Assembly (NCBI RefSeq): GCF_013204845.1 | Contig: NZ_JABMKY010000002.1 | Span: 620,001 to 684,000 of the forward strand | Length of the DNA stretch: 64,000 nucleotides | Reading direction: 5' to 3' | DNA from: Paenibacillus qinlingensis | GTDB taxonomy: Bacteria; Bacillota; Bacilli; Paenibacillales; NBRC-103111 | In this document: positions 1 to 64,000 of the stretch, piece by piece | How the letters are laid out: each line of letters begins with the position of its first letter | Position numbering within the stretch: the first letter of the stretch is position 1 | The notes under the pieces: model-generated | The model's input: only the letters and a program-made list of their open reading frames with translations | Told to the model about the DNA's origin: nothing | Database searches by the model: none | Made by a program: the position numbers and the translations under genes

Positions 1-218
1 AAGTTATCGAATCCAACCCAGTCGCTGCCGAGAATCCCCTTGGAGTAGTCGATGTGTTTGAAAGCAATTACGACACCGAACATGGGCAAGTAGTTGTTTA
101 AGATTAGATACAGGACGCCAGGCACAAGCAACATAAGCAGCGCCTTGTCTTTCCTCACGTTTCGCAAGAATCGCACGAACATGTTTTGTGACTTTAGATT
201 AATGTTATTGCTTTTCAT
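1..218 (-). CDS. Sugar ABC transporter permease, LplB/YteP type (partial, 3' end outside window)
   Basis: The visible 72 codons give the N-terminus of a carbohydrate ABC transporter inner-membrane subunit. After a short basic cytoplasmic start the sequence enters a first membrane segment (LLMLLVPGVLYLILNNYLP) followed by MFGVVIAFKHIDYSKGI, which is characteristic of the LplB/YteP permeases that import oligosaccharides. The ATG at 218 is preceded by AAAGGTG. The rest of the protein lies before base 1. It sits downstream of the YesM/YesN pair on the same strand, as is usual for two-component systems that control polysaccharide uptake in Paenibacillus, but a terminator lies between them. The substrate cannot be told from this fragment. 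Confidence 0.82.
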   Translation of the reverse strand, partial: MKSNNINLKSQNMFVRFLRNVRKDKALLMLLVPGVLYLILNNYLPMFGVVIAFKHIDYSKGILGSDWVGFDN

Positions 219-344
219 GTGATGTCACACCTTTCACTTAATTCCTATACTCCTAGTATACTGTCGTTTTCTGTCTCTCTCTATCGGGTAGCGTGACTCT
301 TATCTCGATTTTATGACTGCTTTGATCCAAACACATTTCACGAA

Positions 345-373
345 AACAAAAAAAGTCTGGCATCATGCCAAAC
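345..373 (-). terminator. Rho-independent terminator after the yesN-type gene
   Basis: On the minus strand a GTTTGGCAT/ATGCCAGAC hairpin (355-373) is followed directly by a run of seven T (complement of 347-354). It lies 20 bases past the response-regulator stop codon and separates it from the downstream permease gene. Confidence 0.8.
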
Positions 374-391
374 TTTCTATAAACGCTTGCC

Positions 392-1999
392 TTATTTCAA
401 TTCTAGGTTTTGGAATCGTTTACGGAATTCCACGGGCGAGATGCCTACCTTCTTCTTAAACGCTTGTCCAAAATGCGAGTAATTCTCGTAGCCAATCTCC
501 TCGCAGATATCAACCGTTTTCAGACTCGATTCAGTCAACAGTATTTTTGCCCGATCCATTTTCGCGTTAATGATAAAGTCTATCAGAGATTGACCTGTTT
601 CCCTTTTAAATATGCGTGACAGATAAGCGGAATTCAAGTAAATGTAAGCGGCAGCCTTCTCCCGAGTCACGTCTTTTAAGTTGGATTTAATAAATAGCTT
701 TGTCTTCTCAATAATCTGAGAGCTTTCATTGCGTTGCAAATCCAGATAACGTGAGCCCGTATCGATTAATTTCTCTGCCCACGTTTTCAATTGAGAAATT
801 GAACGAATGGCATGTAATTCCCCGCTTCGTTCGCGAAGTCCTGACCACTCTTTCACCGAAAAACCGTTCTTATGTGCAACGTGATAGATCATATACACGA
901 GGGCATGATACAGTGCACTTGCCGACTCCGTATCCGCACCACCTTCCTGCATCCCGGCAAATAATTGATCTAACCGCTTTAAGAGCTCTGTTTTATTGCC
1001 TGTTTCAAAAAGAATGACCCAATCCGACCATGGGATGACGAACGGATGCTTGCTAGCATGGTTAGAGCGCTCCGATTGATCTAGCTGCTGAACAGACAGG
1101 GGATTAGACAAATTCTCCTGCTCCATCTCGATTAAACGATGGTACACCTCGGTAAGCTCTGGGAACGGAACCAAGTGCCCGATATAGCAGGAAACCGTAC
1201 AGTAAAAGTACCGACTGCAAGCATCAGCGAACGTGCGGCATGCCTCTGACAATTGCTCTATATGGGACGACCGTGCGGATGATTCATAGACAAGCGCAAA
1301 GAGAATCCCATTCTCATCTTTAATAATGTCCCCAGCGAACCCGCCTAGAAGCAGCTCGGACGCTGCGTTGCGAATCGCATACTCCAACGTGTCCTCATCG
1401 CGTAAGCTGAATTCCTTATGCCATTGCTCAATACTGATAAGAATGGGCAAGATTTGAGAATCTGTTCTTACAGGCAAATTGACCGCTTGCAAATTACTCG
1501 CATCAGGAATAATTCGACCTGACAATAGATTCTGCCAATAGCGCTCAACGACAACTGATTTCTGCCGTTCCCACAAATTGCGGTATTTCTTGCTCGTTTC
1601 CACCATTTGCGATGCATTTTTGTTTTCATTGATTTTGTCAATCGCCTTGTTCACCGTGGAGACGAGCTCTTCCGTTTTGACAGGCTTCAGTAAATATTCG
1701 AAACTTCCTAATTGCACGGCTTTTTTTGCATAGGAGAATTCCGCATGTCCAGTTAAAAAAATCGTTTCCACTTCGGGATAGTGATCATTCACCCAGGCAA
1801 TAAGCTCCAGTCCGCTCATGCCAGGCATTTCAATATCGCAAATGATTAGATCGATGGAATGCGCTTTCAATATTTCCATTGCTTCTTTACCACCCATGAC
1901 CTGATACACTTCTTCAAAGCCAAGTGCCGCAAAATCGACAGACCTCATCATGGCACGCAGCACGTAGACCTCATCATCGACGATCATCAACTTTGCCAT
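392..1999 (-). CDS. AraC-family response regulator (YesN type)
   Basis: This is the DNA-binding half of a YesM/YesN two-component system. Residues 1-120 form a receiver domain: the acidic pair is in MIVDDE, the phospho-acceptor is Asp55 in ICDIEMPG, the conserved Thr is in FLTGH and the Lys is in LLKPVK. A long linker follows, and residues from about 430 to 535 form an AraC double helix-turn-helix (AAAYIYLNSAYLSRIFKRE and the second helix near YENYSHFGQAFKK). The ATG at 1999 is chosen because GAGGATGAGG precedes it; upstream in-frame codons lack a site. The start overlaps the kinase stop by 26 bases, so the two are translationally coupled. It probably activates the adjoining sugar transporter genes. 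Confidence 0.93.
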   Translation of the reverse strand: MAKLMIVDDEVYVLRAMMRSVDFAALGFEEVYQVMGGKEAMEILKAHSIDLIICDIEMPGMSGLELIAWVNDHYPEVETIFLTGHAEFSYAKKAVQLGSFEYLLKPVKTEELVSTVNKAIDKINENKNASQMVETSKKYRNLWERQKSVVVERYWQNLLSGRIIPDASNLQAVNLPVRTDSQILPILISIEQWHKEFSLRDEDTLEYAIRNAASELLLGGFAGDIIKDENGILFALVYESSARSSHIEQLSEACRTFADACSRYFYCTVSCYIGHLVPFPELTEVYHRLIEMEQENLSNPLSVQQLDQSERSNHASKHPFVIPWSDWVILFETGNKTELLKRLDQLFAGMQEGGADTESASALYHALVYMIYHVAHKNGFSVKEWSGLRERSGELHAIRSISQLKTWAEKLIDTGSRYLDLQRNESSQIIEKTKLFIKSNLKDVTREKAAAYIYLNSAYLSRIFKRETGQSLIDFIINAKMDRAKILLTESSLKTVDICEEIGYENYSHFGQAFKKKVGISPVEFRKRFQNLELK

Positions 2000-3752
2000 T
2001 TTCCTCATCCTCCATTTCATGAAAAGCACCAATTGCCGGAATAATCAGACGTACAACGGCACCATTCGGTTCAGCTTGCAAAAAGGAAACCTCTGCTTGA
2101 TCCCCAAACGCCATCCGCATTCTTCGGTATACATTCCAGATGCCCATATGCGTCCCCGTGCCGTCTCCAAACATCTTGTCATTAAATGTTGATAAGATCG
2201 ACGGGCTAAAACCTACGCCATTATCGCGAATAAGAATTTCGATACAGTTGGGAACTTCTTGACAGATTCCCGCAGAAATCTCGATGTGAAAAGTTTTACT
2301 CCCCTCTTCCATCCCGTGAATCACTGCATTTTCCACAAATGGCTGAATCATCAGCGGAAGTATCGATATGCGAGTGAGAGGCTCTGATAGCTCAATCTGA
2401 TACGTAATTTTCTCTGGAAAACGAAGCATTTGAATTTCCAAATAGTTGCGTATGTGCCGCACTTCTTCATCCAACGTAATCGTATCCCTGTGCGATCTCG
2501 TAATAAATCGGAAATAATCGGCAAGATGCTCCGTCATCTTCTTAATCAGATCATTCTCCCCAAGCGTAGAAAGACTATTAATAATATTCAGGGAGTTTAA
2601 ATAAAAATGAGGATTAATCTGTGCTTGTAAATGCTTAAATTCCGATTGCTGCGCTTTCAGCATCTCTTCGTAAACGTTAATTTTCAAGTGGCTAATCTGA
2701 GAAATCATGTGATTAAAAGTTGTAATCAGAAAATTCAGCTCTTCTGTCTCTGCTTCCTTTACGCCGATTTCCAGATCCCCTTTCACGACACGCCGCATCC
2801 CCATAATCAAGGAATTCATGGGACCGAACAGCATTTTACGCAAATAATGAGAGTAGAAGAAAAAGATAATGATGACACCAAGCGGAATGAGATAGATGAC
2901 TCGTTGAAAAAAAGGCAGTCGCTGCAGCAACGATTTTTCAGGGATCATCGCAGCCAGGCTAAGTGGTGCCTGTTGAAAAGCCGTACTGACAAGCAGGTAA
3001 TCCTTATGGTCAACTGGGTTTTCAAAAACTTGAAAGGCTTGCGGGTTAGCAATTAGCTTACGGTTAACCGCTGTCATCGTTTCCGGTGACATCACCGATT
3101 TAGTTAACGTTTGTCCCGCCGTATCCAGTAGTATCGCCTCCCAACGTTCACCATAGTCTAATCCGCGCAGAGGTCTAATCAAATCCTCTAACAAGATAAC
3201 AGCGCCGATATAGACACCGCTATTCGCTTGCGCCAAGCGGACCAAATAATTTCTATCCCCTTGCTCAAGTACCATCCAGTTCCCGAATGTTTGTCCATCC
3301 TCCCGCTTTTTCAAGTACGCGCCCAACATCTCCCTCAGATTGTTCGTATCCGTGTAGGAGGAACGAGAGAATATAAAATCTTCTTTGTCGACGGAATAAG
3401 CGAAGAATGAATAGAAATTTTCGAACGCGCTGCTGCCGGCCGTGATTTCGTTATGAATTTTGATCTTGGCCAACGTATATTTCCCATTCGTCTCTGGATA
3501 TGAGGCCATATCAAGATAGGCAGATTGGAAATCAGGTGAAACAATCTGGCGCAATAAATAGTGCGTGATTTCCTCTAGCGTGCGATCAATCTGTGTAATA
3601 TGTATCGCGAGTACATTACTGGTAGATTGCGACACTTCCTCTCGAACAATTCTAATGGCGTAGTAGTTTTCATAATACAAAAACAGGATCAAAGGTGTAA
3701 TAATCACTAAGAAGCTGCGGATCAAACCGATACGAAGAGTTGGTTTTTTCAT
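1974..3752 (-). CDS. Sensor histidine kinase (YesM type)
   Basis: This membrane sensor kinase pairs with the downstream YesN-type regulator. A first membrane helix near residues 8-26 is followed by a large extracellular sensing region. A second helix (VIYLIPLGVIIIFFFYSHYL, near 285-305) leads into a HAMP segment. The His_kinase domain carries the phospho-accepting His in QINPHFYLNSLNIINSL, and an HATPase domain follows with the N box (PLMIQPFVENAVIHG) and DNGVGF. The ATG at 3752 follows GGGTGGAAATGAA; an ATG 15 codons upstream is less well placed. The signal sensed is probably a sugar or a transporter-binding protein, by analogy with the family. Confidence 0.92.
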   Translation of the reverse strand: MKKPTLRIGLIRSFLVIITPLILFLYYENYYAIRIVREEVSQSTSNVLAIHITQIDRTLEEITHYLLRQIVSPDFQSAYLDMASYPETNGKYTLAKIKIHNEITAGSSAFENFYSFFAYSVDKEDFIFSRSSYTDTNNLREMLGAYLKKREDGQTFGNWMVLEQGDRNYLVRLAQANSGVYIGAVILLEDLIRPLRGLDYGERWEAILLDTAGQTLTKSVMSPETMTAVNRKLIANPQAFQVFENPVDHKDYLLVSTAFQQAPLSLAAMIPEKSLLQRLPFFQRVIYLIPLGVIIIFFFYSHYLRKMLFGPMNSLIMGMRRVVKGDLEIGVKEAETEELNFLITTFNHMISQISHLKINVYEEMLKAQQSEFKHLQAQINPHFYLNSLNIINSLSTLGENDLIKKMTEHLADYFRFITRSHRDTITLDEEVRHIRNYLEIQMLRFPEKITYQIELSEPLTRISILPLMIQPFVENAVIHGMEEGSKTFHIEISAGICQEVPNCIEILIRDNGVGFSPSILSTFNDKMFGDGTGTHMGIWNVYRRMRMAFGDQAEVSFLQAEPNGAVVRLIIPAIGAFHEMEDEENGKVDDRR

Positions 3753-3787
3753 TTCATTTCCACCCGCCATGAACATCAGGATATAAA

Positions 3788-3815
3788 AATAAGGCACCCC
3801 GTCATGAGCACCTTA
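3788..3815 (-). terminator. Probable terminator after the histidine phosphatase gene
   Basis: On the minus strand TAAGGTGC pairs with GTGCCTTA (two G-T wobbles) around a 10-base loop, followed by ATTTTTATAT. It lies between the phosphatase stop (3881) and the kinase start (3752). Confidence 0.55.
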
Positions 3816-3880
3816 CTTTCTTCGATATGATCATAACACGCACTTCAGGTTCAACGTCAAGTACTATTCCACTAGAATAC

Positions 3881-4462
3881 TTATTCAAAACCATCTAAAT
3901 GCGCTATACAATTGTATTGTAAGCATTCCCAACGGCTCTCATTGTGACGAATTTTCGTAACCGAAGTGTTATGCAAATGTTCCTCAATATCTTCATGTGG
4001 AATCAAATCCATTAGAGTCAGACTAAGTAAGGCACCATGACTAACGATTAAGACCTTCTGATTCGGATGCCTCTCGATCACTTCTTGGATGAAACTCACA
4101 CCGCGAGCCGCAATTTGTTGATGGGTTTCGACCCCTAAATCCAATTTGGACCAGTCTTCTCCCCATTTTGCCACACGTTCCTCCAGTGTTGTCCCTTCAA
4201 TCTCACCGCAATACATTTCTCTTAATCGCTGATCCGTGTAAACTTCCAGTTGCTTCACATTGCCAATGTATGCTGCTGTTTCACGAGCACGCCCTAAATC
4301 GCTAGCATAGAGAATATCCCAATCCTCATCTTTCATTCGTTGGGATAATAAGTCAGCTTGTTTGCGACCAAGTTCATTGAGTGGAACATCCGTTTGTCCT
4401 TGTATGCGTCGTTCCGTGTTCCAATCTGTTAACCCGTGTCGTATGAGTCCAATAACTGTCAT
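3881..4462 (-). CDS. Histidine phosphatase family protein (phosphoglycerate-mutase-like)
   Basis: A 193-residue cytoplasmic enzyme of the branch-1 histidine phosphatase superfamily. The RHG motif with the phospho-accepting His9 is in LIRHGLTDWN. The acidic proton donor lies in MYCGEIEGT, and the second catalytic His is in VLIVSHGALLSL. Length and motif order fit the GpmB/CobC/YhfR group, whose members dephosphorylate diverse small phosphorylated substrates. The sequence does not identify a substrate. Its start lies 6 bases after the stop of the zinc-ribbon gene, which suggests co-transcription. Confidence 0.88.
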   Translation of the reverse strand: MTVIGLIRHGLTDWNTERRIQGQTDVPLNELGRKQADLLSQRMKDEDWDILYASDLGRARETAAYIGNVKQLEVYTDQRLREMYCGEIEGTTLEERVAKWGEDWSKLDLGVETHQQIAARGVSFIQEVIERHPNQKVLIVSHGALLSLTLMDLIPHEDIEEHLHNTSVTKIRHNESRWECLQYNCIAHLDGFE

Positions 4463-4468
4463 CCAATT

Positions 4469-4859
4469 TCATCCTCCAAATAATACATCTAGTATCGTAC
4501 CTAATGAGCCCGCTTTCTTACCTTGTAACACATTCGGATCATACATGTCTACGTATCCACAATGCAAGCAAGAGACCGCTAAGAAATGTTGATGCTGAAT
4601 ATCGAACATTTTACTTAAACCTGTCCCCGTCATCGCTATTTCTTTGATCTGACACTCTGTGTGCTTACATTTGCAGCACTTGTATTGGTTAGAAATCCGC
4701 TCTTCCAGACTTAGCGTGTCAGACTCTTCATATTCGGTTAAAGCTTCAACATCACTTTCTTCTCCATTTGAATTCAAATGGTACGTGATCCTGCTTGCAA
4801 GCAGGACAAACATCCTCAACCAACTGTACTTGTTCATGACACCAAGGACATTCTATCAT
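4469..4859 (-). pseudogene. Zinc-ribbon protein gene interrupted by a frameshift
   Basis: The true start is the ATG at 4859, preceded by GAGAGGAG. It opens a frame with a classic zinc ribbon (CPWC at residues 4-7 and CPAC at 18-21) that stops at TGA 4752-4754 after 35 residues. The continuation lies in the +1 frame from about 4770 down to 4469. It encodes an acidic linker, a second ribbon (CCKC and CLHC) and the conserved-looking end GTILDVLFGG. A longer open frame from the ATG at 4837 only covers the shifted part and begins out of frame inside the first ribbon. One extra base (or loss of two) in the stretch 4755-4771 explains the break. A sequencing error or programmed shift cannot be excluded. 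The family is a small putative nucleic-acid-binding protein of Bacilli with unknown role. Confidence 0.75.
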
Positions 4860-4934
4860 GGTTAGTCTCCTCTCAGGAACATCTTTTACTATTCCATATG
4901 TATGTTCATTTCCCTTCCCTTCGTCGAAAATGAC

Positions 4935-4964
4935 AAAAAATAGCTGGAAAACTTCCAGCTATTT
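4935..4964 (-). terminator. Terminator after the first Gfo/Idh/MocA gene
   Basis: AAATAGCTGGAA pairs with TTCCAGCTATTT around a short loop and is followed on the minus strand by a T run ending in GTC. It lies 12 bases past the stop of the oxidoreductase gene. Confidence 0.85.
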
Positions 4965-4975
4965 CTCATTTCTTC

Positions 4976-5962
4976 CTATAGAAATTGTTCCACGCCAGTT
5001 TCGGCTGATCGATATACAGCCTCAAGCGCGGCTATGACGCCTCGCGCATATTCGGGTGGACAACTCGTTTCACTTTTCGCCTCAATTGCGATTAACAGAT
5101 CCTTATACTGTAACTGGAAAGGAGTATCCATTGGTGGCACGTCCACCTGTTCATACACACCGCCACGACTGATCCATAAACTTACTCCAGTAGCCAGCTT
5201 CAACATCCCTAATGTACCAATGATTTCTGTTTCATTCCGAGTAGCCCCTGGATAGCCAGACTGGGCAATTGACGCGGGCAGCCCCGAAGCTAGCTCCATA
5301 TAGATGATGCCGCTTCCTTCAACATTTCCTCGTTTGCCATGATGACTTACTGCGGCGCTTACTTTGCGTACAGAACTGTCCATCAACCATTGAATCTTAT
5401 CGATCGAATGTGTGCCTAAATTAGCAAGGATGCCTCCACCTGATTTATCTTTTTCCAGAAACCATTGCGGCCTTACATCTTGGAAGTAATTCAGATGCCG
5501 GACATCATTAATCATGACAATCTCACCTAGCTCGCCACTTTCAATGATCTTCTTAGCATAAATATTCTCAGCCATATAATGCTGTGTATGTCCGATTAAG
5601 ATGCGAATATCCGCTTTGTTCGCGGCATCCATAATGTCATCACATTCTGCAACGTTCAGGGCCATTGGCTTCTCCAGCATCAAATGGCAACCATGCTCAG
5701 CAGCGAAAATAGCCGTCTCTCTATGTAGAAAATGTGGCAGCGCAATGACCACAACATCCGGTCGTTCTTGCCGAATAAGCTCTTTATAATCACTATAAGC
5801 TCTAATACCGTAGGTCACTGCAATAGCTTCGGCTCTCTCTAGTTGAATATCCGCAACAGCACAAGCTACAAACCCATCCGTACTGCGAATCGCATCAAAA
5901 TGCTGACCAGCTATAGCCCCAGCTCCTAGAACAGCTACCTTTAATTCTGCTTTTTCCATCAT
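4976..5962 (-). CDS. Gfo/Idh/MocA family oxidoreductase
   Basis: A 328-residue NAD(P)-dependent sugar or inositol dehydrogenase-like protein. The N-terminal Rossmann fold has the dinucleotide loop VLGAGAIAGQHF (about residues 10-21), and the family EKP motif is in MLEKPMALN. The C-terminal half is the alpha/beta substrate domain, with the usual His-containing stretch ANLGTHSIDKI. The ATG at 5962 follows GGAGAGGATTACA. It lies 34 bases after a second Gfo/Idh gene on the same strand, so both probably act in one sugar-acid or inositol-like pathway. The substrate is unknown. Confidence 0.9.
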   Translation of the reverse strand: MMEKAELKVAVLGAGAIAGQHFDAIRSTDGFVACAVADIQLERAEAIAVTYGIRAYSDYKELIRQERPDVVVIALPHFLHRETAIFAAEHGCHLMLEKPMALNVAECDDIMDAANKADIRILIGHTQHYMAENIYAKKIIESGELGEIVMINDVRHLNYFQDVRPQWFLEKDKSGGGILANLGTHSIDKIQWLMDSSVRKVSAAVSHHGKRGNVEGSGIIYMELASGLPASIAQSGYPGATRNETEIIGTLGMLKLATGVSLWISRGGVYEQVDVPPMDTPFQLQYKDLLIAIEAKSETSCPPEYARGVIAALEAVYRSAETGVEQFL

Positions 5963-5996
5963 TGTAATCCTCTCCTTAACTCCTACACAATTACTA

Positions 5997-6905
5997 CTAT
6001 AAGTTCACTGTTAGTCCTGTTTCCCGACTCTCATTAGCCGCTTCCATAAAACGAATGATTTGTAGTGTCTCTTCCTGATCGATATCTGGAGTTGCACTCC
6101 CAAACATTGTCATAATTTTCTCCAAGAGACTCGCATAGTACGGTTTCGGGTGTTTGTTGACATCAACAAATTGCGTATGTGATTCTCGATGCAGAAGTGC
6201 ACCAAATTGTCCGTTGCCCCTACGATTGCCACGTATGGTACCAATAACGCCATTGTCCCATACGCCAGTTATCAGATCATGATCTTCTGTTGTAGCAGCA
6301 GTCACGTGAAGACAGCCCTTGCCAAGCGCTCTAAAAAGCATTTCAACCGTATGCACACCATACCAAAACAGCCCAGGCTGTGTCGGTTGTAACGCCAGAG
6401 GACCGTAGCAGTCCATCCCAATAATGTTACTAGTAGTATCTGATTCTTCTAAGGCTATCGTCAACTCCTCTGCGTATCTTAACGAGGAGCAACTCATGAT
6501 AGGAATATTATTTTCTTGCGCGATAGCGAAAATTTCACTAGCTTCGGCAGAAGATACGGTCATAGGTTTATCGATAAAAATAGGCCGACGATAGGACGCT
6601 ACACGGCGGAACTGCTCCAAATGAATTCGGCCATCCACGGATGTCATCAGAATGCCATCGCAATTCGCTGCTACTTCTTCTGGTGAGTCGACAATTTCAA
6701 CTCCTCCTTCGCGAAGCTGAGCAGTAAACTTTTCAATCCGGGAATAACTCATCTCAAAATCAGGAGAACCACCAGGATAAGCAATGGTGACCTTACCGCC
6801 AGCAACATGAAAAGGATGATCCTTATCATTTAACAAATGTGTAAATGTAGGTGCATGCGAGGAATCAATGCCAATGATACCGATTCGAAATGTAGACTGA
6901 TTCAT
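5997..6905 (-). CDS. Gfo/Idh/MocA family protein, divergent
   Basis: A 302-residue Rossmann-fold oxidoreductase-like protein. The start chosen is the ATG at 6905, which has GGAGG ten bases upstream; the frame is open a further 33 codons without support. The N-terminus reads FRIGIIGIDSSHAPTF, so the usual GxGxxG loop is altered. The EKP motif is changed to DKP (IFIDKPMTVSS). These changes match a branch of the family that opens with GIIGxDSSH. It precedes the canonical oxidoreductase in a probable two-gene operon. It may be a second enzyme or a regulatory partner of the same pathway. Confidence 0.82.
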   Translation of the reverse strand: MNQSTFRIGIIGIDSSHAPTFTHLLNDKDHPFHVAGGKVTIAYPGGSPDFEMSYSRIEKFTAQLREGGVEIVDSPEEVAANCDGILMTSVDGRIHLEQFRRVASYRRPIFIDKPMTVSSAEASEIFAIAQENNIPIMSCSSLRYAEELTIALEESDTTSNIIGMDCYGPLALQPTQPGLFWYGVHTVEMLFRALGKGCLHVTAATTEDHDLITGVWDNGVIGTIRGNRRGNGQFGALLHRESHTQFVDVNKHPKPYYASLLEKIMTMFGSATPDIDQEETLQIIRFMEAANESRETGLTVNL

Positions 6906-7123
6906 AAATGGAACAACCTCCAATACAGAATAAATGAATTTGTACGTTAATCTGTGATCCGCTTGATCCAGTATCTCTTCACTTTCATCATAATGAACTT
7001 CCACATAAGAGACAAGTCTTTTAATAGACTATAAAGATATTTCACATCAGTGCTTAACATGAAAAATAAGCCCCCCCATTAGGGAAGCTATATCTCATTT
7101 GCCATTGCTGATCACACTCAGCA

Positions 7124-7906
7124 TCAACCAATAAATTGTGTAAGTACGTAATTAAAGCGATCTCTTTCCTCCCAGAATCCACCATGCCCGCTGTAATGAA
7201 ACGGGATAAGCTGCGAATTTGGAATTCGTTTATTTATCTCGACCGCTTGTTGGTAAGGAATTACTTTGTCATGAATCCCGTGAACAATCAAAGTAGATAC
7301 TTCAATTCGACCTAGATCTCCTGCCACATTCTCATCTCTCAACAATCGAATGACTGCCGCGGTTGACCAGCTGGCTGCTTGTAAGCCCATTTGAAAGAAC
7401 CAATCTGAGAATCGCTCCGTGATATACTGAAAGAAGAATGTATCCGTTACATTTTGCAGCATATTAGCGCGATCGTTGGCGTTCGCTTGCAAAAATTTCG
7501 CTGCCGCTTCGTTCGTTAAGCCGGTTGGGGCAGCGGCGTCAATCAGCACAAGCTTCGCTACACCTTGGCCGTGATGTCTGGCCATATAACGGATCGCGAT
7601 AGCTCCGCCTGTTGAATGTCCTGCAAGTGTAATCCCTTCCAGCTTTAACGCCTGAATCACGGCATGCAAGTCATCTGCGAGACGATCGTACGTATAGCCG
7701 TCCATCGGTTTATCCGATTGTCCGAATCCACGCCAATCCATACCAATACAGCGATACCCCAAACCTGGAAGCACATTAAACTGATACTCGAATTGTGTAT
7801 GCGACAAAGGCCACCCATGAATAAACAGGATGGTCTTCGTCCCTTTTGGATTTACATCTTCGATAAATAATTTCACACCATTTTCCACTTGAACATAGTA
7901 TCCCAA
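7124..7906 (-). CDS. Alpha/beta hydrolase
   Basis: A 260-residue serine hydrolase of the alpha/beta fold. It has the oxyanion-hole motif FIHGWPLSH, the nucleophile elbow LAGHSTGGAIA, an acidic residue after the lid near GIHDKVIP, and the catalytic His in HYSGHGGFWEE. The best start is a TTG at 7906: GGAGG at 7915-7919 lies eight bases upstream, inside the longer frame that opens with GTG at 7933. Related enzymes include haloperoxidase-like hydrolases and esterases. The substrate is unknown. It appears monocistronic. Confidence 0.87.
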   Translation of the reverse strand: MGYYVQVENGVKLFIEDVNPKGTKTILFIHGWPLSHTQFEYQFNVLPGLGYRCIGMDWRGFGQSDKPMDGYTYDRLADDLHAVIQALKLEGITLAGHSTGGAIAIRYMARHHGQGVAKLVLIDAAAPTGLTNEAAAKFLQANANDRANMLQNVTDTFFFQYITERFSDWFFQMGLQAASWSTAAVIRLLRDENVAGDLGRIEVSTLIVHGIHDKVIPYQQAVEINKRIPNSQLIPFHYSGHGGFWEERDRFNYVLTQFIG

Positions 7907-7997
7907 GTTTGACGCCTCCGTTATGGAAATCACTTCTGTCCAATACGATATTCAACTAGGCAAATATCGGTGTCAATGTGCTTAGCTTTGTGCAGAA

Positions 7998-8174
7998 TTA
8001 TTCCTCTTTCTGATGATTCGTGTAGACCCCAATGACAGAAAGAAGCGCAGCAACACCATTAGCAATGGCATTCGCTGTTTCATCTGTAATAATATCCATG
8101 CCAAATGCATCCAAAATCAGTTTGGCCGCACCTAATAAACCTAGCGCTAATGTGTAATAGTTGATTGTTTTCAT
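7998..8174 (-). CDS. Small holin-like membrane protein
   Basis: A 58-residue peptide with two hydrophobic stretches (YYTLALGLLGAAKLILDAFG and ANAIANGVAALLSVIGVY) separated by an acidic turn, and a charged tail (NHQKEE). The layout is that of short phage-type holins, and chromosomal copies are common in Paenibacillus. No lysin or phage gene is adjacent, so a phage role is not supported. The ATG at 8174 follows GGTGGTGAGAG; a GTG four codons upstream is possible. Confidence 0.6.
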   Translation of the reverse strand: MKTINYYTLALGLLGAAKLILDAFGMDIITDETANAIANGVAALLSVIGVYTNHQKEE

Positions 8175-8265
8175 ATCTCTCACCACCCGTCTATTAGAGG
8201 ATGCTATATCCTATGTGAGAGAGTACGAGCTTGCACAGTTCGAATACAGGGGGTTAAAAGCACAA

Positions 8266-8302
8266 AAAAATGCTGCCATCATTGAAAGATGGCAGCATTT
8301 GA
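8266..8302 (-). terminator. Terminator after the SLH protein gene
   Basis: A perfect 13-bp stem, AAATGCTGCCATC (8268-8280) against GATGGCAGCATTT (8288-8300), encloses a 7-base loop. On the minus strand it ends in a T run, six bases past the SLH gene stop. Confidence 0.88.
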
Positions 8303-8307
8303 ACCTC

Positions 8308-9213
8308 TTATTTTAGTCCGCTTAGTTCAGCCTTCACTTCATACTTCGAAGACACATAGGTTTCTGCCTTTGCTTCTGTCATGACTTGTGCGTACATCAT
8401 GTCAGGTTGCGGCTCTGTCAACGAATACTTCACAATCGCTTGACCACCCGATTCAAACTGGATGCTATCAATGCTAATACCATAGCCAGGATTCGGCTTG
8501 ATACCTCTGGAAAGTGTCACTTTGTTCACATCATCGTTCACTTTTTCAATCGATACTGTGACTTCTTCTACTTGTGGTGGTTTCTGCACATGCGCCTCTA
8601 GCACACGAATGGCATTGTACAGCCAAGTCGCGGCTTCTCCTCTTGTTAGCTCACTTTTGGGATTGAAGTTGCCATTCCCATCCAGAGCGGTAATTTTATA
8701 TAGCAATAACCTTTGAATCGTACCTTGATAATCCACGGTAAGCTGATCTTCATCTTTGATTTGGATATACATTTTCACTAATGGAAATTGACCCTTGGTT
8801 TCAAGCGCTTTAACCAATAGATTCCCGAATTGTTCGCGAGTAATCGTTGCATTCGGATTCACATCCTTCGGGATGTCCAGGTTGTGGTAATGCGCAATAA
8901 TGAACGCATCTGCATACCAAGCATCATTCGGGATATTCGAATAGCTATCAGATGCTAAGGGTTGCTTAATAAATCGCAAATTATCCAAGTTAAGATTCAG
9001 ACCTTTGACGATCATTTGAACACTTTGTGCATAGCTGATTTTACCCTTCGGCACAAAATGCTCATTATCAAAACCACTCACAATACCTCGATCTTTTAGT
9101 GCTAGAACGGCTGTTGCTTGTCCCTCTTCTAAGTCTGAGAATGCGTATGCGGAACCAAATGTCAAACTACTGCCCAAAAGAAGGGTTAAACTGAATGCTG
9201 CTATTTTTTTCAT
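8308..9213 (-). CDS. S-layer homology (SLH) domain protein with PrcB-like C-terminus
   Basis: A 301-residue secreted cell-wall protein. Residues 1-24 are a signal peptide ending in SAYA. Three SLH repeats follow, starting near FSDLEEGQATAVLAL, YSNIPNDAWYADAFI and the stretch before NFNPKSELTRGEAATWLY. They anchor proteins to pyruvylated secondary cell-wall polymer. The last 90 residues (PNPGYGISIDSIQFESGG to the end) resemble the PrcB C-terminal fold. An acidic linker joins the two parts. The role is probably surface-associated. It has its own terminator and no obvious operon partner. Confidence 0.88.
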   Translation of the reverse strand: MKKIAAFSLTLLLGSSLTFGSAYAFSDLEEGQATAVLALKDRGIVSGFDNEHFVPKGKISYAQSVQMIVKGLNLNLDNLRFIKQPLASDSYSNIPNDAWYADAFIIAHYHNLDIPKDVNPNATITREQFGNLLVKALETKGQFPLVKMYIQIKDEDQLTVDYQGTIQRLLLYKITALDGNGNFNPKSELTRGEAATWLYNAIRVLEAHVQKPPQVEEVTVSIEKVNDDVNKVTLSRGIKPNPGYGISIDSIQFESGGQAIVKYSLTEPQPDMMYAQVMTEAKAETYVSSKYEVKAELSGLK

Positions 9214-9316
9214 ACTAGTGCTCCTCTCATTTTCGGTTGGTATTTAGTACCTTATTGGTTATGGATACTTTCCTAACGTCAGGAGCACTGAGATTGTTGC
9301 AGCTTACGTCATTTTG

Positions 9317-10849
9317 TTAAAGCAATGAAATTAATAGCGCCTGTAAGGCAATCGCTTCCTCATGTTCTGGGGATTGCGAAAGCGTGCGATCTACATATCG
9401 CTTAGCCGCATCATCCTGTCCCAACTCATAGTAGCACACCGCCATTTCATAGAGAACAGTCGCATCATTCTCAAGCCTCGGCTGAGTTCGTTCAAAGTAA
9501 GGGATTGCGTCTTGATACATGTCCATTTGATATAAGAGAATTCCACAAGCTAGGGCAACATCCGAGTTACCATCCATTGGATAATAATGTGCCCACATGT
9601 GATGAATTCCTTGCTGAAGCGCAATCCATTCATGGTCCTTACTATCTGGAATCAGTTCAATTAGACGTTTCGTACAGGGCAGCAGAAACTGCGTATCGTA
9701 GCCGCTCAAGCGCCACAAGGCTAACAACTGAGGCATCGTCTTCTGCTCCAACTGCGTGTCGAAGACTTCCTTTAGATTGAAAAAATCGTCAGGACCGAAT
9801 CGCTCCACAAACCTATCATACGCTAATCTTGTTAGACCATACTGGTTAGGTTCAGAAAGATTGAGCATACATCCGATGTTTAAGTAGGTATAAGGATGCT
9901 TCGTGAATAGCGCTTTTGCCCCCTGCGCTTCGCATACATAGCTAATCGCATGATAATTCGCCGTTAATGAAATGCTGCCGTGATGTATGAGCTTCGGAGG
10001 TTCGTTATATTCCCAGCTTTCTAAGCGATGATCGCCTTTATCAGCCGTGAGCAACAGGAAACCTTCCTGAGATAATGCTTTCAACCGCTTTAAACAGGCC
10101 AAACTTACTTCAGGTATAAGAATGTGTGAATCTGAAATATGCCCTCGATACACATCTAACAACTCTCGATAAGGGTACGAATCGTCATCATACCTATGTT
10201 CTCGATGGTAATGATAGCTCGCTACAACCTCTTTCAACTGCTGGGAAACGCTAAGTTCATGTGCACCTTCCGGAAATTGCAATGAAATCCGACAATCGTA
10301 CATGTGCCCATCTTCGACATAGATTAATTCCTGTGGCAGACTGTCAAAAAAGTAATTCGCCAAAATAACTAACGGCTGCGCCAGATCACCCGATCCAATG
10401 CGTTCACCGGCATGCTGTAAGTATATTTCTTTATCCTGCACCGCATCGAATTTCGCAAAGTCCAACACACCTTGCTCCACGAATGGCGTTAAGCAAGCAT
10501 GTTGCCGCCAGAATGCAACGTTCTTCTCTGCCAAATCGCTCATCACATATCGAAACGGAGGCAGTGGTAGTCTAGCCATTTGTGTAAGCTTCGTTAATTC
10601 CTGTAATACATAAAAAGCGAACTGACCAGAGCCCGCTCCTATCTCAAGGATAATCACACGTTCTGTCAGCTGCCCGATTCTTGCTCGATCCTGCAAGAAA
10701 CCAAATAACATTTCCGCATAAGAAATAGCCATTACCCGATTACTTGTTATGTACTGCGGCACTTCTCCGCTCTGCCAAGCCGTAATACCCTGTTCCTCGT
10801 AATAGGCACGTTGCAGCTCCCATATAGGCGCTTCACTAAATCGATACAT
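9317..10849 (-). CDS. Class I SAM-dependent methyltransferase-like protein with C-terminal TPR
   Basis: A 510-residue soluble protein. The SAM-binding motif I is VIILEIGAGSGQFAFYVLQ near residue 75. The MSDLAEKN and LANYFFDSLPQE stretches fit the later motifs of the NDUFAF7/COG1565-like methyltransferases. The last 70 residues form TPR-like helices (ATVLYEMAVCYYELGQDDAA). The ATG at 10849 has AAGGAG six bases upstream (10856-10861); an upstream TTG at 10882 is less likely. The target of methylation is unknown. It is divergent from the hydrolase gene at 10964. Confidence 0.72.
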   Translation of the reverse strand: MYRFSEAPIWELQRAYYEEQGITAWQSGEVPQYITSNRVMAISYAEMLFGFLQDRARIGQLTERVIILEIGAGSGQFAFYVLQELTKLTQMARLPLPPFRYVMSDLAEKNVAFWRQHACLTPFVEQGVLDFAKFDAVQDKEIYLQHAGERIGSGDLAQPLVILANYFFDSLPQELIYVEDGHMYDCRISLQFPEGAHELSVSQQLKEVVASYHYHREHRYDDDSYPYRELLDVYRGHISDSHILIPEVSLACLKRLKALSQEGFLLLTADKGDHRLESWEYNEPPKLIHHGSISLTANYHAISYVCEAQGAKALFTKHPYTYLNIGCMLNLSEPNQYGLTRLAYDRFVERFGPDDFFNLKEVFDTQLEQKTMPQLLALWRLSGYDTQFLLPCTKRLIELIPDSKDHEWIALQQGIHHMWAHYYPMDGNSDVALACGILLYQMDMYQDAIPYFERTQPRLENDATVLYEMAVCYYELGQDDAAKRYVDRTLSQSPEHEEAIALQALLISLL

Positions 10850-10963
10850 TTCTTGCTCCTTATGCGTCATTCTGTGATCCAATTCCCTTCCAATTCAATT
10901 TCCAATCGCACAAATGTCATCTGGGCATATAGTAATATATCACTACGCGAGAGGAAGAACACA

Positions 10964-11842
10964 ATGACTTATTTTAACGAGAATTATCAGAATCCAGGCC
11001 CTTCATGGCCATCACCTTATCCATCCAATCCCATGCCTACGAACTGGCCCTATATGCCAACCCCTTGGATCCAAGAGGATGATTCCTCTTATCGTGCCAA
11101 AGAGCAGCCACTTACGTTCGTCCTTGTCCATGGTTCATGGGCGGATACCAGCTTCTGGGCCGGCATTGCTTCTGAGTTAAGCAAAAAAGGTCATACCGTC
11201 TACGTCCCCGAGTTTCCAGGACATGGCGCTGACCCGAATAAAAATGTGACCCATGCGATGATAAGCAAATCAGTTGCGGATTTCATCATTTCACATAAAC
11301 TTCATAACGTCGTCCTTGTTGGCCATAGTTTTGGAGGATCCGTGATCCAAAAAGTAGCGGAGTTAGTACCCGATCGCTTGAAGCGACTTGTTTTTCTCAA
11401 TGCTTTTGTCCTCAAAGATGGCGAAACGCTTGCTGACGAGTTGCCGCCACAAGTCGTAGAACAATTCAAGCAGCTGGGTGCAAGCTCCAAAAACAATACC
11501 ATTACGCTTCCTTTTGACTTTTTCAGAGAAGCATTCACCAATCTGGCAAGTCTCAACCAAGCCAAACAGATGTACAAAACGGCTTTACCCGAACCTATAG
11601 GTCCTTTATTCGAAAAGTTGGATCTCAAGAAATTTTACAGCCTTCCGATTCCCAAAAGTTACGTACATCTCATGGAAGATAATGTGATCCCGTTTGGCGA
11701 CCCCAACTATGGTTGGCATCCTCACATGTCAAGCAGGCTCGGCCTTTTCCGATTCATTCAACTGCATGGCGATCATATGACGACTCCACAATATGAGCCC
11801 CGGCTGGTAGCCAGCAAGCTTTATGAAGCGGCTCGAGACTGA
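10964..11842 (+). CDS. Alpha/beta hydrolase with Pro/Trp/Tyr-rich N-terminal extension
   Basis: A 292-residue serine hydrolase related to salicylate esterase/hydroxynitrile lyase-like enzymes (EstC/MES group). The oxyanion motif is LVHGSWADTSFW and the nucleophile elbow is LVGHSFGGSV. The catalytic His is probably in LHGDHMTTPQ near the end. Residues 1-45 are an unusual low-complexity leader rich in Pro, Trp, Tyr and Asn (such as SWPSPYPSNPMPTNWPYMP), not a signal peptide. The ATG at 10964 follows GAGAGGAAG; the longer frame upstream lacks a ribosome site. The substrate is unknown. Confidence 0.85.
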   Translation: MTYFNENYQNPGPSWPSPYPSNPMPTNWPYMPTPWIQEDDSSYRAKEQPLTFVLVHGSWADTSFWAGIASELSKKGHTVYVPEFPGHGADPNKNVTHAMISKSVADFIISHKLHNVVLVGHSFGGSVIQKVAELVPDRLKRLVFLNAFVLKDGETLADELPPQVVEQFKQLGASSKNNTITLPFDFFREAFTNLASLNQAKQMYKTALPEPIGPLFEKLDLKKFYSLPIPKSYVHLMEDNVIPFGDPNYGWHPHMSSRLGLFRFIQLHGDHMTTPQYEPRLVASKLYEAARD

Positions 11843-11852
11843 TTCGAACGAA

Positions 11853-13226
11853 TTAGGATGAACAAGCGGGTGCGCCCGCTTTGGGATTAGCTTTTAACCA
11901 ATCTAATATATCATCTAATGTTCGCACCGGTACGATAAGTAGCTCACCGGCACCTTTTCGCGCATCTGCTTCATTCGCCACAGGAACGAAAAACACGTCC
12001 GCATTCGTACGGCTCACGGTGTAGGCTTTCTGAACGAGCCCGCCGACAGGGCCGACGGAGCCATCCGGTTCAATCGTTCCTGTCCCTGCAACGTGATGAC
12101 CATATGTCACACCGCATGGTGTAAGCTGGTCAATTAGTGTTAATGCCAACATCGCTCCATGGGAAGGTCCACCTTCGTGCAATAAATAGTTATGATATGT
12201 CACTAGATCAGGGATATCGTATTGGAGCTCATTGGCAATCATGATTCCGATGGAGGCACGAGCTGGATCGTCAGTACTTGCACGCGTAGCTACCGTCAAT
12301 TCGACCTTCGCTTTATTACGGACCACTGTCAGTTTAATCGAATCACCTGGTTTAATCGCCTTCATCTGCTCGCTTAACTCCAGAGTCATCGTAATCGGCT
12401 TTCCATTCAGTGCGATGATGACATCGCTTGGCTGCAGCACCTCAGCGGCTTTCGTATTTTGCAAAACGGCCGTAATCCGAACACCTTCTGAGAGGATGCC
12501 TTTGCCTAACCCTACTTTATGAAAAGCGATCGCACTACCCGCGGCGTTTGCATCTTCCTTCATCGTACGAACTTCCTGATTATATTCGCCGAGCGACATC
12601 CCTAGCGTTTCAATCTTCTCAAACGTATAATCTTTAAAAAGCTTCGCATACACCCAGTCCATAGGAAACGCCGGACGTTCGAAAATAAGAACACCCGAAA
12701 TATCACCATGCTTGGAGCCGCCTTCGGCTTGTGCATACCGGTTCATATTGAGGGTGATTCCTGGATATGTCACCAAATATTGTGTTGGCCAAAGCATCAC
12801 AAGCAAGAGAGCCAGTGTCACACCAAACACGATTATACTTTGGCGTGGCACCCTGCGTTTCTCTTTTTCGTGCAGGACGATATCCGTTGCGACAAGCAAC
12901 AGACTAAGAATCATAGCGGAAGCAGAGAACTCCAGCTTTTTGGGTATGGAAACGACGAGAATAGCACTAAGTAAACATACGAAAGCAATTAGGGCACGAA
13001 ATACCTTCATCCTCCGTGTTTGCGGCTGCGCAAGATGCAGGAGTGCAGCTGCCATCCAGATCAAAGGAACAATGGCAATCGCGTAAATCAGCCCATCAAT
13101 AACATCTATCCAATAAAAGCGAGTCCCCCATCGTAACGGATCTGGCAGCCAGACCAGTTCTCCAATCATAATTAACAGGAGAATAATGACAATTCCCCAC
13201 ACATACAGCTTGTGCCAAAGTGCCAT
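11853..13226 (-). CDS. Polytopic membrane PDZ/Lon-like serine protease
   Basis: A 457-residue membrane protein. Five or so hydrophobic helices fill residues 5-150. A PDZ domain (around VLQPSDVIIALNGKPITM) follows, and then a Lon-type proteolytic domain. The Lon catalytic dyad is present: Ser in HEGGPSHGAMLALTL and Lys in VGGLVQKAY. The order PDZ-Lon is that of the YlbL/SdrC family, but YlbL has a single N-terminal helix, so the multi-pass N-terminus is distinctive. The ATG at 13226 follows AAAAAGGATG. It lies 30 bases after the hisA stop and is probably co-transcribed with it. It may degrade or sense membrane or secreted substrates. Confidence 0.82.
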   Translation of the reverse strand: MALWHKLYVWGIVIILLLIMIGELVWLPDPLRWGTRFYWIDVIDGLIYAIAIVPLIWMAAALLHLAQPQTRRMKVFRALIAFVCLLSAILVVSIPKKLEFSASAMILSLLLVATDIVLHEKEKRRVPRQSIIVFGVTLALLLVMLWPTQYLVTYPGITLNMNRYAQAEGGSKHGDISGVLIFERPAFPMDWVYAKLFKDYTFEKIETLGMSLGEYNQEVRTMKEDANAAGSAIAFHKVGLGKGILSEGVRITAVLQNTKAAEVLQPSDVIIALNGKPITMTLELSEQMKAIKPGDSIKLTVVRNKAKVELTVATRASTDDPARASIGIMIANELQYDIPDLVTYHNYLLHEGGPSHGAMLALTLIDQLTPCGVTYGHHVAGTGTIEPDGSVGPVGGLVQKAYTVSRTNADVFFVPVANEADARKGAGELLIVPVRTLDDILDWLKANPKAGAPACSS

Positions 13227-13256
13227 CGCACACATCCTTTTTGCGAAAAACTAACG

Positions 13257-14018
13257 CTACACGGGGTTGCTTAACTGCTCCACAACTTCATCATACGAGA
13301 GCTTTCCACCGAAAATATCAAGGGCACTGCCGACCGTAATGTCTAACTTCCCTTGGGAAAGCTGTCGAAATAACGCCAAATCCTCAAATGATCTAGCACC
13401 GCCTGCATAGGTAGTTGGAATTGTGACCCACGCAGCTAATGAACTTACGAGACTTTGTTGAATACCACTCTGTTTCCCTTCTACATCAACCGCATGTATT
13501 AGAAATTCATCGCAATACTGTTCAAAGAACCGTATCGACTCTTGATTTAATTCCACATCACTTAACTGTTTCCATTGATTCGTTGCTACATACCACTTGC
13601 CATCTTTTTCTTTGCAGCTAAGATCAATAACTAATTTCTCTTTACCAATCGCTTCTACGATCCGCGTAAGATTATCCATATTCAGCTGACCATCGCGGAA
13701 GATATATGACGTTACAATGACGTGTGATGCCCCTTGCTCCAGGTAAAAGCTAGCGTTCTCCGCATGTATGCCGCCGCCAATTTGCAGTCCTCCAGGATAT
13801 GCCGCAAGTGCTTTTATAGCCTCTTCCTTGTTCCCATCGCCTAGCATGATAACGTGCCCGCCGGTTAAACGATCTCTTTTGAACATATCCGCGTAATAAG
13901 CGGAGTCATACGAAGACACGAAATTCTCAACAACAGCTTTCCCCTCGTCACCTAAGGTTTCACCGACGATTTGTTTCACTTTTCCGTTATGTAAATCGAT
14001 GCATGGTCTAAATTTCAT
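13257..14018 (-). CDS. hisA: HisA, ProFAR isomerase of the eukaryotic (HIS6) type
   Basis: A 253-residue TIM-barrel enzyme that converts ProFAR to PRFAR in histidine synthesis. The sequence follows the fungal/plant HIS6 subfamily rather than bacterial HisA. Telling segments are CIDLHNGKVKQIVG at the start, QIGGGIHAENA, VIDLSCKEKDGKWYVA, HAVDVEGKQSGIQQ, TYAGGARSFEDL and VGSALDIFGGKL. The catalytic Asp in CIDLH is kept. No other his gene is in the window. The ATG at 14018 follows AAAGGGG with wide spacing. A -10 TATAAT lies at 14075-14070, and the 19-copy repeat array begins just upstream. Co-transcription with the protease gene is likely. Confidence 0.88.
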   Translation of the reverse strand: MKFRPCIDLHNGKVKQIVGETLGDEGKAVVENFVSSYDSAYYADMFKRDRLTGGHVIMLGDGNKEEAIKALAAYPGGLQIGGGIHAENASFYLEQGASHVIVTSYIFRDGQLNMDNLTRIVEAIGKEKLVIDLSCKEKDGKWYVATNQWKQLSDVELNQESIRFFEQYCDEFLIHAVDVEGKQSGIQQSLVSSLAAWVTIPTTYAGGARSFEDLALFRQLSQGKLDITVGSALDIFGGKLSYDEVVEQLSNPV

Positions 14019-14069
14019 GACGTTATGTTTCCCCTTTGACATTCGTAATACTTGAACGATTTTCCATCT

Positions 14070-14096
14070 ATTATAACATAAAATAGCTGCTTGAAC
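14070..14096 (-). promoter_or_regulatory. Candidate hisA promoter
   Basis: On the minus strand a perfect -10 TATAAT (14075-14070) lies about 50 bases upstream of the hisA start. A weak -35 candidate GTTCAA (14096-14091) is at 15-bp spacing. CTTGAACG occurs on the plus strand at 14051-14058 and 14090-14097, flanking the -10, and could be an operator pair. The repeat array begins within 20 bases upstream. Confidence 0.5.
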
Positions 14097-14112
14097 GTAC
14101 CGATGCAAGCTG

Positions 14113-15080
14113 ACCTTGCGCGCAACTTTTGTGCGCTAGCGTGCGTGGCCGGCCCTTTCTTCGGCCTTGCGCACAATTTTTGTGCGCTAGCGTGCGGCGG
14201 CCGGCCCTTTCTTCAGCTTTGCGCACAATTTTTGTGCGCTAGCGTGCGGCGGTCGGCGCTTTCTTCGGTCTTGCGCACAACTTTTGTGCGCTAGCGTGCG
14301 GCGGTCGGCGCTTTCTTCGGTCTTGCGCACAACTTTTGTGCGCTAGCGTGCGGCGGCTGGCCCTTTCTTCGGCCTTGCGCACAACTTTTGTGCGCTAGCG
14401 TGCGGTGGCCGGCCCTTTCTTCGGTCTTGCGCACAATTTTTGTGCGCTAGCGTGCGTGGCCGGCCCTTTCTTCAGCCTTGCGCACAATTTTTGTGCGCTA
14501 GTGTGCGTGGCCGGCCCTTTCTTCGGCCTTCCGCACAATTTTTGTGCGCTAGCGTGCGAGGCCGGCCTTTTCTTCGGCCTTGCGCACAACTTTTGTGCGC
14601 TAGCGTGCGTGGCCGGCCTTTTCTTCGGCCTTGCGCACAACTTTTGTGCGCTAGCGTGCGGTGCCCGGCCCTTTCTTCGGCCTTGCGCACAATTTTTGTG
14701 CGCTAGCGTGCGAGGCCGGCCTTTTCTTCGGCCTTGCGCACAATTTTTGTGCGCTAGCGTGCGTGGCCGGCCCTTTCTTCAGCCTTGCGCACAATTTTTG
14801 TGCGCTAGCGTGCGGCGGCTGGACTTTTCTTCGGCCTTGCGCACAATTTTTGTGCGCTAGCGTGCGGTGGCCGGCCCTTTCTTCGGCCTTGCGCACAATT
14901 TTTGTGCGCTAGCGTGCGGTGGCCGGCCCTTTCTTCGGCTTTGCGCACAACTTTTGTGCGCTAGCGTGCGGCGGCCGGCTCTTTCTTCGGCCTTGCGCAC
15001 AATTTTTGTGCGCTAGCGTTGTGGCCGGCCCTTTCTTCGGCCTTGCGCACAACTTTTGTGCGCTAGGGTGCGTGGCCGGT
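14113..15080. repeat. Array of 19 tandem 50-52-bp repeats, each with an 8-bp inverted repeat
   Basis: The core GTGCGC recurs at 14131, 14182, 14234, 14286, 14338, 14390, 14442, 14493, 14544, 14595, 14646, 14698, 14749, 14800, 14852, 14904, 14956, 15008 and 15058, a period of 50-52. Each unit has GCGCACAA, a 3-base loop (YTT) and TTGTGCGC, then CTAGCGTGCG, a GGCCGGCC-like palindrome and CTTTCTTCGG. Units differ by scattered substitutions. Periods of 51 and 52 alternate, so no reading frame is kept through the array, and the repetitive open frames on both strands are by-products. It fills the space between the hisA promoter and the 3' end of the gene at 15194. Confidence 0.95.
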
Positions 15081-15135
15081 GGACTCACTCAGAAAGAGGA
15101 GCCTGATCTTTGAATTTTATACATGCTAAATTACA

Positions 15136-15160
15136 CAAAAAAGCCCTCCAAGGAGGGCTG
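15136..15160 (-). terminator. Terminator after the 15194-15673 gene
   Basis: AGCCCTCC (15142-15149) pairs with GGAGGGCT (15152-15159). On the minus strand the stem is followed by a six-T run. It ends the two-gene transcript from 15997 and separates it from the repeat array. Confidence 0.88.
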
Positions 15161-15193
15161 ATCCATCTGATTCAACATATCACTCTACTAAAG

Positions 15194-15673
15194 TTACTTC
15201 TTATCGAAACCTTCTTCTTCCAAATACTCTTGTACTTCTTCATACGTCTCAAAGGCACAATCGAGGTTTTCTCCTGCGTAGATATACCATAAATCTTCCA
15301 CGAAAGTTACACTCAACGTGTTGCCATCTTCATCCACCCAAATCTCTTCTTGAGGGTTTTGGACTTCCTCGACCTTCGAAATCTTAGGACTACCGCTGCG
15401 AGTTAAAGACTGAATCGACTTCGCAATGATTTCACGAAGCTCGTCTTCACTATAATCCCGAATATTAATTAAACCTTTGGCATCCACCGTACAACCTGGG
15501 ATGTATTCGGCATACACGAATCCATTTCCATTCGGGTGAAGATGATAAAGAACAGTTGTCTTCTCATAGTCACTTTCTAGATAATGAAAATTAATTCGTC
15601 CCAGTGAAACATCCTTACGCGCAAGTTCCGGGAAGGATGCTGCTATTGCTAACTTCTCGTCTAAACTAAGCAT
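15194..15673 (-). CDS. Conserved-looking protein of unknown function (159 aa)
   Basis: A soluble, acidic 159-residue protein with no signal peptide or membrane helix. It contains an aromatic-rich core (INFHYLESDYEKTTVLYHLH, then VYAEYIPG), a basic middle segment (SLTRSGSPKISKVEE) and a very acidic end (TYEEVQEYLEEEGFDKK). No family was recognised. It lies 15 bases after the 102-aa gene at 15689 and is followed by a clear terminator, so the two form an operon. Confidence 0.7.
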   Translation of the reverse strand: MLSLDEKLAIAASFPELARKDVSLGRINFHYLESDYEKTTVLYHLHPNGNGFVYAEYIPGCTVDAKGLINIRDYSEDELREIIAKSIQSLTRSGSPKISKVEEVQNPQEEIWVDEDGNTLSVTFVEDLWYIYAGENLDCAFETYEEVQEYLEEEGFDKK

Positions 15674-15688
15674 ACAAGCCCCCGTAAC

Positions 15689-15997
15689 TTAATCAATCAC
15701 TTGAATTTTAAACACGTTCTCAAGCTTACCATCTGCGCGCTTCTTCAGAGGCACTTTAATATCTCGCCCAAGCTCTTTGAAAAAAGTCTCAACATCACAT
15801 TGTACATTCGAAAGAACAACCTTAAATGAACCATCTTGGACGATATTCTGATTTGCTTCAGCAGGCACCGTAATATCAACTGCGTACTTCTTCGTTAACG
15901 TGTTAATATAACGACTAAAAATTTCAATGAGCTCCTCATTATTGAAATTTTCAATTACCACTTTGCCCTTGTTTGTAAAATTTAAATGAACGTTCAC
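15689..15997 (-). CDS. Small protein of unknown function (102 aa)
   Basis: A soluble protein with no recognised domain. It opens MNVHLNFTNKGKVVIENFNN and ends in a basic stretch with a KIQVID tail. The GTG at 15997 is preferred because AAAGGGGA lies about nine bases upstream; another GTG nine codons earlier would place that site inside the gene. It is the first gene of a two-gene operon with the 159-residue protein. Function is unknown. Confidence 0.6.
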   Translation of the reverse strand: MNVHLNFTNKGKVVIENFNNEELIEIFSRYINTLTKKYAVDITVPAEANQNIVQDGSFKVVLSNVQCDVETFFKELGRDIKVPLKKRADGKLENVFKIQVID

Positions 15998-16136
15998 TTT
16001 TAAATGTCCCCTTTTCCTGTACACCCTGTATTTGCTTGTGGGTAAAAGCCTACATCGAACGAATAATGCTTCACTTCTATTTTACTTGTTTATAGGGGTA
16101 TGAAGCAACACTAAAGCCAAATTCATTTTCTGTACA

Positions 16137-16180
16137 CAAAAAGAAGCAGGTATTTCCCTGCCTCTACGGGTATTGCTTCT
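16137..16180 (-). terminator. Terminator after the YheC/D operon
   Basis: AGAAGCA (16142-16148) pairs with TGCTTCT (16174-16180) around an inner GCAGG/CCTGC stem. On the minus strand TTTTG follows. It lies about 45 bases after the stop of the small gene at 16226. Confidence 0.65.
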
Positions 16181-16225
16181 ATACTAATTATGCCACATTT
16201 ACCTCATTTCTACGCACAAATGGCA

Positions 16226-16477
16226 TTAAGCTTTTTCCGGAATTCGTCGTATCCGCGTCTGAAGACGATTAATCGAGATGATTCGAAACTCGCCAAACGT
16301 CGAGATTCGTTGACGAACCGCTTCGGGAAAGGTTGGATGATAAACCTCCAAACGATCGTCAAGCTCGTTATACCATGGCAATAAATTCATTTTAATGATG
16401 AGAACACGCTCACTCACATCCCCACTCCACCTTTTCCACACAGGTTTACTATATGATTTGCGTCTAATTGAACTCAT
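16226..16477 (-). CDS. Small protein downstream of the YheC/D gene (83 aa)
   Basis: The ATG at 16477 overlaps the stop of the YheC/D gene by four bases, a usual sign of translational coupling, and a terminator follows the stop. The product is basic and soluble, with an N-terminal KSYSKPVWKRWSGDV stretch and a core ERVLIIKMNLLPWYNELDD. No family was recognised. The coupling and terminator are the main support that it is real. A link to the spore coat is only an inference from its neighbour. Confidence 0.55.
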   Translation of the reverse strand: MSSIRRKSYSKPVWKRWSGDVSERVLIIKMNLLPWYNELDDRLEVYHPTFPEAVRQRISTFGEFRIISINRLQTRIRRIPEKA

Positions 16478-17523
16478 TTGCTCAGTAAATATTTGGCATA
16501 AAGCATCGGTGTTTCATAAGTACGATAAAAAGTCTTATTCAAATTCAAATGCTTATATTGATATCGCTGATCTCGGCCATTCACTTCGATTAACCATATC
16601 GCACCTTGATGATCAATCCCAATATCCATTCCAACATCCGAGATTGATGGAATTTGCTGACTTAAGCTCTCTGCGATTTGAAGCGCTGCATCTTCAACCT
16701 GTTTTCTTTTGACTATAGGATCAAATCCGTTGCTAAGGAACAACTTCTCACAGCGCACAGCTTCACCGCCCTTAGCCAAATTCGTGACATGACGTCCATC
16801 TGCGGCGACCTTTCCAGCGATCCCCGTAACTCCCCATTCTCCTTTAGCACCACGTTGTACCGATACTCTTAAGTCATAAGGACGTCCTTCATACTTGGAT
16901 AGTGCGATTGCTCTCTGAATCAAATAGGATTGGCCATTGACTTTCCCATTTATGAAATCAATCGTTTGCTGTTCGGCTAGCTGCCTCGGTAATTGATTAC
17001 TCCACCAGACTTGCCATACCCGATCTGGCATCGCTGCAACTTTAAGTACCCCTTTCCCCACAGAGCCATTGGTAGGCTTCACAAAAAAGGAGTCCTCTCG
17101 GTTCATCGCATTAATTAGATTTTCACGTGAATACTTCATGGCATGAGGAAGAAATGCAGAGCTATTCGCACTCGCACGTAACAAGCGATGAATTTGAAGC
17201 TTATCATGTCTATTTTGACCATTAAAAACTTGGCTTATCTTCGCAATAGCTTTTAATTTCTGTTGTGAAGCTGGGGAAAGAGTCATTGCTCGATTATGAA
17301 TGACCTTGGGAATTGGCAACCGTTTCAACGTGTAATTCTTATTCTCAAAACTCAAGCCAAGCGCTGATTTTCTATTTATATGTTTTAAGCACATGTAAAA
17401 TGGGATCATCCCAAGCTCAATTGCAGCTTGATTATAGTAATCGATATGCTCATAGCCCGTTTGTTTCCGTTGGATGCCGAGATAGGTTTTACGATCAAGG
17501 AGAATGCCAATCACATTGCTCAC
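16474..17523 (-). CDS. YheC/YheD-family ATP-grasp protein, spore-coat associated
   Basis: A 349-residue protein of the YheC/YheD family found in endospore formers. The N-terminal part (IGILLDRKTYLGIQ) and the hinge IPKVIHNRAM are typical. The C-terminal ATP-grasp fold shows the nucleotide-binding stretch FVKPTNGSVGKGVLKV, the segment YDLRVSVQRGAKGEWGV and the metal-binding WLIEVNGRDQRYQY. The GTG at 17523 has GGAGAGGTG upstream; the ATG nine codons earlier would place that site inside the gene. The family is associated with the spore coat in Bacillus; the reaction is not known. Confidence 0.85.
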   Translation of the reverse strand: MSNVIGILLDRKTYLGIQRKQTGYEHIDYYNQAAIELGMIPFYMCLKHINRKSALGLSFENKNYTLKRLPIPKVIHNRAMTLSPASQQKLKAIAKISQVFNGQNRHDKLQIHRLLRASANSSAFLPHAMKYSRENLINAMNREDSFFVKPTNGSVGKGVLKVAAMPDRVWQVWWSNQLPRQLAEQQTIDFINGKVNGQSYLIQRAIALSKYEGRPYDLRVSVQRGAKGEWGVTGIAGKVAADGRHVTNLAKGGEAVRCEKLFLSNGFDPIVKRKQVEDAALQIAESLSQQIPSISDVGMDIGIDHQGAIWLIEVNGRDQRYQYKHLNLNKTFYRTYETPMLYAKYLLSK

Positions 17524-17703
17524 AATTACACCTCTCCTGCTTGGATTCATCCTACTATTGTATGCACAATTGGCATAAATGGTCCAAATTCACATAAGGA
17601 AATCGTGACAACTGCTTTATCACACTCTGGAGTTTGACTACTTGGAAATGAAGTGCTACAATTCAAGCAAATTTGGATTCATATTGTCTGGAGGGGATGG
17701 CCC

Positions 17704-18066
17704 GTGAACCCTTTAACACGCAGATGCTGTTGGACAATCATGGTCTGGCTGATTCTCGGACTTTTCGTCTTCCCATTAACACCCCCAATATCCTATCATG
17801 CAGCAGCCGATACCGATGTTCTCATTTCAGCCAATACCACTCAGGTCTTGACTAGTCAACAGCAACCGCCTACTAAGGAATTCATTCATGTTTACGAAAA
17901 TAAAATTCACCTGCATGACCAGTTTCACAAGCATTATGAAATAACTGTATTTGTTGTATTCATCGTTTTTTTGACACAAATCATCTGGAAAAAGCTGAAA
18001 GTTATTCTACTTGCTTTCCTCAAATTCACCTCACGTTATACGGGCCTCATTCCTTCTTACTCATAA
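17704..18066 (+). CDS. Small membrane protein of unknown function (120 aa)
   Basis: The GTG at 17704 follows GGAGGGGATGGCCC. An N-terminal hydrophobic segment (CCWTIMVWLILGLFVFPLTPP) could be a signal anchor. It is followed by an extracellular-type region of about 50 residues rich in Thr, Gln and His. A second hydrophobic helix (YEITVFVVFIVFLTQIIW) and a basic cytoplasmic end follow. No family was recognised. It lies 39 bases before the YitT gene on the same strand and is probably co-transcribed with it. Confidence 0.62.
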   Translation: MNPLTRRCCWTIMVWLILGLFVFPLTPPISYHAAADTDVLISANTTQVLTSQQQPPTKEFIHVYENKIHLHDQFHKHYEITVFVVFIVFLTQIIWKKLKVILLAFLKFTSRYTGLIPSYS

Positions 18067-18105
18067 GTAACGAAATTGAATGATTGAGGAAAAGAGGAAA
18101 CTTTC

Positions 18106-19005
18106 ATGGCTAATTCACAAGCTCAGGCTCAAGCACATGCACATGCACAACATCAAAAATTGACACGATTGAAATTTGCACGCAGAATCCTTTTTATGAT
18201 CATTGGTGCCGCGCTCGTATCCATTGGTTTAGAAACTTTCTTAGTTCCAAACCATATTATTGATGGTGGTATTGTAGGGATTTCCATCATTGCATCACAT
18301 TTATCTGGCATCCCACTCGGTATATTTCTAGTTCTGCTTAACCTACCTTTCGTCTTACTCGGATATAAGCAAATTGGCAAAACCTTTGCAATATCAACAA
18401 CCTTCTCGGTTATTGTCATGTCGATTGGCACATCTTTACTTCACCCTGTTAAAGCCATCACCTTGGATCCCTTGTTAGCTGCTGTATTCGGCGGGATTAT
18501 CCTTGGGATTGGCGTTGGGCTCGTTATTCGATCAGGAGGATCGCTAGACGGCACCGAAATTGTAGCTATTTTATTTAGTAAAAAGAGCGCCTTCTCGGTA
18601 GGCGAAATTGTCATGTTCTTCAATTTGTTCATTCTTGCCAGCGCAGGCTTTGTCTTCGGTTGGGATCATGCGATGTATTCTCTGATTGCCTATTTTATTG
18701 CTTATAAAATGATTGATATCACGATTGAAGGTCTTGATCAATCCAAATCGGTTTGGATTATCAGCGATGAGTATGTGAAAATTGGCGATTCGATTACGAA
18801 TCGGCTAGGACGTGGCGTCACGTACCTCAAAGGCGAAGGCGCTTTTACGGGGGATGATAAAAAGGTCATCTTCAGCGTCATTACTCGACTTGAAGAAGCG
18901 AAGCTCAAATCCATTGTCGACGACTTGGATCCCAAGGCTTTCCTAGCCATCGGGAATATCCATGATGTTAAAGGTGGCAGGTTTAAGAAGAAGGATATTC
19001 ATTAA
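18106..19005 (+). CDS. YitT family membrane protein (DUF161/DUF2179)
   Basis: A 299-residue protein with a hydrophobic domain of five or six helices (about residues 25-190) followed by the soluble DUF2179 domain (from about 215, ending AIGNIHDVKGGRFKKKDIH). The signature IIDGGIVGISIIASHLSGIPLG is present. The first 18 residues are an unusual run of Ala, Gln and His (AQAQAHAHAQHQ) that might bind metal. The start follows GAGGAAAAGAGG. YitT proteins are common in Bacilli and their transport role is unknown. Confidence 0.9.
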   Translation: MANSQAQAQAHAHAQHQKLTRLKFARRILFMIIGAALVSIGLETFLVPNHIIDGGIVGISIIASHLSGIPLGIFLVLLNLPFVLLGYKQIGKTFAISTTFSVIVMSIGTSLLHPVKAITLDPLLAAVFGGIILGIGVGLVIRSGGSLDGTEIVAILFSKKSAFSVGEIVMFFNLFILASAGFVFGWDHAMYSLIAYFIAYKMIDITIEGLDQSKSVWIISDEYVKIGDSITNRLGRGVTYLKGEGAFTGDDKKVIFSVITRLEEAKLKSIVDDLDPKAFLAIGNIHDVKGGRFKKKDIH

Positions 19006-19352
19006 TCGGGAATTCGGTGATAGTCGAGCCTAGCGTTAGCGAATAACTGGATTTCATACAGCTAATTTCAAGCATATCTTGCGATAATAACAAATAACTG
19101 GATTTCATGTAGCTAATTCGCCTCGATACCTTCGAAAACATCGAAATTGGCATAATTACCTGTAGGAAATCCATCTAAAGTGTTTTTTCAGCTGGATGGA
19201 GCGAAATTAGCTGTATTTTTTCCATTTAGTTGGGTCGGCTGTACTTGAAATAGCTGCTGAGCGGGCGGGAGTATCTGACCTGTTAGCTACTTTGACTGGC
19301 CTGCTACTCCAACCTGATATTCCTTTTACTTTAACTAACCTGCTGCACACAT
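19006..19352. repeat. Intergenic region with short dispersed repeats
   Basis: This gap contains two copies of AATAACTGGATTTCAT-NN-AGCTAATT (19043-19069 and 19093-19118), then related inverted segments near 19165-19229 (AAATCCATCTAAA, CAGCTGGATGG and AAATTAGCTGTA). A segment like the last one recurs at 22118-22144. No open frame with a ribosome site was seen. The copies suggest a small dispersed intergenic repeat family. Confidence 0.6.
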
Positions 19353-19396
19353 AAAAGCCAACAATCCCACACGTAGTGTGAATTGTTGGCTTTTTT
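19353..19396. terminator. Bidirectional terminator
   Basis: AAAAGCCAACAAT (19353-19365) pairs perfectly with ATTGTTGGCTTTT (19382-19394), with a T run on either strand. It lies 19 bases after the stop of the Gfo/Idh gene on the minus strand and can also end readthrough from the YitT gene. Confidence 0.88.
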
Positions 19397-19414
19397 ATCA
19401 TGTATGTACGCAGC

Positions 19415-20452
19415 TTAGCTCCAATACGAGCGCAGGTCGACCTTCTGTCCCAGCTTCGCGCTGTCCAGTGCGCCCAAAACCATCGCCATACTCTTGATAT
19501 TGTCGCGGCAGTCGGTCTCCGCGCGGCGGCCTTCGGCCAGCGCCGCGAACATCTCGTCCAAGCAACCGGCATGGCCGCTGCGACCAGACCAGTTCACGTT
19601 CGCGTCCACGCGCGTGAACTCCCGAAGGAACTTGCCGTCGCCATCAGTGCCGGCAGCTACGACCTCCGCGTACGGAGCACCCGCTCCGTCCCACAGAGCG
19701 GTGCCCTGCTCGCCCGTCACGCGCCAAGCCGCCTCCCAGGAGGTCGGCGCACCTTCCGCGCACCAGGAGCCGCGGTAGCAGAACACAGAGCCGTCTGACA
19801 TCTCGTAGATGCAGATCGCGGAGGCATTCCCGGCGTACCAGGAGCCGGGCGGGTTCCATTCCTGGCAGTACACCGAAACGGGGTCTGCCCCAGTAATAAA
19901 ACGAGCCTGATCGAACGTATGGATCGCCATATCTAGAATGAGCGGACTTTCCATCGCATCGCGAAAGCCCCCAAAATGCGGCCCCAGAAAGAAGTCCGCA
20001 CCAACATATCCTACACGACCAATCGTACCGGATTGGACCAACTCGCGGAATGCGCGAATATTCGCGTCATACCGACGATTTTGCATAACAGCTAGCGATT
20101 TCCCAGTTTCATCTGCCCTTTGAATAAGCTCCCTAGCCTCGTCCATCGTAGCTGCCATCGGCTTCTCACCGAGTACATCGCAACCATGGCGAAGCGCTGT
20201 TGTTGCAACTTGGAAATGACTCGCAGGTATCGTAATATCCAGTACCAGATTGGCCTCATTGTCACGAATCGCTGTTTCAACATCCGTATACACACCACAA
20301 GCCAGCCCATGACGCTCAGCCATCGCTTGCGCGAACTCCGCTTTAATATCAACAAGCGCAACGATTTCGCAATCGTGTCTTTGTTTCATATTTTCAACCC
20401 ATACATTGGCCATACCGCCACATCCTACAACAACCACGCGATAACTACTCAT
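19415..20452 (-). CDS. Gfo/Idh/MocA family oxidoreductase
   Basis: A 345-residue NAD(P)-dependent oxidoreductase. The Rossmann loop is VVVGCGGMANVWVENM, the EKP motif is VLGEKPMAAT, and a conserved His is in LDMAIHTFDQARFITG. The ATG at 20452 has GGAGG ten bases upstream. The 3' third (about 19480-19880) is much richer in G and C than the 5' part and its neighbours. It is monocistronic with its own terminator. Likely acts on a sugar or polyol; the substrate is unknown. Confidence 0.9.
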   Translation of the reverse strand: MSSYRVVVVGCGGMANVWVENMKQRHDCEIVALVDIKAEFAQAMAERHGLACGVYTDVETAIRDNEANLVLDITIPASHFQVATTALRHGCDVLGEKPMAATMDEARELIQRADETGKSLAVMQNRRYDANIRAFRELVQSGTIGRVGYVGADFFLGPHFGGFRDAMESPLILDMAIHTFDQARFITGADPVSVYCQEWNPPGSWYAGNASAICIYEMSDGSVFCYRGSWCAEGAPTSWEAAWRVTGEQGTALWDGAGAPYAEVVAAGTDGDGKFLREFTRVDANVNWSGRSGHAGCLDEMFAALAEGRRAETDCRDNIKSMAMVLGALDSAKLGQKVDLRSYWS

Positions 20453-20600
20453 CGATAAATGACCTCCAACAGCCTTTACTAGCGTGTTTCCACACTGATT
20501 ATATCTGCTATTCTACCGCTTTTATCGTGACATCGCTCTATCCAATCTTGTCGCAAAACAGTCCCATTTTGTGCTTCTGAAAGCGCATACGAACAAGCAG

Positions 20601-20864
20601 TTAACAAAAGATCCGAAATAAATCAAAAATAAAATGCATCGCCTCTTCCTCATCTTTCCCTCTCGTGAGCAATCGCAGTGTTGTGCCTGCCTTGATGGGG
20701 ACTAGCAGCATGCCTAATACACTTTTTACATCAACCTTATGGTGCTTCTCATCAAACTGAAAGTCGAGCGTGATATCTGAAATAAAATGAGATGATTTCA
20801 CAGAAATGCCAGATAAATCGCTTCGCTCTAGATCTTTTGTAACCTTAAATTCATGTACGCGCAT
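20601..20864 (-). CDS. HPr-like protein lacking the phosphorylatable histidine
   Basis: An 87-residue protein with the HPr fold pattern. The second half (VDVKSVLGMLLVPIKAGTTLRLLTRGKDEEEAM) aligns with the HPr region that in ordinary HPr carries Ser46 (LKSIMG) and the following strand. The first half does not contain the GIHARPA active-site loop with His15: the equivalent stretch is LERSDLSGISVKSSHFISD. It therefore cannot act as a normal phosphocarrier, though the Ser in VKSVLG remains. The ATG at 20864 follows AAAGGAAG. It may be a regulatory relative of Crh or an unrelated adaptor; this is inference. Confidence 0.65.
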   Translation of the reverse strand: MRVHEFKVTKDLERSDLSGISVKSSHFISDITLDFQFDEKHHKVDVKSVLGMLLVPIKAGTTLRLLTRGKDEEEAMHFIFDLFRIFC

Positions 20865-20898
20865 GCCACTCGACTTCCTTTCCAAGTCATTTGGAGGT

Positions 20899-20927
20899 TT
20901 GTGATTTCTCATTATGTGTGGTATTAT
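20899..20927 (+). promoter_or_regulatory. Candidate promoter for the CDF leader
   Basis: -35 TTGTGA (20899-20904) and -10 TATTAT (20922-20927) are separated by 17 bases. The predicted transcript starts near 20934, runs through the hairpin at 21009-21033 and would reach the CDF exporter gene only by readthrough. Confidence 0.5.
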
Positions 20928-21008
20928 ACAAAGATATTTGTGAAAAGTGAAGTGTTGAATATGACTAATTTTGATAGCTTAGTAGATTTATATAAAAAAT
21001 TCAGCCCA

Positions 21009-21040
21009 ATCCCCCGACCTTAGGTCGAGGGATTTTTTTT
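21009..21040 (+). terminator. Terminator in the leader of the CDF exporter gene (possible attenuator)
   Basis: ATCCCCCGACC (21009-21019) pairs with GGTCGAGGGAT (21023-21033) with one mismatch and a 3-base loop, and T extends to 21040. It points along the plus strand and sits only 36 bases before the exporter start, with no plus-strand gene upstream. It therefore fits a leader attenuator or the end of a short RNA of about 105 nt. Confidence 0.7.
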
Positions 21041-21075
21041 CCTTCGGGAAACACTTCTGCAGGAGGTCATCATTC

Positions 21076-21966
21076 ATGCACGTCAACAACAAGTCATCCG
21101 TTTGGGCCATATGGCTCTCCCTCATCAGTAACATTTTATTAACGATTATCAAAATTATCATTGGTCTCATTTTTCACAGTGAAGTACTTTTGGCAGACGG
21201 TGTCCATAACGCAGGCGACATTATTGCAACTATTGCCGCACTAAGTGCCATGCGGATTTCCAAGCTCCCCGCAGATGAAGATCATCCCTATGGCCATGGT
21301 AAAGCGGAAGTACTTGGCTCGGGCTTTGTTGCTTTCATCCTTGTAACAGCCGCACTTTATATCGGGTATCATGCCGTTGCTGCATTATTTCATGAGCCGA
21401 GTGCGCCAAGTTTAATCGCTTTGATCGCTTCAGCTGTATCGGTCGTATGGAAATATCTACTTTATGTATACACCGTGCGGATCGGGCGCAGTACGAACAG
21501 CAAAAGCTTAATCGCGACGGCTCACGATCATTTAGCTGATGTGTATGCCTCACTTGCGGCTGTTGTGGGTATTGGTTTGGCATTCGTCGGTAAAGCTTAT
21601 GACATTCATTGGTTAGCCTATGGCGATGCAGCGGCCGGGGTCATTGTCTCCCTCTTAGTTTTGAGGTTAGGCATCGAAATGGCCAAAGAATCCTTCGATA
21701 TCCTCATGGAAAAAACCGTCGATCAACACATGCTTTCGCAATACACTGCGTTGATCGAAGCGGTTCCAGGCGTGAAACGTATTGATCGCGTACGTGCGAG
21801 AGAGCACGGTCATTATATTCTGGTAGATGCGCGCATTTCAGTACCAGGCGAGCTTACCATTCAACAAGGCCATGACATCTCGCGTGCCATCAAGAAATCC
21901 ATCATGGATCAGCATAGTGACGTAGATGAGGTTCTGATCCATTTGAATCCGTGGTACGAAAACTAA
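21076..21966 (+). CDS. Cation diffusion facilitator (CDF) metal exporter
   Basis: A 296-residue membrane protein that exchanges divalent metal (Zn, Mn, Fe, Co or Cd in the family) for protons. Six helices fill residues 8-205. The metal-site motifs are LADGVHNAGDII in helix 2, the HPYGHGKAE loop, and AHDHLADVYAS in helix 5 (HxxxD). The cytoplasmic C-terminal domain (from about 210) ends with HLNPWYEN. The ATG follows AGGAGGTCATCATTC. A terminator in the leader suggests transcript-level control. The metal is not known. Confidence 0.92.
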   Translation: MHVNNKSSVWAIWLSLISNILLTIIKIIIGLIFHSEVLLADGVHNAGDIIATIAALSAMRISKLPADEDHPYGHGKAEVLGSGFVAFILVTAALYIGYHAVAALFHEPSAPSLIALIASAVSVVWKYLLYVYTVRIGRSTNSKSLIATAHDHLADVYASLAAVVGIGLAFVGKAYDIHWLAYGDAAAGVIVSLLVLRLGIEMAKESFDILMEKTVDQHMLSQYTALIEAVPGVKRIDRVRAREHGHYILVDARISVPGELTIQQGHDISRAIKKSIMDQHSDVDEVLIHLNPWYEN

Positions 21967-21980
21967 TCCCGTTGTTCGAA

Positions 21981-22010
21981 GAGGGGCTCTCGCCCCTCAA
22001 AATTTCTATT
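21981..22010 (+). terminator. Terminator after the CDF exporter gene
   Basis: GAGGGGC and GCCCCTC (21981-21998) form a compact hairpin followed by an A then T-rich stretch, 15 bases past the exporter stop. Confidence 0.6.
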
Positions 22011-22307
22011 ACCTGTAAAATGTACATCTATTTATGCAAAATTCCCCCGATATTTCGATTTAACTTTAAAATATGATGTTAAAACTTCCTATTTTATTCA
22101 AATCGACTAGAATCGTTAAATTTAGCTGTAGATTTTCCATTTATTCTGTATTTGATCGCAAATTCAAAGAATTTAACTACATATAATCCATCTTTTTGCA
22201 TAGATTCCAGAAGATTTATGCAACCTCCATCCGACCAACTCACCGTTCTGACTCTGCAATAAGTACTTAATCTAATACCTATACATCCTTTTCATTCTCA
22301 TTCGACC
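22011..22307. other. AT-rich intergenic region with short repeat segments
   Basis: No gene was seen in these 300 bases between the convergent exporter and thrS genes. The stretch AAATTTAGCTGTAGATTTTCC at 22118-22138 resembles the repeat copy at 19203-19229. Several short related pieces (TTTAACTACATATAATCCATC near 22170) may be decayed copies. Confidence 0.5.
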
Positions 22308-24221
22308 TTAGTGCTTCGACGCAATTTCTGTCACGATTTGCTCGATAATCTCCGGGAGCGATCTTATTCCAAGATCACCTTCTCCCCGTTTTCTGATGGA
22401 GACACTGCCGGAGTTTTGTTCTTTTTCACCAAGAATGAACATGTATGTGACTTTGTCTAGCTGAGCTTCGCGAATTTTATAACCTAGTTTCTCAGCCCGC
22501 GCATCCAATTCCACACGTATGCCAGCTTCTTCGAGTGATTTCTTGACTTGGAAGGCATAATCCACATAATGCTCTGAAACTGGCAGCAGTTTCACTTGAA
22601 GGGGTGCCAGCCACAACGGAAATGCTCCCGCATAATGCTCAGTTAATATCCCGATAAAACGATCAATCGAACCATACACAGCCCGATGAATCACGACTGG
22701 CCGATGCTTGAGACTGTCATCTCCAATATAAGTTAAATCGAATTTTTCAGGCATTTGGAAATCCAACTGGATCGTTCCGCACTGCCAACTCCGCTTTAAG
22801 GCATCTAGGATGTGAAAATCAATTTTGGGCCCGTAGAAAGCGCCATCCCCTTCATTAATGCGGTACGCGATCCCTCTTTTATCCAGGACATTCTGCAACG
22901 ATTGCTCCGCTTGGTCCCAGAGCTCACTTGAACCCATATAATCATCCGGTCTTGTTGAAAGCTCAATCCGATATTCGAAACCAAACACGTGATAGACATG
23001 CGAGATCAGCTCAATGACCCGCCCGATTTCATCCTCAATTTGATCTGGCAAAACGAAAAGATGGGCATCATCCTGACAAAAAGTACGCACGCGCATCATC
23101 CCATTCAGCGCTCCCGAAAACTCATGACGATGTACCTGACCAAATTCTGCAAGGCGAATCGGTAATTCCCTGTAGGAGTGTAAACTATTTTTATAAATCA
23201 ACATGTGACCTGGGCAATTCATTGGTTTCAATGCAAACTTCGTCTCGTCTACATGCGTAAAGTACATATTATCTTTATAGTGATCCCAATGTCCCGATTC
23301 TTCCCAAATCCGATTATTCATCATCAACGGTGTACGCACTTCATCATATTCTCTAATCCGCTGCAGCTCTCGAGCGAAATCCTCAAGTTCGTTGCGCAGA
23401 ATCATCCCCTTCGGCAAATAAAAAGGCATACCCGGCGCTTCTTCCGAGAACATAAAGAGTTCAAGCTCTTTTCCAAGCTTACGATGGTCACGTTTTTTCG
23501 CTTCTTCAAGCCTATCCAGATGGTCATCGAGCTGCGCTTTCTTCAGAAATGCAGTGCCATAGATCCGTTGCAACATGGGGTTCTTCGCATCACCCCGCCA
23601 ATACGCCCCTGCTACATGAAGCAGTTTAAAAGCTTTAATCCGTCCAGTTGAAGGAAGATGAGGGCCTCGGCATAGGTCGAAGAATTCCCCTTGATCATAG
23701 ATCGAAATCAACACGTCCACTGGCAGATCTCGGATAAGCTCAAGTTTATAAGACTCATCTAACTGTGCAAAAATGTCCAAGGCTTCCTCTCTGCTGACGA
23801 CTCGTCGAACAATTGGAATGTTCTCTTGAATGATTTGACTCATCACATCTTCAATTGCTCTTAGATCCTCACTTGATAAGGGTTTCTCAATATCGATATC
23901 GTAGTAGAAACCATCTTCAATGACAGGTCCAATACCAAGCTTAATGGCTTGATCGCCGTAGATACGTTTAAGCGCTTGAGCTAGTACATGTGCTGTACTA
24001 TGACGATAAACCTCTAACCCCTGTTCACTTTCCAAAGTGACGATTTCAATGCGGCTATCCGCTTCAATTGGTTGCTCTAAATCGACCAATTGGCCATTCA
24101 TTTGGCCCGCGATGGCTTGCTTCCTAAGCCCGATACTAATCGATTCAGCTACTTGTTCAATCGTCGTGCCTTGTACGTACCTCCTTTTAGTTCCATCTGG
24201 CAAAATCACTTCAATTTCCAT
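22308..24221 (-). CDS. thrS: Threonyl-tRNA synthetase
   Basis: A 637-residue class II aminoacyl-tRNA synthetase of normal length. Domains in order: TGS (residues 1-63, starting MEIEVILPDGTKRRYVQG), the editing domain with HSTAHVLAQALKR and the C-x-H zinc or editing motif CRGPHLP, the catalytic core with motif 2 FGQVHRHEFSGALNGMMRVR and zinc-site residues including the Cys in MNCPGHM, and an anticodon-binding domain (from about 535). The ATG follows AAAGGGAGG. It is controlled by the T-box leader immediately upstream. Confidence 0.97.
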   Translation of the reverse strand: MEIEVILPDGTKRRYVQGTTIEQVAESISIGLRKQAIAGQMNGQLVDLEQPIEADSRIEIVTLESEQGLEVYRHSTAHVLAQALKRIYGDQAIKLGIGPVIEDGFYYDIDIEKPLSSEDLRAIEDVMSQIIQENIPIVRRVVSREEALDIFAQLDESYKLELIRDLPVDVLISIYDQGEFFDLCRGPHLPSTGRIKAFKLLHVAGAYWRGDAKNPMLQRIYGTAFLKKAQLDDHLDRLEEAKKRDHRKLGKELELFMFSEEAPGMPFYLPKGMILRNELEDFARELQRIREYDEVRTPLMMNNRIWEESGHWDHYKDNMYFTHVDETKFALKPMNCPGHMLIYKNSLHSYRELPIRLAEFGQVHRHEFSGALNGMMRVRTFCQDDAHLFVLPDQIEDEIGRVIELISHVYHVFGFEYRIELSTRPDDYMGSSELWDQAEQSLQNVLDKRGIAYRINEGDGAFYGPKIDFHILDALKRSWQCGTIQLDFQMPEKFDLTYIGDDSLKHRPVVIHRAVYGSIDRFIGILTEHYAGAFPLWLAPLQVKLLPVSEHYVDYAFQVKKSLEEAGIRVELDARAEKLGYKIREAQLDKVTYMFILGEKEQNSGSVSIRKRGEGDLGIRSLPEIIEQIVTEIASKH

Positions 24222-24240
24222 GCCTTCCTACCTCCCTTTC

Positions 24241-24531
24241 CATATATTTGTGAACGCAAAAAAACGCATCTCTCCCAGAAAGGGACGAGTGCGTTCAGCT
24301 CGTGGTTCCACCCTAATTCGACTCCCATGACAGAAGTCCTTATTAGTATCCGTTATCGGGGATAAGTCGGTGACATTTACTTCCTTGCGTTACTTCGCAA
24401 TGGGTTCAGCGGCACAGCTACAAAGGGGTAATTTCCAACCGGCAACAGGAGAAGATTTCAGCTAGTACTTCTCTCTCTGGGCAGTTCGTGAAGAAAATCA
24501 TGTCTTTGATCATAACTTCGTATGTGATTAT
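24241..24531 (-). promoter_or_regulatory. T-box leader of thrS
   Basis: The minus strand carries the T-box sequence AGGGTGGAACCACG (24314-24301), which pairs with uncharged tRNA. It is followed by a terminator hairpin with AACGCA...TGCGTT arms (near 24294 and 24254) and a T run. An extended Stem I region precedes it (about 24515-24420) with the AGAGAG element. A candidate ACC specifier is at 24429-24427, but I could not confirm the fold. Uncharged tRNA-Thr should favour antitermination and thrS expression. Confidence 0.9.
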
Positions 24532-24538
24532 GAAAATC

Positions 24539-24568
24539 ATATTACCTACTCTAACAGGTCAATGTCAA
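24539..24568 (-). promoter_or_regulatory. Promoter of the thrS leader
   Basis: On the minus strand -35 TTGACA (24568-24563) and -10 TAATAT (24544-24539) are separated by 18 bases. The expected start near 24531 gives a leader of about 310 nt that contains the T-box. Confidence 0.6.
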
Positions 24569-24606
24569 GGGGCATACGAGGATAAAATAACTATAACCAT
24601 TCTCTC

Positions 24607-25494
24607 CTACACATACTGTACGACCGTGAACATGCCGCCTGTCGGCTTCGTCATGTTGTTTGAGGTATGATGTGGCATATGACAATGAAGCGGCCAAACG
24701 CCGTGATTATGCGCTGAAAATTCAATATCTGAGGTGACTCCGCTTGGCACAAGTATCGTGTTGCGCAGCTCTCTATTGAAATGAGGGATCGTGTTCCCAT
24801 CTGCTGCTGCAACCCAGAACTGATGACCGTGAAAATGGATGGGATGCGCATTCATCCCGATATTCCCAAAGCGAATACGCACCTCTTCACCAAATCGGAC
24901 AGGCAACTGAGCTGTATGTGGAAAGCAGCGACCATTCATCGTAAAAAAGTTAAAGCCATCCGACATGGTATCCAGCTCAAATTGCCCTGTCTTCACCACG
25001 CCTTTTTCCATGCCTTTTAAGTGGAACTCCTGCAACATAATGAAATAATCGCGCTGGACAGTGCATTCATAAGGATCCTCAATGATAAAACCACCACCTA
25101 AACCCATTAGCTCTTGAAAAGCAGTGTCTACATGGGTGTGATACATATGCGTACCAGGTGGATTCACAATTTGAAAATGATAATCAAAAAATTGGCCCTG
25201 CTCGATATAGGGTGAGGGTTCAACGGCTGGTACGCCGTCCATGCGATTCGGCACATCAAGCCCGTGCCAATGCACACTTGTAGCCTCCGGCAGCCGATTG
25301 TGTACACGAATTGTCACCCAATCGCCGGGAAACACACGTATCGTCGGGCCTGGGATACTGCCGTTGTATCCCCACCCTTTCATGAACACACCTGGGAGAA
25401 TTTCTTGCACAACGGGCTCGGCAACCAGCTCAAAGAACTTCACGCCTTGCACATGAACATAGCTTAGATCTTGCAAATTTGGTGAAACAACCAT
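24607..25494 (-). CDS. Two-domain multicopper oxidase (small laccase-like)
   Basis: A 295-residue copper oxidase with all four copper motifs in two cupredoxin domains: HWHG (SVHWHGLDVP), HTH (MYHTHVD), HPIHFHGHQF, and the type-1 motif HCHMPHHTSNNM with the axial Met. This is half the length of three-domain laccases and matches two-domain or nitrite-reductase-like laccases that work as trimers. No signal peptide is seen, so it is probably cytoplasmic or exported by another route. The ATG at 25494 follows GGGAGGGAG. It lies downstream of msrAB, which may link it to copper or oxidative stress. Confidence 0.88.
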   Translation of the reverse strand: MVVSPNLQDLSYVHVQGVKFFELVAEPVVQEILPGVFMKGWGYNGSIPGPTIRVFPGDWVTIRVHNRLPEATSVHWHGLDVPNRMDGVPAVEPSPYIEQGQFFDYHFQIVNPPGTHMYHTHVDTAFQELMGLGGGFIIEDPYECTVQRDYFIMLQEFHLKGMEKGVVKTGQFELDTMSDGFNFFTMNGRCFPHTAQLPVRFGEEVRIRFGNIGMNAHPIHFHGHQFWVAAADGNTIPHFNRELRNTILVPSGVTSDIEFSAHNHGVWPLHCHMPHHTSNNMTKPTGGMFTVVQYV

Positions 25495-25566
25495 AGCAAC
25501 TCCCTCCCGCTTCAACGCTCCATTGTTAAATGTATGCGGGAATGGTTGAGACTTACCTGCAACACC

Positions 25567-26550
25567 TTACTTCTGATCGAAGAATTGAAGGTAAGCGCCG
25601 TACCCTTCTTTCTCCATGTCAGCAAGTGGAATGAATCGCAAAGAAGCTGAATTGATGCAGTAACGAAGACCATTTGGACCTGGACCATCATTAAACACAT
25701 GACCCAAATGCGAATCCGCCTCGGTGCTCCGAACCTCTGTCCGTATCATGAAATGACTTGTATCTGTTACTTCTTTCACATGTCCTTCGAATAATGGCTT
25801 GGTGAAACTCGGCCAGCCGCAGCCAGAATCAAATTTATCATAGGATGTGAATAAAGGCTCCCCTGAAACGATGTCAACATAAAGACCTACTTCTTTGTAA
25901 TCATGGAACTCGTTCTGGAAAGGACGCTCTGTTGCATTATTTTGCGTAACTTCGTATTGCAGCGGAGTAAGGGATTTCTTGCGCTCTTCTTTATCCTTCG
26001 CTGTGTTCCAGAATTGTGAAATATACGCATCGCGTCCTGAGCCTTTGCGGTAGGCTTTGTAGTGAGACGGATTTTTATGATGATAATCTTGATGATACTC
26101 TTCACCTGGATAAAATGCTTCCGCATCAATTCGCTCGATTTCCGTCACGATTGGACGATCAAATCTACCGCTGTCCTGCAGCGCTTGTTTGGATGATTCC
26201 GCTTTAGCGAGCTGTTCATCGCTATGGGCAAATATCGCTGTACGATAGGAAGATCCCCTATCATGAAATTGCCCACCAGCATCGGTTGGGTCAATTTGAC
26301 GCCAGTACGTATCAAGCAATTTGTCGTAAGGGTACAATTCGGGATCAAAAGTAATTTGCACAGCTTCCGCATGCCCCGTCGTCTCGGAACAAACCTCTTT
26401 GTACGTCGGATTGGTCGTGTGCCCGCCTATATAACCGGAAACAACAGAAATAATGCCTGGCAATGACTCGAAAGGCGTCACCATACACCAGAAACAACCT
26501 CCTGCAAATGTCGCTTTATCTAAATGAACTCCTTGAATGTGTTCTGTCAT
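25567..26550 (-). CDS. msrAB: Bifunctional methionine sulfoxide reductase MsrA-MsrB
   Basis: A 327-residue fusion that reduces both S- and R-methionine sulfoxide in oxidised proteins. The MsrA domain (about residues 10-165) has the catalytic GGCFWC. The MsrB domain (about 180-325) has CGWPSFTKP and the catalytic Cys in [11 protein letters not shown]. The CxxC zinc pairs of many MsrB proteins are not evident. The ATG follows GAGGTGGC. The laccase gene lies 70 bases downstream on the same strand. Confidence 0.95.
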
Positions 26551-26608
26551 GTTTAGCCACCTCTTTCTTAAAGTATCCTCTTATCATACCAAAACTTATC
26601 GGTATAAC

Positions 26609-26639
26609 CAAAACACACCGTCCATTTGAATGAACGGTG
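26609..26639 (-). terminator. Terminator after the pyrophosphatase gene
   Basis: CACCGT (26616-26621) pairs with ACGGTG (26634-26639) with further pairing inside, followed on the minus strand by GTGTTTTGG. It is 27 bases past the pyrophosphatase stop. Confidence 0.6.
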
Positions 26640-26665
26640 CTCGATAATGTGCGATTGGATGTATC

Positions 26666-27598
26666 CTACAGGTTGTTAAAAATGTCTGTAAGCACAGGTA
26701 CGATTTGTGATTTACGGGAAACAACGCCTTTAAGTACAGCTTTGTTATCAACAAGAGAAACGTTGTAAGCTTTCTCAACTGCATCTGCTTTTCGTCCTAG
26801 AGCAAGACCTACGGAGTCATTGTTCAAAATGTCCGTTACAACGAACAGAAATAAGTCTAGGTTTTTCTCAGCGATAATCGCTTGGAGAGCCGTTTCGATT
26901 TCCCCTTGTTGGGAAAGCACATCGTTCACATCAACCGCATTGACTTGAGCGATTTCTGCTTTGTAGCTCCCTAATTGGAATTCTTTAGCGTCCAAAGAAA
27001 TCAACTGTGCCACCGTTTTGTCGCTCAGATCCGCACCTGCTTTCAGCATGTTCAGACCATATACTTCAGCGTCTACACCAGCGATTGCAGCTAGCTCACG
27101 CGCAGCAGCAACATCTTGCTCCGTGCAGGTTGGGGATTTGAATAGCAAGGAATCCGAAATGATAGCAGAAAGCATCAAACCAGCGATGTCAGCATCGATG
27201 GAAACACCGTTTTCTTTGTACAATTTATTTAAAATCGTTGCTGTGCAACCAACTGGCTCCGCGCGGTAGTAAAGCGGGTGGCTCGTCTCGAAGTTAGCAA
27301 TACGGTGGTGGTCAATGACTTCCACTACGCGTACTTGATCGATATCATTAGCGCTTTGTTGGCGCTCAACGTGGTCAACCAAGATGACCTGAGCTGCTTC
27401 GTTAGCAACAGTTTGAACTTCTCTTGGAGCGGCTACTTTAAAAGTATCAAGTGCAAATTGCGTTTCGCCGTTAACGGAACCAAGACGAACTGCTTCTACT
27501 TCTTGACCTAGTTTAGTTTTCAGTGCAGCATACGCAATTGCGGATGTGATTGAATCAGTGTCCGGATTTTTATGTCCGAAAATAAGTGTTTTTGACAT
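26666..27598 (-). CDS. ppaC: Manganese-dependent inorganic pyrophosphatase (family II)
   Basis: A 310-residue DHH-superfamily enzyme that hydrolyses pyrophosphate in the cytoplasm. The metal ligands are in [12 protein letters not shown] and VIDHHRIAN (the DHH motif). The C-terminal DHHA2 domain carries the substrate-binding GRKAD stretch and the final SRKSQIVP. Length and motifs match B. subtilis PpaC closely. The ATG at 27598 follows AAGGAGTCTACA. Confidence 0.95.
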
Positions 27599-27760
27599 TG
27601 TAGACTCCTTAAACGACATATTTTAGTGAGAATAGGAATTATCTCTGTATACGATTATACTCAAAATTCCGGGTAAATTCACTAGTAAACTCGAATAGCA
27701 GAAATCCACTCGAATTGCTGGGTAAATTGACGCAAATGCAAGGAACTAAGAAGATCTCAC

Positions 27761-28612
27761 TTACTTAGACGTATCCTCGGTTAATTGCTGTACCCAATCT
27801 TCGAATGTTTTTTGACTGTCTACGACGATCCGGTGCAGTTCCAGCGTGGGTTGATCCGACGTGGCCCAGCCTTCTAAAATTGTAAAGGCATACCGAAATT
27901 TGGCCTTTCGTAAAAGCTTTAACGTCGTACGGTCGTATTCACCGTACGGATAAGCGAACGTATCCGCTGGTTTCCCCAGCTCTTGCTCAATCTTGGCGCG
28001 CGCAGCGAGTATCTCTTCGCGCTGCGCTTTTTTGCTGAGCTTGGGCAGATGCGGGTGCGTCACCGTGTGTGACGCAATATCCCAGCCTGCTGCGCTCAGT
28101 TCATGTATTTGAGGCCAGGTGAGGTAACCTGGCGTATTGACAAGACCCGTCGACACGTACAACGTCGCGGGAAAGCCGTGTTGCTGGAGGATCGGCAACG
28201 CCACCTCCGCGTTATTGGCATAGCCGTCATCGAACGTGAGCAGCACGGGGTGAGCTGGTGACGGCATCTTGTGTGAGAGGACGCTGGCGAATTCATCCAG
28301 CGTCAACGGGGTGTAGTGATGCGTGGCCAAATAATCCATTTGGCGCGCGAACGTATCGGGGTGGAGCACGTACGTGTTCCCCGGGGCCACCCCGATGCTG
28401 TGGTAGTTCAGCACGGGGATGGCGACCCCGTGCTTGGCCTCCGGTGCGGAGGCTAGAGCTTGTGATGGCGTGGCTAAACACGCCATCAGGAGGCACCAGA
28501 GCAGCATGGCATGCGTTGTGGAAACCGCTTGAGTGCTACTCCTCGCAATCGTTGCTCGAATAGCACTCGCTGTTTTTAGAGTGCTCATTAACTTTTGTAA
28601 TGGTGTACACAT
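27761..28612 (-). CDS. Secreted polysaccharide deacetylase (NodB domain)
   Basis: A 283-residue carbohydrate esterase family 4 protein. A long basic N-terminus is followed by a hydrophobic signal segment (AMLLWCLLMACLATPSQALA). The NodB domain has the catalytic/metal Asp pair in LLTFDDGYANN, the HxxxH metal site in SHTVTHPHL and the FAYPYGEYD motif. It is likely to deacetylate peptidoglycan or another extracellular N-acetyl polymer. The ATG follows GCAGGAGATCT. The coding sequence from about 28030 to 28480 is notably GC-rich. Confidence 0.9.
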   Translation of the reverse strand: MCTPLQKLMSTLKTASAIRATIARSSTQAVSTTHAMLLWCLLMACLATPSQALASAPEAKHGVAIPVLNYHSIGVAPGNTYVLHPDTFARQMDYLATHHYTPLTLDEFASVLSHKMPSPAHPVLLTFDDGYANNAEVALPILQQHGFPATLYVSTGLVNTPGYLTWPQIHELSAAGWDIASHTVTHPHLPKLSKKAQREEILAARAKIEQELGKPADTFAYPYGEYDRTTLKLLRKAKFRYAFTILEGWATSDQPTLELHRIVVDSQKTFEDWVQQLTEDTSK

Positions 28613-28819
28613 AGATCTCCTGCTTCTTATTGAACATAAACGTCTCTTGTTTGATCTCCTAAGGCTCCCCTATTCTCGTACCTCATATGCAAAAAATCCC
28701 AACTAATTATTAGTTTAGAGAAACTTAAGAATTCCCCTGCTGAAACACATTTAATAATTTGTCCTCACCAATCTACCATTATTTCCATCTACTAGTAGTA
28801 GAGTTAGGAGGTGTTGAAA

Positions 28820-28969
28820 ATGAAAGATATGATTCAAAAAATTGTTACCTATGAACCCTATTTCGAAGAATTGGTTAGTGCTATGCAAGAATTACTTCAT
28901 GAAGGCAATCTTGATTTAGAAGCTCATGCACGTCTCCAACAACTTCTCCTAGGCGTTAACCAGCAATAG
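28820..28969 (+). CDS. Small acidic protein (49 aa)
   Basis: A short gene with a strong site (AGGAGGTG) seven bases before the ATG at 28820. The product is amphipathic and acidic (MKDMIQKIVTYEPYFEELV, then ELLHEGNLDLEAHARLQQLL), and could form two helices. No family was recognised. It is 42 bases upstream of the nidogen-like gene on the same strand, so the two are probably co-transcribed. Confidence 0.6.
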   Translation: MKDMIQKIVTYEPYFEELVSAMQELLHEGNLDLEAHARLQQLLLGVNQQ

Positions 28970-29011
28970 GTACTATGAAAATAATTCGAATGGGATAAGG
29001 GGGTTATGATA

Positions 29012-29989
29012 ATGAGTTTGATAGTAAGTCCACCAGTGGGACAGCGACTGAATCTTACTGATGATAGTTTCATTTCCGTACCGTTTGGCGGAGGCTTTAC
29101 TTTCACCTTTTACGGTGTTGTTTATACCAGTGTCTTTGTTAACTCTAACGGAAACTTGACCTTTGGTGTAGGTGATACCTCATTCAGTGAATCAGTTCCG
29201 GCTTTTATTGGAGGCCCGCCAAGAATCGCACCGCTCTGGGACGATCTTGACCCTGATCCATTCCCACCTCTTAGTCCATTTGCCGGTGGAGGAGCAGTTT
29301 TCGCTAGACAGGATCCCGACCGATTCGTTGTAACATGGTATAGTGTCCCTGAATTCGCAACAGATAACGTAAATACGATGCAAATCGTATTGTTTAACAC
29401 TGGTGTAATCGGTTTCGCTTATGATCGCCTAGATTCCAATGATGGCTTAGTTGGTGTTGCAAGCGGAGCAGGTGGCCCATCTAGTATATTTCAATTTAAC
29501 GGTACAACGAACCCACCTGTAACGATTTTCAACGGTCCACAAGGTCAACTGGATTACACTCAGTTGTATTGGGAATTCGATGGAACTAATTATATTCTTG
29601 CTATCTTCGATAAAATGAAGGTAGAGGACGGGGAGCTGAAATTCGATAGTCCTAAGATCAAATTCGAAATTGAAGGTAAAATTAAACTTAATAGTAATAG
29701 CGATGGTATAGACCCAGTGAATGAACATGTGGTCATACAGGTCAATAGACAGACATTAGCCCTCATTTCACCTGGATCCTTTATCCAAAACGGGAATAAG
29801 TACGAGTTCTCAAATGGTGAAACAAAGATTAAATTTAAAGTTTACGGTAATACTGTCAAATTTGAGATCAAGTTCCATCAGTTAGCGGTCATTGGTATTG
29901 ATAACCCACTCCGAGTCGGACTTGCTATCGGTGGAGATTTCGGGTCAACCCTGATCCCTCTCTGTGGAGAAATTGATTTGGACAAATAA
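29012..29989 (+). CDS. Nidogen-like (NIDO) domain protein without signal peptide
   Basis: A 325-residue, mostly beta protein. Residues about 10-150 resemble a NIDO domain: FTFYGVVYTSVFVNSNGNLTF, then IAPLWDDLDPD, VVTWYSVPEF, MQIVLFNTGVIGFAY and LVGVASGAGG. Such domains are usually extracellular. The second half is a charged, beta-rich region with repeated K-x-K-F-E patterns (KIKFEIEGKIKL, KIKFKVYG, VKFEIKFHQ). No signal peptide or anchor is seen. The ATG at 29012 is favoured over 29006 by spacing from AAGGGGG. Role unknown; spore-surface or matrix use is possible. Confidence 0.72.
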   Translation: MSLIVSPPVGQRLNLTDDSFISVPFGGGFTFTFYGVVYTSVFVNSNGNLTFGVGDTSFSESVPAFIGGPPRIAPLWDDLDPDPFPPLSPFAGGGAVFARQDPDRFVVTWYSVPEFATDNVNTMQIVLFNTGVIGFAYDRLDSNDGLVGVASGAGGPSSIFQFNGTTNPPVTIFNGPQGQLDYTQLYWEFDGTNYILAIFDKMKVEDGELKFDSPKIKFEIEGKIKLNSNSDGIDPVNEHVVIQVNRQTLALISPGSFIQNGNKYEFSNGETKIKFKVYGNTVKFEIKFHQLAVIGIDNPLRVGLAIGGDFGSTLIPLCGEIDLDK

Positions 29990-30000
29990 ATCAAACTACG

Positions 30001-30028
30001 AGGGGTGTGACTACCTAGTTACACCCCT
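30001..30028. terminator. Bidirectional terminator between convergent genes
   Basis: AGGGGTGT (30001-30008) pairs with ACACCCCT (30021-30028), with CTA/TAG pairing inside the loop. It lies 12 bases after the NIDO-gene stop and directly at the end of the DUF1697 gene. Confidence 0.8.
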
Positions 30029-30583
30029 TTACTTATTGGAACTACTATCCGCCAACTGAATCAACTTATTCACCGTCTCCCAATTCCGAGTGGTGGCAGA
30101 TACACCTAGCTTCTTCTCGATAAAGTTGTTGCTGAATTTGGAGTCGCCATAGTTTTTGCGAATGAGCAGATACACGGTTAATCCCTTGACCTGATACTCA
30201 TCAACCTCACTCTGCGCAGCATCTAGCTTAGCAAGTGCAGCTTCTGTTGGCGCTTGCGACAAGAAAGTTACATATCTTTGCTCATTCTCATCTACATTCA
30301 CAGCCGCATATGGCGTGTCCTGAACTACTTCTAACAGCTCTGCTGGAGTGCGAATAATGACAGGAATGTCATACGTCAGCTGTTCCTTTAACTCATGAAC
30401 GATCCGATCTCGTAGGATCGCAGCATCGAGCTCCTCAGCTTCAAAAATCACATTTCCACTCTGAATATAGGTACTTACATCTGTGAAATTCATTGATTCA
30501 AACAGCTGCCTAAGCCTGTCCATTTTAATAATTTTCTGACCACTCACATTGATTCCCCGCAACATAGCAACGTACTGCGCCAT
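30029..30583 (-). CDS. DUF1697 family protein
   Basis: A 184-residue cytoplasmic protein of the DUF1697 family. The opening MAQYVAMLRGINVSGQKI and the YIQSGNVIFE segment are the family hallmarks. The ATG at 30583 follows GGGAGGGTATTCT; an upstream in-frame codon is unsupported. No biochemical role is established for the family. It is 48 bases after the HAD phosphatase gene on the same strand. Confidence 0.9.
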   Translation of the reverse strand: MAQYVAMLRGINVSGQKIIKMDRLRQLFESMNFTDVSTYIQSGNVIFEAEELDAAILRDRIVHELKEQLTYDIPVIIRTPAELLEVVQDTPYAAVNVDENEQRYVTFLSQAPTEAALAKLDAAQSEVDEYQVKGLTVYLLIRKNYGDSKFSNNFIEKKLGVSATTRNWETVNKLIQLADSSSNK

Positions 30584-30631
30584 AGAATACCCTCCCTTTT
30601 CATACGCTCTGATCACCAATTCCTCTTCGCC

Positions 30632-31522
30632 TTACCCTACCTCTTCTACACGTGTCCCCTCGATACAAGCAGCGATATATACAGCTACGCCATCCTCATC
30701 ATTACTCATGACAATCTCATCGGCCAGTAGCAAAATCTCTGGATGCGCATTTGCCACCGCAACTTTACGACCTGCCTCTACGAACATGCCTGTATCGTTC
30801 AAATTATCACCGAAAACCGTCACATCCTCGGACGCACAGCCAACAAGTTCTGCCCATAACCGCAGACCCATCTGCTTATTCGCCTCAGGGTGACTGAATT
30901 CAAGGAAATAATGATCCTCTATGTAATTATCCTTCATCAAATGAATGTGAACCTCTGATCCCAGCACTTCCTGGACCGCAGTTTTCAACGGAATTAGCTC
31001 CTCCAACAGGCCAATATACGTGAGGATTAACGTTCGCAATGATTCCGTACTGCGGAGCTCTTCTACTTCTCGAAATCTCGGGTCATTCGGCCGACTAGCT
31101 AAGAATTGAAGATCCCCCGTACGTTCCAACTTCTCATGATGCACCCGCTCATTGTCCTGCTCATCCAGTGCAAACAGCAGCGGTGTCAAGCCCCTCGTTT
31201 TGCCCGTTTGAATAATGATATTAGTCCGCTCATGATCCAACCAACGCCCGCCGAGAACCCGTTTCTCCAATGGATCAAACAACATAGCCCCATTATATAA
31301 AACTAGCGGATACCGCCAAGGTATTTTCGAAACCACTGCCTGTGAGCTCTGATAACTCCGTGCAGTCGCATAACTAATGACCGCCCCCTGCTCCAGCGCT
31401 GAAGTAATTACACCTACCGTAAAGTCCGATGGCTTCGCGTGGGAGCTCAACAAGGTTCCATCCAAATCGGTTAAGAAATAGTTGCGATCCGTTTGACGCA
31501 CATAATTAGTCTCCAAACTCAT
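30632..31522 (-). CDS. HAD superfamily phosphatase (Cof type)
   Basis: A 296-residue HAD hydrolase that should dephosphorylate small phosphorylated metabolites. Motif I is YFLTDLDGTLLSS with the nucleophilic Asp, and motif IV is VFGDNLNDTGMF. The middle is the large alpha/beta (C2) cap typical of Cof/YidA enzymes. The ATG follows AGGGGGACTAGTC. The substrate is unknown. It probably shares a transcript with the DUF1697 gene. Confidence 0.88.
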   Translation of the reverse strand: MSLETNYVRQTDRNYFLTDLDGTLLSSHAKPSDFTVGVITSALEQGAVISYATARSYQSSQAVVSKIPWRYPLVLYNGAMLFDPLEKRVLGGRWLDHERTNIIIQTGKTRGLTPLLFALDEQDNERVHHEKLERTGDLQFLASRPNDPRFREVEELRSTESLRTLILTYIGLLEELIPLKTAVQEVLGSEVHIHLMKDNYIEDHYFLEFSHPEANKQMGLRLWAELVGCASEDVTVFGDNLNDTGMFVEAGRKVAVANAHPEILLLADEIVMSNDEDGVAVYIAACIEGTRVEEVG

Positions 31523-31681
31523 GACTAGTCCCCCTAATCAGTTGTCTTCATTGATGCAAGCATTATATCATAAACGCTTGGGACATTGACGCCCGCATCA
31601 ATCCTCCCACTCATTTTCAAAAGTTAACAATTTGATTTATACTTAGGTCAATTATTCCCAAGCAGAAAGGATACGGATCAC

Positions 31682-32458
31682 ATGGCGCAGCCCCCTGCAG
31701 CGACGAATTATGAAATCGCACAAGTGTGTTTACTCGCGGGTAAAATCATGCTGGAAAACGGCGGCGAAACCTATCGGGTTGAAGATACGATGACCCGCGT
31801 GGCCGAGGCCTTTGGTATTCCGAATTCTCATAGCTTTGTCACGCCTACTGGCATCATTTTCTCGATTGATGGACCTGAACAGACAACCCGACTCATTCGC
31901 ATTTCTTCGCGGTCAACGGATTTACGGAAAGTAACGGTCGTGAATGCCATTTCTCGCAGAATCAGTCAAGGTGAGTTATCACCAACAGCGGCGTATCAGG
32001 AGCTTGAAGCTTTGTCTGCCGATACACGAAGATATCCCGCGTGGTTACAGGCGTTAGCCGCTGCGATCGCGAGCGGTTGTTTTCTCATCATGTTTCAAGG
32101 TACGTGGTCCGATTTCTTCCCGGCTTTCCTTGCCGGTGGTGCTGGTACCATATCGCTGACTTTTTTCCATCGTTTAGTTCCGATCAAATTTTTCGCTGAA
32201 TTTCTCGCCTCTTTAATCATTGGACTTATTGCCTATGTAACGGTCAAAACAGGGCTCGGTTATAATCTGGATAAGATTATTATTGGCTCCGTCATGCCGC
32301 TCGTGCCTGGATTGCTCATCACTAATGCCGTGCGCGATTTGATGGCAGGGCATTTCGTATCGGGCGTGTCCAAAGGCGCGGAAGCATTCTTAACCGCATT
32401 CGCGATCGGCGCAGGAATAGCTTTTGTATTGACATTTTATCCAGGGAAGGGGTTCTAG
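31682..32458 (+). CDS. Threonine/serine exporter, ThrE N-terminal half (DUF1212, YjjP type)
   Basis: A 258-residue membrane protein. Residues 1-120 are the cytoplasmic DUF1212 part (LENGGETYRVEDTMTRVAEAFG and FVTPTGIIFSID). Five helices follow, with the signature IIGSVMPLVPGLLITNAVRDL. In some actinobacteria this half and the next gene are fused as ThrE, while E. coli has them split as YjjP and YjjB. The next gene starts two bases after the stop, so both subunits are made together. Confidence 0.9.
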   Translation: MAQPPAATNYEIAQVCLLAGKIMLENGGETYRVEDTMTRVAEAFGIPNSHSFVTPTGIIFSIDGPEQTTRLIRISSRSTDLRKVTVVNAISRRISQGELSPTAAYQELEALSADTRRYPAWLQALAAAIASGCFLIMFQGTWSDFFPAFLAGGAGTISLTFFHRLVPIKFFAEFLASLIIGLIAYVTVKTGLGYNLDKIIIGSVMPLVPGLLITNAVRDLMAGHFVSGVSKGAEAFLTAFAIGAGIAFVLTFYPGKGF

Positions 32459-32459
32459 T

Positions 32460-32891
32460 ATGGAGATGTTGGAACAGCTCATTACAAGCTTCATTGCGAC
32501 CTCCGCTTTCGGCATTATTTTCAATGTACCTCGAAGAACCCTTGTCCAATGCGGGTTTGTTGGAATGATTGGTTGGATGCTCTATTTCTCTTTTCAAAAA
32601 GCGTATCTGGATCCCATCCTAGCAACGCTCATTGCATCCTTTGTTGTCACGATTATCTCTCAATTTTTTGCGAAAATATATAAAACACCCGTCATTGTTT
32701 TCAGTGTCTCCGGGATTATCCCTTTAGTCCCAGGTGGATTAGCTTATGACGCCATGCGCAATGTCGTACAGAATCATTACGATGTCGCTGTGCAGCTAGC
32801 TGCGAAAGCTTTCTTACTATCCGGGGCAATCGCCATCGGATTGGTGTTCTCCGAAGTCATTAATGTTTTGTTAAGACGAACGAGAGCTTAA
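32460..32891 (+). CDS. Threonine/serine exporter, ThrE C-terminal half (DUF3815, YjjB type)
   Basis: A 143-residue protein with four helices that supplies the second half of the split exporter. The family signature is VFSVSGIIPLVPGGLAYDAMRNV, mirroring the LVPG motif of the first subunit. The ATG at 32460 follows GGGAAGGGG and lies two bases from the previous stop. Amino-acid or dicarboxylate export is inferred from homologues. Confidence 0.9.
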   Translation: MEMLEQLITSFIATSAFGIIFNVPRRTLVQCGFVGMIGWMLYFSFQKAYLDPILATLIASFVVTIISQFFAKIYKTPVIVFSVSGIIPLVPGGLAYDAMRNVVQNHYDVAVQLAAKAFLLSGAIAIGLVFSEVINVLLRRTRA

Positions 32892-33039
32892 TCCGAGACG
32901 AAAACGAATAAATATCTAACCTTTAATAGTTTATACCTATAACTTCAGTGTTTTTACATCTTGGATTTTTTCGCTACTGCCCTTTACACTAAGCGTATAG
33001 CACAAATAAGCCAAGGATTGGAAATGGAGCTGAAGACAT

Positions 33040-33735
33040 ATGACCGACAACACTAACCATCACATTGAATCGAAATTTAATGAAATTGCTCAAAAGTACG
33101 ACAGCCAACGCAGAAAATTGATTCCTTGCTTCGATGATTTTTACAATACGGCTGCTTCATTGGTCCAATTCGACCAGAAAGCACCACGCATACTAGATTT
33201 AGGAGCAGGAACAGGACTTTTCTCTTCCTATATCCTGCGTTCGTACCCGCAAGCGCGGTTAACTTTGATTGACCTGTCGACGGGGATGCTTGATATAGCC
33301 AGAGAAAGATTTGCAGATGCGGGAGCTTCGGAAGTGACCTACCTTGTTGGGGATTATTCGACTTTTGAAGATGCAGAGCCTTATGATGCTGTAATCTCCT
33401 CCCTCTCTATTCACCATTTGGAGGATGAGGCTAAGCAAGCTCTATATACACGTATTTTCCACAGATTAAAGCCAGGCGGAGTTTTCGTTAATGCGGATCA
33501 AGTCTTAGGCAAGACGCCATTCCTTGATGGCTTATACCGATCGGACTGGGTTGCCAAGATTGAGGCCACAGATCTATCTCCAGAAGCGCTGCAAGCCGCC
33601 TACGAGCGTACGAAGCTGGACAGAATGGCTCCACTTGATACGCAGCTTGGCTGGCTTCGCGACTCCGGCTTTTCAAATGTGGATTGCGTCTATAAGTCTT
33701 ATAATTTTGTCGTGATGTTTGCGAGAAAATCATAG
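33040..33735 (+). CDS. Class I SAM-dependent methyltransferase
   Basis: A 231-residue soluble methyltransferase. Motif I is RILDLGAGTGLFSSYIL, the acidic end of strand 2 is LTLIDLSTGML, motif IV is YDAVISSLSIHHLEDE, and the post-II region LKPGGVFVNADQV is typical of the Methyltransf_25 fold. The ATG follows GGAG with 11-base spacing. The substrate is unknown. It is convergent with the membrane protein gene at 33769. Confidence 0.88.
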   Translation: MTDNTNHHIESKFNEIAQKYDSQRRKLIPCFDDFYNTAASLVQFDQKAPRILDLGAGTGLFSSYILRSYPQARLTLIDLSTGMLDIARERFADAGASEVTYLVGDYSTFEDAEPYDAVISSLSIHHLEDEAKQALYTRIFHRLKPGGVFVNADQVLGKTPFLDGLYRSDWVAKIEATDLSPEALQAAYERTKLDRMAPLDTQLGWLRDSGFSNVDCVYKSYNFVVMFARKS

Positions 33736-33768
33736 GCCTCAGGGCAGTGTCGCTATTCCCGCTGCGCT

Positions 33769-34215
33769 TTACCAGATCATCGGCTTGGACACCATGAACC
33801 ACATCATCGCAAGCGTAATGATCACATACAGAATCAAAGCTTTACGCAGCTTGTTAACGAGGATATTACGATCTTCATGCGGAGCTTTGAGTTGGCGCAA
33901 CAGTGGTGAGAATGCACGTGCAATGAAGTAAAGCGATGCAACCATAATCAGGACCGTCGCGACAATCCATGACGTTTTCCAACTCCAGGCCGTAATCCAA
34001 GTAAGAATAATACCAGTTGCGACCAACACATGACCTGCATGTTTCGTCAGTCGAACGGTAATCCGAAACGGCTCTAAGTAATCTGGCAGCGACTCGAATG
34101 GTGCTCTACGAATAAGAGCTAGTAATGGAAAGAGGACGAAATAAGGACCGATGCTTAGAACAACGCTGAAAATATGAATGTAGAGCATGATAATATACCA
34201 AGACAAGTTGATCAT
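33769..34215 (-). CDS. Small integral membrane protein (DUF2269-like)
   Basis: A protein of about 148 residues with four hydrophobic helices (IIMLYIHIFSVVLSIGPYFVL; GHVLVATGIILTWITAW; WIVATVLIMVASLYFI; ALILYVIITLAMMWFMV). The arrangement and the early HIFSVVLSIG segment resemble the DUF2269 membrane family. The start is uncertain: ATG 34215, TTG 34206 and ATG 34188 are all in frame, and AGGATG lies near the second. Function unknown. Confidence 0.65.
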   Translation of the reverse strand: MINLSWYIIMLYIHIFSVVLSIGPYFVLFPLLALIRRAPFESLPDYLEPFRITVRLTKHAGHVLVATGIILTWITAWSWKTSWIVATVLIMVASLYFIARAFSPLLRQLKAPHEDRNILVNKLRKALILYVIITLAMMWFMVSKPMIW

Positions 34216-34234
34216 CCTATCTGTAATGTGAATA

Positions 34235-34264
34235 AACCGTGTGAATCCAAGGATCCACACGGTT
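34235..34264 (-). terminator. Terminator after the ASCH-like gene
   Basis: AACCGTGTG (34235-34243, approx.) pairs with CACACGGTT (34256-34264) around a 12-base loop. On the minus strand TTTATT follows. It is just past the stop of the gene at 34272. Confidence 0.65.
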
Positions 34265-34271
34265 CTTTGTC

Positions 34272-34619
34272 TTATTCGGCTTTTTGAAATTCGTGTACCC
34301 ATACTTTCATCTGTGGCAGCCAAGGCATACCCGGATGCATAGCAAGAATACTGTCGCGGTACTCATCAACGGTTTCGTGACCTTCTTGTTTCGCATGTTC
34401 AGGTGTTAGTTCACCCAAAGCTTGCTGATACACCTTGGTTACTGTAAAGGATGTACCTTGCAGATCCATGGTTTCGCCAATATCCGCATAACGTCCATTA
34501 CGTCGACAAGCCGTTTTTTGGCCAGCAAGCACTTTGCTTACTTCTGCTTCTTTTGTAACTAGTCGATCGATGGAACACGTTTTTGGTGGTAAAGTCTCGT
34601 TTACGTTCGTTTCACTCAT
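34272..34619 (-). CDS. ASCH-domain-like protein
   Basis: A 115-residue soluble protein. The segment VSKVLAGQKTACRRNGRYADIGETM, followed by a short strand and FTVTKVYQQALGELTPEHAKQEGHETVDEYR, resembles the RNA-binding ASCH fold (the K-x-x-R loop and a late LGELT...G motif). ASCH proteins act in RNA metabolism or as small amidohydrolases. The match is by pattern only. The ATG follows AAGGAGGG. Confidence 0.6.
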   Translation of the reverse strand: MSETNVNETLPPKTCSIDRLVTKEAEVSKVLAGQKTACRRNGRYADIGETMDLQGTSFTVTKVYQQALGELTPEHAKQEGHETVDEYRDSILAMHPGMPWLPQMKVWVHEFQKAE

Positions 34620-34707
34620 GTTGTTCCCTCCTTTTGCCAGTTTTCATTATAGCGAATCCGTTTCGCTTTGTCGAACTGACACCTTTCTTCGGATCCAATA
34701 GCAGCAA

Positions 34708-34881
34708 TTACTCCCTCAAAGCTTCCTTTAGCTTCGTTGACATACTCTCCATGGAACCCGATGCTGGAGGCTTTACTCCGCGTAGACGCGCAATTTCCGC
34801 CTTTAATCTCTCATTCTCAGACAATAATGCCTCAACTTTGGCGATCATCTGATCTCGATCTAAGTGATCCCACTTCCCCAT
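34708..34881 (-). CDS. Small coiled-coil protein (57 aa)
   Basis: The ATG at 34881 follows GGAGGGGTAAGG. The protein opens MGKWDHLDRDQMIAKVEALL and has a heptad-rich helix (LLSENERLKAEIARLRG) ending in a Pro-Gly-Ser linker and a second charged helix. It probably dimerises. No family was recognised. It stands alone, 89 bases upstream of the ASCH-like gene on the same strand. Confidence 0.6.
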   Translation of the reverse strand: MGKWDHLDRDQMIAKVEALLSENERLKAEIARLRGVKPPASGSMESMSTKLKEALRE

Positions 34882-34989
34882 CCTTACCCCTCCTAGAGTC
34901 AAAAACACCCCCTCCTCGCAAATCGATCATCCCATCGGATTCTCTCGATGCATCAAAGGGGGTGGTTCCTATTGCTAATTAGTTAGCGA

Positions 34990-35991
34990 TTACTTCGTGA
35001 TTTTGATCGTATATAATCGAGCCGTTTCTTCCCAAACTTCACTTGGCTCTAAGGAGACAAGTCCGATTTGATCCGCAGGCAGATCCACATTCGGCGCATT
35101 AACTAAATTCATTTGCGGCTCAGGGCAGAAGAATCCTTCTGTTTTGCCATTGTTCCAGATCATCCATTGCTTATAGGAAGTTCCTACATCATAAACCAGT
35201 TTGATGCCTTCGCGCGAATCTGTCAATGCCATGAAATTGCGACTGTTTTGCGGAACACTCGTATAATGATTATCCATACCCTCAAAGAATGGCGATAGAC
35301 CGCCAACTTTCATCTTCTCTTCATCCGCAGTTAGCGCTTGGTATTCGCCGGTTGGCAGCATACGCTCATTCAACGCCCAACGCTCGCCAATTGTCATTTG
35401 GAACGTATAATCAGAAGGCTGGCTATTGACAGCAAATGGTGCATTAATCGTTGTGTGGAACGCCAACAAGCATGGCATCGCTACATTGCCTTCATTATGT
35501 ACGGAAATCTGTTGATGCAAACCTTGCTCATTCAAGGTATAAATCAAGCGGATCGTAAAGTCAAAAGGTAAGAATTCATGAACGGAATGCCCTTCGCGCA
35601 CCCGCAAAGCTAATGCGACGCGACTTTCATTGCCATCACTGCTGAAATTCTCAACTGCCCATGGAATATTGTGTACAAATCCGTGCAAATGATTACCTGT
35701 CTTAGGTTCATTGACTGGGAATTGGAATACGTTCCCTTTCCAAGGGAATTTGCCATCTTCATAGCGATTCGGGGGGAATAACACAGGAATTCCATGAACG
35801 ATTGGACGTTCTTTAAACGCTTCCATCTCTTCTAGTGCTGGCTCGCGCAAGAAGCGATATTCCTTCTCTATATCACGGAAAGCAATCAGATTTGCACCAA
35901 CATCTGGCAAAACTACCGCTTCATAACGCCCAGCTTGCAGCCAAATCGCTTGTTCTCCGTTGTACGTTCCTTCATATGCTTTGGTAGACAT
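34990..35991 (-). CDS. Aldose 1-epimerase family protein
   Basis: A 333-residue galactose-mutarotase-like enzyme that interconverts anomers of sugars. The substrate-site stretches are VLPDVGANLIAF, HGIPVLFPPNRYEDG, the catalytic His near NHLHGFVHN and PCLLAFHTTINAPF, and the catalytic Glu region near the end (GFFCPEPQMNLVNAPN). The ATG follows AGGAGGAG. It lies downstream of the ara genes on the same strand but beyond a terminator, with its own candidate promoter. Arabinose or another pentose is a likely substrate. Confidence 0.88.
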   Translation of the reverse strand: MSTKAYEGTYNGEQAIWLQAGRYEAVVLPDVGANLIAFRDIEKEYRFLREPALEEMEAFKERPIVHGIPVLFPPNRYEDGKFPWKGNVFQFPVNEPKTGNHLHGFVHNIPWAVENFSSDGNESRVALALRVREGHSVHEFLPFDFTIRLIYTLNEQGLHQQISVHNEGNVAMPCLLAFHTTINAPFAVNSQPSDYTFQMTIGERWALNERMLPTGEYQALTADEEKMKVGGLSPFFEGMDNHYTSVPQNSRNFMALTDSREGIKLVYDVGTSYKQWMIWNNGKTEGFFCPEPQMNLVNAPNVDLPADQIGLVSLEPSEVWEETARLYTIKITK

Positions 35992-36027
35992 CTCTTCATT
36001 CTCCTCCTAAATAACTGCTTATCCTCA

Positions 36028-36042
36028 GTCCAATATTTGGAC
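36028..36042. promoter_or_regulatory. Inverted repeat between candidate promoter and epimerase start
   Basis: GTCCAATATTTGGAC has 6-bp arms GTCCAA and TTGGAC around TAT. On the minus strand it lies just downstream of a -35 TTGACA (36087-36082) and a weak -10 CTAAAG (36064-36059) with 17-bp spacing, and 37 bases before the epimerase start. It could be an operator. Confidence 0.35.
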
Positions 36043-36140
36043 GAACACACTGATTTCACTTTAGCCCATGTACGCGAAAAATGTCAATGGACGTAAATTG
36101 CTTTTATATCGACAAATGTGACTTTCCACGAAGTGAGAAG

Positions 36141-36167
36141 AAAAACCTGAGGCTGTGGGCCTCAGGT
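36141..36167 (-). terminator. Terminator of the araBA operon
   Basis: ACCTGAGGC (36145-36153) pairs with GCCTCAGGT (36159-36167). On the minus strand TTTTTCTTCT follows. It lies 21 bases past the araA stop. Confidence 0.88.
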
Positions 36168-36187
36168 CCTTAACAAACATGGCTAAC

Positions 36188-37675
36188 TTAGCGTTTCCAC
36201 ACCGCATCATTCCAACGAAGCTCATTGCGGAACTGTAAGGTTGATGTATTTTTATTAATAATGACGACTTCAATCCCTGCTAGCTCAGCCCAATCCACTA
36301 GTTGCTCTGTGCTCACATTGTAAGAGAACACCGTGTGATGTGCGCCGCCAGCAAGAATCCAAGCTTCTGCTGAACCACTTAAGGAAGGTTGCGGCTTCCA
36401 AAGAACGCGTGCCACAGGCAATTTCGGCATCGCTTTAACCGGTTGAACCGCGTCAACTTCGTTAATTAGCAAGCGGAAGCGATTGCCCATATCGATAAGT
36501 GAGGCATTCAGCGCTGGACCGGAAGCACCGTCGAAAACAAGACGAGCTGGATCCGCTTTGCCACCGATACCAAGTGGGTGCACTTCGATTTTCGGACGAG
36601 TCGCTGAGATTGTTGGACAAATTTCTAGCATATGAGAGCCGAGTACGAGCTCATTGCCTGATTCCATATGATACGTGTAGTCCTCCATAAAGGAAGTCCC
36701 TTTATTATTTGCCATGATTTTCATCACGCGCAGCAAGGCAGAAGTTTTCCAATCCCCTTCGCCACCGAAACCGTAGCCTTGCTCCATCAAACGTTGAACA
36801 GCAAGTCCTGGCAATTGCTTAAGACCATGCAAATCTTCGAATGTTGTTGTGAATGCGCCGAAACCGCCCTCTTGTAGGAATGCTTTCATCCCAAGCTCGA
36901 TGCGAGCTTGCTCGCGAATCGCATCACGAATTGGACCCGCTGTACGTCCTTCTGGCGTAATATCATACGCTTCGTTGTATTCATCCATCAGTTGATCGAC
37001 TTCAGCTTCAGAGATATCTCCTACACGTTGTACAAGATCGCCTACACCGAACCCATTAATAGACCAGCCAAATTTAATTTGCGCTTCAACTTTATCGCCT
37101 TCCGTTACCGCAACATGGCGCATATTATCACCAAAACGGGCAACTTTTAAATTGCGTCCTTCAATGAATCCCATTGCCGTGCGCATCCAACCGCCAATAC
37201 GTTCAAGCACAGCTGGATCTTCCCAGTAACCGACAACGACTTTACGAGCAATTCCCATGCGTGCGCCGATGAAACCATATTCACGGTCACCGTGGGCAGC
37301 TTGGTTCAAGTTCATGAAATCCATATCAATCGTATCCCAGGGAATATCACGGTTAAATTGAGTGTGCAAGTGCAGCAACGGTTTACGGTACTCCGAAAGA
37401 CCCGCAATCCACATTTTAGCTGGTGAAAATGTATGCATCCATGTAATAATTCCCGCACAAGAGTCATCTGCGTTCGCGTCAAGACATAGTCTACGAATCG
37501 CATCGTGCGTAGTTAGAACGGGCTTAAACACGAGTTTGCTTGGAATAGCTTCGGAACGATCAATGCCTGCTGTAATTTGTTGGGAGTGTTCATCTACTTG
37601 AAGCAGCGTTTCAGGTCCGTACAAATGCTGACTACCAGTAACAAACCAAAATACTTTTTCTGAAAAAGGGTTCAT
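36188..37675 (-). CDS. araA: L-arabinose isomerase
   Basis: A 495-residue enzyme that converts L-arabinose to L-ribulose. It starts [18 protein letters not shown], the canonical AraA opening, and has the [16 protein letters not shown] segment, the catalytic/metal Glu and His stretches ([22 protein letters not shown] and MLEICPT) and the [10 protein letters not shown] end. The ATG follows AGGAGGCATC. It is the second gene of an araB-araA operon controlled by AraR. Confidence 0.98.
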
Positions 37676-37741
37676 GGGCTTGATGCCTCCTAGGATATTG
37701 GGTTATTGAATTGCAAATTACGTTCGTTAATTAACGGATCA

Positions 37742-39421
37742 TTAATGACGAGCTTCCTCGCGAATCGAGCGAAGTCGTTTCATAACATCATTGTCACCAC
37801 GACCAAAATAGTCATGCAGCTTGCTATACTCTTGGTATAGCTTCTCGTATACAGCTACATTCTCTGCAATCGGCTTGAACGTTTCTTTACGAACACGTGC
37901 CATTTGCTGCGCGGCATCTACAATGCTGTCATAACCGCCTTTGTCCGCACCTGCAGCAACTGCACCGAACATCGCTGCGCCAAGCGCTGGCGTTTGTTTG
38001 GAATCCGCGATTTTGATTTCACGGTTCGTTACATCTGCATAAATTTGCATCAAAAGATGATTCTTTTGCGGCAATCCGCCACATGCGTACAATTCTTCAA
38101 CCGCAACCCCATTGCTATGGAAAGCATCAACAATTTTACGTGTGCCGAAAGCTGTTGCTTCCAGTAAAGTACGATAGATTTCTTCTGGTTTCGTAAGTAA
38201 GGAATAACCTAGGATAAGTCCATTTAACTCTGTATCTACAAGCACTGAGCGGTTGCCGTTCCACCAATCCAAGGCAAGTAAGCCTGTTTCACCTGGTTTG
38301 TAAGCGGATGCACGACGCTCCAACCATTCATGCACGTTGATGCCTTCCTCCGCGGCAGCCTTTTCTACATACGCAGGAACACCTTGCTCCACATACCATG
38401 CGAAAATATCACCAACAGCCGATTGTCCTGCTTCGTAGCCTAAGTAGCCAGGAATGATGCCGTCTTCAACGACGCCGCACATGCCTTCTACTTCTTTCTC
38501 TTCAGTGCCAAGCAGCATATGACATATCGAAGTTCCCATTGCCATGACCAGCTTGCCTGGTGTAACTACACCAACACCTGGTACAGCTGCATGAGCATCA
38601 ACGTTACCAACAGCGATCGCAGTTCCCGCTACTAGACCCATGCGCTCAGCCATAGCCGCTGTCAATTCCCCGGCTTTCGTGCCAAGGGCAACAACATCTC
38701 CGCGAAGCTTCGTTTCTGTGACATCTACAAGTCTAGGGTCCAATGCTCCAAAGAAATCTTGGCTTGGGTACCCGTCTTGCTTGTGCCAAATGGATTTATA
38801 TCCTGCTGTACAACTGTTGCGCACGATTTCGGTTTGCCCTGTCATTTGAGACACAACCCAATCCGTCGCTTCTAAGAAACGATCCGTTTGCTCATAAATC
38901 TCAGGCGCTTCATTCAAAATCTGCCAAACCTTCGCAATCATCCATTCGGAAGAAATTTTACCGCCATAACGTGGTAAAAAAGCTTCCCCTCTGCTCGCTG
39001 CAATCTCATTAATGAGTGTAGCTTCATCTTGTGCTGCATGATGCTTCCACAGTTTCACCCAGCTGTGTGGATTAGCCGCAAGTGCTGGTTCAAAACACAG
39101 CGGCTGACCCGCTTTATTGATTGGCAGCATTGTACATGCCGTGAAATCAATTCCCAATCCGATAATATCTGCTGGATCTACGCCAGATGCACGTACAACT
39201 GCTGGAACAGATTGTGTGAGTACATCGATATAATCCTGAGGATGTTGTAAAGCCCAATCGTATTCTAACTTCACACCGGATACCGGCAGTTTCTCATCAA
39301 TAACATTGTGAGGATACGGTGTAACGTGATCTGCCACCTCTGTGCCATCACTCAAATCAACCAGAACCGCACGTCCTGATTCCGTACCATAGTCAACACC
39401 AATCGCATATTTCTTCGACAT
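37742..39421 (-). CDS. araB: L-ribulokinase
   Basis: A 559-residue FGGY-family kinase that phosphorylates L-ribulose. The N-terminal nucleotide-fold segment is [18 protein letters not shown]. The catalytic Asp region is [13 protein letters not shown]. The C-terminal FGGY domain has GTSICHMLL and the [19 protein letters not shown] signature. The ATG follows AAGGAGG. It is transcribed ahead of araA from a promoter overlapped by a perfect AraR operator. Confidence 0.97.
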
Positions 39422-39468
39422 GGGGAGCCTCCTTCAAAATTATACCTGTTCCTTGCTCTTAGTATAAC

Positions 39469-39484
39469 ACTTGTACGTACAAGT
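39469..39484. promoter_or_regulatory. AraR operator at the araBA promoter
   Basis: ACTTGTACGTACAAGT is a perfect 16-bp palindrome that matches the AraR box of Bacillus. On the minus strand it sits directly upstream of a -10 TATACT (39466-39461), so bound AraR would block araBA transcription. L-arabinose should release it. Confidence 0.85.
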
Positions 39485-39505
39485 TGACTACCCCTATTTT
39501 GAAAA

Positions 39506-40609
39506 TTACAGAATGCGAATGGTTGACTCTCGGATCACCAGTTCTGGCTTGTATACTTTCCCTGTTTCACTGCCACTCCCTCGCTTATTCTCAATCATAT
39601 CAATCAAAATGCCCGCAGCATCGCTGCCAAGTTCTGTTTTGGGATGTGAAAGTGACGTCAATTTCACTTCGGTTGCCGTTGCAAGATTCGAATCATCGAA
39701 TCCGACTAACGAGATATCTTGCGGTACCTGCATACCAATTGTACGTACAGCTTCAAGCAGATGAATCGCAAGCTCATCGTTGTAACATACAAAGGCCGTT
39801 GGCCGTTCCCCTACCGCACTGTGTTCCAGCATAGCAAGCGCACTTCTGTATGGTTTTGTCCGCTTTTCTTCCGTCGTATAATGAATAACGAATTCCGGAA
39901 GCAACGGAATTTGGTATTTTTGATGCGCGCGAATAAAGCCTTTTAACCGATTTACACCTTGCCCATCATCCGTTTTGAAAAAGCCCGCCAACCGCCGATG
40001 TCCCAGCTGAATCAAATGTTCTGCAGCCTTAAATCCACCGACTTCATCATCCACGACTAAGGAAGGACAGTTCATCTCAGGGTATCGCTCGTTGATCATG
40101 AGATACGGAATATGTTGGTAGTCCAATGACAAATAATAACTAAGATTCGGGTTGCCCTCCGCACTTTTTGTCGGCTCAATAATAAGTCCACTCAGAGGCT
40201 GACTCATCATCATGTCCAAGCTTTCCCGTTCTTTCGCTTTGTCGTTATCCGTGGAGGAGAGCAGTAGTCTATAACCTCTCGCCCGTAATGTGGCCTCTGC
40301 TCCTCTAACAATATGCGGAAAAATATAGTCAGAAATATAGGTCGTCAGGATGCCTATCGTTTGTACATCGCGTGATTTTTGCGTTTGTGGTGTAGAGACG
40401 AAGGTTCCTTTGCCTTGCATCCGATACAACCAACCTTCTTTCTCCAGTTCACCAAACGTCTGCCTTACCGTCTGACGACTCATCAGGAATTGTTCAGCAA
40501 TTTCATTTTCAGATGGCATTTGATCATTTGGCTTAAGCCTTCCAGTATGTAACCAGAATAAAATTTCCTGTTTTAATTGTTGATATTTGGGTAATTGCTT
40601 TTCTTTCAT
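39506..40609 (-). CDS. araR: Arabinose operon repressor AraR (GntR DNA-binding domain, LacI-like sensor)
   Basis: A 367-residue regulator. Residues 1-70 are a GntR winged helix (KYQQLKQEILFWL, MPSENEIAEQF, MSRQTVRQTFGEL). The rest is a LacI/GalR-type periplasmic-binding fold (IGILTTYISDYIFPHIVRG, PTAFVCYNDELAIHLLEA, DISLVGFDDSNLA). This hybrid layout is that of B. subtilis AraR. The ATG follows GAGGTGAAGC. It lies directly upstream of araB, with its own promoter and an AraR-like box. Confidence 0.94.
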   Translation of the reverse strand: MKEKQLPKYQQLKQEILFWLHTGRLKPNDQMPSENEIAEQFLMSRQTVRQTFGELEKEGWLYRMQGKGTFVSTPQTQKSRDVQTIGILTTYISDYIFPHIVRGAEATLRARGYRLLLSSTDNDKAKERESLDMMMSQPLSGLIIEPTKSAEGNPNLSYYLSLDYQHIPYLMINERYPEMNCPSLVVDDEVGGFKAAEHLIQLGHRRLAGFFKTDDGQGVNRLKGFIRAHQKYQIPLLPEFVIHYTTEEKRTKPYRSALAMLEHSAVGERPTAFVCYNDELAIHLLEAVRTIGMQVPQDISLVGFDDSNLATATEVKLTSLSHPKTELGSDAAGILIDMIENKRGSGSETGKVYKPELVIRESTIRIL

Positions 40610-40639
40610 GCTTCACCTCAGGGCTTTGATTGTGAACGT

Positions 40640-40672
40640 ATTATACCATTCGCTCAACTTGTATGTACATAT
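40640..40672 (-). promoter_or_regulatory. araR promoter with AraR-like box
   Basis: A -10 TATAAT (40645-40640) lies about 30 bases before the araR start. ACTTGTATGTACATAT (40657-40672) matches the perfect operator at 39469 in 13 of 16 positions and overlaps the expected -35 region. This fits autoregulation. Confidence 0.65.
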
Positions 40673-40707
40673 TTCTATAAAACGACGTTGCTATGTCAAC
40701 TAGGTGC

Positions 40708-41550
40708 TTATTCAGCTAATTTGCTCATCAGCAGTCTGATCTTCGTATCCGTATCAGATCCAATAGATGGCGTATATACACTGCATCTCAGATCCGTTCT
40801 CCCTTGGACCTGTAAGGAAGTTAGATCGAACAACATTTTCCCTACCTTGGCATGTCGAAATTCAATAAAAACTTCTGGTGCAGTGCTAACATCACTCTCG
40901 TTCCAAAAGGCACGAAAATCCTTGCTCCGATCACTCAGTTCCTCAATAAACTCGCTATACCAATTATCTCCTACATATTGACCATAATAGGAACGAAACA
41001 TCGATAAGAAGCCTTTTGCGAAGTCGCTCCAATTGACAGCCAGTGATTTCAACTCTTTTCGGGTAAAAAGCAGCCATATCATATTCCGCTCCCCTTCTGG
41101 GAGTTTTGCAAAGTCAAGAAAGACTGCCGCAGCCGCTTGATTCCAACCAACAATGTGACATCGACGATCTGATACAATTGTGGGGCAATCATGCAACTCC
41201 GTCAAAATCCGATTCAAAGCCGGACTTATTGTCGGTATTTGATCAACAAAGGTCGCTGGCGCTGGTTGTTCCAACGCTAAACTGAACAAATACTGCCGCT
41301 CATCTTCATTTAATTGTAAGGCCAATGCAATGCGATCAAGTACTTGTACAGACATTTTGATGTCTCTTCCTTGTTCCAGCCAGGTATACCAAGTCGTGCT
41401 TACACCAGCAATCGTTGCGACTTCCTCTCGACGCAATCCCGGCGTCCGCCGTCTACTACCGCCTAATAATCCAACTTCATGCGGCTGAATACGTGACCGA
41501 TGTGCCATGAGAAAGTGCGATAGTTCCTGAAGTCTCTCTTTCGTGTTCAT
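40708..41550 (-). CDS. XRE-family regulator with MmyB-like ligand domain
   Basis: A 280-residue transcription factor. Residues about 10-75 form a helix-turn-helix (RRRTPGLRREEVATIAGVSTTWYTWLEQGRDI), the typical opening of MmyB-like regulators. The rest is the MmyB-like PAS-type ligand-binding domain (DCPTIVSDRRCHIVGWNQAA and the later REELK region). The fold binds fatty-acid-like ligands in characterised relatives. It is divergent from the orphan FabF gene, so control of that gene is plausible. The ATG follows AAGGAGGATACC. Confidence 0.9.
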   Translation of the reverse strand: MNTKERLQELSHFLMAHRSRIQPHEVGLLGGSRRRTPGLRREEVATIAGVSTTWYTWLEQGRDIKMSVQVLDRIALALQLNEDERQYLFSLALEQPAPATFVDQIPTISPALNRILTELHDCPTIVSDRRCHIVGWNQAAAAVFLDFAKLPEGERNMIWLLFTRKELKSLAVNWSDFAKGFLSMFRSYYGQYVGDNWYSEFIEELSDRSKDFRAFWNESDVSTAPEVFIEFRHAKVGKMLFDLTSLQVQGRTDLRCSVYTPSIGSDTDTKIRLLMSKLAE

Positions 41551-41661
41551 GCTAGGTATCCTCCTTAGCCTAGTATCATAGAAGCCATTATACCAGTATA
41601 AACGCTAACTTGTAATAGGATACGCAGTGTGACATTCTATATGAAAAAGGAGGACGACGCG

Positions 41662-42897
41662 ATGAAACGTGTGGTTATTACAGGAATGGGCGTCATTACG
41701 CCAATAGGAAATAATGTAGATACATTCTGGGGGAATTTGACAACGGGGCAATCTGGCATTTCTACAATAGAGCATTTCGATACATCGGATTACAAAACGA
41801 ACTTCGCTGGCGTTGTCCGGGATTTCGATGCCGAAGCCGCCGTTGGACGTCGCGAGGTGCGACGCATGGATCGCTACACCCAGTTCGCCGTCGCGGCAGC
41901 TAAACAAGCCGTCGATGACGCTAATCTCGTGATTGATGCTTCCAACGAAGAACGTGTTGGCGTCTATATCGGCTCTGGCATTGGCGGCATCCAAACTATC
42001 TTGGACAACTATCGAACACTGCTGTCCCGAGGGCCAAGTCGAGTCAGTCCGACTGTTGTTCCGATGATGATCGCTAACATGGCGGCTGCCCAGGTTAGCA
42101 TCTTGTACGGTGCCAAAGGGCCATCGTTAGCTCCCGTTACCGCCTGCGCGACGGGCAATAACGCTATTGGCGAAGCCTTTAAGCTTATCCAGCGCGGAGG
42201 CGCAGATGCCGTCATTGCCGGCGGCGCCGAAGCGACGGTCACCGACCTCGCTCTCGCAGGCTTCGGCAATGCAACCGCGTTGTCGACGCGCTGCGACGCG
42301 CCGGAGCAGGCAAGCCGCCCGTTCGACGCGCAGCGCGACGGATTCGTCGCCGCCGAAGGCGCCGGCGTCTTGGTCTTGGAGTCGCTCGAGCATGCGGAGC
42401 GACGCGGGGCTCGGATCCATGCCGAAATCGTCGGCTATGGATCTACCTCGGACGCCTACCACATCGTGGCGACCGATCCGGAGGGCTCGGGGGCTTTCCG
42501 AGCCATGCGCGAAGCGGTGGTAGATGCGGGGATCGACGCGTCGGAGATCAGCACCATCAACGCTCACGCGACGAGCACCGTTGCGGGTGATCTCTCCGAG
42601 ACGCTGGCGATCAAGCGTCTCCTTGGCCGCGGCGCTTACAACGTGCCGATCAGCGCCAACAAATCCATGATCGGCCACATGCTAGGTGCCGCCGGCGGTG
42701 TCGAGGCCGTCGCCCTGATCAAAACCTTGCAGGACAGCCTCATCCCCCCGACCATCAACTTGGACAATCCAGATCCTCAGTGTGATTTGGATTACGTGCC
42801 CCATGTGGCGCGACGTGCGGAACTTCAGTACGGGCTGTCTAGCTCATTTGGCTTTGGCGGACATAATGCGGTGTTGATATTGAAAAAGTTTGGGTGA
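41662..42897 (+). CDS. 3-oxoacyl-ACP synthase II (FabF type), orphan
   Basis: A 411-residue ketosynthase that elongates acyl-ACP with malonyl-ACP. The catalytic triad is present: Cys162 in TACATGNNAIGEA, His in INAHATSTVAGD and His in KSMIGHMLGAAGGVEA. NAHAT replaces the usual NAHGT. The ATG at 41662 follows AAAAAGGAGGACG; the longer frame is unsupported. No other fatty-acid gene is nearby. It is divergent from an MmyB-like regulator. The middle (about 42200-42700) is markedly GC-rich. Confidence 0.9.
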   Translation: MKRVVITGMGVITPIGNNVDTFWGNLTTGQSGISTIEHFDTSDYKTNFAGVVRDFDAEAAVGRREVRRMDRYTQFAVAAAKQAVDDANLVIDASNEERVGVYIGSGIGGIQTILDNYRTLLSRGPSRVSPTVVPMMIANMAAAQVSILYGAKGPSLAPVTACATGNNAIGEAFKLIQRGGADAVIAGGAEATVTDLALAGFGNATALSTRCDAPEQASRPFDAQRDGFVAAEGAGVLVLESLEHAERRGARIHAEIVGYGSTSDAYHIVATDPEGSGAFRAMREAVVDAGIDASEISTINAHATSTVAGDLSETLAIKRLLGRGAYNVPISANKSMIGHMLGAAGGVEAVALIKTLQDSLIPPTINLDNPDPQCDLDYVPHVARRAELQYGLSSSFGFGGHNAVLILKKFG

Positions 42898-43036
42898 GCG
42901 GGGGAACGGCACGGGGCTATACAGCGCCGCTCGGTACGGTACAAAACCTCATCATCCAACAAAGTTTAGAATGACAGATTTCAAATAATGTCAGTTGTCT
43001 TCTGTTAGTTTGCTTCATCTCTAATGTCAACAACAA
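42898..43036. other. Intergenic spacer after fabF
   Basis: No gene with a ribosome site was seen. The first 50 bases are GC-rich, like the fabF middle. The rest is AT-rich and runs into the stem-loop at 43037. Confidence 0.4.
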
Positions 43037-43081
43037 AGAGGCAATCTCTAAGGTCAATGTAGACCTTTTGAGATTGCCTCT
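43037..43081. terminator. Long stem-loop, probable bidirectional terminator
   Basis: AGAGGCAATCTC (43037-43048) pairs perfectly with GAGATTGCCTCT (43070-43081). An inner AAGGTC/GACCTT stem continues it. T-rich tracts are weak on both sides, so its terminator role is less sure than its structure. Confidence 0.55.
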
Positions 43082-43164
43082 CATTTCGTTAATGATTAAT
43101 GAGCAAACCTGCTTCAAATCCACTGTGACTCCCGAAATCCGAATATAGGATGCATGACCTTGTT

Positions 43165-43352
43165 CAAAAGGGAACGTAGATGCGCTATTTCCCCGATATC
43201 GGGTGCAATTGACTCCAAGCGGAACGTAGATACACTATTCGCCTGATTTCGTCTGATTTTGGCGTATTTGGGCTAAATAAGGTACTGTCGTTCCCCTTCG
43301 ATGCCCATTTTGTTCTTTTATCAGTAAATAGCGTATCCTCGTTCCCTTTCGT
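43165..43352. repeat. Inverted-repeat element (MITE-like or dispersed intergenic repeat)
   Basis: AAGGGAACGTAGATGCGCTATTT near 43168-43190 is mirrored by AAATAGCGTATCCTCGTTCCCTT near 43326-43350. Between them are another direct copy (GGAACGTAGATACACTATT, near 43220) and another inverted one (near 43275-43298). Four related units in two orientations fill about 190 bases. No open frame or transposase is present. Confidence 0.65.
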
Positions 43353-43431
43353 CAGTGTTGTCTTTTGGAACACCCTCTACGTGTGATAACTTTGATAACC
43401 ATTTCAAGTAAAGATCAGGTGCAGAGTTTAG

Positions 43432-43695
43432 TTACTTCGCCACAGTTTCTCGCGCCGCGTTCACAAGTAGATCAAACCACTCGTCTTCCTCTAATAATTC
43501 CTCGACAGCCTCGATATCCTCTTCTTTACCGGATTCACTTAAGAAGTGAAGGGCGTAGCTCCAGTCGTTTTTACCTTTGGTGCTTTGGAGTGTGATTTCG
43601 TACGGATGCTCATGGCCTTCGACTTTGAATTCGACATGCCCGAGGTAGCCATCTTCCTTGCTGTGTTCCATACTTGCTTTCAAAATTTCAATCAT
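43432..43695 (-). CDS. Small acidic protein of unknown function (87 aa)
   Basis: An acidic soluble protein (MIEILKASMEHSKEDGYLG at the start, EDIEAVEELLEEDEWFDLL near the end) with a beta-rich centre (HVEFKVEGHEHPYEITLQS). The ATG at 43695 is favoured because AAAAGG abuts the ATG three codons upstream. The start overlaps the end of the hydrolase gene by eight bases, so they are coupled. No family was recognised. Confidence 0.7.
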   Translation of the reverse strand: MIEILKASMEHSKEDGYLGHVEFKVEGHEHPYEITLQSTKGKNDWSYALHFLSESGKEEDIEAVEELLEEDEWFDLLVNAARETVAK

Positions 43696-44407
43696 GTTCA
43701 ACATCCTTTTCCATTGTTTGTAGCCATCTCCAAATTGCGTTCATGGTGGTTTGTAAGTTTGATGCCTGTTCCCATATGTAGGGGTTGTGATCTCTAAAAT
43801 AATCAGCATGACTCCCGATAATCGGGAGCATTACCTGGTGAATCGGCGCATGTTTCACTCGGTTCCAGGCGTGAATGCCTAATCGTGTTCGGCTCCACCC
43901 TCCCCATGTTCCCAGCCGAGGTATGGGATCACGGGATTGATTTTGTGGATTCGTAGCATGTACATATAACACTTTGTGCATTAATGATGCCGGAATCGCA
44001 CATCTCGGTGATCCAATTTGGATGACGCCAAGGATGTCACAGCCGTGATGTTCCAGCTCTTTTGCTGCCAAGATAGAGGCTACCGCACCTGCGCTATGCC
44101 CGATGAATAGCAGCTTTTTCCCCTGCCCCTTTGTAGAAACGACGAATTCGAGCAAACTTTTACCACCATGAACTGAATTTTTTCGGTGGGCATTATGCCA
44201 CATATCACGTACGATTTCCTGCAACTGACCTCGCTTCGATCGCTCCCAATCGCCATATGGGAAGTGAATATGGACACATACACGTCTCCCTGCTTGCTCG
44301 TAACGCGAAGCAAGTTTTGCCGCAAAGTCATCCAAGAAGTTTGACGCGGTTGCAAATCCAGCTGAAACATAGATAACGATGTTCGCGGTATCAGCGTGAA
44401 TTGTCAT
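43688..44407 (-). CDS. Alpha/beta hydrolase (lipase-like)
   Basis: A 239-residue protein with a serine-hydrolase elbow in LLFIGHSAGAVASILAA and an early strand IVIYVSAGFATASNF. The late HAPIHQVMLPIIGSHADYF region probably supplies the catalytic His. The arrangement fits esterase or class-3-lipase-like enzymes of Bacilli. No signal peptide is seen. It is coupled to the small acidic protein that follows. Confidence 0.75.
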   Translation of the reverse strand: MTIHADTANIVIYVSAGFATASNFLDDFAAKLASRYEQAGRRVCVHIHFPYGDWERSKRGQLQEIVRDMWHNAHRKNSVHGGKSLLEFVVSTKGQGKKLLFIGHSAGAVASILAAKELEHHGCDILGVIQIGSPRCAIPASLMHKVLYVHATNPQNQSRDPIPRLGTWGGWSRTRLGIHAWNRVKHAPIHQVMLPIIGSHADYFRDHNPYIWEQASNLQTTMNAIWRWLQTMEKDVEHD

Positions 44408-44440
44408 GGCTTGCTCCGTTCCTTTCTAGGAAAAATGGGG

Positions 44441-46927
44441 TCAGGTTCTAGGCTTTGCACGGTTCGTCGGAATTGCCGCCATAGGATCATCAGGCCAGTA
44501 GTGCTTGGGGTAGCGGCCTTTAAGATCTTTCTTCACTTCGAAGTAGGCTTCTCGCCAAAAGCTAGCCAAATCCTTCGTCACCTGCATAGGCCTTTGTGCT
44601 GGCGATAACAAGTGTAAAGTGACTGGCACCCTCCCTTTAGCGATACGAGGCGTATCTGCCAATCCAAACATTTCTTGCAATCGTACAGAAAGTGTAGGTG
44701 ACTCCATATTGCTATAGTCTACGGGGATTCGTGACCCACTTGGCACTTGAATGTGTGTAGGCGCCCATTCGTCTAACGAACGTCGTTGCTCCCATGTTAG
44801 CATTCCTTCTAATAGGCTTGTCAAGTTAAGGCGGCTCAAAGCTCCTTTACTTTTTAGTCCATACAGATGCGGACCCGCCCATTCCTCAAGAGTTGCCAGT
44901 AAGGTTTCTTCCCGAAGGTCAGGCCAATTTTCCGTAAAACGATGTAAAAAGATGCTGCGTTCCTGTAGCTGCCGCGCATTTCGTGTCCAAGGCAACACGT
45001 CTAAGGATTCTGAGCGAATCCCTGCAAGCAATGCTTGCAGGACGAGATCCGGATCGGGTTCTTGAAGCGGTTTATCTTTGAGAGTAAGCGCACCAAGCTG
45101 CCAAAGTTCTCTGGCTCGCACAGAACCTACTGCACCGTCCCATTCCACAACTTGTTCCTTGCGGATGTGGTTCTCAAAAGCAGTGAACAACGCCTCCTCT
45201 TGCAGAGGCGCTGCGAGGTAGATGCGGCTCTCCGTTCCGCTATCGTCCAGCTCTGCTGCGACAATATAGCGCTCGTTCGAGAGCGGCTGCAGCTCCGGCA
45301 GCACGGCACCGCGGCCGTTAGCGAGCGTAAACCGCCCCGCCGACCGTCGCTGCGCGACGCGGTCGGGGAAGGCGAAGGCGAGCAACAGTCCGCTCGCCGC
45401 TGCAGGGCTAACGCTCGGCCGAATGCCGAGCGACTGCATCAAGACCTTTGCCTCCGCCGTGATGCGGCGGCAAAGGTCAAGGTCCACCCCCTGGCGCGCG
45501 TCGCCTCGCAGCGCGCGCCAGAGCTCTTCGATGCGGCTGCGCACATCCGCATCCCTCTCGGCGGCGCGCATGAAATCGCGCTCACTGAGCATGACCGCGA
45601 GCTCGCACGCCAGTGCGCCGAGCTCAAGCGGGATGGCTTGCAGCACCATGTGCGCAAGCCGCGGGTGCAGGCCTAACGCCGCGACACGCTTGCCGTGCGG
45701 CGTTAGGCTCCCGTTCTCGTACAGCGTGCCTAGCTGCACGAGAAGTTCCCGCGCCTGCTGATACGCAGCGGCAGGCGGTGGGTCTAACCAGACCAGCGCA
45801 GCGGGGTCTGGCGCGCCCCAGGCGGCAAGCTCCAGCGCCAGCGGGGCGAGATCAGCTTCGCGGATCTCGGGCGTAGAGCTCGGCGGGAGCTGCCGATGCT
45901 CGGTCTCGGTCCACAGGCGGTAACACACGCCTGGACCGAGACGCCCTGCTCGGCCTCTGCGTTGATCAGCAGAGGCAACGGATACCGGCACCGTCGTCAG
46001 ACGGGTCATGCCGGTGCGGGGCGAGAAACGCGGCACACGCATGAGGCCGCTGTCGATCACAACCGTGATCCCCTCGACCGTTAGGCTGGTTTCGGCGATC
46101 GAGGTGGCCAGCACGATTTTGCGATGGCCAGGCGTGCGGACAGCCGCCAGCGCTTGATCTTGATCCTCCAACGAAAGATTTGCGTATAAAGGTGCAACAT
46201 GCACAGCCTTTCCCAATCGCAACGCCGCAAGTCCATTTGCTACACGATGAATTTCTGCTGCACCTGGTAGAAATACGAGCAAACTCCCAGCGTGTTCTTG
46301 TAACGCTTGCCCAATGCTTGCAACTACCGCTTGTTCTATTCTCCCTACAACTTTCTGTTGCAGATAGTGCGTATCAACGGGATAGTTTCGGCCTGCACTC
46401 TCAATAATCGGCGCATCATCTAAAAGTGTAGAAATCTCGTTGGCTTCCAAGGTTGCGGACATTAGCAAAATTCTTAAGTCTTCCCGAAGTAGTAGCTGTG
46501 ATTGACGACACAAAGCAAGCCCTAGATCTGCATGCAGGCTTCGCTCATGAAATTCATCAAATATGACGATGCCAACCCCATCCAAAGCAGGATCCTGCTG
46601 CAGCATACGGGTTAGAACACCTTCTGTAATAACCTCAATCCGTGTTTTCGGTCCAACTCGTGTATCATTTTTCACCCGATAACCAATCGTCTGACCGACT
46701 TCTTCACCCAGCAGTTTGGCCATGTAACGCGCTGCTGCGCGGGCTGCAAGTCTTCTTGGCTCGAGCATAAGAATCTTGTGGCCTTGCAGCCACGCTGCTT
46801 CCAATAATGCTAATGGAACCTGCGTTGTTTTGCCCGCACCAGGCTGCGCAACTACAATTGCACTCGTTCGGTCTTGCAAGGTTTGTACGAGTTGTGGAAG
46901 TATTGCATTAATGGGTAACACGTTCAT
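44441..46927 (-). CDS. hrpB: ATP-dependent helicase HrpB
   Basis: An 828-residue DEAH-box helicase of normal HrpB length. Motif I is AQPGAGKTTQVP, motif II is IFDEFHERSLHADLG (DEFH variant), motif III is LLMSATLE, motif V/VI are LATSIAETSLTVEGI and DQRRGRAGRLGPG. The HA2 region and the HrpB C-terminal domain (WREAYFEVKKDLKGRYPKHYW) follow. The substrate RNA or DNA is unknown. The middle of the gene (about 45200-46050) is strikingly GC-rich. The ATG follows GGAGTG. Confidence 0.95.
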   Translation of the reverse strand: MNVLPINAILPQLVQTLQDRTSAIVVAQPGAGKTTQVPLALLEAAWLQGHKILMLEPRRLAARAAARYMAKLLGEEVGQTIGYRVKNDTRVGPKTRIEVITEGVLTRMLQQDPALDGVGIVIFDEFHERSLHADLGLALCRQSQLLLREDLRILLMSATLEANEISTLLDDAPIIESAGRNYPVDTHYLQQKVVGRIEQAVVASIGQALQEHAGSLLVFLPGAAEIHRVANGLAALRLGKAVHVAPLYANLSLEDQDQALAAVRTPGHRKIVLATSIAETSLTVEGITVVIDSGLMRVPRFSPRTGMTRLTTVPVSVASADQRRGRAGRLGPGVCYRLWTETEHRQLPPSSTPEIREADLAPLALELAAWGAPDPAALVWLDPPPAAAYQQARELLVQLGTLYENGSLTPHGKRVAALGLHPRLAHMVLQAIPLELGALACELAVMLSERDFMRAAERDADVRSRIEELWRALRGDARQGVDLDLCRRITAEAKVLMQSLGIRPSVSPAAASGLLLAFAFPDRVAQRRSAGRFTLANGRGAVLPELQPLSNERYIVAAELDDSGTESRIYLAAPLQEEALFTAFENHIRKEQVVEWDGAVGSVRARELWQLGALTLKDKPLQEPDPDLVLQALLAGIRSESLDVLPWTRNARQLQERSIFLHRFTENWPDLREETLLATLEEWAGPHLYGLKSKGALSRLNLTSLLEGMLTWEQRRSLDEWAPTHIQVPSGSRIPVDYSNMESPTLSVRLQEMFGLADTPRIAKGRVPVTLHLLSPAQRPMQVTKDLASFWREAYFEVKKDLKGRYPKHYWPDDPMAAIPTNRAKPRT

Positions 46928-47090
46928 GAGGGTTCACTCCGAGCTCTCTATCTTATTAATGCCATTAAATGTTAGTGGAATGAATGAAAGATCACGATTT
47001 GTTCATCTGTTTTCTGTTTGGAAACCTGTTCCTTCGCTTTTCAATCGTGTATACTAGAAGACAATCTAGTCACTAAAGGAGAACTTTAAC

Positions 47091-47345
47091 ATGAATGTAC
47101 ATGAAGCGATTTCCAAACATTCGAATGCACAGCATTTGCATCTCGTTCGATTTGCTGAGCTTGATGCGCAGCGGGAGCACGCCATTGACGCGGCTGTCGA
47201 TCTGTGCAAACGCGGGCTGCCATTTAACGTTGATGCCATCAACGCGGTAACGGCCCAAATTATCGCCCATGCCCAAAAAGGTATTTCTCCACTCCGTTCC
47301 CTTGTTACTGAGGAAATGGTTCGTGATTACGTAAACAAAGGGTAA
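47091..47345 (+). CDS. DUF2533 family protein (YpbS-like)
   Basis: An 84-residue soluble helical protein. The sequence MNVHEAISKHSNAQHLHLVR with a following helix (LDAQREHAIDAAVDLC) and NVDAINAVTAQI matches the DUF2533/YpbS family of Bacilli. Function is unknown. The ATG follows AAAGGAGAAC. It is followed after 14 bases by the small membrane protein gene at 47360. Confidence 0.85.
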   Translation: MNVHEAISKHSNAQHLHLVRFAELDAQREHAIDAAVDLCKRGLPFNVDAINAVTAQIIAHAQKGISPLRSLVTEEMVRDYVNKG

Positions 47346-47359
47346 GGAGATACATTTCC

Positions 47360-47524
47360 ATGGGTGTACTAACTTTTATTTCAATGCTTATCATGGGATC
47401 CGCTTTCAGCGCTGGATTCTTGCTCTTGTTTAAGCAGAAAATTGCATGGGGAATCACCTGCATAGGCCTCTCCATCGTGTGTTACATCGCGTATGTCTAC
47501 GTTGCGAATGCCTATTTCGTTTAG
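47360..47524 (+). CDS. Small two-helix membrane protein (54 aa)
   Basis: The ATG at 47360 has AAGGAGA upstream with good spacing. The peptide has two hydrophobic helices (LTFISMLIMGSAFSAGFLLLF and WGITCIGLSIVCYIAYVYV) joined by KQKIA. It is co-transcribed with the YpbS-like gene and followed by a terminator. Role unknown. Confidence 0.65.
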   Translation: MGVLTFISMLIMGSAFSAGFLLLFKQKIAWGITCIGLSIVCYIAYVYVANAYFV

Positions 47525-47542
47525 AAGATATTGCGCACCATA

Positions 47543-47576
47543 AGAACCGATCAGATCAACTGATTCGGTTCTTTTT
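47543..47576 (+). terminator. Terminator after the ypbS operon
   Basis: AGAACCGATCAG pairs with CTGATTCGGTTCT (one bulge) around a short loop, followed by TTTTT. It lies 19 bases past the 54-aa gene. Confidence 0.85.
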
Positions 47577-47629
47577 CATTCAGGTCTTCCTATTATCTTA
47601 TCTACCTTCAGGTCTGCAGTCTTCTCACA

Positions 47630-48265
47630 CTACTCCCAGCCCTGTTCCCCCATCTTCTGAAAAAGCAGCTCAAAATACGCCGTTGGATGAGGAACCACTT
47701 CCTTCAACGAAATGGGCCATTCGACATCTTCATACTCTCCGTTACTTCCTCTTTTGAAACCATTTGCCGTAATCTCAGCCTGTTCACCGCTAACAAGTTG
47801 TTTGAACTCCGACACAGTCACAGCAAATAGTCCTGTCACCTCATCGGGCTGGAGTTCATAACTTCGCAACGCTTGATCGCAGCGATAAAGGAAGACATGA
47901 CAGAACTCACGATCAATCAGCATGTCCGAAATTAGATCCTCTTCCGCAAATACTCCACAAGGAATTAAATCTTCGAATGAAACGGAGAGCCCTAACTCTT
48001 CCTCTAGCTCCCGTGTCCCCTCTTTGACTGTTTCACCAGCAGCTAGATGCCCTGCACAAGAGATATCCAGTAAATCAGGGAAGAGATCTTTATCAGGATG
48101 CCTTAGCTGAAGCAGAAGCTTCGGTACGTTCTCTTCCAAGGTGATAATCCAGCATTGGAAGGTCTGATGCCACAGTCCCTTGGCATGAACCTCAGAGCGA
48201 GGCGCCACGCCGAGCCAATTCTTTTTTTCATCAAACACATCAAACTGCTCTTCAGACTTCTTCAT
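47630..48265 (-). CDS. Nudix hydrolase
   Basis: A 211-residue protein of the Nudix superfamily. The Nudix box reads GHLAAGETVKEGTRELEEEL, with the REU-x-EE core intact. The opening EEQFDVFDEKKNWLGVAPR resembles the IPP-isomerase-like or YfcD-type branch. It hydrolyses a nucleoside-diphosphate-linked substrate, not identified here. The ATG at 48265 follows GGAGAGGG; a TTG upstream is less likely. Confidence 0.85.
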   Translation of the reverse strand: MKKSEEQFDVFDEKKNWLGVAPRSEVHAKGLWHQTFQCWIITLEENVPKLLLQLRHPDKDLFPDLLDISCAGHLAAGETVKEGTRELEEELGLSVSFEDLIPCGVFAEEDLISDMLIDREFCHVFLYRCDQALRSYELQPDEVTGLFAVTVSEFKQLVSGEQAEITANGFKRGSNGEYEDVEWPISLKEVVPHPTAYFELLFQKMGEQGWE

Positions 48266-48310
48266 TACACGTTCCCTCTCCAAATCAGCTCTTGCTTGAA
48301 GAAATTCACG

Positions 48311-48565
48311 TTACCTCCGAGTAAGCTTGGTAACTTTCATCGCGTAGAGATCGTCCTCTAGCACAGCCATTCTGTCTCTAACGCCTTTCAGTGCATCCTC
48401 AATCGCAAGGTTATAAATAGGTGCTGTAAGTTGCTGAAGCATGTAGTCGATCAATTGCTCTGCAGCAATTTGACCTATTGTCACCCCAAGCTCGACATCT
48501 AAATGTTCCTGCAAATCACTAATTAGGGTGTCTTTCTCATCCTTGGGCAATTTCAAAACTTTCAT
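48311..48565 (-). CDS. DUF2164 family protein
   Basis: An 84-residue helical protein. LPKDEKDTLISDLQEHLDVELGVTIG with the later AIEDALKGVRDRM fits DUF2164. The family is widespread with no known function. The ATG follows AGGAGGGATGCC. It is 16 bases after the Dabb gene on the same strand. Confidence 0.85.
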   Translation of the reverse strand: MKVLKLPKDEKDTLISDLQEHLDVELGVTIGQIAAEQLIDYMLQQLTAPIYNLAIEDALKGVRDRMAVLEDDLYAMKVTKLTRR

Positions 48566-48581
48566 CTAGGCATCCCTCCTA

Positions 48582-48890
48582 TTACTCGAAAATTTGAAAA
48601 TCGATTTCTTGGAAGGAGCTAACTTCTTTCATCCAACGCTCAGCCACATACTGGGTATGTACGGGGTGATTATTATAAGCCTCATAAGCGGCTTGATTTG
48701 CAAAAACCATAGAGAAACCATAGTCGTAATCCGCTTTAACACTCACTTGGCGCAGCACTTCAAATTGTTCAACACCAGGTATTGTTGTCAGCTCTTCAGC
48801 GCTAACTTTCAGGAAATGCTCGGCATTTGCGTTATTTTTACCCCCATGCAGCTTGAAAACAACCATATGTTTAATGTTTGACGTATTCAT
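48582..48890 (-). CDS. Dabb family protein (stress-responsive alpha/beta barrel)
   Basis: A 102-residue protein with the Dabb fold: KHMVVFKLHGGK at the start, the loop TTIPGVEQFEVLRQV, and the HPVHTQYVAERW segment. These small dimeric ferredoxin-like proteins occur in stress and aromatic-metabolism contexts. The ATG at 48890 follows AAGGAGAGATGG. Its role here is unknown. The DUF2164 gene follows at close spacing. Confidence 0.85.
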   Translation of the reverse strand: MNTSNIKHMVVFKLHGGKNNANAEHFLKVSAEELTTIPGVEQFEVLRQVSVKADYDYGFSMVFANQAAYEAYNNHPVHTQYVAERWMKEVSSFQEIDFQIFE

Positions 48891-49060
48891 TCTTACCATC
48901 TCTCCTTCATAGTCCATCTTTGCCTATTATAGCGGATTTTGCTGCAAGGAACTATATGGACTCTCACTCCTGCTTCACCGTGTCTAAAAAAGGGAATAAA
49001 ATCCTTCTCTTTCGAACACATTAATCGAGTACTTTAAATCAGAGATAAGGAAGTGCTCCT

Positions 49061-49240
49061 ATGGTCGAAAATAAGAAACATCAAGGCAACTATACAGGAA
49101 CTACGAATACGAATGCGGAAAATCAAGATATGGCTTTCGTGAATGATACGTTAGAAAATGCACCTAGCACATCTACTATCAATCTTGCCAAAGACGATAT
49201 TAGTGAAGAAAATGAAGAAAATCAACTGAACCAAAAATAG
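49061..49240 (+). CDS. Small acidic protein (59 aa)
   Basis: The ATG at 49061 follows AAGGAAGTG. The product is hydrophilic and rich in Asn, Thr and Glu (MVENKKHQGNYTGTTNTNAE, ending DDISEENEENQLNQK) and probably disordered. It lies 160 bases upstream of the reductase gene. It resembles small spore- or DUF4025-type peptides only loosely. Function unknown. Confidence 0.5.
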   Translation: MVENKKHQGNYTGTTNTNAENQDMAFVNDTLENAPSTSTINLAKDDISEENEENQLNQK

Positions 49241-49402
49241 TCGGCTTCCTTCATTTAGAGCAGTCATTCCATGCCTCCTTCAGGAGCTGGCGGCTGCTCT
49301 ATTTTCGTTATTTCGACTTATTTTCAAGGGTATTCGAACTTGGCATCTCCTACCTCGTGCGCTACTATAGACTTAGAAGCATGTATTGGAGGAGGTTGCA
49401 AC

Positions 49403-50389
49403 GTGGAACAAGTCATTGTTATTGGGGCGGGTCCTTGCGGATTATCGGCAGCTGTTGCCTTAGGGCGCGCCGGTCTGTCGCCATTACTCATAGAGAAAAG
49501 CTGTATCGTGAATGCTATTTACTTATACCCTACGTATTTACAGTTTTTCAGTACACCGGAATTGTTAGAGATCGGCGGCTACTCTTTTACGACCCCGCAT
49601 GACAAACCTTACCGCCAAGAGGCGCTGGTTTACTATCGTGAAGTCGCTCGCCGTGAGCAGCTGCGCATTCGATCTTATGAAGAAGCTGTTCGTATTGAAC
49701 AAGTGGAAACTGGATTCAAAGTTCATACGTCTGATCAATTTGGCAATAAAGCAACCTATGATACGCTTAAAGTCGTTGTCGCAACTGGATATTTCGATCA
49801 TCCAAACATGCTGGGCATCCCTGGTGAAGAGCTTCCGAAAACGACTCATTACTACAAAGAAGCACATCCTTATGCCGGTGCGAAAGTCGCGATCATCGGA
49901 GGTAACAATTCAGCCGTGGATGCGGCCATGGATTTGCTCCGTGTAGGTGCTGATGTAACTGTCGTCTACCGAGGGAAAGACTTCTCTGCCAATATCAAAC
50001 CATGGGTTCGACCCTTATTTGAAAGCATGGTGAATAAAGGACGTATCCGAATGTGGTTTGACGCGCAGGTGGAACGAATAGATGAGCAAACTGTTCATGT
50101 CCGAAAAGGAAACGAACACGTCACTCTGGAGAATGACTTCGTACTTGCCCTAACCGGCTTTCGGCCGGATCGGTTCCTGCTTACGGATATCGGCGTTCTG
50201 TTTCATGAAGAAACGAACGCACCATTGGTTAACCCAGAGACCATGGAAACGAACATTCCCGGCTTATACGTCGCAGGTGTGGTCGCTTCTTCCAAATATG
50301 ATGCGAACGAGATCTTCATCGAAACAGGCCGGTTACACGGACTTTCCATTACCGAACATATCGTTAACGGCCAGAGCCATCAATCTTAG
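49403..50389 (+). CDS. ypdA: YpdA-type putative bacillithiol disulfide reductase
   Basis: A 328-residue flavoprotein. The FAD-binding loop is VIVIGAGPCGLSAAVALGRAG, the NAD(P)H loop is VAIIGGNNSAVDAAMDLL, and the C-terminal FAD segment is LYVAGVVASSKYD. There is no CxxC redox pair. This fits YpdA, which reduces bacillithiol disulfide in Bacilli. The GTG at 49403 follows GGAGGAGGTTGCAAC; the upstream frame is unlikely to be coding. Confidence 0.88.
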   Translation: MEQVIVIGAGPCGLSAAVALGRAGLSPLLIEKSCIVNAIYLYPTYLQFFSTPELLEIGGYSFTTPHDKPYRQEALVYYREVARREQLRIRSYEEAVRIEQVETGFKVHTSDQFGNKATYDTLKVVVATGYFDHPNMLGIPGEELPKTTHYYKEAHPYAGAKVAIIGGNNSAVDAAMDLLRVGADVTVVYRGKDFSANIKPWVRPLFESMVNKGRIRMWFDAQVERIDEQTVHVRKGNEHVTLENDFVLALTGFRPDRFLLTDIGVLFHEETNAPLVNPETMETNIPGLYVAGVVASSKYDANEIFIETGRLHGLSITEHIVNGQSHQS

Positions 50390-50459
50390 AGATTGGTGGT
50401 TTTTCTTATGTTAATTCTATGAAAATATTTCCTTTTTTTCAGAGATTCCTCTTCCATTA

Positions 50460-50473
50460 CGAACACATGTTTG
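50460..50473. promoter_or_regulatory. LexA (SOS) box 1 upstream of the 50524 gene
   Basis: CGAACACATGTTTG matches the Bacillus LexA consensus CGAAC-N4-GTTYG. It lies immediately upstream of the -10 TATAAT at 50475-50480, between it and the weak -35, so bound LexA would occlude the promoter. Confidence 0.75.
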
Positions 50474-50487
50474 TTATAATGAAAACA

Positions 50488-50501
50488 AGAACAAATGTTC
50501 T
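50488..50501. promoter_or_regulatory. LexA (SOS) box 2 upstream of the 50524 gene
   Basis: AGAACAAATGTTCT has perfect GAAC/GTTC half-sites around AAAT. It lies just downstream of the -10, at about the transcription start. With box 1 it brackets the -10, a strong double-operator layout. Confidence 0.75.
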
Positions 50502-50523
50502 AATAGATGAGGAGGTAGTTAAC

Positions 50524-50829
50524 ATGATGAACCCCAGTCACAATTTTCGTTTTATCGAGAGAGATTATTGGTATCAGAAGGCATTGTGTGACACTGACCA
50601 TCTTTTGCCTGCACAGATCAATGACATGCTTGACGAAGCACACACCTATTATGCCGATTACACGTTCAAGTTTTATGACGACGGATCGGTGACAATCATA
50701 GATAACGACACGAACAACCGCATTAAACCAAAGGAACTTACTGGCGCTGTTTATGATTTCTACATTCGCAAACGGATTTATATGATCAAAGCCAATCTAA
50801 TAGAAAAACAACTCCAACATGCCAATTGA
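50524..50829 (+). CDS. SOS-box-controlled small protein of unknown function (101 aa)
   Basis: A soluble protein with no recognised domain. It opens MMNPSHNFRFIERDYWYQKA, with an aromatic-rich first part, a central DNDTNN turn and a basic C-terminal helix (KRIYMIKANLIEKQLQHAN). The ATG at 50524 follows GAGGAGGTAG. Two LexA boxes bracket its -10. A terminator follows. It may be a checkpoint or DNA-damage protein, but that is inference from the boxes alone. Confidence 0.75.
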   Translation: MMNPSHNFRFIERDYWYQKALCDTDHLLPAQINDMLDEAHTYYADYTFKFYDDGSVTIIDNDTNNRIKPKELTGAVYDFYIRKRIYMIKANLIEKQLQHAN

Positions 50830-50835
50830 AGCACA

Positions 50836-50880
50836 ATAAGGCCATCTGATTCGGACACTTCGTCCTTCAGATGGCCTTAT
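50836..50880. terminator. Bidirectional terminator
   Basis: ATAAGGCCATCTGA (50836-50849) pairs perfectly with TCAGATGGCCTTAT (50867-50880). It lies between the convergent SOS-type small gene and tag. Confidence 0.88.
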
Positions 50881-50893
50881 GTTTTACTTCAAG

Positions 50894-51454
50894 TTATTCG
50901 TTGTGATAACGGAAACAAGCTTGGCTATGATCATTTACCATGCCCACTGCCTGCATGTAAGCATAACAAATCGTCGAACCGACGAATTTGAACCCGCGCT
51001 TCTTTAAGTCTTTACTCATACGATCTGAGATGTCCGTTTTGGCAGGTAACTGACGACTGTCTTCCCAGTTATTCTTAATGGTTTCGCCACCTACGAAGCT
51101 CCAAATATACGAATCAAACGTGCCGAACTCTTGTTGAACCTTCAGAAAGGCCTTTGCGTTCCCAACAACGGAAGCTATTTTCAAACGATTGCGCACGATG
51201 CCTGGATTTTGGAGTAAATCCTGCAGCTTCGCCTCATCATAATTCACGATCACGTGCGGATCAAAGCCATCGAAAGCTTCCCGGTAGGCAGCTCGCTTCT
51301 TCAAAATCGTATACCAACTTAAACCAGCTTGAGCGCCCTCCAAATTCAGCATCTCAAACAAGATGCGATCATCATGCACGGGAACTCCCCACTCATGGTC
51401 ATGGTAATCTTGATATAAAGGGTCTTCGTTAACCCAACCGCATCGGTTTGTCAT
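50894..51454 (-). CDS. tag: DNA-3-methyladenine glycosylase I
   Basis: A 186-residue base-excision-repair enzyme that removes 3-methyladenine from alkylated DNA. It has the TNRCGWVNEDPLYQDYHD opening with the zinc Cys and His, the catalytic-site stretch EMLNLEGAQAGLSWYTILKKR, and the C-terminal zinc ligands in NDHSQACFRY. The ATG follows GAGGTGAAAG. A LexA box overlaps its promoter, so it should be part of the SOS response. Confidence 0.95.
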   Translation of the reverse strand: MTNRCGWVNEDPLYQDYHDHEWGVPVHDDRILFEMLNLEGAQAGLSWYTILKKRAAYREAFDGFDPHVIVNYDEAKLQDLLQNPGIVRNRLKIASVVGNAKAFLKVQQEFGTFDSYIWSFVGGETIKNNWEDSRQLPAKTDISDRMSKDLKKRGFKFVGSTICYAYMQAVGMVNDHSQACFRYHNE

Positions 51455-51480
51455 CTTATTCTTTCACCTCATCCAAATAT

Positions 51481-51528
51481 CGAACATGTGTTCTATTTCA
51501 TTATAGATCCAAGACGAACACTTGTCCA
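51481..51528 (-). promoter_or_regulatory. tag promoter with LexA box
   Basis: On the minus strand -35 TGGACA (51528-51523) and -10 TATAAT (51505-51500) are 17 bases apart. CGAACATGTGTTCT (51481-51494) just downstream of the -10 matches the LexA box closely. A half-site (GTGTTCG) lies inside the spacer. Confidence 0.82.
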
Positions 51529-51547
51529 GTTGGATTTATTTCAGGCC

Positions 51548-52336
51548 TCAAGACAACTTATAGAAGCGAGTGGTGTTTTGAAGTAAAATAGCTGCCGTCT
51601 CTTGCACGGATTTCCCCTTCAGCTCAGCGATTTGTTCAATGACAGCGTGAATCATACGAGGATGTGTCTCTTCACCCGCGAAGGGTCCCTCGAATGGCCA
51701 AGGCCCATCTGTCTCCACCATCATGAGCTCCAGAGGGTATTCACGAACAAGAGTTCTTATTTCTTCTTCATAGAGAACATCTGGTGTGATAGATATATAA
51801 TAACCAGCGCCTATCATCCGCCCCACAGTTTTGTTAGATCCTTTAAACCAATGAAAATGCGCTCGCTTAAGTCCATATTTGGCAAGTAGGTTACAAACGA
51901 TTTCCGCATCCTCATAAACTGCATGCAGTACAACAGGTTTGTCCCACTGGGCAGCAAGCTGTAAGAAACGCTCCAGCAGTTGAATATACGGTATTATGTC
52001 AAACGGCTTGCCGGACTCTTCTACTTCGTGACGCATATAGTATGGCAGGCCAATCTCACCAACTGCGACCATATCATTTTCGTGTTCACTCATCCAATCG
52101 ATTAATGCCTCCACCTGCGTTTCCGTGGGCAGCTCTTGCTCTGGATGAAAGCCATAAGCCGCAAATATGCGATCTGGAGCAAGTGACTTTAATTGCTTTG
52201 TAGCTTCACAAGAAACCAGATGTCGGGATACCGCGATACAGGCTTGCACCCGCGAAGCTTCCAGATCTGCAATAATCGCCTTCGCTGACTCTTCGTCATA
52301 CATATCGAGATGAATATGCGCATCAATAGCTGACAT
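51548..52336 (-). CDS. TatD-family metal-dependent hydrolase, divergent
   Basis: A 262-residue amidohydrolase-fold protein. Metal ligands of the TatD family are visible: the AHIHLD pair near the start, Glu in AVGEIGLPYY, His in VVLHAVYED, His in AHFHWFKGS and Asp in METDGPWPFEG. Two loops differ from classical TatD nucleases (GEIGLP for GEIGLD, LHAVYED for the H-x-R stretch). Its start overlaps the stop of the thiamine-type ABC ATPase by 14 bases, so it belongs to that TPP-controlled operon. It might process a thiamine-related compound; this is inference. Confidence 0.82.
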   Translation of the reverse strand: MSAIDAHIHLDMYDEESAKAIIADLEASRVQACIAVSRHLVSCEATKQLKSLAPDRIFAAYGFHPEQELPTETQVEALIDWMSEHENDMVAVGEIGLPYYMRHEVEESGKPFDIIPYIQLLERFLQLAAQWDKPVVLHAVYEDAEIVCNLLAKYGLKRAHFHWFKGSNKTVGRMIGAGYYISITPDVLYEEEIRTLVREYPLELMMVETDGPWPFEGPFAGEETHPRMIHAVIEQIAELKGKSVQETAAILLQNTTRFYKLS

Positions 52337-53099
52337 TGTTTATTTTCTCCCGTCGCAACAGCCCTTGTATATGCTGTCTTAGTGCAATAAATTCCGATTC
52401 CTGCATGACAGATTCCTGACGCGGTCTTGCAAATGGCACCTTCAACTCTTCCAAGATAGTTGCAGGCTTATTGGAAAGCACATAGATACGATCTGACAGA
52501 AATAACGCTTCCTCGATACTATGCGTGACGAATAAAATAGATCGTTTATTCTGCTCCCAAATGTTAAGGAGCCACGCCTGCATATCCAGCCGTGTTAACG
52601 CATCTAAGGAGCCGAAGGGTTCATCTAAGCACATAAGTTCCTGCGGACTTAATAAGGCTCGCAGAAAGGAAACACGCTGTTGCATCCCCCCTGACAGGAC
52701 ATGTGGGAGCTCCCGTTCATAGCCGCCTAGTCCAACTTTGGGCAGCCATTCTCTAGCTTTGGCGATCGCTGAAGTACGCGACTCTCCTGCCACTTCCTGC
52801 CCTAGTGCTACATTTTCCTCTATGGAGCGCCATGGGAACAACGCCGGTTGCTGTGGCATGTAAGAAATGAGTCCTTTTTTCCCCGTCACCTTCTCGTCAT
52901 CTAACCAAACTTCACCAGACGTCGGCTGAACAAGTCCACCAATAATATGGAATAAGGTACTCTTACCGCTGCCAGAGGGTCCAATGATGGAAACGAATTC
53001 ACCTTGTTCGACATGAAGATGAATATCCGCAAGCACGGAGACTTGCCCCTTTTTGTTAGGAAACACATGATGAATCCCAGTAAGTTTTAGTTTGCTCAT
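52323..53099 (-). CDS. ABC transporter ATP-binding protein (thiamine precursor, ThiZ type)
   Basis: A 258-residue ATPase of the NitT/TauT/thiamine family. The Walker A is GPSGSGKSTL, the signature is LSGGMQQRVS and Walker B is LMCLDEPFGSLD. The ATG at 53099 follows GAGGAGG; a GTG two codons earlier is less well placed. It energises the permease encoded upstream. The TPP riboswitch upstream of the operon supports a thiamine or precursor cargo. Confidence 0.92.
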   Translation of the reverse strand: MSKLKLTGIHHVFPNKKGQVSVLADIHLHVEQGEFVSIIGPSGSGKSTLFHIIGGLVQPTSGEVWLDDEKVTGKKGLISYMPQQPALFPWRSIEENVALGQEVAGESRTSAIAKAREWLPKVGLGGYERELPHVLSGGMQQRVSFLRALLSPQELMCLDEPFGSLDALTRLDMQAWLLNIWEQNKRSILFVTHSIEEALFLSDRIYVLSNKPATILEELKVPFARPRQESVMQESEFIALRQHIQGLLRREKINNVSY

Positions 53100-53118
53100 G
53101 GTCACAGCTCCTCCTCTC

Positions 53119-53886
53119 CTACGAAGAACGTTTGACGTTCCAACGAATGATGAGCTTCTCTAGCCCTGCTATGAACCAGAAAAAGAGTAAACTCAGAATC
53201 ACGATGATCCCGATTGCCACAAATTCCCGATCCGCACGGAAGGCTGATTTTTGTAAGATCATATAATACCCTAGGCCCACATTTCCACCTAACCATTCGG
53301 CAATTACAGCCCCCATCACACTATAAGTAGCTGATATTTTAAGTCCAGTGAATAGAAATGGCAGTGCATGAGGCAATTCTAATTTATAAAAAATTTGGCG
53401 TTTCGATGCACCAATCATTTGCATGTAGTTGTACATGCTGCGATCTGTCTGCATAAAGCCATCTAACGTTGACATCGTCACAGGAAAGAAGCAGACAAGT
53501 GAAATCAATATAAGTTTAGGTAAAAGGCCAAAACCAAATAAAATAATCAACAGCGGCCCCAGTGCGATGACCGGAATATTTTGAGATAGGATTAACAACG
53601 GATAGAAACCCGCTTTAACGAAAGGAAGCCTATGTAGGACGCTGGCAACTAAAACACCACCGATAGCTCCCACACTAAAACCAATGCACATCAAACGAAC
53701 AGTAGCCCACATATGCATCCACACACGCGTCATATCAGTGGTACCGTCTCGCCATATTTTGAGAGGGCTCGGAAGCAGCCAATCTGCAGTTCCTCCCCAA
53801 GTGACAGCAAGCTGCCATATAAACAACAGAAGGATGACTACCACAAGTGGCGGCCATCCTGCTTTAATCCAGCGATGGATGTTCAT
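53119..53886 (-). CDS. ABC transporter permease (thiamine precursor, ThiX type)
   Basis: A 255-residue membrane protein with six helices. The EAA-like loop is in MQMIGASKRQIFYKLELPHALPF. It follows the SsuC/TauC/ThiX pattern. Its ATG overlaps the thiamine-binding protein stop (TAATG). It should form the channel with the ATPase encoded next. Confidence 0.92.
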   Translation of the reverse strand: MNIHRWIKAGWPPLVVVILLLFIWQLAVTWGGTADWLLPSPLKIWRDGTTDMTRVWMHMWATVRLMCIGFSVGAIGGVLVASVLHRLPFVKAGFYPLLILSQNIPVIALGPLLIILFGFGLLPKLILISLVCFFPVTMSTLDGFMQTDRSMYNYMQMIGASKRQIFYKLELPHALPFLFTGLKISATYSVMGAVIAEWLGGNVGLGYYMILQKSAFRADREFVAIGIIVILSLLFFWFIAGLEKLIIRWNVKRSS

Positions 53887-54176
53887 TATCTGTATTTCTC
53901 CGTTAACTTGTCCATCGAAGCACCCGACGGATTGAAGTAAATTTTCACCTGAGAAATGACATTCGGACTCCCCATTTCAATCATCGCTGTATTCATATCT
54001 TGAATAATTAGAAGGAGTTGATCCAACTCACCTTCCATTGTCGTTTCCAGTGGAGAAACGAAATATTTAACTCCTGACTTTGCAATCACTTCGATTGCAC
54101 GATCTACATAAGGAATGACGTCTTCACCATTCACTGTTTTAGGTATAATTTGAATACTTACAAGTGCATTAGCCAT
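53886..54176 (-). CDS. Thiamine-binding protein (MTH1187/YkoF-like, DUF77)
   Basis: A 96-residue protein with the ferredoxin-like fold of the thiamine-binding family. Segments ALVSIQIIPKTVNGEDVIPYV, AIEVIAKSGVKYFVSPLETTMEG and LLLIIQDMNTAMIEMG are typical. The family binds thiamine or its pyrimidine. It follows the substrate-binding lipoprotein gene in the operon. The ATG follows GAGGAG. Confidence 0.9.
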   Translation of the reverse strand: MANALVSIQIIPKTVNGEDVIPYVDRAIEVIAKSGVKYFVSPLETTMEGELDQLLLIIQDMNTAMIEMGSPNVISQVKIYFNPSGASMDKLTEKYR

Positions 54177-54206
54177 GATTGGAATTCTCCTCTTTTCGAC
54201 TCAGAA

Positions 54207-55223
54207 TTATTTCGTGCTTGCTGGTAAAAATGTATTCGTAAACGCTGCATCCACATCCAGCTTTTTCTCTAAAAGCTTATGATCCAACATCCATGTAGCA
54301 TAGTTCTCCCATACGGATTTCTTTTGCTCACCCCAACGTGGGGCATCATCCTGGTAACGAGGGCTTAACCATTTTTGACTAGCAACGACCAACTTAGGAT
54401 CAAGATCTGGGACTGCTTTAATCAATATATTCGCCGCATCTTCTGGTTTGGAAATGGCGAACTGATACCCTTTGGATGCCGCAGCAACGAACGCCTTAAC
54501 GATTTCCGGCTTCGATGAGATCATCTTCTCATTTGTCGCCAATACCGGCGTATAATAATCCAGTTTATCCGAATATTTGTTCAAATAAATCATATTGAGC
54601 GGCTCACCGCGAAGTTCCGCATCTACACCCGTCCAAGCATAGTAAATCCAAGCAAAATCAATATCGCGTTTGACCGCTGTAAAATAATCCGCATCCCCGA
54701 TATTGACCATTTTCACTTTCGTCGCATCAGCCTTCTCTGATTGCATCAATGATTCAATCATGGCACTTTCAGAAGGAGCACCCCAACCGCCATACGACTT
54801 GTTCTCGAAATCCTTCGGAGTTTTGATATTCTTCGCAACCGGTGAAGCAAAGCCAGATGTATTATGTTGAATAACTGCAGCAATCGAAACTAACGGTACA
54901 CCTTGAATACGGCCTTGCGTAATACTTTCTTGATAACTCACACCAAACTCCGCTGCACCAGAAGCGATCATCGTATCCGCTCCACCTTCACCAGGGGCGA
55001 TGATTTGCACATTCAAGCCCTCTTGTTCAAAAAAACCTTGATCCTTCGCGACATACAGCCCCGTGTGGTTCGTATTCGGCGTCCAGTCTAGAACAACTTT
55101 TACATCGGTTAGTTTTTTGGTGCCATCTGTCGGTTGAGCTGATTTTCCTGTGTTATTGCCGCAGCCTGCCATTAAGACTGTAAAACTAACAAGTACCAGC
55201 GATGCTATTTTATTCCATTTCAT
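54207..55223 (-). CDS. Thiamine-pyrimidine ABC transporter substrate-binding lipoprotein (ThiY/THI5 type)
   Basis: A 338-residue lipoprotein. A signal ending in LMAGC gives the lipobox. The NMT1/THI5 fold is shown by VVLDWTPNTNHTGLYVAKDQ, GFFEQEGLNVQIIAPGEGG and FGVSYQESITQGR. Relatives bind formylaminopyrimidine and feed thiamine salvage. The ATG at 55223 follows GAAGGGGAAG. It is the first gene after the TPP riboswitch and tandem terminators. Confidence 0.93.
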   Translation of the reverse strand: MKWNKIASLVLVSFTVLMAGCGNNTGKSAQPTDGTKKLTDVKVVLDWTPNTNHTGLYVAKDQGFFEQEGLNVQIIAPGEGGADTMIASGAAEFGVSYQESITQGRIQGVPLVSIAAVIQHNTSGFASPVAKNIKTPKDFENKSYGGWGAPSESAMIESLMQSEKADATKVKMVNIGDADYFTAVKRDIDFAWIYYAWTGVDAELRGEPLNMIYLNKYSDKLDYYTPVLATNEKMISSKPEIVKAFVAAASKGYQFAISKPEDAANILIKAVPDLDPKLVVASQKWLSPRYQDDAPRWGEQKKSVWENYATWMLDHKLLEKKLDVDAAFTNTFLPASTK

Positions 55224-55265
55224 CTTCTTCTTCCCCTTCACTGTGAATCTTAATGCAACCATGCG

Positions 55266-55286
55266 AAAAAGCCCCCGGTATCCGGG
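55266..55286 (-). terminator. Second terminator of the TPP leader
   Basis: On the minus strand CCCGG-ATA-CCGGG (55286-55274) is followed by GGCTTTTT. It lies about 43 bases before the lipoprotein start and after the first terminator, so both must be passed for expression. Confidence 0.75.
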
Positions 55287-55308
55287 AGCGCCAGTGCATT
55301 TCTATGAA

Positions 55309-55324
55309 TCTCTACGCTGGCATT
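55309..55324 (-). promoter_or_regulatory. Possible TPP-aptamer 3' remnant
   Basis: On the minus strand AATGCCAGCGTAGAGA (55324-55309) matches the 3' part of TPP aptamers and resembles the intact copy AATGCTAGTGCAGAGA (55438-55423) in 13 of 16 positions. It has no complete 5' half nearby, so it looks like a decayed or partial duplicate. Confidence 0.4.
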
Positions 55325-55344
55325 CCCCCAGGAGTTCATAGATA

Positions 55345-55380
55345 CAAAAAAGCCGCTAAAGACAAAAGGTCTCTCGCGGC
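55345..55380 (-). terminator. First terminator of the TPP leader
   Basis: On the minus strand GCCGC (55380-55376) pairs with GCGGC (55356-55352), with AGAC/GTCT pairing inside, followed by TTTTTTG. It lies about 45 bases after the TPP aptamer, as expected for ligand-dependent termination. Confidence 0.85.
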
Positions 55381-55419
55381 GTATACGTTGACATTCGTAC
55401 ACTTGTGGTCGTGTACAAT

Positions 55420-55510
55420 CATTCTCTGCACTAGCATTATCTAGATCAGATCGAACGGTCAGCGGTATATCCCGCACTCTCAGCCTGACTACTCAAGCTC
55501 CCGGAAGGTT
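55420..55510 (-). promoter_or_regulatory. TPP riboswitch
   Basis: The minus strand has the TPP aptamer hallmarks: GGGAGCTTGAG, then CTGAGAGTGCGGG, GATCTGATCTAGATAATGC and the 3' AGTGCAGAGAA. The aptamer is followed by a terminator and controls the thiamine-precursor ABC operon. TPP should favour termination. Confidence 0.92.
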
Positions 55511-55527
55511 GCTATTCAATTTACATT

Positions 55528-55556
55528 AATATACCCCTAGTTAAATAAATAAGCAA
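55528..55556 (-). promoter_or_regulatory. Candidate promoter of the TPP leader
   Basis: On the minus strand -35 TTGCTT (55556-55551) and -10 TATATT (55533-55528) are separated by 17 bases. The predicted start is about ten bases before the aptamer. Confidence 0.5.
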
Positions 55557-55573
55557 GTTATCCCTGTTTAACG

Positions 55574-57118
55574 TTGTCTGGGTATACTTTCCATATTGAG
55601 ATACATAATAAGGGTGAAGAATCTCATGGTGAGGAGCTGCTCTATATTTCACAACATATATATACTATTTTGAAGGAAACCATTAGATCCCCTGATTTGA
55701 TACAATCTGTACACATTATCCACGATAAACGTATTCATTTCACATATTGCAATGCCATTGTTGACCAGAAACTCCTCCAACAAGAAGTATTACACCGTCT
55801 TCAGATCTCGCCAACAGAGATTACTGATCTATCTGCGTTACAACAACTCATTCCACTAGAAAAGATCAGCTTCTCATCCAATTTGGAAGAAATTTCACAG
55901 AAATTGATCAAAGGCTCCGTGTATATTCAGTTGGAACCTGATTTCAATGAAGGGCTTTTAGTACATGTTGCGGATCATAAACTGGGCTACCGAAGTAATA
56001 ATGAAGCGGATAATGAATATAGCGTAATTGGTCCAAAAGTTGGCTTTGTAGAAGATATCGATACGAACCTTAACTTACTCCGCAAAGAGATCATATCCGA
56101 CAAGCTATTATTTGAAGAACTTACCCTAGGCTCACTTTCACAAACCAGAGTAATGATTGTATATATAGATAACATTTGCAACCCCCAGCATGTAAACACG
56201 GTCCGGCAAAGACTCTTAGATCTTGATTTCGACGTAATATTTGACACTTCTATTCTTGACCAAATCATAGCAGATAACGCAAATTCACCCTTCCCATTAT
56301 TCATGTCTTCTGAACGTGTGGATAGAACAAAATTCAATCTATTGAATGGTCAAGTAGCTCTATTAAGCAACGGTTCTCCTTATGTGATCTCAGGGCCTAC
56401 CACCGTATTCGATTTTTTCATCTCACCAGAAGATTATTATTTACCTTGGGTTTTGGGTTCCTTTTTTAGGTGTATACGATATTTTGGAGTCACCTTTTCC
56501 ATACTTGCTTCTCCCGTCTATGTTGCGGTGTTAACCTTTCATTATTCCGTTATCCCACAATCACTTCTGGCCCCGATTATAGAATCTAGAGCTAACGTCC
56601 CTTTCGCACCGATCTTTGAAGTTTTGCTATTGGAATTAACGGTCGAATTGTTACGTGAGGCTGGGGCGAGATTGCCTACCAAAGTCGGACAAACACTAGG
56701 AATTGTTGGTGGTATCGTACTAGGTGAAGCAGCCGTACAAGCCGGACTTACCAGCAATATTTTAATTATCATTGTATCTCTTTCTGCGCTGTCCTCTTTT
56801 GCCACACCTATATTCAAAATGGCTAACACGATTCGTTTTTTGCGGTTTCCATTTATGTGCTTGGCTGCGGCTTGGGGAGGTCTAGGCGTGATCATTGGGT
56901 TGGTGCTTCTTCTGGGCCATTTATTGAGATTACAATCTCTGGGTACCCCCTACATCGTACCCGTGTTCCCTTTTCGTTTCCGCGACTTCAGAGATAGCTT
57001 CATTCGTTCCTCCCTCAACCTTGCATCTAATCGCCCAGGGTTTATACGACCTCTTTCGACCAAACGGTTTAAGGTGAACAAACCTAACGATATTAGCGAT
57101 GATTACAATAACGAATAA
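55574..57118 (+). CDS. Spore germination protein, GerKA/GerAA type (A subunit)
   Basis: A protein of up to 514 residues, the A subunit of a GerA-family germinant receptor. The soluble N-terminal part includes ITDLSALQQLIPL and GSVYIQLEPDF. The membrane half has four or five helices (LPWVLGSFFRCIRYFGVTFS; LLAPIIESRANVPFAPIFEV; LGIVGGIVLGEAAVQAGL) and the FRFRDFRDSFIR end. The start is uncertain: TTG 55574 has no ribosome site, while GAGGAG (55631-55636) precedes only an in-frame ATT at 55646. No ATG or GTG is available in frame at the 5' end. Confidence 0.85.
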   Translation: MSGYTFHIEIHNKGEESHGEELLYISQHIYTILKETIRSPDLIQSVHIIHDKRIHFTYCNAIVDQKLLQQEVLHRLQISPTEITDLSALQQLIPLEKISFSSNLEEISQKLIKGSVYIQLEPDFNEGLLVHVADHKLGYRSNNEADNEYSVIGPKVGFVEDIDTNLNLLRKEIISDKLLFEELTLGSLSQTRVMIVYIDNICNPQHVNTVRQRLLDLDFDVIFDTSILDQIIADNANSPFPLFMSSERVDRTKFNLLNGQVALLSNGSPYVISGPTTVFDFFISPEDYYLPWVLGSFFRCIRYFGVTFSILASPVYVAVLTFHYSVIPQSLLAPIIESRANVPFAPIFEVLLLELTVELLREAGARLPTKVGQTLGIVGGIVLGEAAVQAGLTSNILIIIVSLSALSSFATPIFKMANTIRFLRFPFMCLAAAWGGLGVIIGLVLLLGHLLRLQSLGTPYIVPVFPFRFRDFRDSFIRSSLNLASNRPGFIRPLSTKRFKVNKPNDISDDYNNE

Positions 57119-57142
57119 ATCAGAAGTAAGGAATTGGAGTCC

Positions 57143-58201
57143 ATGTATAAATATCTCATCCTTCTCTTTTGCTTCGTCCTATTCGGGTGTGCTAAAGAAC
57201 AAATTGTAGATCGGATTAAACTCATACAAAGTATCGGTTTTGACTTGCAAGAGGATACATTTAAGGTAAGCGGTACTTATTATGCGTATAACAATAAAGT
57301 TGGTCTATCTCTGATGAATGGAGAAGCTAAATCATTTAATGAAGTACTAACTCTATTTACTGCACAATCAGATCACCCTATTGCAATCGGCCAATTACGA
57401 ACAATGATGATTAGTGACACCATGGCAAGAAGGGGTATTTCGAATCTGGCAACCACCATCATTCGAGATCCCCTTATGAGTAATAACGCTATCCTTGTTT
57501 TAACGAACGAACACGCAAGTGATGTTTTATCCGAAACCTTAAAACATCCACCTAGCTATTTATCTAATCTGATTAAACAAAACATGGAAAGTGGGAATAC
57601 CCCTGTCACAAATGGCCATTTATTTCTGGATCAATACTTTGGAGAAGGTCAAGATGTTTATTTACCTATATTATTTATGAATCCCCAAGGCATTCTACAA
57701 ATGGATGGTGTAGGTGTCTTTCATCATGATAAGTTGAAACTTACGTTGTCAAGTAAAGAAGGATTACTAATTAAGTTACTCAAAGACGATAGAACCAACG
57801 TCATGACAAGCACGTACAACTTCATCGATGATCAGAACAAACGAACTTCTTTTAAAATTATGAACGCAAAACGAAAAGTAAGCGTGCAAAATAATACAGC
57901 CAAGATCTCACTTCAACTGAATATTGAACTTCGAGATTATCCTGCAGCATCAAACGCTTTCGAGAACAAAAAGGATATGCTGGAACTGAAGAAACAATTC
58001 GAAAATCACTTAACAAACGATATTAAAATCACCTTAGAAAACTTCCAAAAGAATCGGGTAGATCCTATTGGATTCGGACATCTGACTGAAATTCACCAAC
58101 GGAATTGGAATGAGGAAGATTTTAATGATCACATCTATTCGGCAATGAAATTTGATGTACAAACCGAGATCAACATACTATTTCTGGGAGTTGGGCATTA
58201 G
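57143..58201 (+). CDS. Spore germination lipoprotein, GerKC/GerAC type (C subunit)
   Basis: A 352-residue Ger(x)C-family lipoprotein. A short hydrophobic start ends in the lipobox FVLFGC. The body has the family pattern (DRIKLIQSIGFDL, IAIGQLRTMMIS, and the C-terminal DPIGFGHLTEIHQRNW). The ATG at 57143 follows AAGGA; a TTG three codons earlier is also possible. It is the second gene of the germinant-receptor operon, 24 bases after the A subunit. Confidence 0.9.
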   Translation: MYKYLILLFCFVLFGCAKEQIVDRIKLIQSIGFDLQEDTFKVSGTYYAYNNKVGLSLMNGEAKSFNEVLTLFTAQSDHPIAIGQLRTMMISDTMARRGISNLATTIIRDPLMSNNAILVLTNEHASDVLSETLKHPPSYLSNLIKQNMESGNTPVTNGHLFLDQYFGEGQDVYLPILFMNPQGILQMDGVGVFHHDKLKLTLSSKEGLLIKLLKDDRTNVMTSTYNFIDDQNKRTSFKIMNAKRKVSVQNNTAKISLQLNIELRDYPAASNAFENKKDMLELKKQFENHLTNDIKITLENFQKNRVDPIGFGHLTEIHQRNWNEEDFNDHIYSAMKFDVQTEINILFLGVGH

Positions 58202-59289
58202 TGCAGAACGTGGTGAAGGAAAATCATATGATTTCCGGATTCTTTATATTTTTCCTCATCTACGGTTCTTTAGTGGGGGTTGGTGCTTTAAGTTTTCAAC
58301 ATTTAATTTTTGAAACGGCTGGGAACGATGCTTGGATATCCGTACTTCTTATGGGAATTAGTCTGCATGCCATTATTTGGATGATATTTAAGATGTTAGG
58401 TAACCCGGCCAAAGATGTCATAGACTTACATCGCATCTTACTTGGTAAATACGTAGGGAATGCTGTTTCACTCGTAATGGTCGGATACTATTTCATAATG
58501 GCTCTAACGATATTTCGCAGCTATATCGAAATCCTACAAGTTTGGATGTTTCCAACACTTCGAACTTGGATTTTGGCTCTCATACTCGTATGTATCGTCT
58601 ATTACATCGTTTCTGGAGGATTTCGAGTTTTGGCTGGCTATTGTTTTTTCGCTGTTATTTTCTCAACGGTGTTACCGCTATTCATGTACTTCAATATTAA
58701 ATACGGACACATTAATAACCTATTGCCCGTGTTTAAACATACTAGCCAAGATTTACTCACATCATGTAAATACGAAGGGATCATGTTTATGGGATTCGAA
58801 ACATTACTAATCTACTTCCCTTTTTTAAAACTACCTGAAAAAAACTTGAAGTGGGCACAATCCGCTGTAGCAATGACTACCCTCAAATACGCCGTATTAA
58901 CGATTGTAACTCTCATGTATTATAGCCACGGACTATTGATGCATACGTACTGGCCAACTTTGGTGATGATAAAAATCCTTGAGTTTTCTTTGATTGCAAG
59001 AGTTGAATTCATATTCATTAGTATTTGGCTCTTTATTATCATCCCTACGCTTTGCATCTCAATTTGGAGTTGTACTCGAATTATCAAAAGAGTCACCACA
59101 CTTAAACCTACCTACTCACTTATTCTTACATTGATAGCACTCTATATAGCCTCACTTCCCATTCACGATCGTGTTAGGATAAATTGGTTAGGAAAACATG
59201 TTGCTGAAATTGGATTTTATTTTATATATGCTTACATCCCATTACTCTTTGTTCTGTATCTGTTTCGCAGAAAAACCTTACATAATTAA
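58201..59289 (+). CDS. Spore germination permease, GerKB/GerAB type (B subunit)
   Basis: A 362-residue membrane protein of the amino-acid-polyamine-organocation (APC) type. About ten helices are seen, starting MISGFFIFFLIYGSLVGVGA. The GTG at 58201 overlaps the previous stop by one base and has GGGAG upstream; ATG 58228 with AAGGA is an alternative. The B subunit binds the germinant in characterised receptors. Gene order A-C-B differs from the usual A-B-C. Confidence 0.88.
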   Translation: MQNVVKENHMISGFFIFFLIYGSLVGVGALSFQHLIFETAGNDAWISVLLMGISLHAIIWMIFKMLGNPAKDVIDLHRILLGKYVGNAVSLVMVGYYFIMALTIFRSYIEILQVWMFPTLRTWILALILVCIVYYIVSGGFRVLAGYCFFAVIFSTVLPLFMYFNIKYGHINNLLPVFKHTSQDLLTSCKYEGIMFMGFETLLIYFPFLKLPEKNLKWAQSAVAMTTLKYAVLTIVTLMYYSHGLLMHTYWPTLVMIKILEFSLIARVEFIFISIWLFIIIPTLCISIWSCTRIIKRVTTLKPTYSLILTLIALYIASLPIHDRVRINWLGKHVAEIGFYFIYAYIPLLFVLYLFRRKTLHN

Positions 59290-59307
59290 GCGAAGAGAAT
59301 AGTTATC

Positions 59308-60984
59308 CTACACCTTTTGGATACTGAATCCTTCCCTATCACTGAGCATAATGTCATTGTCCATAGCATAAAGCTTCAAGGCAATTTGCAATTGCAACCG
59401 ATCGTCTGCATCTTGCAGATCCACACCAAGCAGTTCTTTCACTCGTTCTAACCGATAAATGACCGTATTGTGATGCGTATACAGCTTTTGCGCCGTTTTA
59501 CGGACGTTTTCGTGTTGTTCAAAATACGTCAAGAGCGTATGAATCAGCGAGCTTTGATGCTTCCAATCATACGTTTCCAGAGGGGCAATCCACTCCTCTC
59601 GAAACTTCGTTAACTCACGCCCCTGCGGGAGCAGGTACAAGATTTTATAAATCCCCAAATCATCGTAACTAATCCACTCTTGCGCCATGCCGCAAATATG
59701 ACTAATCGTATACACATTAGAAGCTTGTAGATAACTTTCATTCACTTCCTCAGCGGATGTTACCATTTTCCCTAAGCAAAAAGAGAACGCAAAAGGAGAA
59801 TGTGTGCTGTGCACTTCTTGCAACGCTGCTCTTAAACGCTGTTTAAGCTCTTTTTCTTGTAGACTGATCTCTGAGTTTAATAGCACAACTAATCGATCAT
59901 CAATGATCGAGTATAGCAAATCACGGCTGCGCAGCGATTCTTGCTGACGCAACTGTTGTACAATTCGCTTGAGTTGGAGCGCGTTTGGAGCAGCAGACAG
60001 CCATCGAACGAGAACAACATGGAAATTGCCATGATGATCAATCGGGCATCCGCATGCTTCCGCACGTAAATCCAAATCCCTTCGCGTACCTATGCGGCCA
60101 ACGAGCCAGTCTTGTAGAAACTGATCTATATATTTCGCTTCCACTTCTCGCCTGGCGTAAATATTCATCATCTCTAAATGAATTAGCACCCCTACCCGTT
60201 CTAACGTCAGGGTGTCTATCGGAGATAATTTCTGGTTCCATTCCAGCAGCAAAAGAAAGGATTCTGCACCTAACTGTTCTTTAATCTTCGTTACAGTTAT
60301 CTTTACTTCCCGCTCCCCGATCTTGAGTGAACTCATACCTTGCTTGCTACTTTGCTGCAGCTGTTCTAGCGTCAATCGCTTATTCAAACCCATTTCCTGT
60401 GTTAGCCCCGCTGTTGAACGAGATACGTGAAGTTTACCTACGGAGCTAAGCAACAATATCGGGTTCGCAAGCTCCTCTTCCACATGTCCTAACAAATCCT
60501 CCAATCCTTTTCCTTCCAAAAGCAGCTCTGAAAATCGCTGAAATCGTCGCTGCAAGAGAGCCAGCTGGGCAGCTTCATGCACGAGAACACGTTCCATGAC
60601 TTCACGCACGACCTCCGAGAAAACTGTACCTGGCGGCAATTCAATGATAGGAAATTGGTATCGCTCGGCCACTTCAAGTACGTGTGGTGGAATAACATCA
60701 AGAAATCGTTTTGTTTTAATCCCTAAAGCTGCGACACCCTTCTCCACAAGTTGAGGAATTAACTCTGCGAAAGCGCTCGGGTCATCACGAAAAGGATACC
60801 CCGTTGAGATCAGAAATTCGCCTGGCATGACCCAGTCAATCACATCAGGAACTTCCATGACATTGACACGAATAACCGCTGTGTGTAAACCAAGACGACC
60901 CGCAAGTACCTTAGAACCAGCCAGATGCGGCATACTAAGCAAATCTTGGCAAATCAATCCATGTCCCGCTTGCTGCGCACTCAT
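59308..60984 (-). CDS. PucR-family transcriptional regulator
   Basis: A 558-residue regulator. Residues about 10-135 are the N-terminal PucR domain (VMEVPDVIDWVMPGEFLISTGY, LGIKTKRFLDVIP). The middle is GGDEF-like. The C-terminal HTH_30 domain is NVRKTAQKLYTHHNTVIYRLERVKELLG. Relatives control purine and other nitrogen catabolism. The ATG follows AAAGGAGG. It is the last gene of the co-directional nitrogen-type cluster. Confidence 0.92.
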   Translation of the reverse strand: MSAQQAGHGLICQDLLSMPHLAGSKVLAGRLGLHTAVIRVNVMEVPDVIDWVMPGEFLISTGYPFRDDPSAFAELIPQLVEKGVAALGIKTKRFLDVIPPHVLEVAERYQFPIIELPPGTVFSEVVREVMERVLVHEAAQLALLQRRFQRFSELLLEGKGLEDLLGHVEEELANPILLLSSVGKLHVSRSTAGLTQEMGLNKRLTLEQLQQSSKQGMSSLKIGEREVKITVTKIKEQLGAESFLLLLEWNQKLSPIDTLTLERVGVLIHLEMMNIYARREVEAKYIDQFLQDWLVGRIGTRRDLDLRAEACGCPIDHHGNFHVVLVRWLSAAPNALQLKRIVQQLRQQESLRSRDLLYSIIDDRLVVLLNSEISLQEKELKQRLRAALQEVHSTHSPFAFSFCLGKMVTSAEEVNESYLQASNVYTISHICGMAQEWISYDDLGIYKILYLLPQGRELTKFREEWIAPLETYDWKHQSSLIHTLLTYFEQHENVRKTAQKLYTHHNTVIYRLERVKELLGVDLQDADDRLQLQIALKLYAMDNDIMLSDREGFSIQKV

Positions 60985-60999
60985 CCTTATCCGCCTCCT

Positions 61000-61680
61000 T
61001 TACGTTGATTCAATGGCCGCGATCCAATCATCAGCCCAGCCAACCCAGCCGAAAATGCCGCCTTGCTGGTGCACCATACGGATCGCGGCCTCTTGGTCCG
61101 CGGGATCAAAAGCCGCTGTCCCGTCCTCCAGGACGAGACACTCATACCCGCGATCGTTCGCTTCGCGAAGCGTCGTATGTACACAGACGTGCGTGGTCAC
61201 GCCCGTCAGCACAAGCGATGTGATGCCCTCTGCCTGTAGCAGCGCATCAAGCTCCGTCCGGTAAAAGGCACCTTTACCGGACTTGTCAATGACGAGCTCG
61301 CCCTCGGCGGGCGCGAGCTCACTGACAATCTCGTGCCCGCGCTCGCCGCGCACGAGGATACGCCCCATCGGCCCCATGTCGCCGATGCCTGCGCCTTGAA
61401 GCTGGCTGCGCCGCAGCTTCGTCGGTGGACAATCCGAGAGGTCGGGCAGATGCCCCTCTCGGGTGTGTACGACCAGCACGCCATGTTGGCGACAAGCTGC
61501 CAGCACCTGCTGCAGCTTGGGGATGATGGCCCGCGTCTGGGAAATATTATTGCCCAGCAGCTCACCGAACCCGCCCGGTGAGCAAAAGTCATTCTGCATG
61601 TCAATAACGACAAGCGCAGTAGTGCGCTTGTCGCATTGGAAGGGGAATGGCTTAGCTGGAAGTTTCACATTCTCAGACAT
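61000..61680 (-). CDS. Isochorismatase-like cysteine hydrolase (BiuH homologue, possibly triuret hydrolase)
   Basis: A 226-residue cysteine amidohydrolase. The catalytic triad is Asp27 (VVIDMQNDF), Lys133 (VIDKSGKGAF) and Cys166 (TTHVCVHTT). It shares the VHTREGHLPDLSDCPP loop and [13 protein letters not shown] with BiuH-type enzymes, but the first substrate loop (CSPGGFGELLGNN) differs from the BiuH-like neighbour. Two related hydrolases in one operon recall the triuret and biuret hydrolase pair. The start overlaps the cupin stop by eight bases. The gene is GC-rich. Confidence 0.85.
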   Translation of the reverse strand: MSENVKLPAKPFPFQCDKRTTALVVIDMQNDFCSPGGFGELLGNNISQTRAIIPKLQQVLAACRQHGVLVVHTREGHLPDLSDCPPTKLRRSQLQGAGIGDMGPMGRILVRGERGHEIVSELAPAEGELVIDKSGKGAFYRTELDALLQAEGITSLVLTGVTTHVCVHTTLREANDRGYECLVLEDGTAAFDPADQEAAIRMVHQQGGIFGWVGWADDWIAAIEST

Positions 61681-62128
61681 TCGGTTTCGCTTCTGTGTCT
61701 GTTGGATGACCATATACCTTGGCATCCACCAAGTAGGTTTGAAAAAAGCTATTGCTCGGCACATTCGCATCTGCGGGTAGGAAGATGCTGATTTGCTCCG
61801 TTGGTTGCGTATCGTCATTGGCTACAGAATGAATGGTTAGCGCTGGAACATGGAATGTATCCCCCGCCTGATAACTGACCCACTCTCCGTTACACAGCAG
61901 TTTCACCTTTCCTACTGTGATATGGATCACTTCCACGACATCATGGTAGTGCGGCAGCACTTGACCGCCTACACCAATCCGCTCCCATAAGATGGAGCTA
62001 ACTCTAACGCCTAAAGCATCTGCCATTGCAGCATCCATAATTTCCCTATGATAGAGTTCTGGATGCGCAGCAATTGGTGTCCATGGCAAAGGTTCACCTC
62101 GTAAAACAGTTGTTTCTTGTGATAGCAT
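61673..62128 (-). CDS. Cupin-domain protein
   Basis: A 151-residue single-cupin protein. The metal-binding motif is GGQVLPHYHDVVEVIHITVG and the second cupin motif lies in AGDTFHVPALTIHSVAND. It may be a metal-dependent enzyme or sensor. The ATG at 62128 follows GGAGGATGTCA, two codons inside the longest frame. It lies between two cysteine hydrolase genes in the cluster. Confidence 0.88.
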   Translation of the reverse strand: MLSQETTVLRGEPLPWTPIAAHPELYHREIMDAAMADALGVRVSSILWERIGVGGQVLPHYHDVVEVIHITVGKVKLLCNGEWVSYQAGDTFHVPALTIHSVANDDTQPTEQISIFLPADANVPSNSFFQTYLVDAKVYGHPTDTEAKPNV

Positions 62129-62197
62129 TGACATCCTCCATTCGTGGTTGCATCATCAAACACGCCTTTATCTTTATTGTTATCTTTATCTAACAAC

Positions 62198-62881
62198 TCA
62201 CAACCTCTTCAAAACCTCAATCAACTGCTCCGAATGTGCAACAGCGCCAAATACGCCGCCTTGCATCGTAATCATTTTCAAAGCCGCCTCATGATTCCCA
62301 GGGTCAGTTGCTCCTGTGCAATCCGAGACTAACAAACATTCGTATCCTCGATCATTCGCGTCACGCATCGTCGTATGTACACACACATCCGTCGTAATAC
62401 CCGTTAAGATAAGGTGCGTTATACCTTTGGTTCGTAAAACCAAATCCAAATCCGTAGCATAGAAGCTCCCTTTGCCTGGTTTATCAATGATTACCTCGCC
62501 GTCCATAGGAGCAAGCTCATCAATGATTTGCCACCCAGGTTCACCCCGAATGAGGATTCTTCCTGCAGGTCCCGACGAACCGATTTCCGCGCCAATTTGC
62601 TTGCTTCGCCAGCGTTTATTCGCTGGCAAATCCGAGAGATCAGGCCGATGACCCTCTCTCGTATGAATAACCGTAAAACCAGGTATAGCGCGTACTTCAG
62701 TTAACAGCCTTTTGATTGGCTTAATCGTCCGAGCTGTCAAAGAAAGATCGTAACCCATACGATCCACATAGCCGCCTTTCCCGCAGAAATCAATCTGCAT
62801 ATCAATAATAAGGAGGGCCATTCTCGAGGGAATCAACTCATTATCATAGGGCCACGCGTACGGTACGGCTTCAATATTCAT
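62198..62881 (-). CDS. Biuret amidohydrolase-like cysteine hydrolase (BiuH type)
   Basis: A 227-residue isochorismatase-fold amidase. The catalytic triad is Asp27 ([18 protein letters not shown]), Lys134 ([10 protein letters not shown]) and Cys167 (TTDVCVHTT). The segments [32 protein letters not shown] and [11 protein letters not shown] closely follow biuret hydrolase BiuH, which splits biuret to allophanate and ammonia. The ATG follows AAGGAG. It lies directly after the BMP-type binding protein gene. Confidence 0.88.
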
Positions 62882-62918
62882 GGGATCAACTCCTTAATCA
62901 TAAATTGCGCGAAATTGC

Positions 62919-64000
62919 TTATTTAGGAATACTGCCAATAACACCTTCGACAAAATAGTCCGTCGCTTCGAGTTTATCCAGCTCAAGCTTGGCTCCCGCT
63001 TCAATTTTGACCACACCCTTCTGATCTTTGACAGGTCCAATGAATGGATTCAGCGTTCCAGCAACAAAATCCGCTTTGCCTTTGTCCACGAGCTTCTTCA
63101 CATCATCAGGCACCGTACTACCGTAAGAGGTTAACTGAACGACATTATCTTTGAGTTGTCCGCGATATTTCCCATCATATTTGCTGCCTTTAAACGTACC
63201 TGCTACACCTGTTTTCACCATATCCACATAGAGATCGGACCAATTCCATATCGAGCCTGTAATCCAACCTTTGGGTGCTAGAACGGAGGCTTCTGCATGA
63301 TAGCCAACGGAGAGCGCACCGCGTCTTTCGGCGGTTTCAATGACCGTTTTGGTGCAATCCTGATGCTGCGACAACACATCAATGCCTTGATCAATCATAC
63401 TGTTCGCTGCATTCGCTTGCTGTGCGGGATCACACCAGCTACCCGTGAATACGACAGTCGTGGTGGCACTTGGATTAACCGATTTCGCACCGAGCTCGAA
63501 GGCGTTAACATTTAGCAATACCTGAGGAATCGGCACAGAAACGATATAGCCTAACTTGCCGGTTTTGGACATTTTGCCAGCCGCAATCCCTGCTAAATAG
63601 ACAGGCTCCCAAATCGTCCCAAAGTATGTTCCTAAATTAGCAGCTGTTTTCAAACCACCTTGATGATAGAACAGTACATCTGGATGACGCTTCGCTACAT
63701 TCAAAGCAGGATCTAAGTGACCATACGAGGTTGGAAAAATAATTTTCGCTCCGTTCCGTATCATCTCTTCCATTACGCGCTCGGCTTCGGCCGTTTCAGG
63801 GACATTTTCACTGCGCAGCACCTTTAAATCTGGAAAAGCTTTCTCTACACCTTGGCTGCCAATATAGGCCGCTTGGTTATATCCATAATCATCTTTCGCA
63901 CCAACGAAGATAAAGCCAACAGCTTTCCCGCCTGTACCTGCCGCTCCTCCGCTCACTGCTGTAGAAGCAGGAGAGGAAGTTGAACTACAGGCCGCAAGGG
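62919..64000 (-). CDS. BMP-family ABC transporter substrate-binding lipoprotein (partial, 5' end outside window)
   Basis: The visible 360 codons read LAAC then SSTSSPASTAVSGG, so a lipobox lies at the window edge and the start is beyond base 64000. The body has the PnrA/BMP fold (VGFIFVGAKDDYGYNQAAY, KRHPDVLFYHQGGLK, VSVPIPQVLLNVNAFELGA, GYHAEASVLAPKGWITGS). BMP proteins bind nucleosides or purine-like compounds. It is upstream of the biuret-hydrolase-like gene, so it probably imports the substrate of this pathway. Confidence 0.92.
   Translation of the reverse strand, partial: LAACSSTSSPASTAVSGGAAGTGGKAVGFIFVGAKDDYGYNQAAYIGSQGVEKAFPDLKVLRSENVPETAEAERVMEEMIRNGAKIIFPTSYGHLDPALNVAKRHPDVLFYHQGGLKTAANLGTYFGTIWEPVYLAGIAAGKMSKTGKLGYIVSVPIPQVLLNVNAFELGAKSVNPSATTTVVFTGSWCDPAQQANAANSMIDQGIDVLSQHQDCTKTVIETAERRGALSVGYHAEASVLAPKGWITGSIWNWSDLYVDMVKTGVAGTFKGSKYDGKYRGQLKDNVVQLTSYGSTVPDDVKKLVDKGKADFVAGTLNPFIGPVKDQKGVVKIEAGAKLELDKLEATDYFVEGVIGSIPK

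Follow-up and report, generated by a model that had tools for sequence, protein, structure and literature searches.

The tandem array beside hisA in the window (the whole 64,000-nucleotide stretch of Paenibacillus qinlingensis DNA analyzed here) is one of 18 arrays in its own genome (G000; 8.9 Mb, 60 contigs) that have a palindromic core in common. Since arrays were found only in those seven of 30 genomes of the genus that carry a particular gene or its remains, we see an even chance that this dispersed repeat family, the window array included, is maintained and spread by the protein which that gene encodes, predicted to be a nuclease of the Vsr/EDxHD type that carries a winged helix at its C terminus.

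Results

Structure of the window array

Tandem Repeats Finder delimited a tandem array at 14114-15079 (period 52, 18.8 copies, 92% matches), which the unit table resolved into 19 cores separated by steps of 50 bp (one), 51 bp (seven), and 52 bp (ten) (Table 1). This agrees with the first-pass annotation, which had described 19 units of 50-52 bp with nearly invariant 8-bp inverted-repeat arms; the left arm is exact in 17 and the right arm in all of the 19 copies. Two substitutions were counted in the 21 x 19 constrained core cells, compared with 20 in 280 spacer cells, the spacer count being drawn from the ten full 52-bp units. A second palindrome described at the time, GGCCGGCC, is also real, but it is located in the spacer, the variable part of the unit, and lacks conservation from one array to the next. 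Within the window, neither an Rfam RNA family nor, by ARAGORN, a tRNA gene was detected.

Table 1. Coordinates of the window array and its surroundings
Feature	Position	Strand	Description
19-copy array	14116..15068	+	core TTGCGCACA-N3-TTTGTGCGCTAGCG every 50-52 bp; spacer consensus TGCGGCGGCCGGCCCTTTCTTCGGCC
Exact core, copy 2 of 19	14167..14192	+	8-bp inverted repeat GCGCACAA/TTGTGCGC; imperfect stem with one T-T mismatch
Left element end AAAATAGCTGCTTG	14080..14093	+	1 mismatch to AAAATAGCCGCTTG
Right element end GAATTTTATACATGCT	15112..15127	+	2 mismatches to GAATTTTATACTTTCT
Intrinsic terminator of upstream minus-strand gene	15142..15159	-	element adjoins T-run; from comparison with empty sites
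hisA, eukaryote type, TIGR02129	13257..14018	-	neighbor only; relatives have hisA without the array too
Neighboring ORF, no NCBIfam match	15194..15673	-	3' end towards the array

A family of dispersed arrays with a constant core and variable spacers

Searching the own genome with the array returned 19 matches, two of them overlapping in one array, which gives the 18 arrays. The core pattern at ≤3 mismatches matched 186 times in this genome versus 0 times for the reversed control pattern, so that chance is excluded. The family core comprises 24 bp, TTGCGCACA-N3-TTTGTGCGCTAG, and the remainder of each unit is an array-specific spacer of ~26 bp. Over 548 copies, collected at ≤5 mismatches (strongly decayed copies would escape this count), the core is near-invariant. 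When it is folded on itself, the stem contains one mismatch, T opposite T in 527 of the 548 copies. Covariation in such a hairpin was sought and not found (121 one-sided stem cells versus 3 compensated), and since the stem changes are one-sided, they do not favor a folded hairpin over a dimer site in double-stranded DNA; the site may nevertheless be read as duplex or as hairpin, both being compatible with the absence of compensated changes. The periods of 51-52 bp correspond to about five helical turns, and some units of 104-114 bp contain two palindromes. This may reflect the spacing of bound dimers.

Spacers are alike inside an array (identity to consensus, 0.86-1.00). Between arrays of one genome (G000; Soil766, G014; P. 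plantarum, G008), core consensus identity is 0.98-0.99 and spacer identity 0.63-0.66, about the level of shuffled sequence; one spacer type is common to three arrays (L055, L062, and L063). Grouping by hand revealed 14 groups of arrays at sites common to two to four genomes. In the 23 shared-site pairs, which are not mutually independent, identity averages 0.99 for the core, 0.80 for the spacer, and 0.60 for shuffled sequence, and the flanks are ~88% identical in the 21 pairs where this was measurable. The core is thus retained, while turnover of the spacer exceeds that of unique DNA. The earlier proposal that selection acts on the DNA element and not on a protein is therefore well supported: relatives retain the arms while the spacers diverge, and the random loss of arms that had been named as evidence against a functional role is not seen.

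The core at ≤2 mismatches was present in eight of 60 genomes, the own genome included, all from one genus, of which 30 genomes were searched; among 299 genomes drawn from the class, only the own genome contained it. A scan for the exact core in one genome per GTDB species, from which the own genome was perhaps left out, yielded 61 stretches, all from Paenibacillus (Soil766, Soil787, Soil750, Root444D2, V4I3, P. plantarum, and P. oryzisoli) except one from Cohnella lupini. The viral contigs scanned contained no exact core. In Soil787 (G017) and P. plantarum, arrays were observed at contig ends, where the draft assemblies break inside arrays, and copy numbers there are therefore lower bounds.

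The hisA site

The hisA gene next to the window array belongs to the eukaryote-like type, scoring 364 bits for TIGR02129, where the cut-off is 229 bits. Among eight hisA loci compared, the array is present in three and absent in four (G012, G023, G006, and G028); in the eighth, the gene start was not located. At this site, the 19 units of the window compare with 4 full cores in P. plantarum and 5 in Soil766, and the spacers differ. With shared sites counted once, the family occupies 50 sites beside other genes, which makes the link to hisA suggested by the first-pass annotation incidental. As to the proximity to a hisA promoter that it described, hisA is indeed the neighbor, but the first core lies ~40 bp from an eye-read TATAAT (14070-14075, minus strand), and scanning 13900-15300 for consensus promoters gave none. 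On the other side, the element adjoins the T-run of the neighboring terminator. No clean target duplication was seen on comparing occupied with empty hisA sites. At 14070-14093, the element end substitutes the sequence directly upstream of TATAAT; array-less relatives differ there, and thus the insertion may have altered the hisA promoter.

Element ends and leader

In Soil787, many arrays are set in a common frame with the left end AAAATAGCCGC... and the right end ...GAAACTTATACTTTCT. With these motifs, derived from the tested arrays themselves, the left end at ≤2 mismatches was found in 20 of the 69 arrays with enough flank (11 of the 20 in Soil787) versus 0.35% of random pieces, and the right end at ≤4 mismatches in 27 of 69 versus 3.9%. 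The left end is kept in six of the 41 arrays of P. qinlingensis, P. plantarum, and Soil766 together, and both ends are present on the window array. At the source locus, a short leader separates the array from the nuclease gene, and the left end equals the terminator of this leader, AAAATAGCCGCTTG being the end of that terminator there. The only dispersed items seen were arrays with short ends. In Paenibacillus and Cohnella (L064 near 10095 and L242 near 1066), the nuclease gene is preceded by this conserved leader, which is composed of GGTCGTGAAG-N-ACACGCCGC, a hairpin, and GCGGCTATTTT. It travels with arrays in Soil787 and looks like a small RNA or an attenuator.

The linked gene encodes a predicted nuclease-winged-helix protein

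A gene for a ~226-residue protein has an array on its upstream side in P. qinlingensis, P. plantarum, Soil766, G003 (V4I3), G001, Soil787, and C. lupini. In the own genome, this gene (G000:C44:378376-379053) is accompanied by an array of its own, and the nuclease-adjacent array occupies the same place in several species. Copies with ≥78% identity over most of the protein were restricted to six of 104 family genomes (G000, G008, G014, G003, G001, and G017); five are intact, and the Soil787 copy is broken by three stops. P. oryzisoli (G023) retains a fragment only (residues 148-226, 86% identity). At least two cores occur in exactly seven of the 30 genus genomes, and these are the ones with a close gene copy, intact or as remains; Soil750 (G012) has one core and no close gene copy. 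The co-occurrence of gene and arrays is strong, but it comes from related species. Beside the broken gene of Soil787, 14 copies of the 9-bp repeat AAGATGGAG were noted (L256, 1369-1498), and the Soil787 protein P0007 starts with a long MEK-type repeat.

The protein is predicted to combine a nuclease domain of the Vsr/DUF559/EDxHD superfamily with a C-terminal winged helix. Profile matches are weak: DUF559 was matched by 42 of 54 members (best E value, 1.9e-4) and MTES_1575 by 26 of 54, the latter with 17.4 and 20.1 bits in the two proteins scanned, below the cut-off of 38.2. Because the structure matches listed for the full-length model arose mainly via the winged helix, the N-terminal domain was modeled alone. 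Foldseek on its own returned no match below an E value of 0.001, and a sequence search of solved structures returned no nuclease. Residues E64, E66, D78, E91, H98, R113, and R126 (P0001 numbering) are invariant in the 54 sequences, which only suggests nuclease activity. Matches in libraries of defense and phage proteins were weak and mostly to the winged helix. Among the best 120 of 749 matches, the names that the sources give to related proteins are response regulator, DUF559 protein, or short-patch-repair endonuclease.

Some distant paralogs accompany different arrays

With paralogs at E ≤ 1e-10 included, 83 of the 104 family genomes had a match. A nearby tandem array was detected at 26 of 70 nuclease loci, namely, at all six close copies and at 20 of 64 distant ones; the other 44 distant loci had none in the flanks read. 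Three of the 20 (L266, L267, and L343) have repeats 355-557 bp from the gene that may be coding. Among the 40 of these loci that were hand-picked from the paralog matches, and hence non-random, an array was present in 13, in 12 of these downstream of the gene. By comparison, 139 kb of control DNA from V4I3 (seven stretches) contained 0 arrays, and 30 hisA control loci contained only three, all of the window-core family, the remaining 27 having 0; most of the selected paralog loci exceeded the hisA controls in length (up to 5.8 kb versus 3.7 kb), and repeat thresholds differed slightly between the two sets.

At distant loci, the unit period ranges from 50 to 117 bp, and the palindromes are quite unlike the window core. 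The palindrome exceeded shuffles at p ≤ 0.05 in 17 of 26 units overall and in 11 of 20 distant ones; the nine units without a palindrome beyond shuffles are all among the 20. Array 10-mers are shared by 21 of 22 nuclease pairs at ≥70% identity, by 14 of 46 at 50-70%, and by 25 of 257 below 50%. Related nucleases have related arrays; near pairs also have DNA in common by descent. P. plantarum possesses one nuclease with the window core and another with a GCTGGAT palindrome. Dispersal was seen for at least three paralog array families, of which two are polar and one is not. In G035, twelve loci with TAGCGCAC-loop-GTGCGCTA, a 63-bp period, and array-specific spacers repeat the design of the window family. 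A group of relatives at 36-38% identity (L261-L265 and L267-L269), mostly 222-residue frames, has no 30-140-bp array near the gene except at L267, where a 117-bp repeat lies 555 bp away; these may represent a housekeeping branch.

Strand polarity

Eight genomes contributed 72 arrays or single cores, of which 70 have the core on the C-rich strand. Leading strands are G-rich in these bacteria, and the C-rich strand was therefore taken as the lagging one. The 72 are fetched stretches, the match lists holding 97 rows, some of them overlapping pieces or contig-end matches; for Soil787, 23 arrays or cores entered the count versus 36 match rows. With shared sites counted once, 48 of 50 follow the skew, and both exceptions (L125 and L126) are from Soil787. 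Genes mostly run in the direction of replication, but the rule was still kept by 20 of 21 arrays between convergent neighbors; it also held for three of three between divergent ones. Of the 40 between codirectional neighbors, 39 agree with the skew, and 39 run antisense to the genes; eight arrays or cores have no neighbor on one side.

Orientation agrees with the local skew in two paralog array families as well, at 11 of 12 loci in one and at 12 of 13 in the other, as counted at 25 of the 40 loci L371-L410 after short, overlapping, and other-genome matches had been dropped, with flanks of ~1.5 kb per side and with gene strand confounded with replication. When scored by its loop, the G035 family is non-polar (four of 12 follow the rule), which weakens a general polarity rule.

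Discussion

The first-pass annotation had considered a binding array, a nucleoid site, or a neutral minisatellite, options that missed the tie of the arrays to a nuclease-winged-helix gene and to a larger class. From the association of array and gene, we infer that the protein recognizes the core, cuts it, and causes its copying. The nuclease would bind the core, perhaps as one dimer per ~51-bp unit, and would nick or cut one or both strands there, probably when a fork exposes the core on one strand, with the replication fork setting access or repair. Repair of the break would lead to array growth or shrinkage and might occasionally copy the element, i.e., the array and its short ends, beside another terminator. 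Paralogous nucleases would act likewise on their own palindromes. We likewise infer the copying route, the strand acted on, and the reason for terminator-proximal sites. Soil787 is the chief difficulty for this scheme, as it has the most family matches (36), yet its gene is broken, and a recent loss of the gene must be assumed.

With slightly less than even confidence, we extend the proposal to a new class of bacterial repeat system, in which several diverse Vsr/EDxHD nuclease-winged-helix proteins per genome each copy their own palindromic arrays in step with replication, so that the orientation of an array keeps a record of fork direction; this would be a counterpart of REP/RAYT built around a homing-endonuclease-like enzyme.

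The near-invariance of the core over 548 copies, the period of about five turns, the skew-following orientation, and the sites shared between species could also be expected of platforms selected for serving the host, to which the nuclease-winged-helix or another protein binds and which mark replication direction, organize the chromosome, or regulate neighbors. However, at least two cores occur in only seven of 30 genus genomes, close relatives lack the array at the corresponding site, its copy number differs among the genomes that have it (19, 4, and 5), and the Soil787 copies with shared ends fit a mobile family better, so that we regard such a role as unlikely. It is improbable that the system serves defense or self-recognition, the nuclease cutting foreign or unprotected DNA and the arrays acting as decoys, memory, or antidote. 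The presence in one genome of several diverse nuclease paralogs with differing arrays does resemble the diversification of defense genes, but matches in defense libraries are weak and mostly to the winged helix, the exact core is absent from the viral contigs scanned, and spacers hardly vary inside arrays. Fast spacer divergence and varying copy number at the same site would suit minisatellites drifting by neutral slippage, with gene linkage as a by-product of common descent. This explanation, already disfavored and in our opinion quite improbable, predicts equal drift of core and spacer, in conflict with 99% versus 80% identity at shared sites and with the gap between arrays of one genome, and leaves unexplained both the polarity of 48 of 50 and the arrays beside distant paralogs with none at control loci. 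A REP/RAYT or IS200/IS605 system, in which a Y1 HUH transposase acts on single-stranded hairpins of the lagging strand, has palindromic extragenic repeats and strand polarity in its favor, as well as the tandem REP arrays reported with mirrored orientation on two sides of the Pseudomonas fluorescens SBW25 genome (PMC3116915), but PF01797 (Y1_Tnp) matched none of the eight core-bearing genomes and only two of 20 genomes searched, both core-less, so that this reading, in our opinion a very remote one, is refuted save for the case of a Y1 enzyme in these genomes that has diverged beyond the reach of PF01797.

To return to the proposed nuclease-driven family, it resembles REP/REPIN sequences with their RAYT (TnpA-REP) enzymes in that extragenic palindromes are dispersed as small non-autonomous elements, with families tied to enzyme genes that lie beside their own repeats. 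The enzyme differs, being a predicted Vsr/EDxHD-type nuclease with a winged helix in place of a Y1 HUH enzyme, and so does the architecture, direct tandem units with array-specific spacers here and inverted doublets in REPINs. As the defining Y1 enzyme has no match in the eight core-bearing genomes, the nuclease-repeat system would work like REP/RAYT with an unrelated enzyme and not be a member of it. The same absence separates it from IS200/IS605 elements, which act on the lagging-strand template and recognize secondary structures (PMC6006769).

CRISPR arrays likewise alternate a constant palindromic repeat with a variable part of similar length. Their unique spacers have no equivalent in the window family, where spacers are uniform inside each array, the linked gene was not recognized as cas, and arrays are many and dispersed; the first-pass annotation had been correct in setting CRISPR aside.

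Vsr repairs T:G mismatches. The predicted fold and the weak DUF559 and MTES_1575 matches place the protein near Vsr and I-Bth0305I, the latter with a long dimeric target as reported (PMC3943268); EDxHD enzymes are described as homing endonucleases. In the literature searched, no Vsr/DUF559/EDxHD endonuclease was described with dispersed palindromic arrays, and no account of Vsr/DUF559-type nucleases paired with such arrays was found in a search whose coverage excluded most subscription journals and preprints.

If the proposal is true, a large and poorly named protein group would gain partners together with a function open to testing, and the dispersed palindromic repeats of bacteria would have a second class of enzyme behind them. 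The cores are ready substrates for binding and cutting assays, and their strand polarity offers a handle on the growth of repeat arrays at replication forks.
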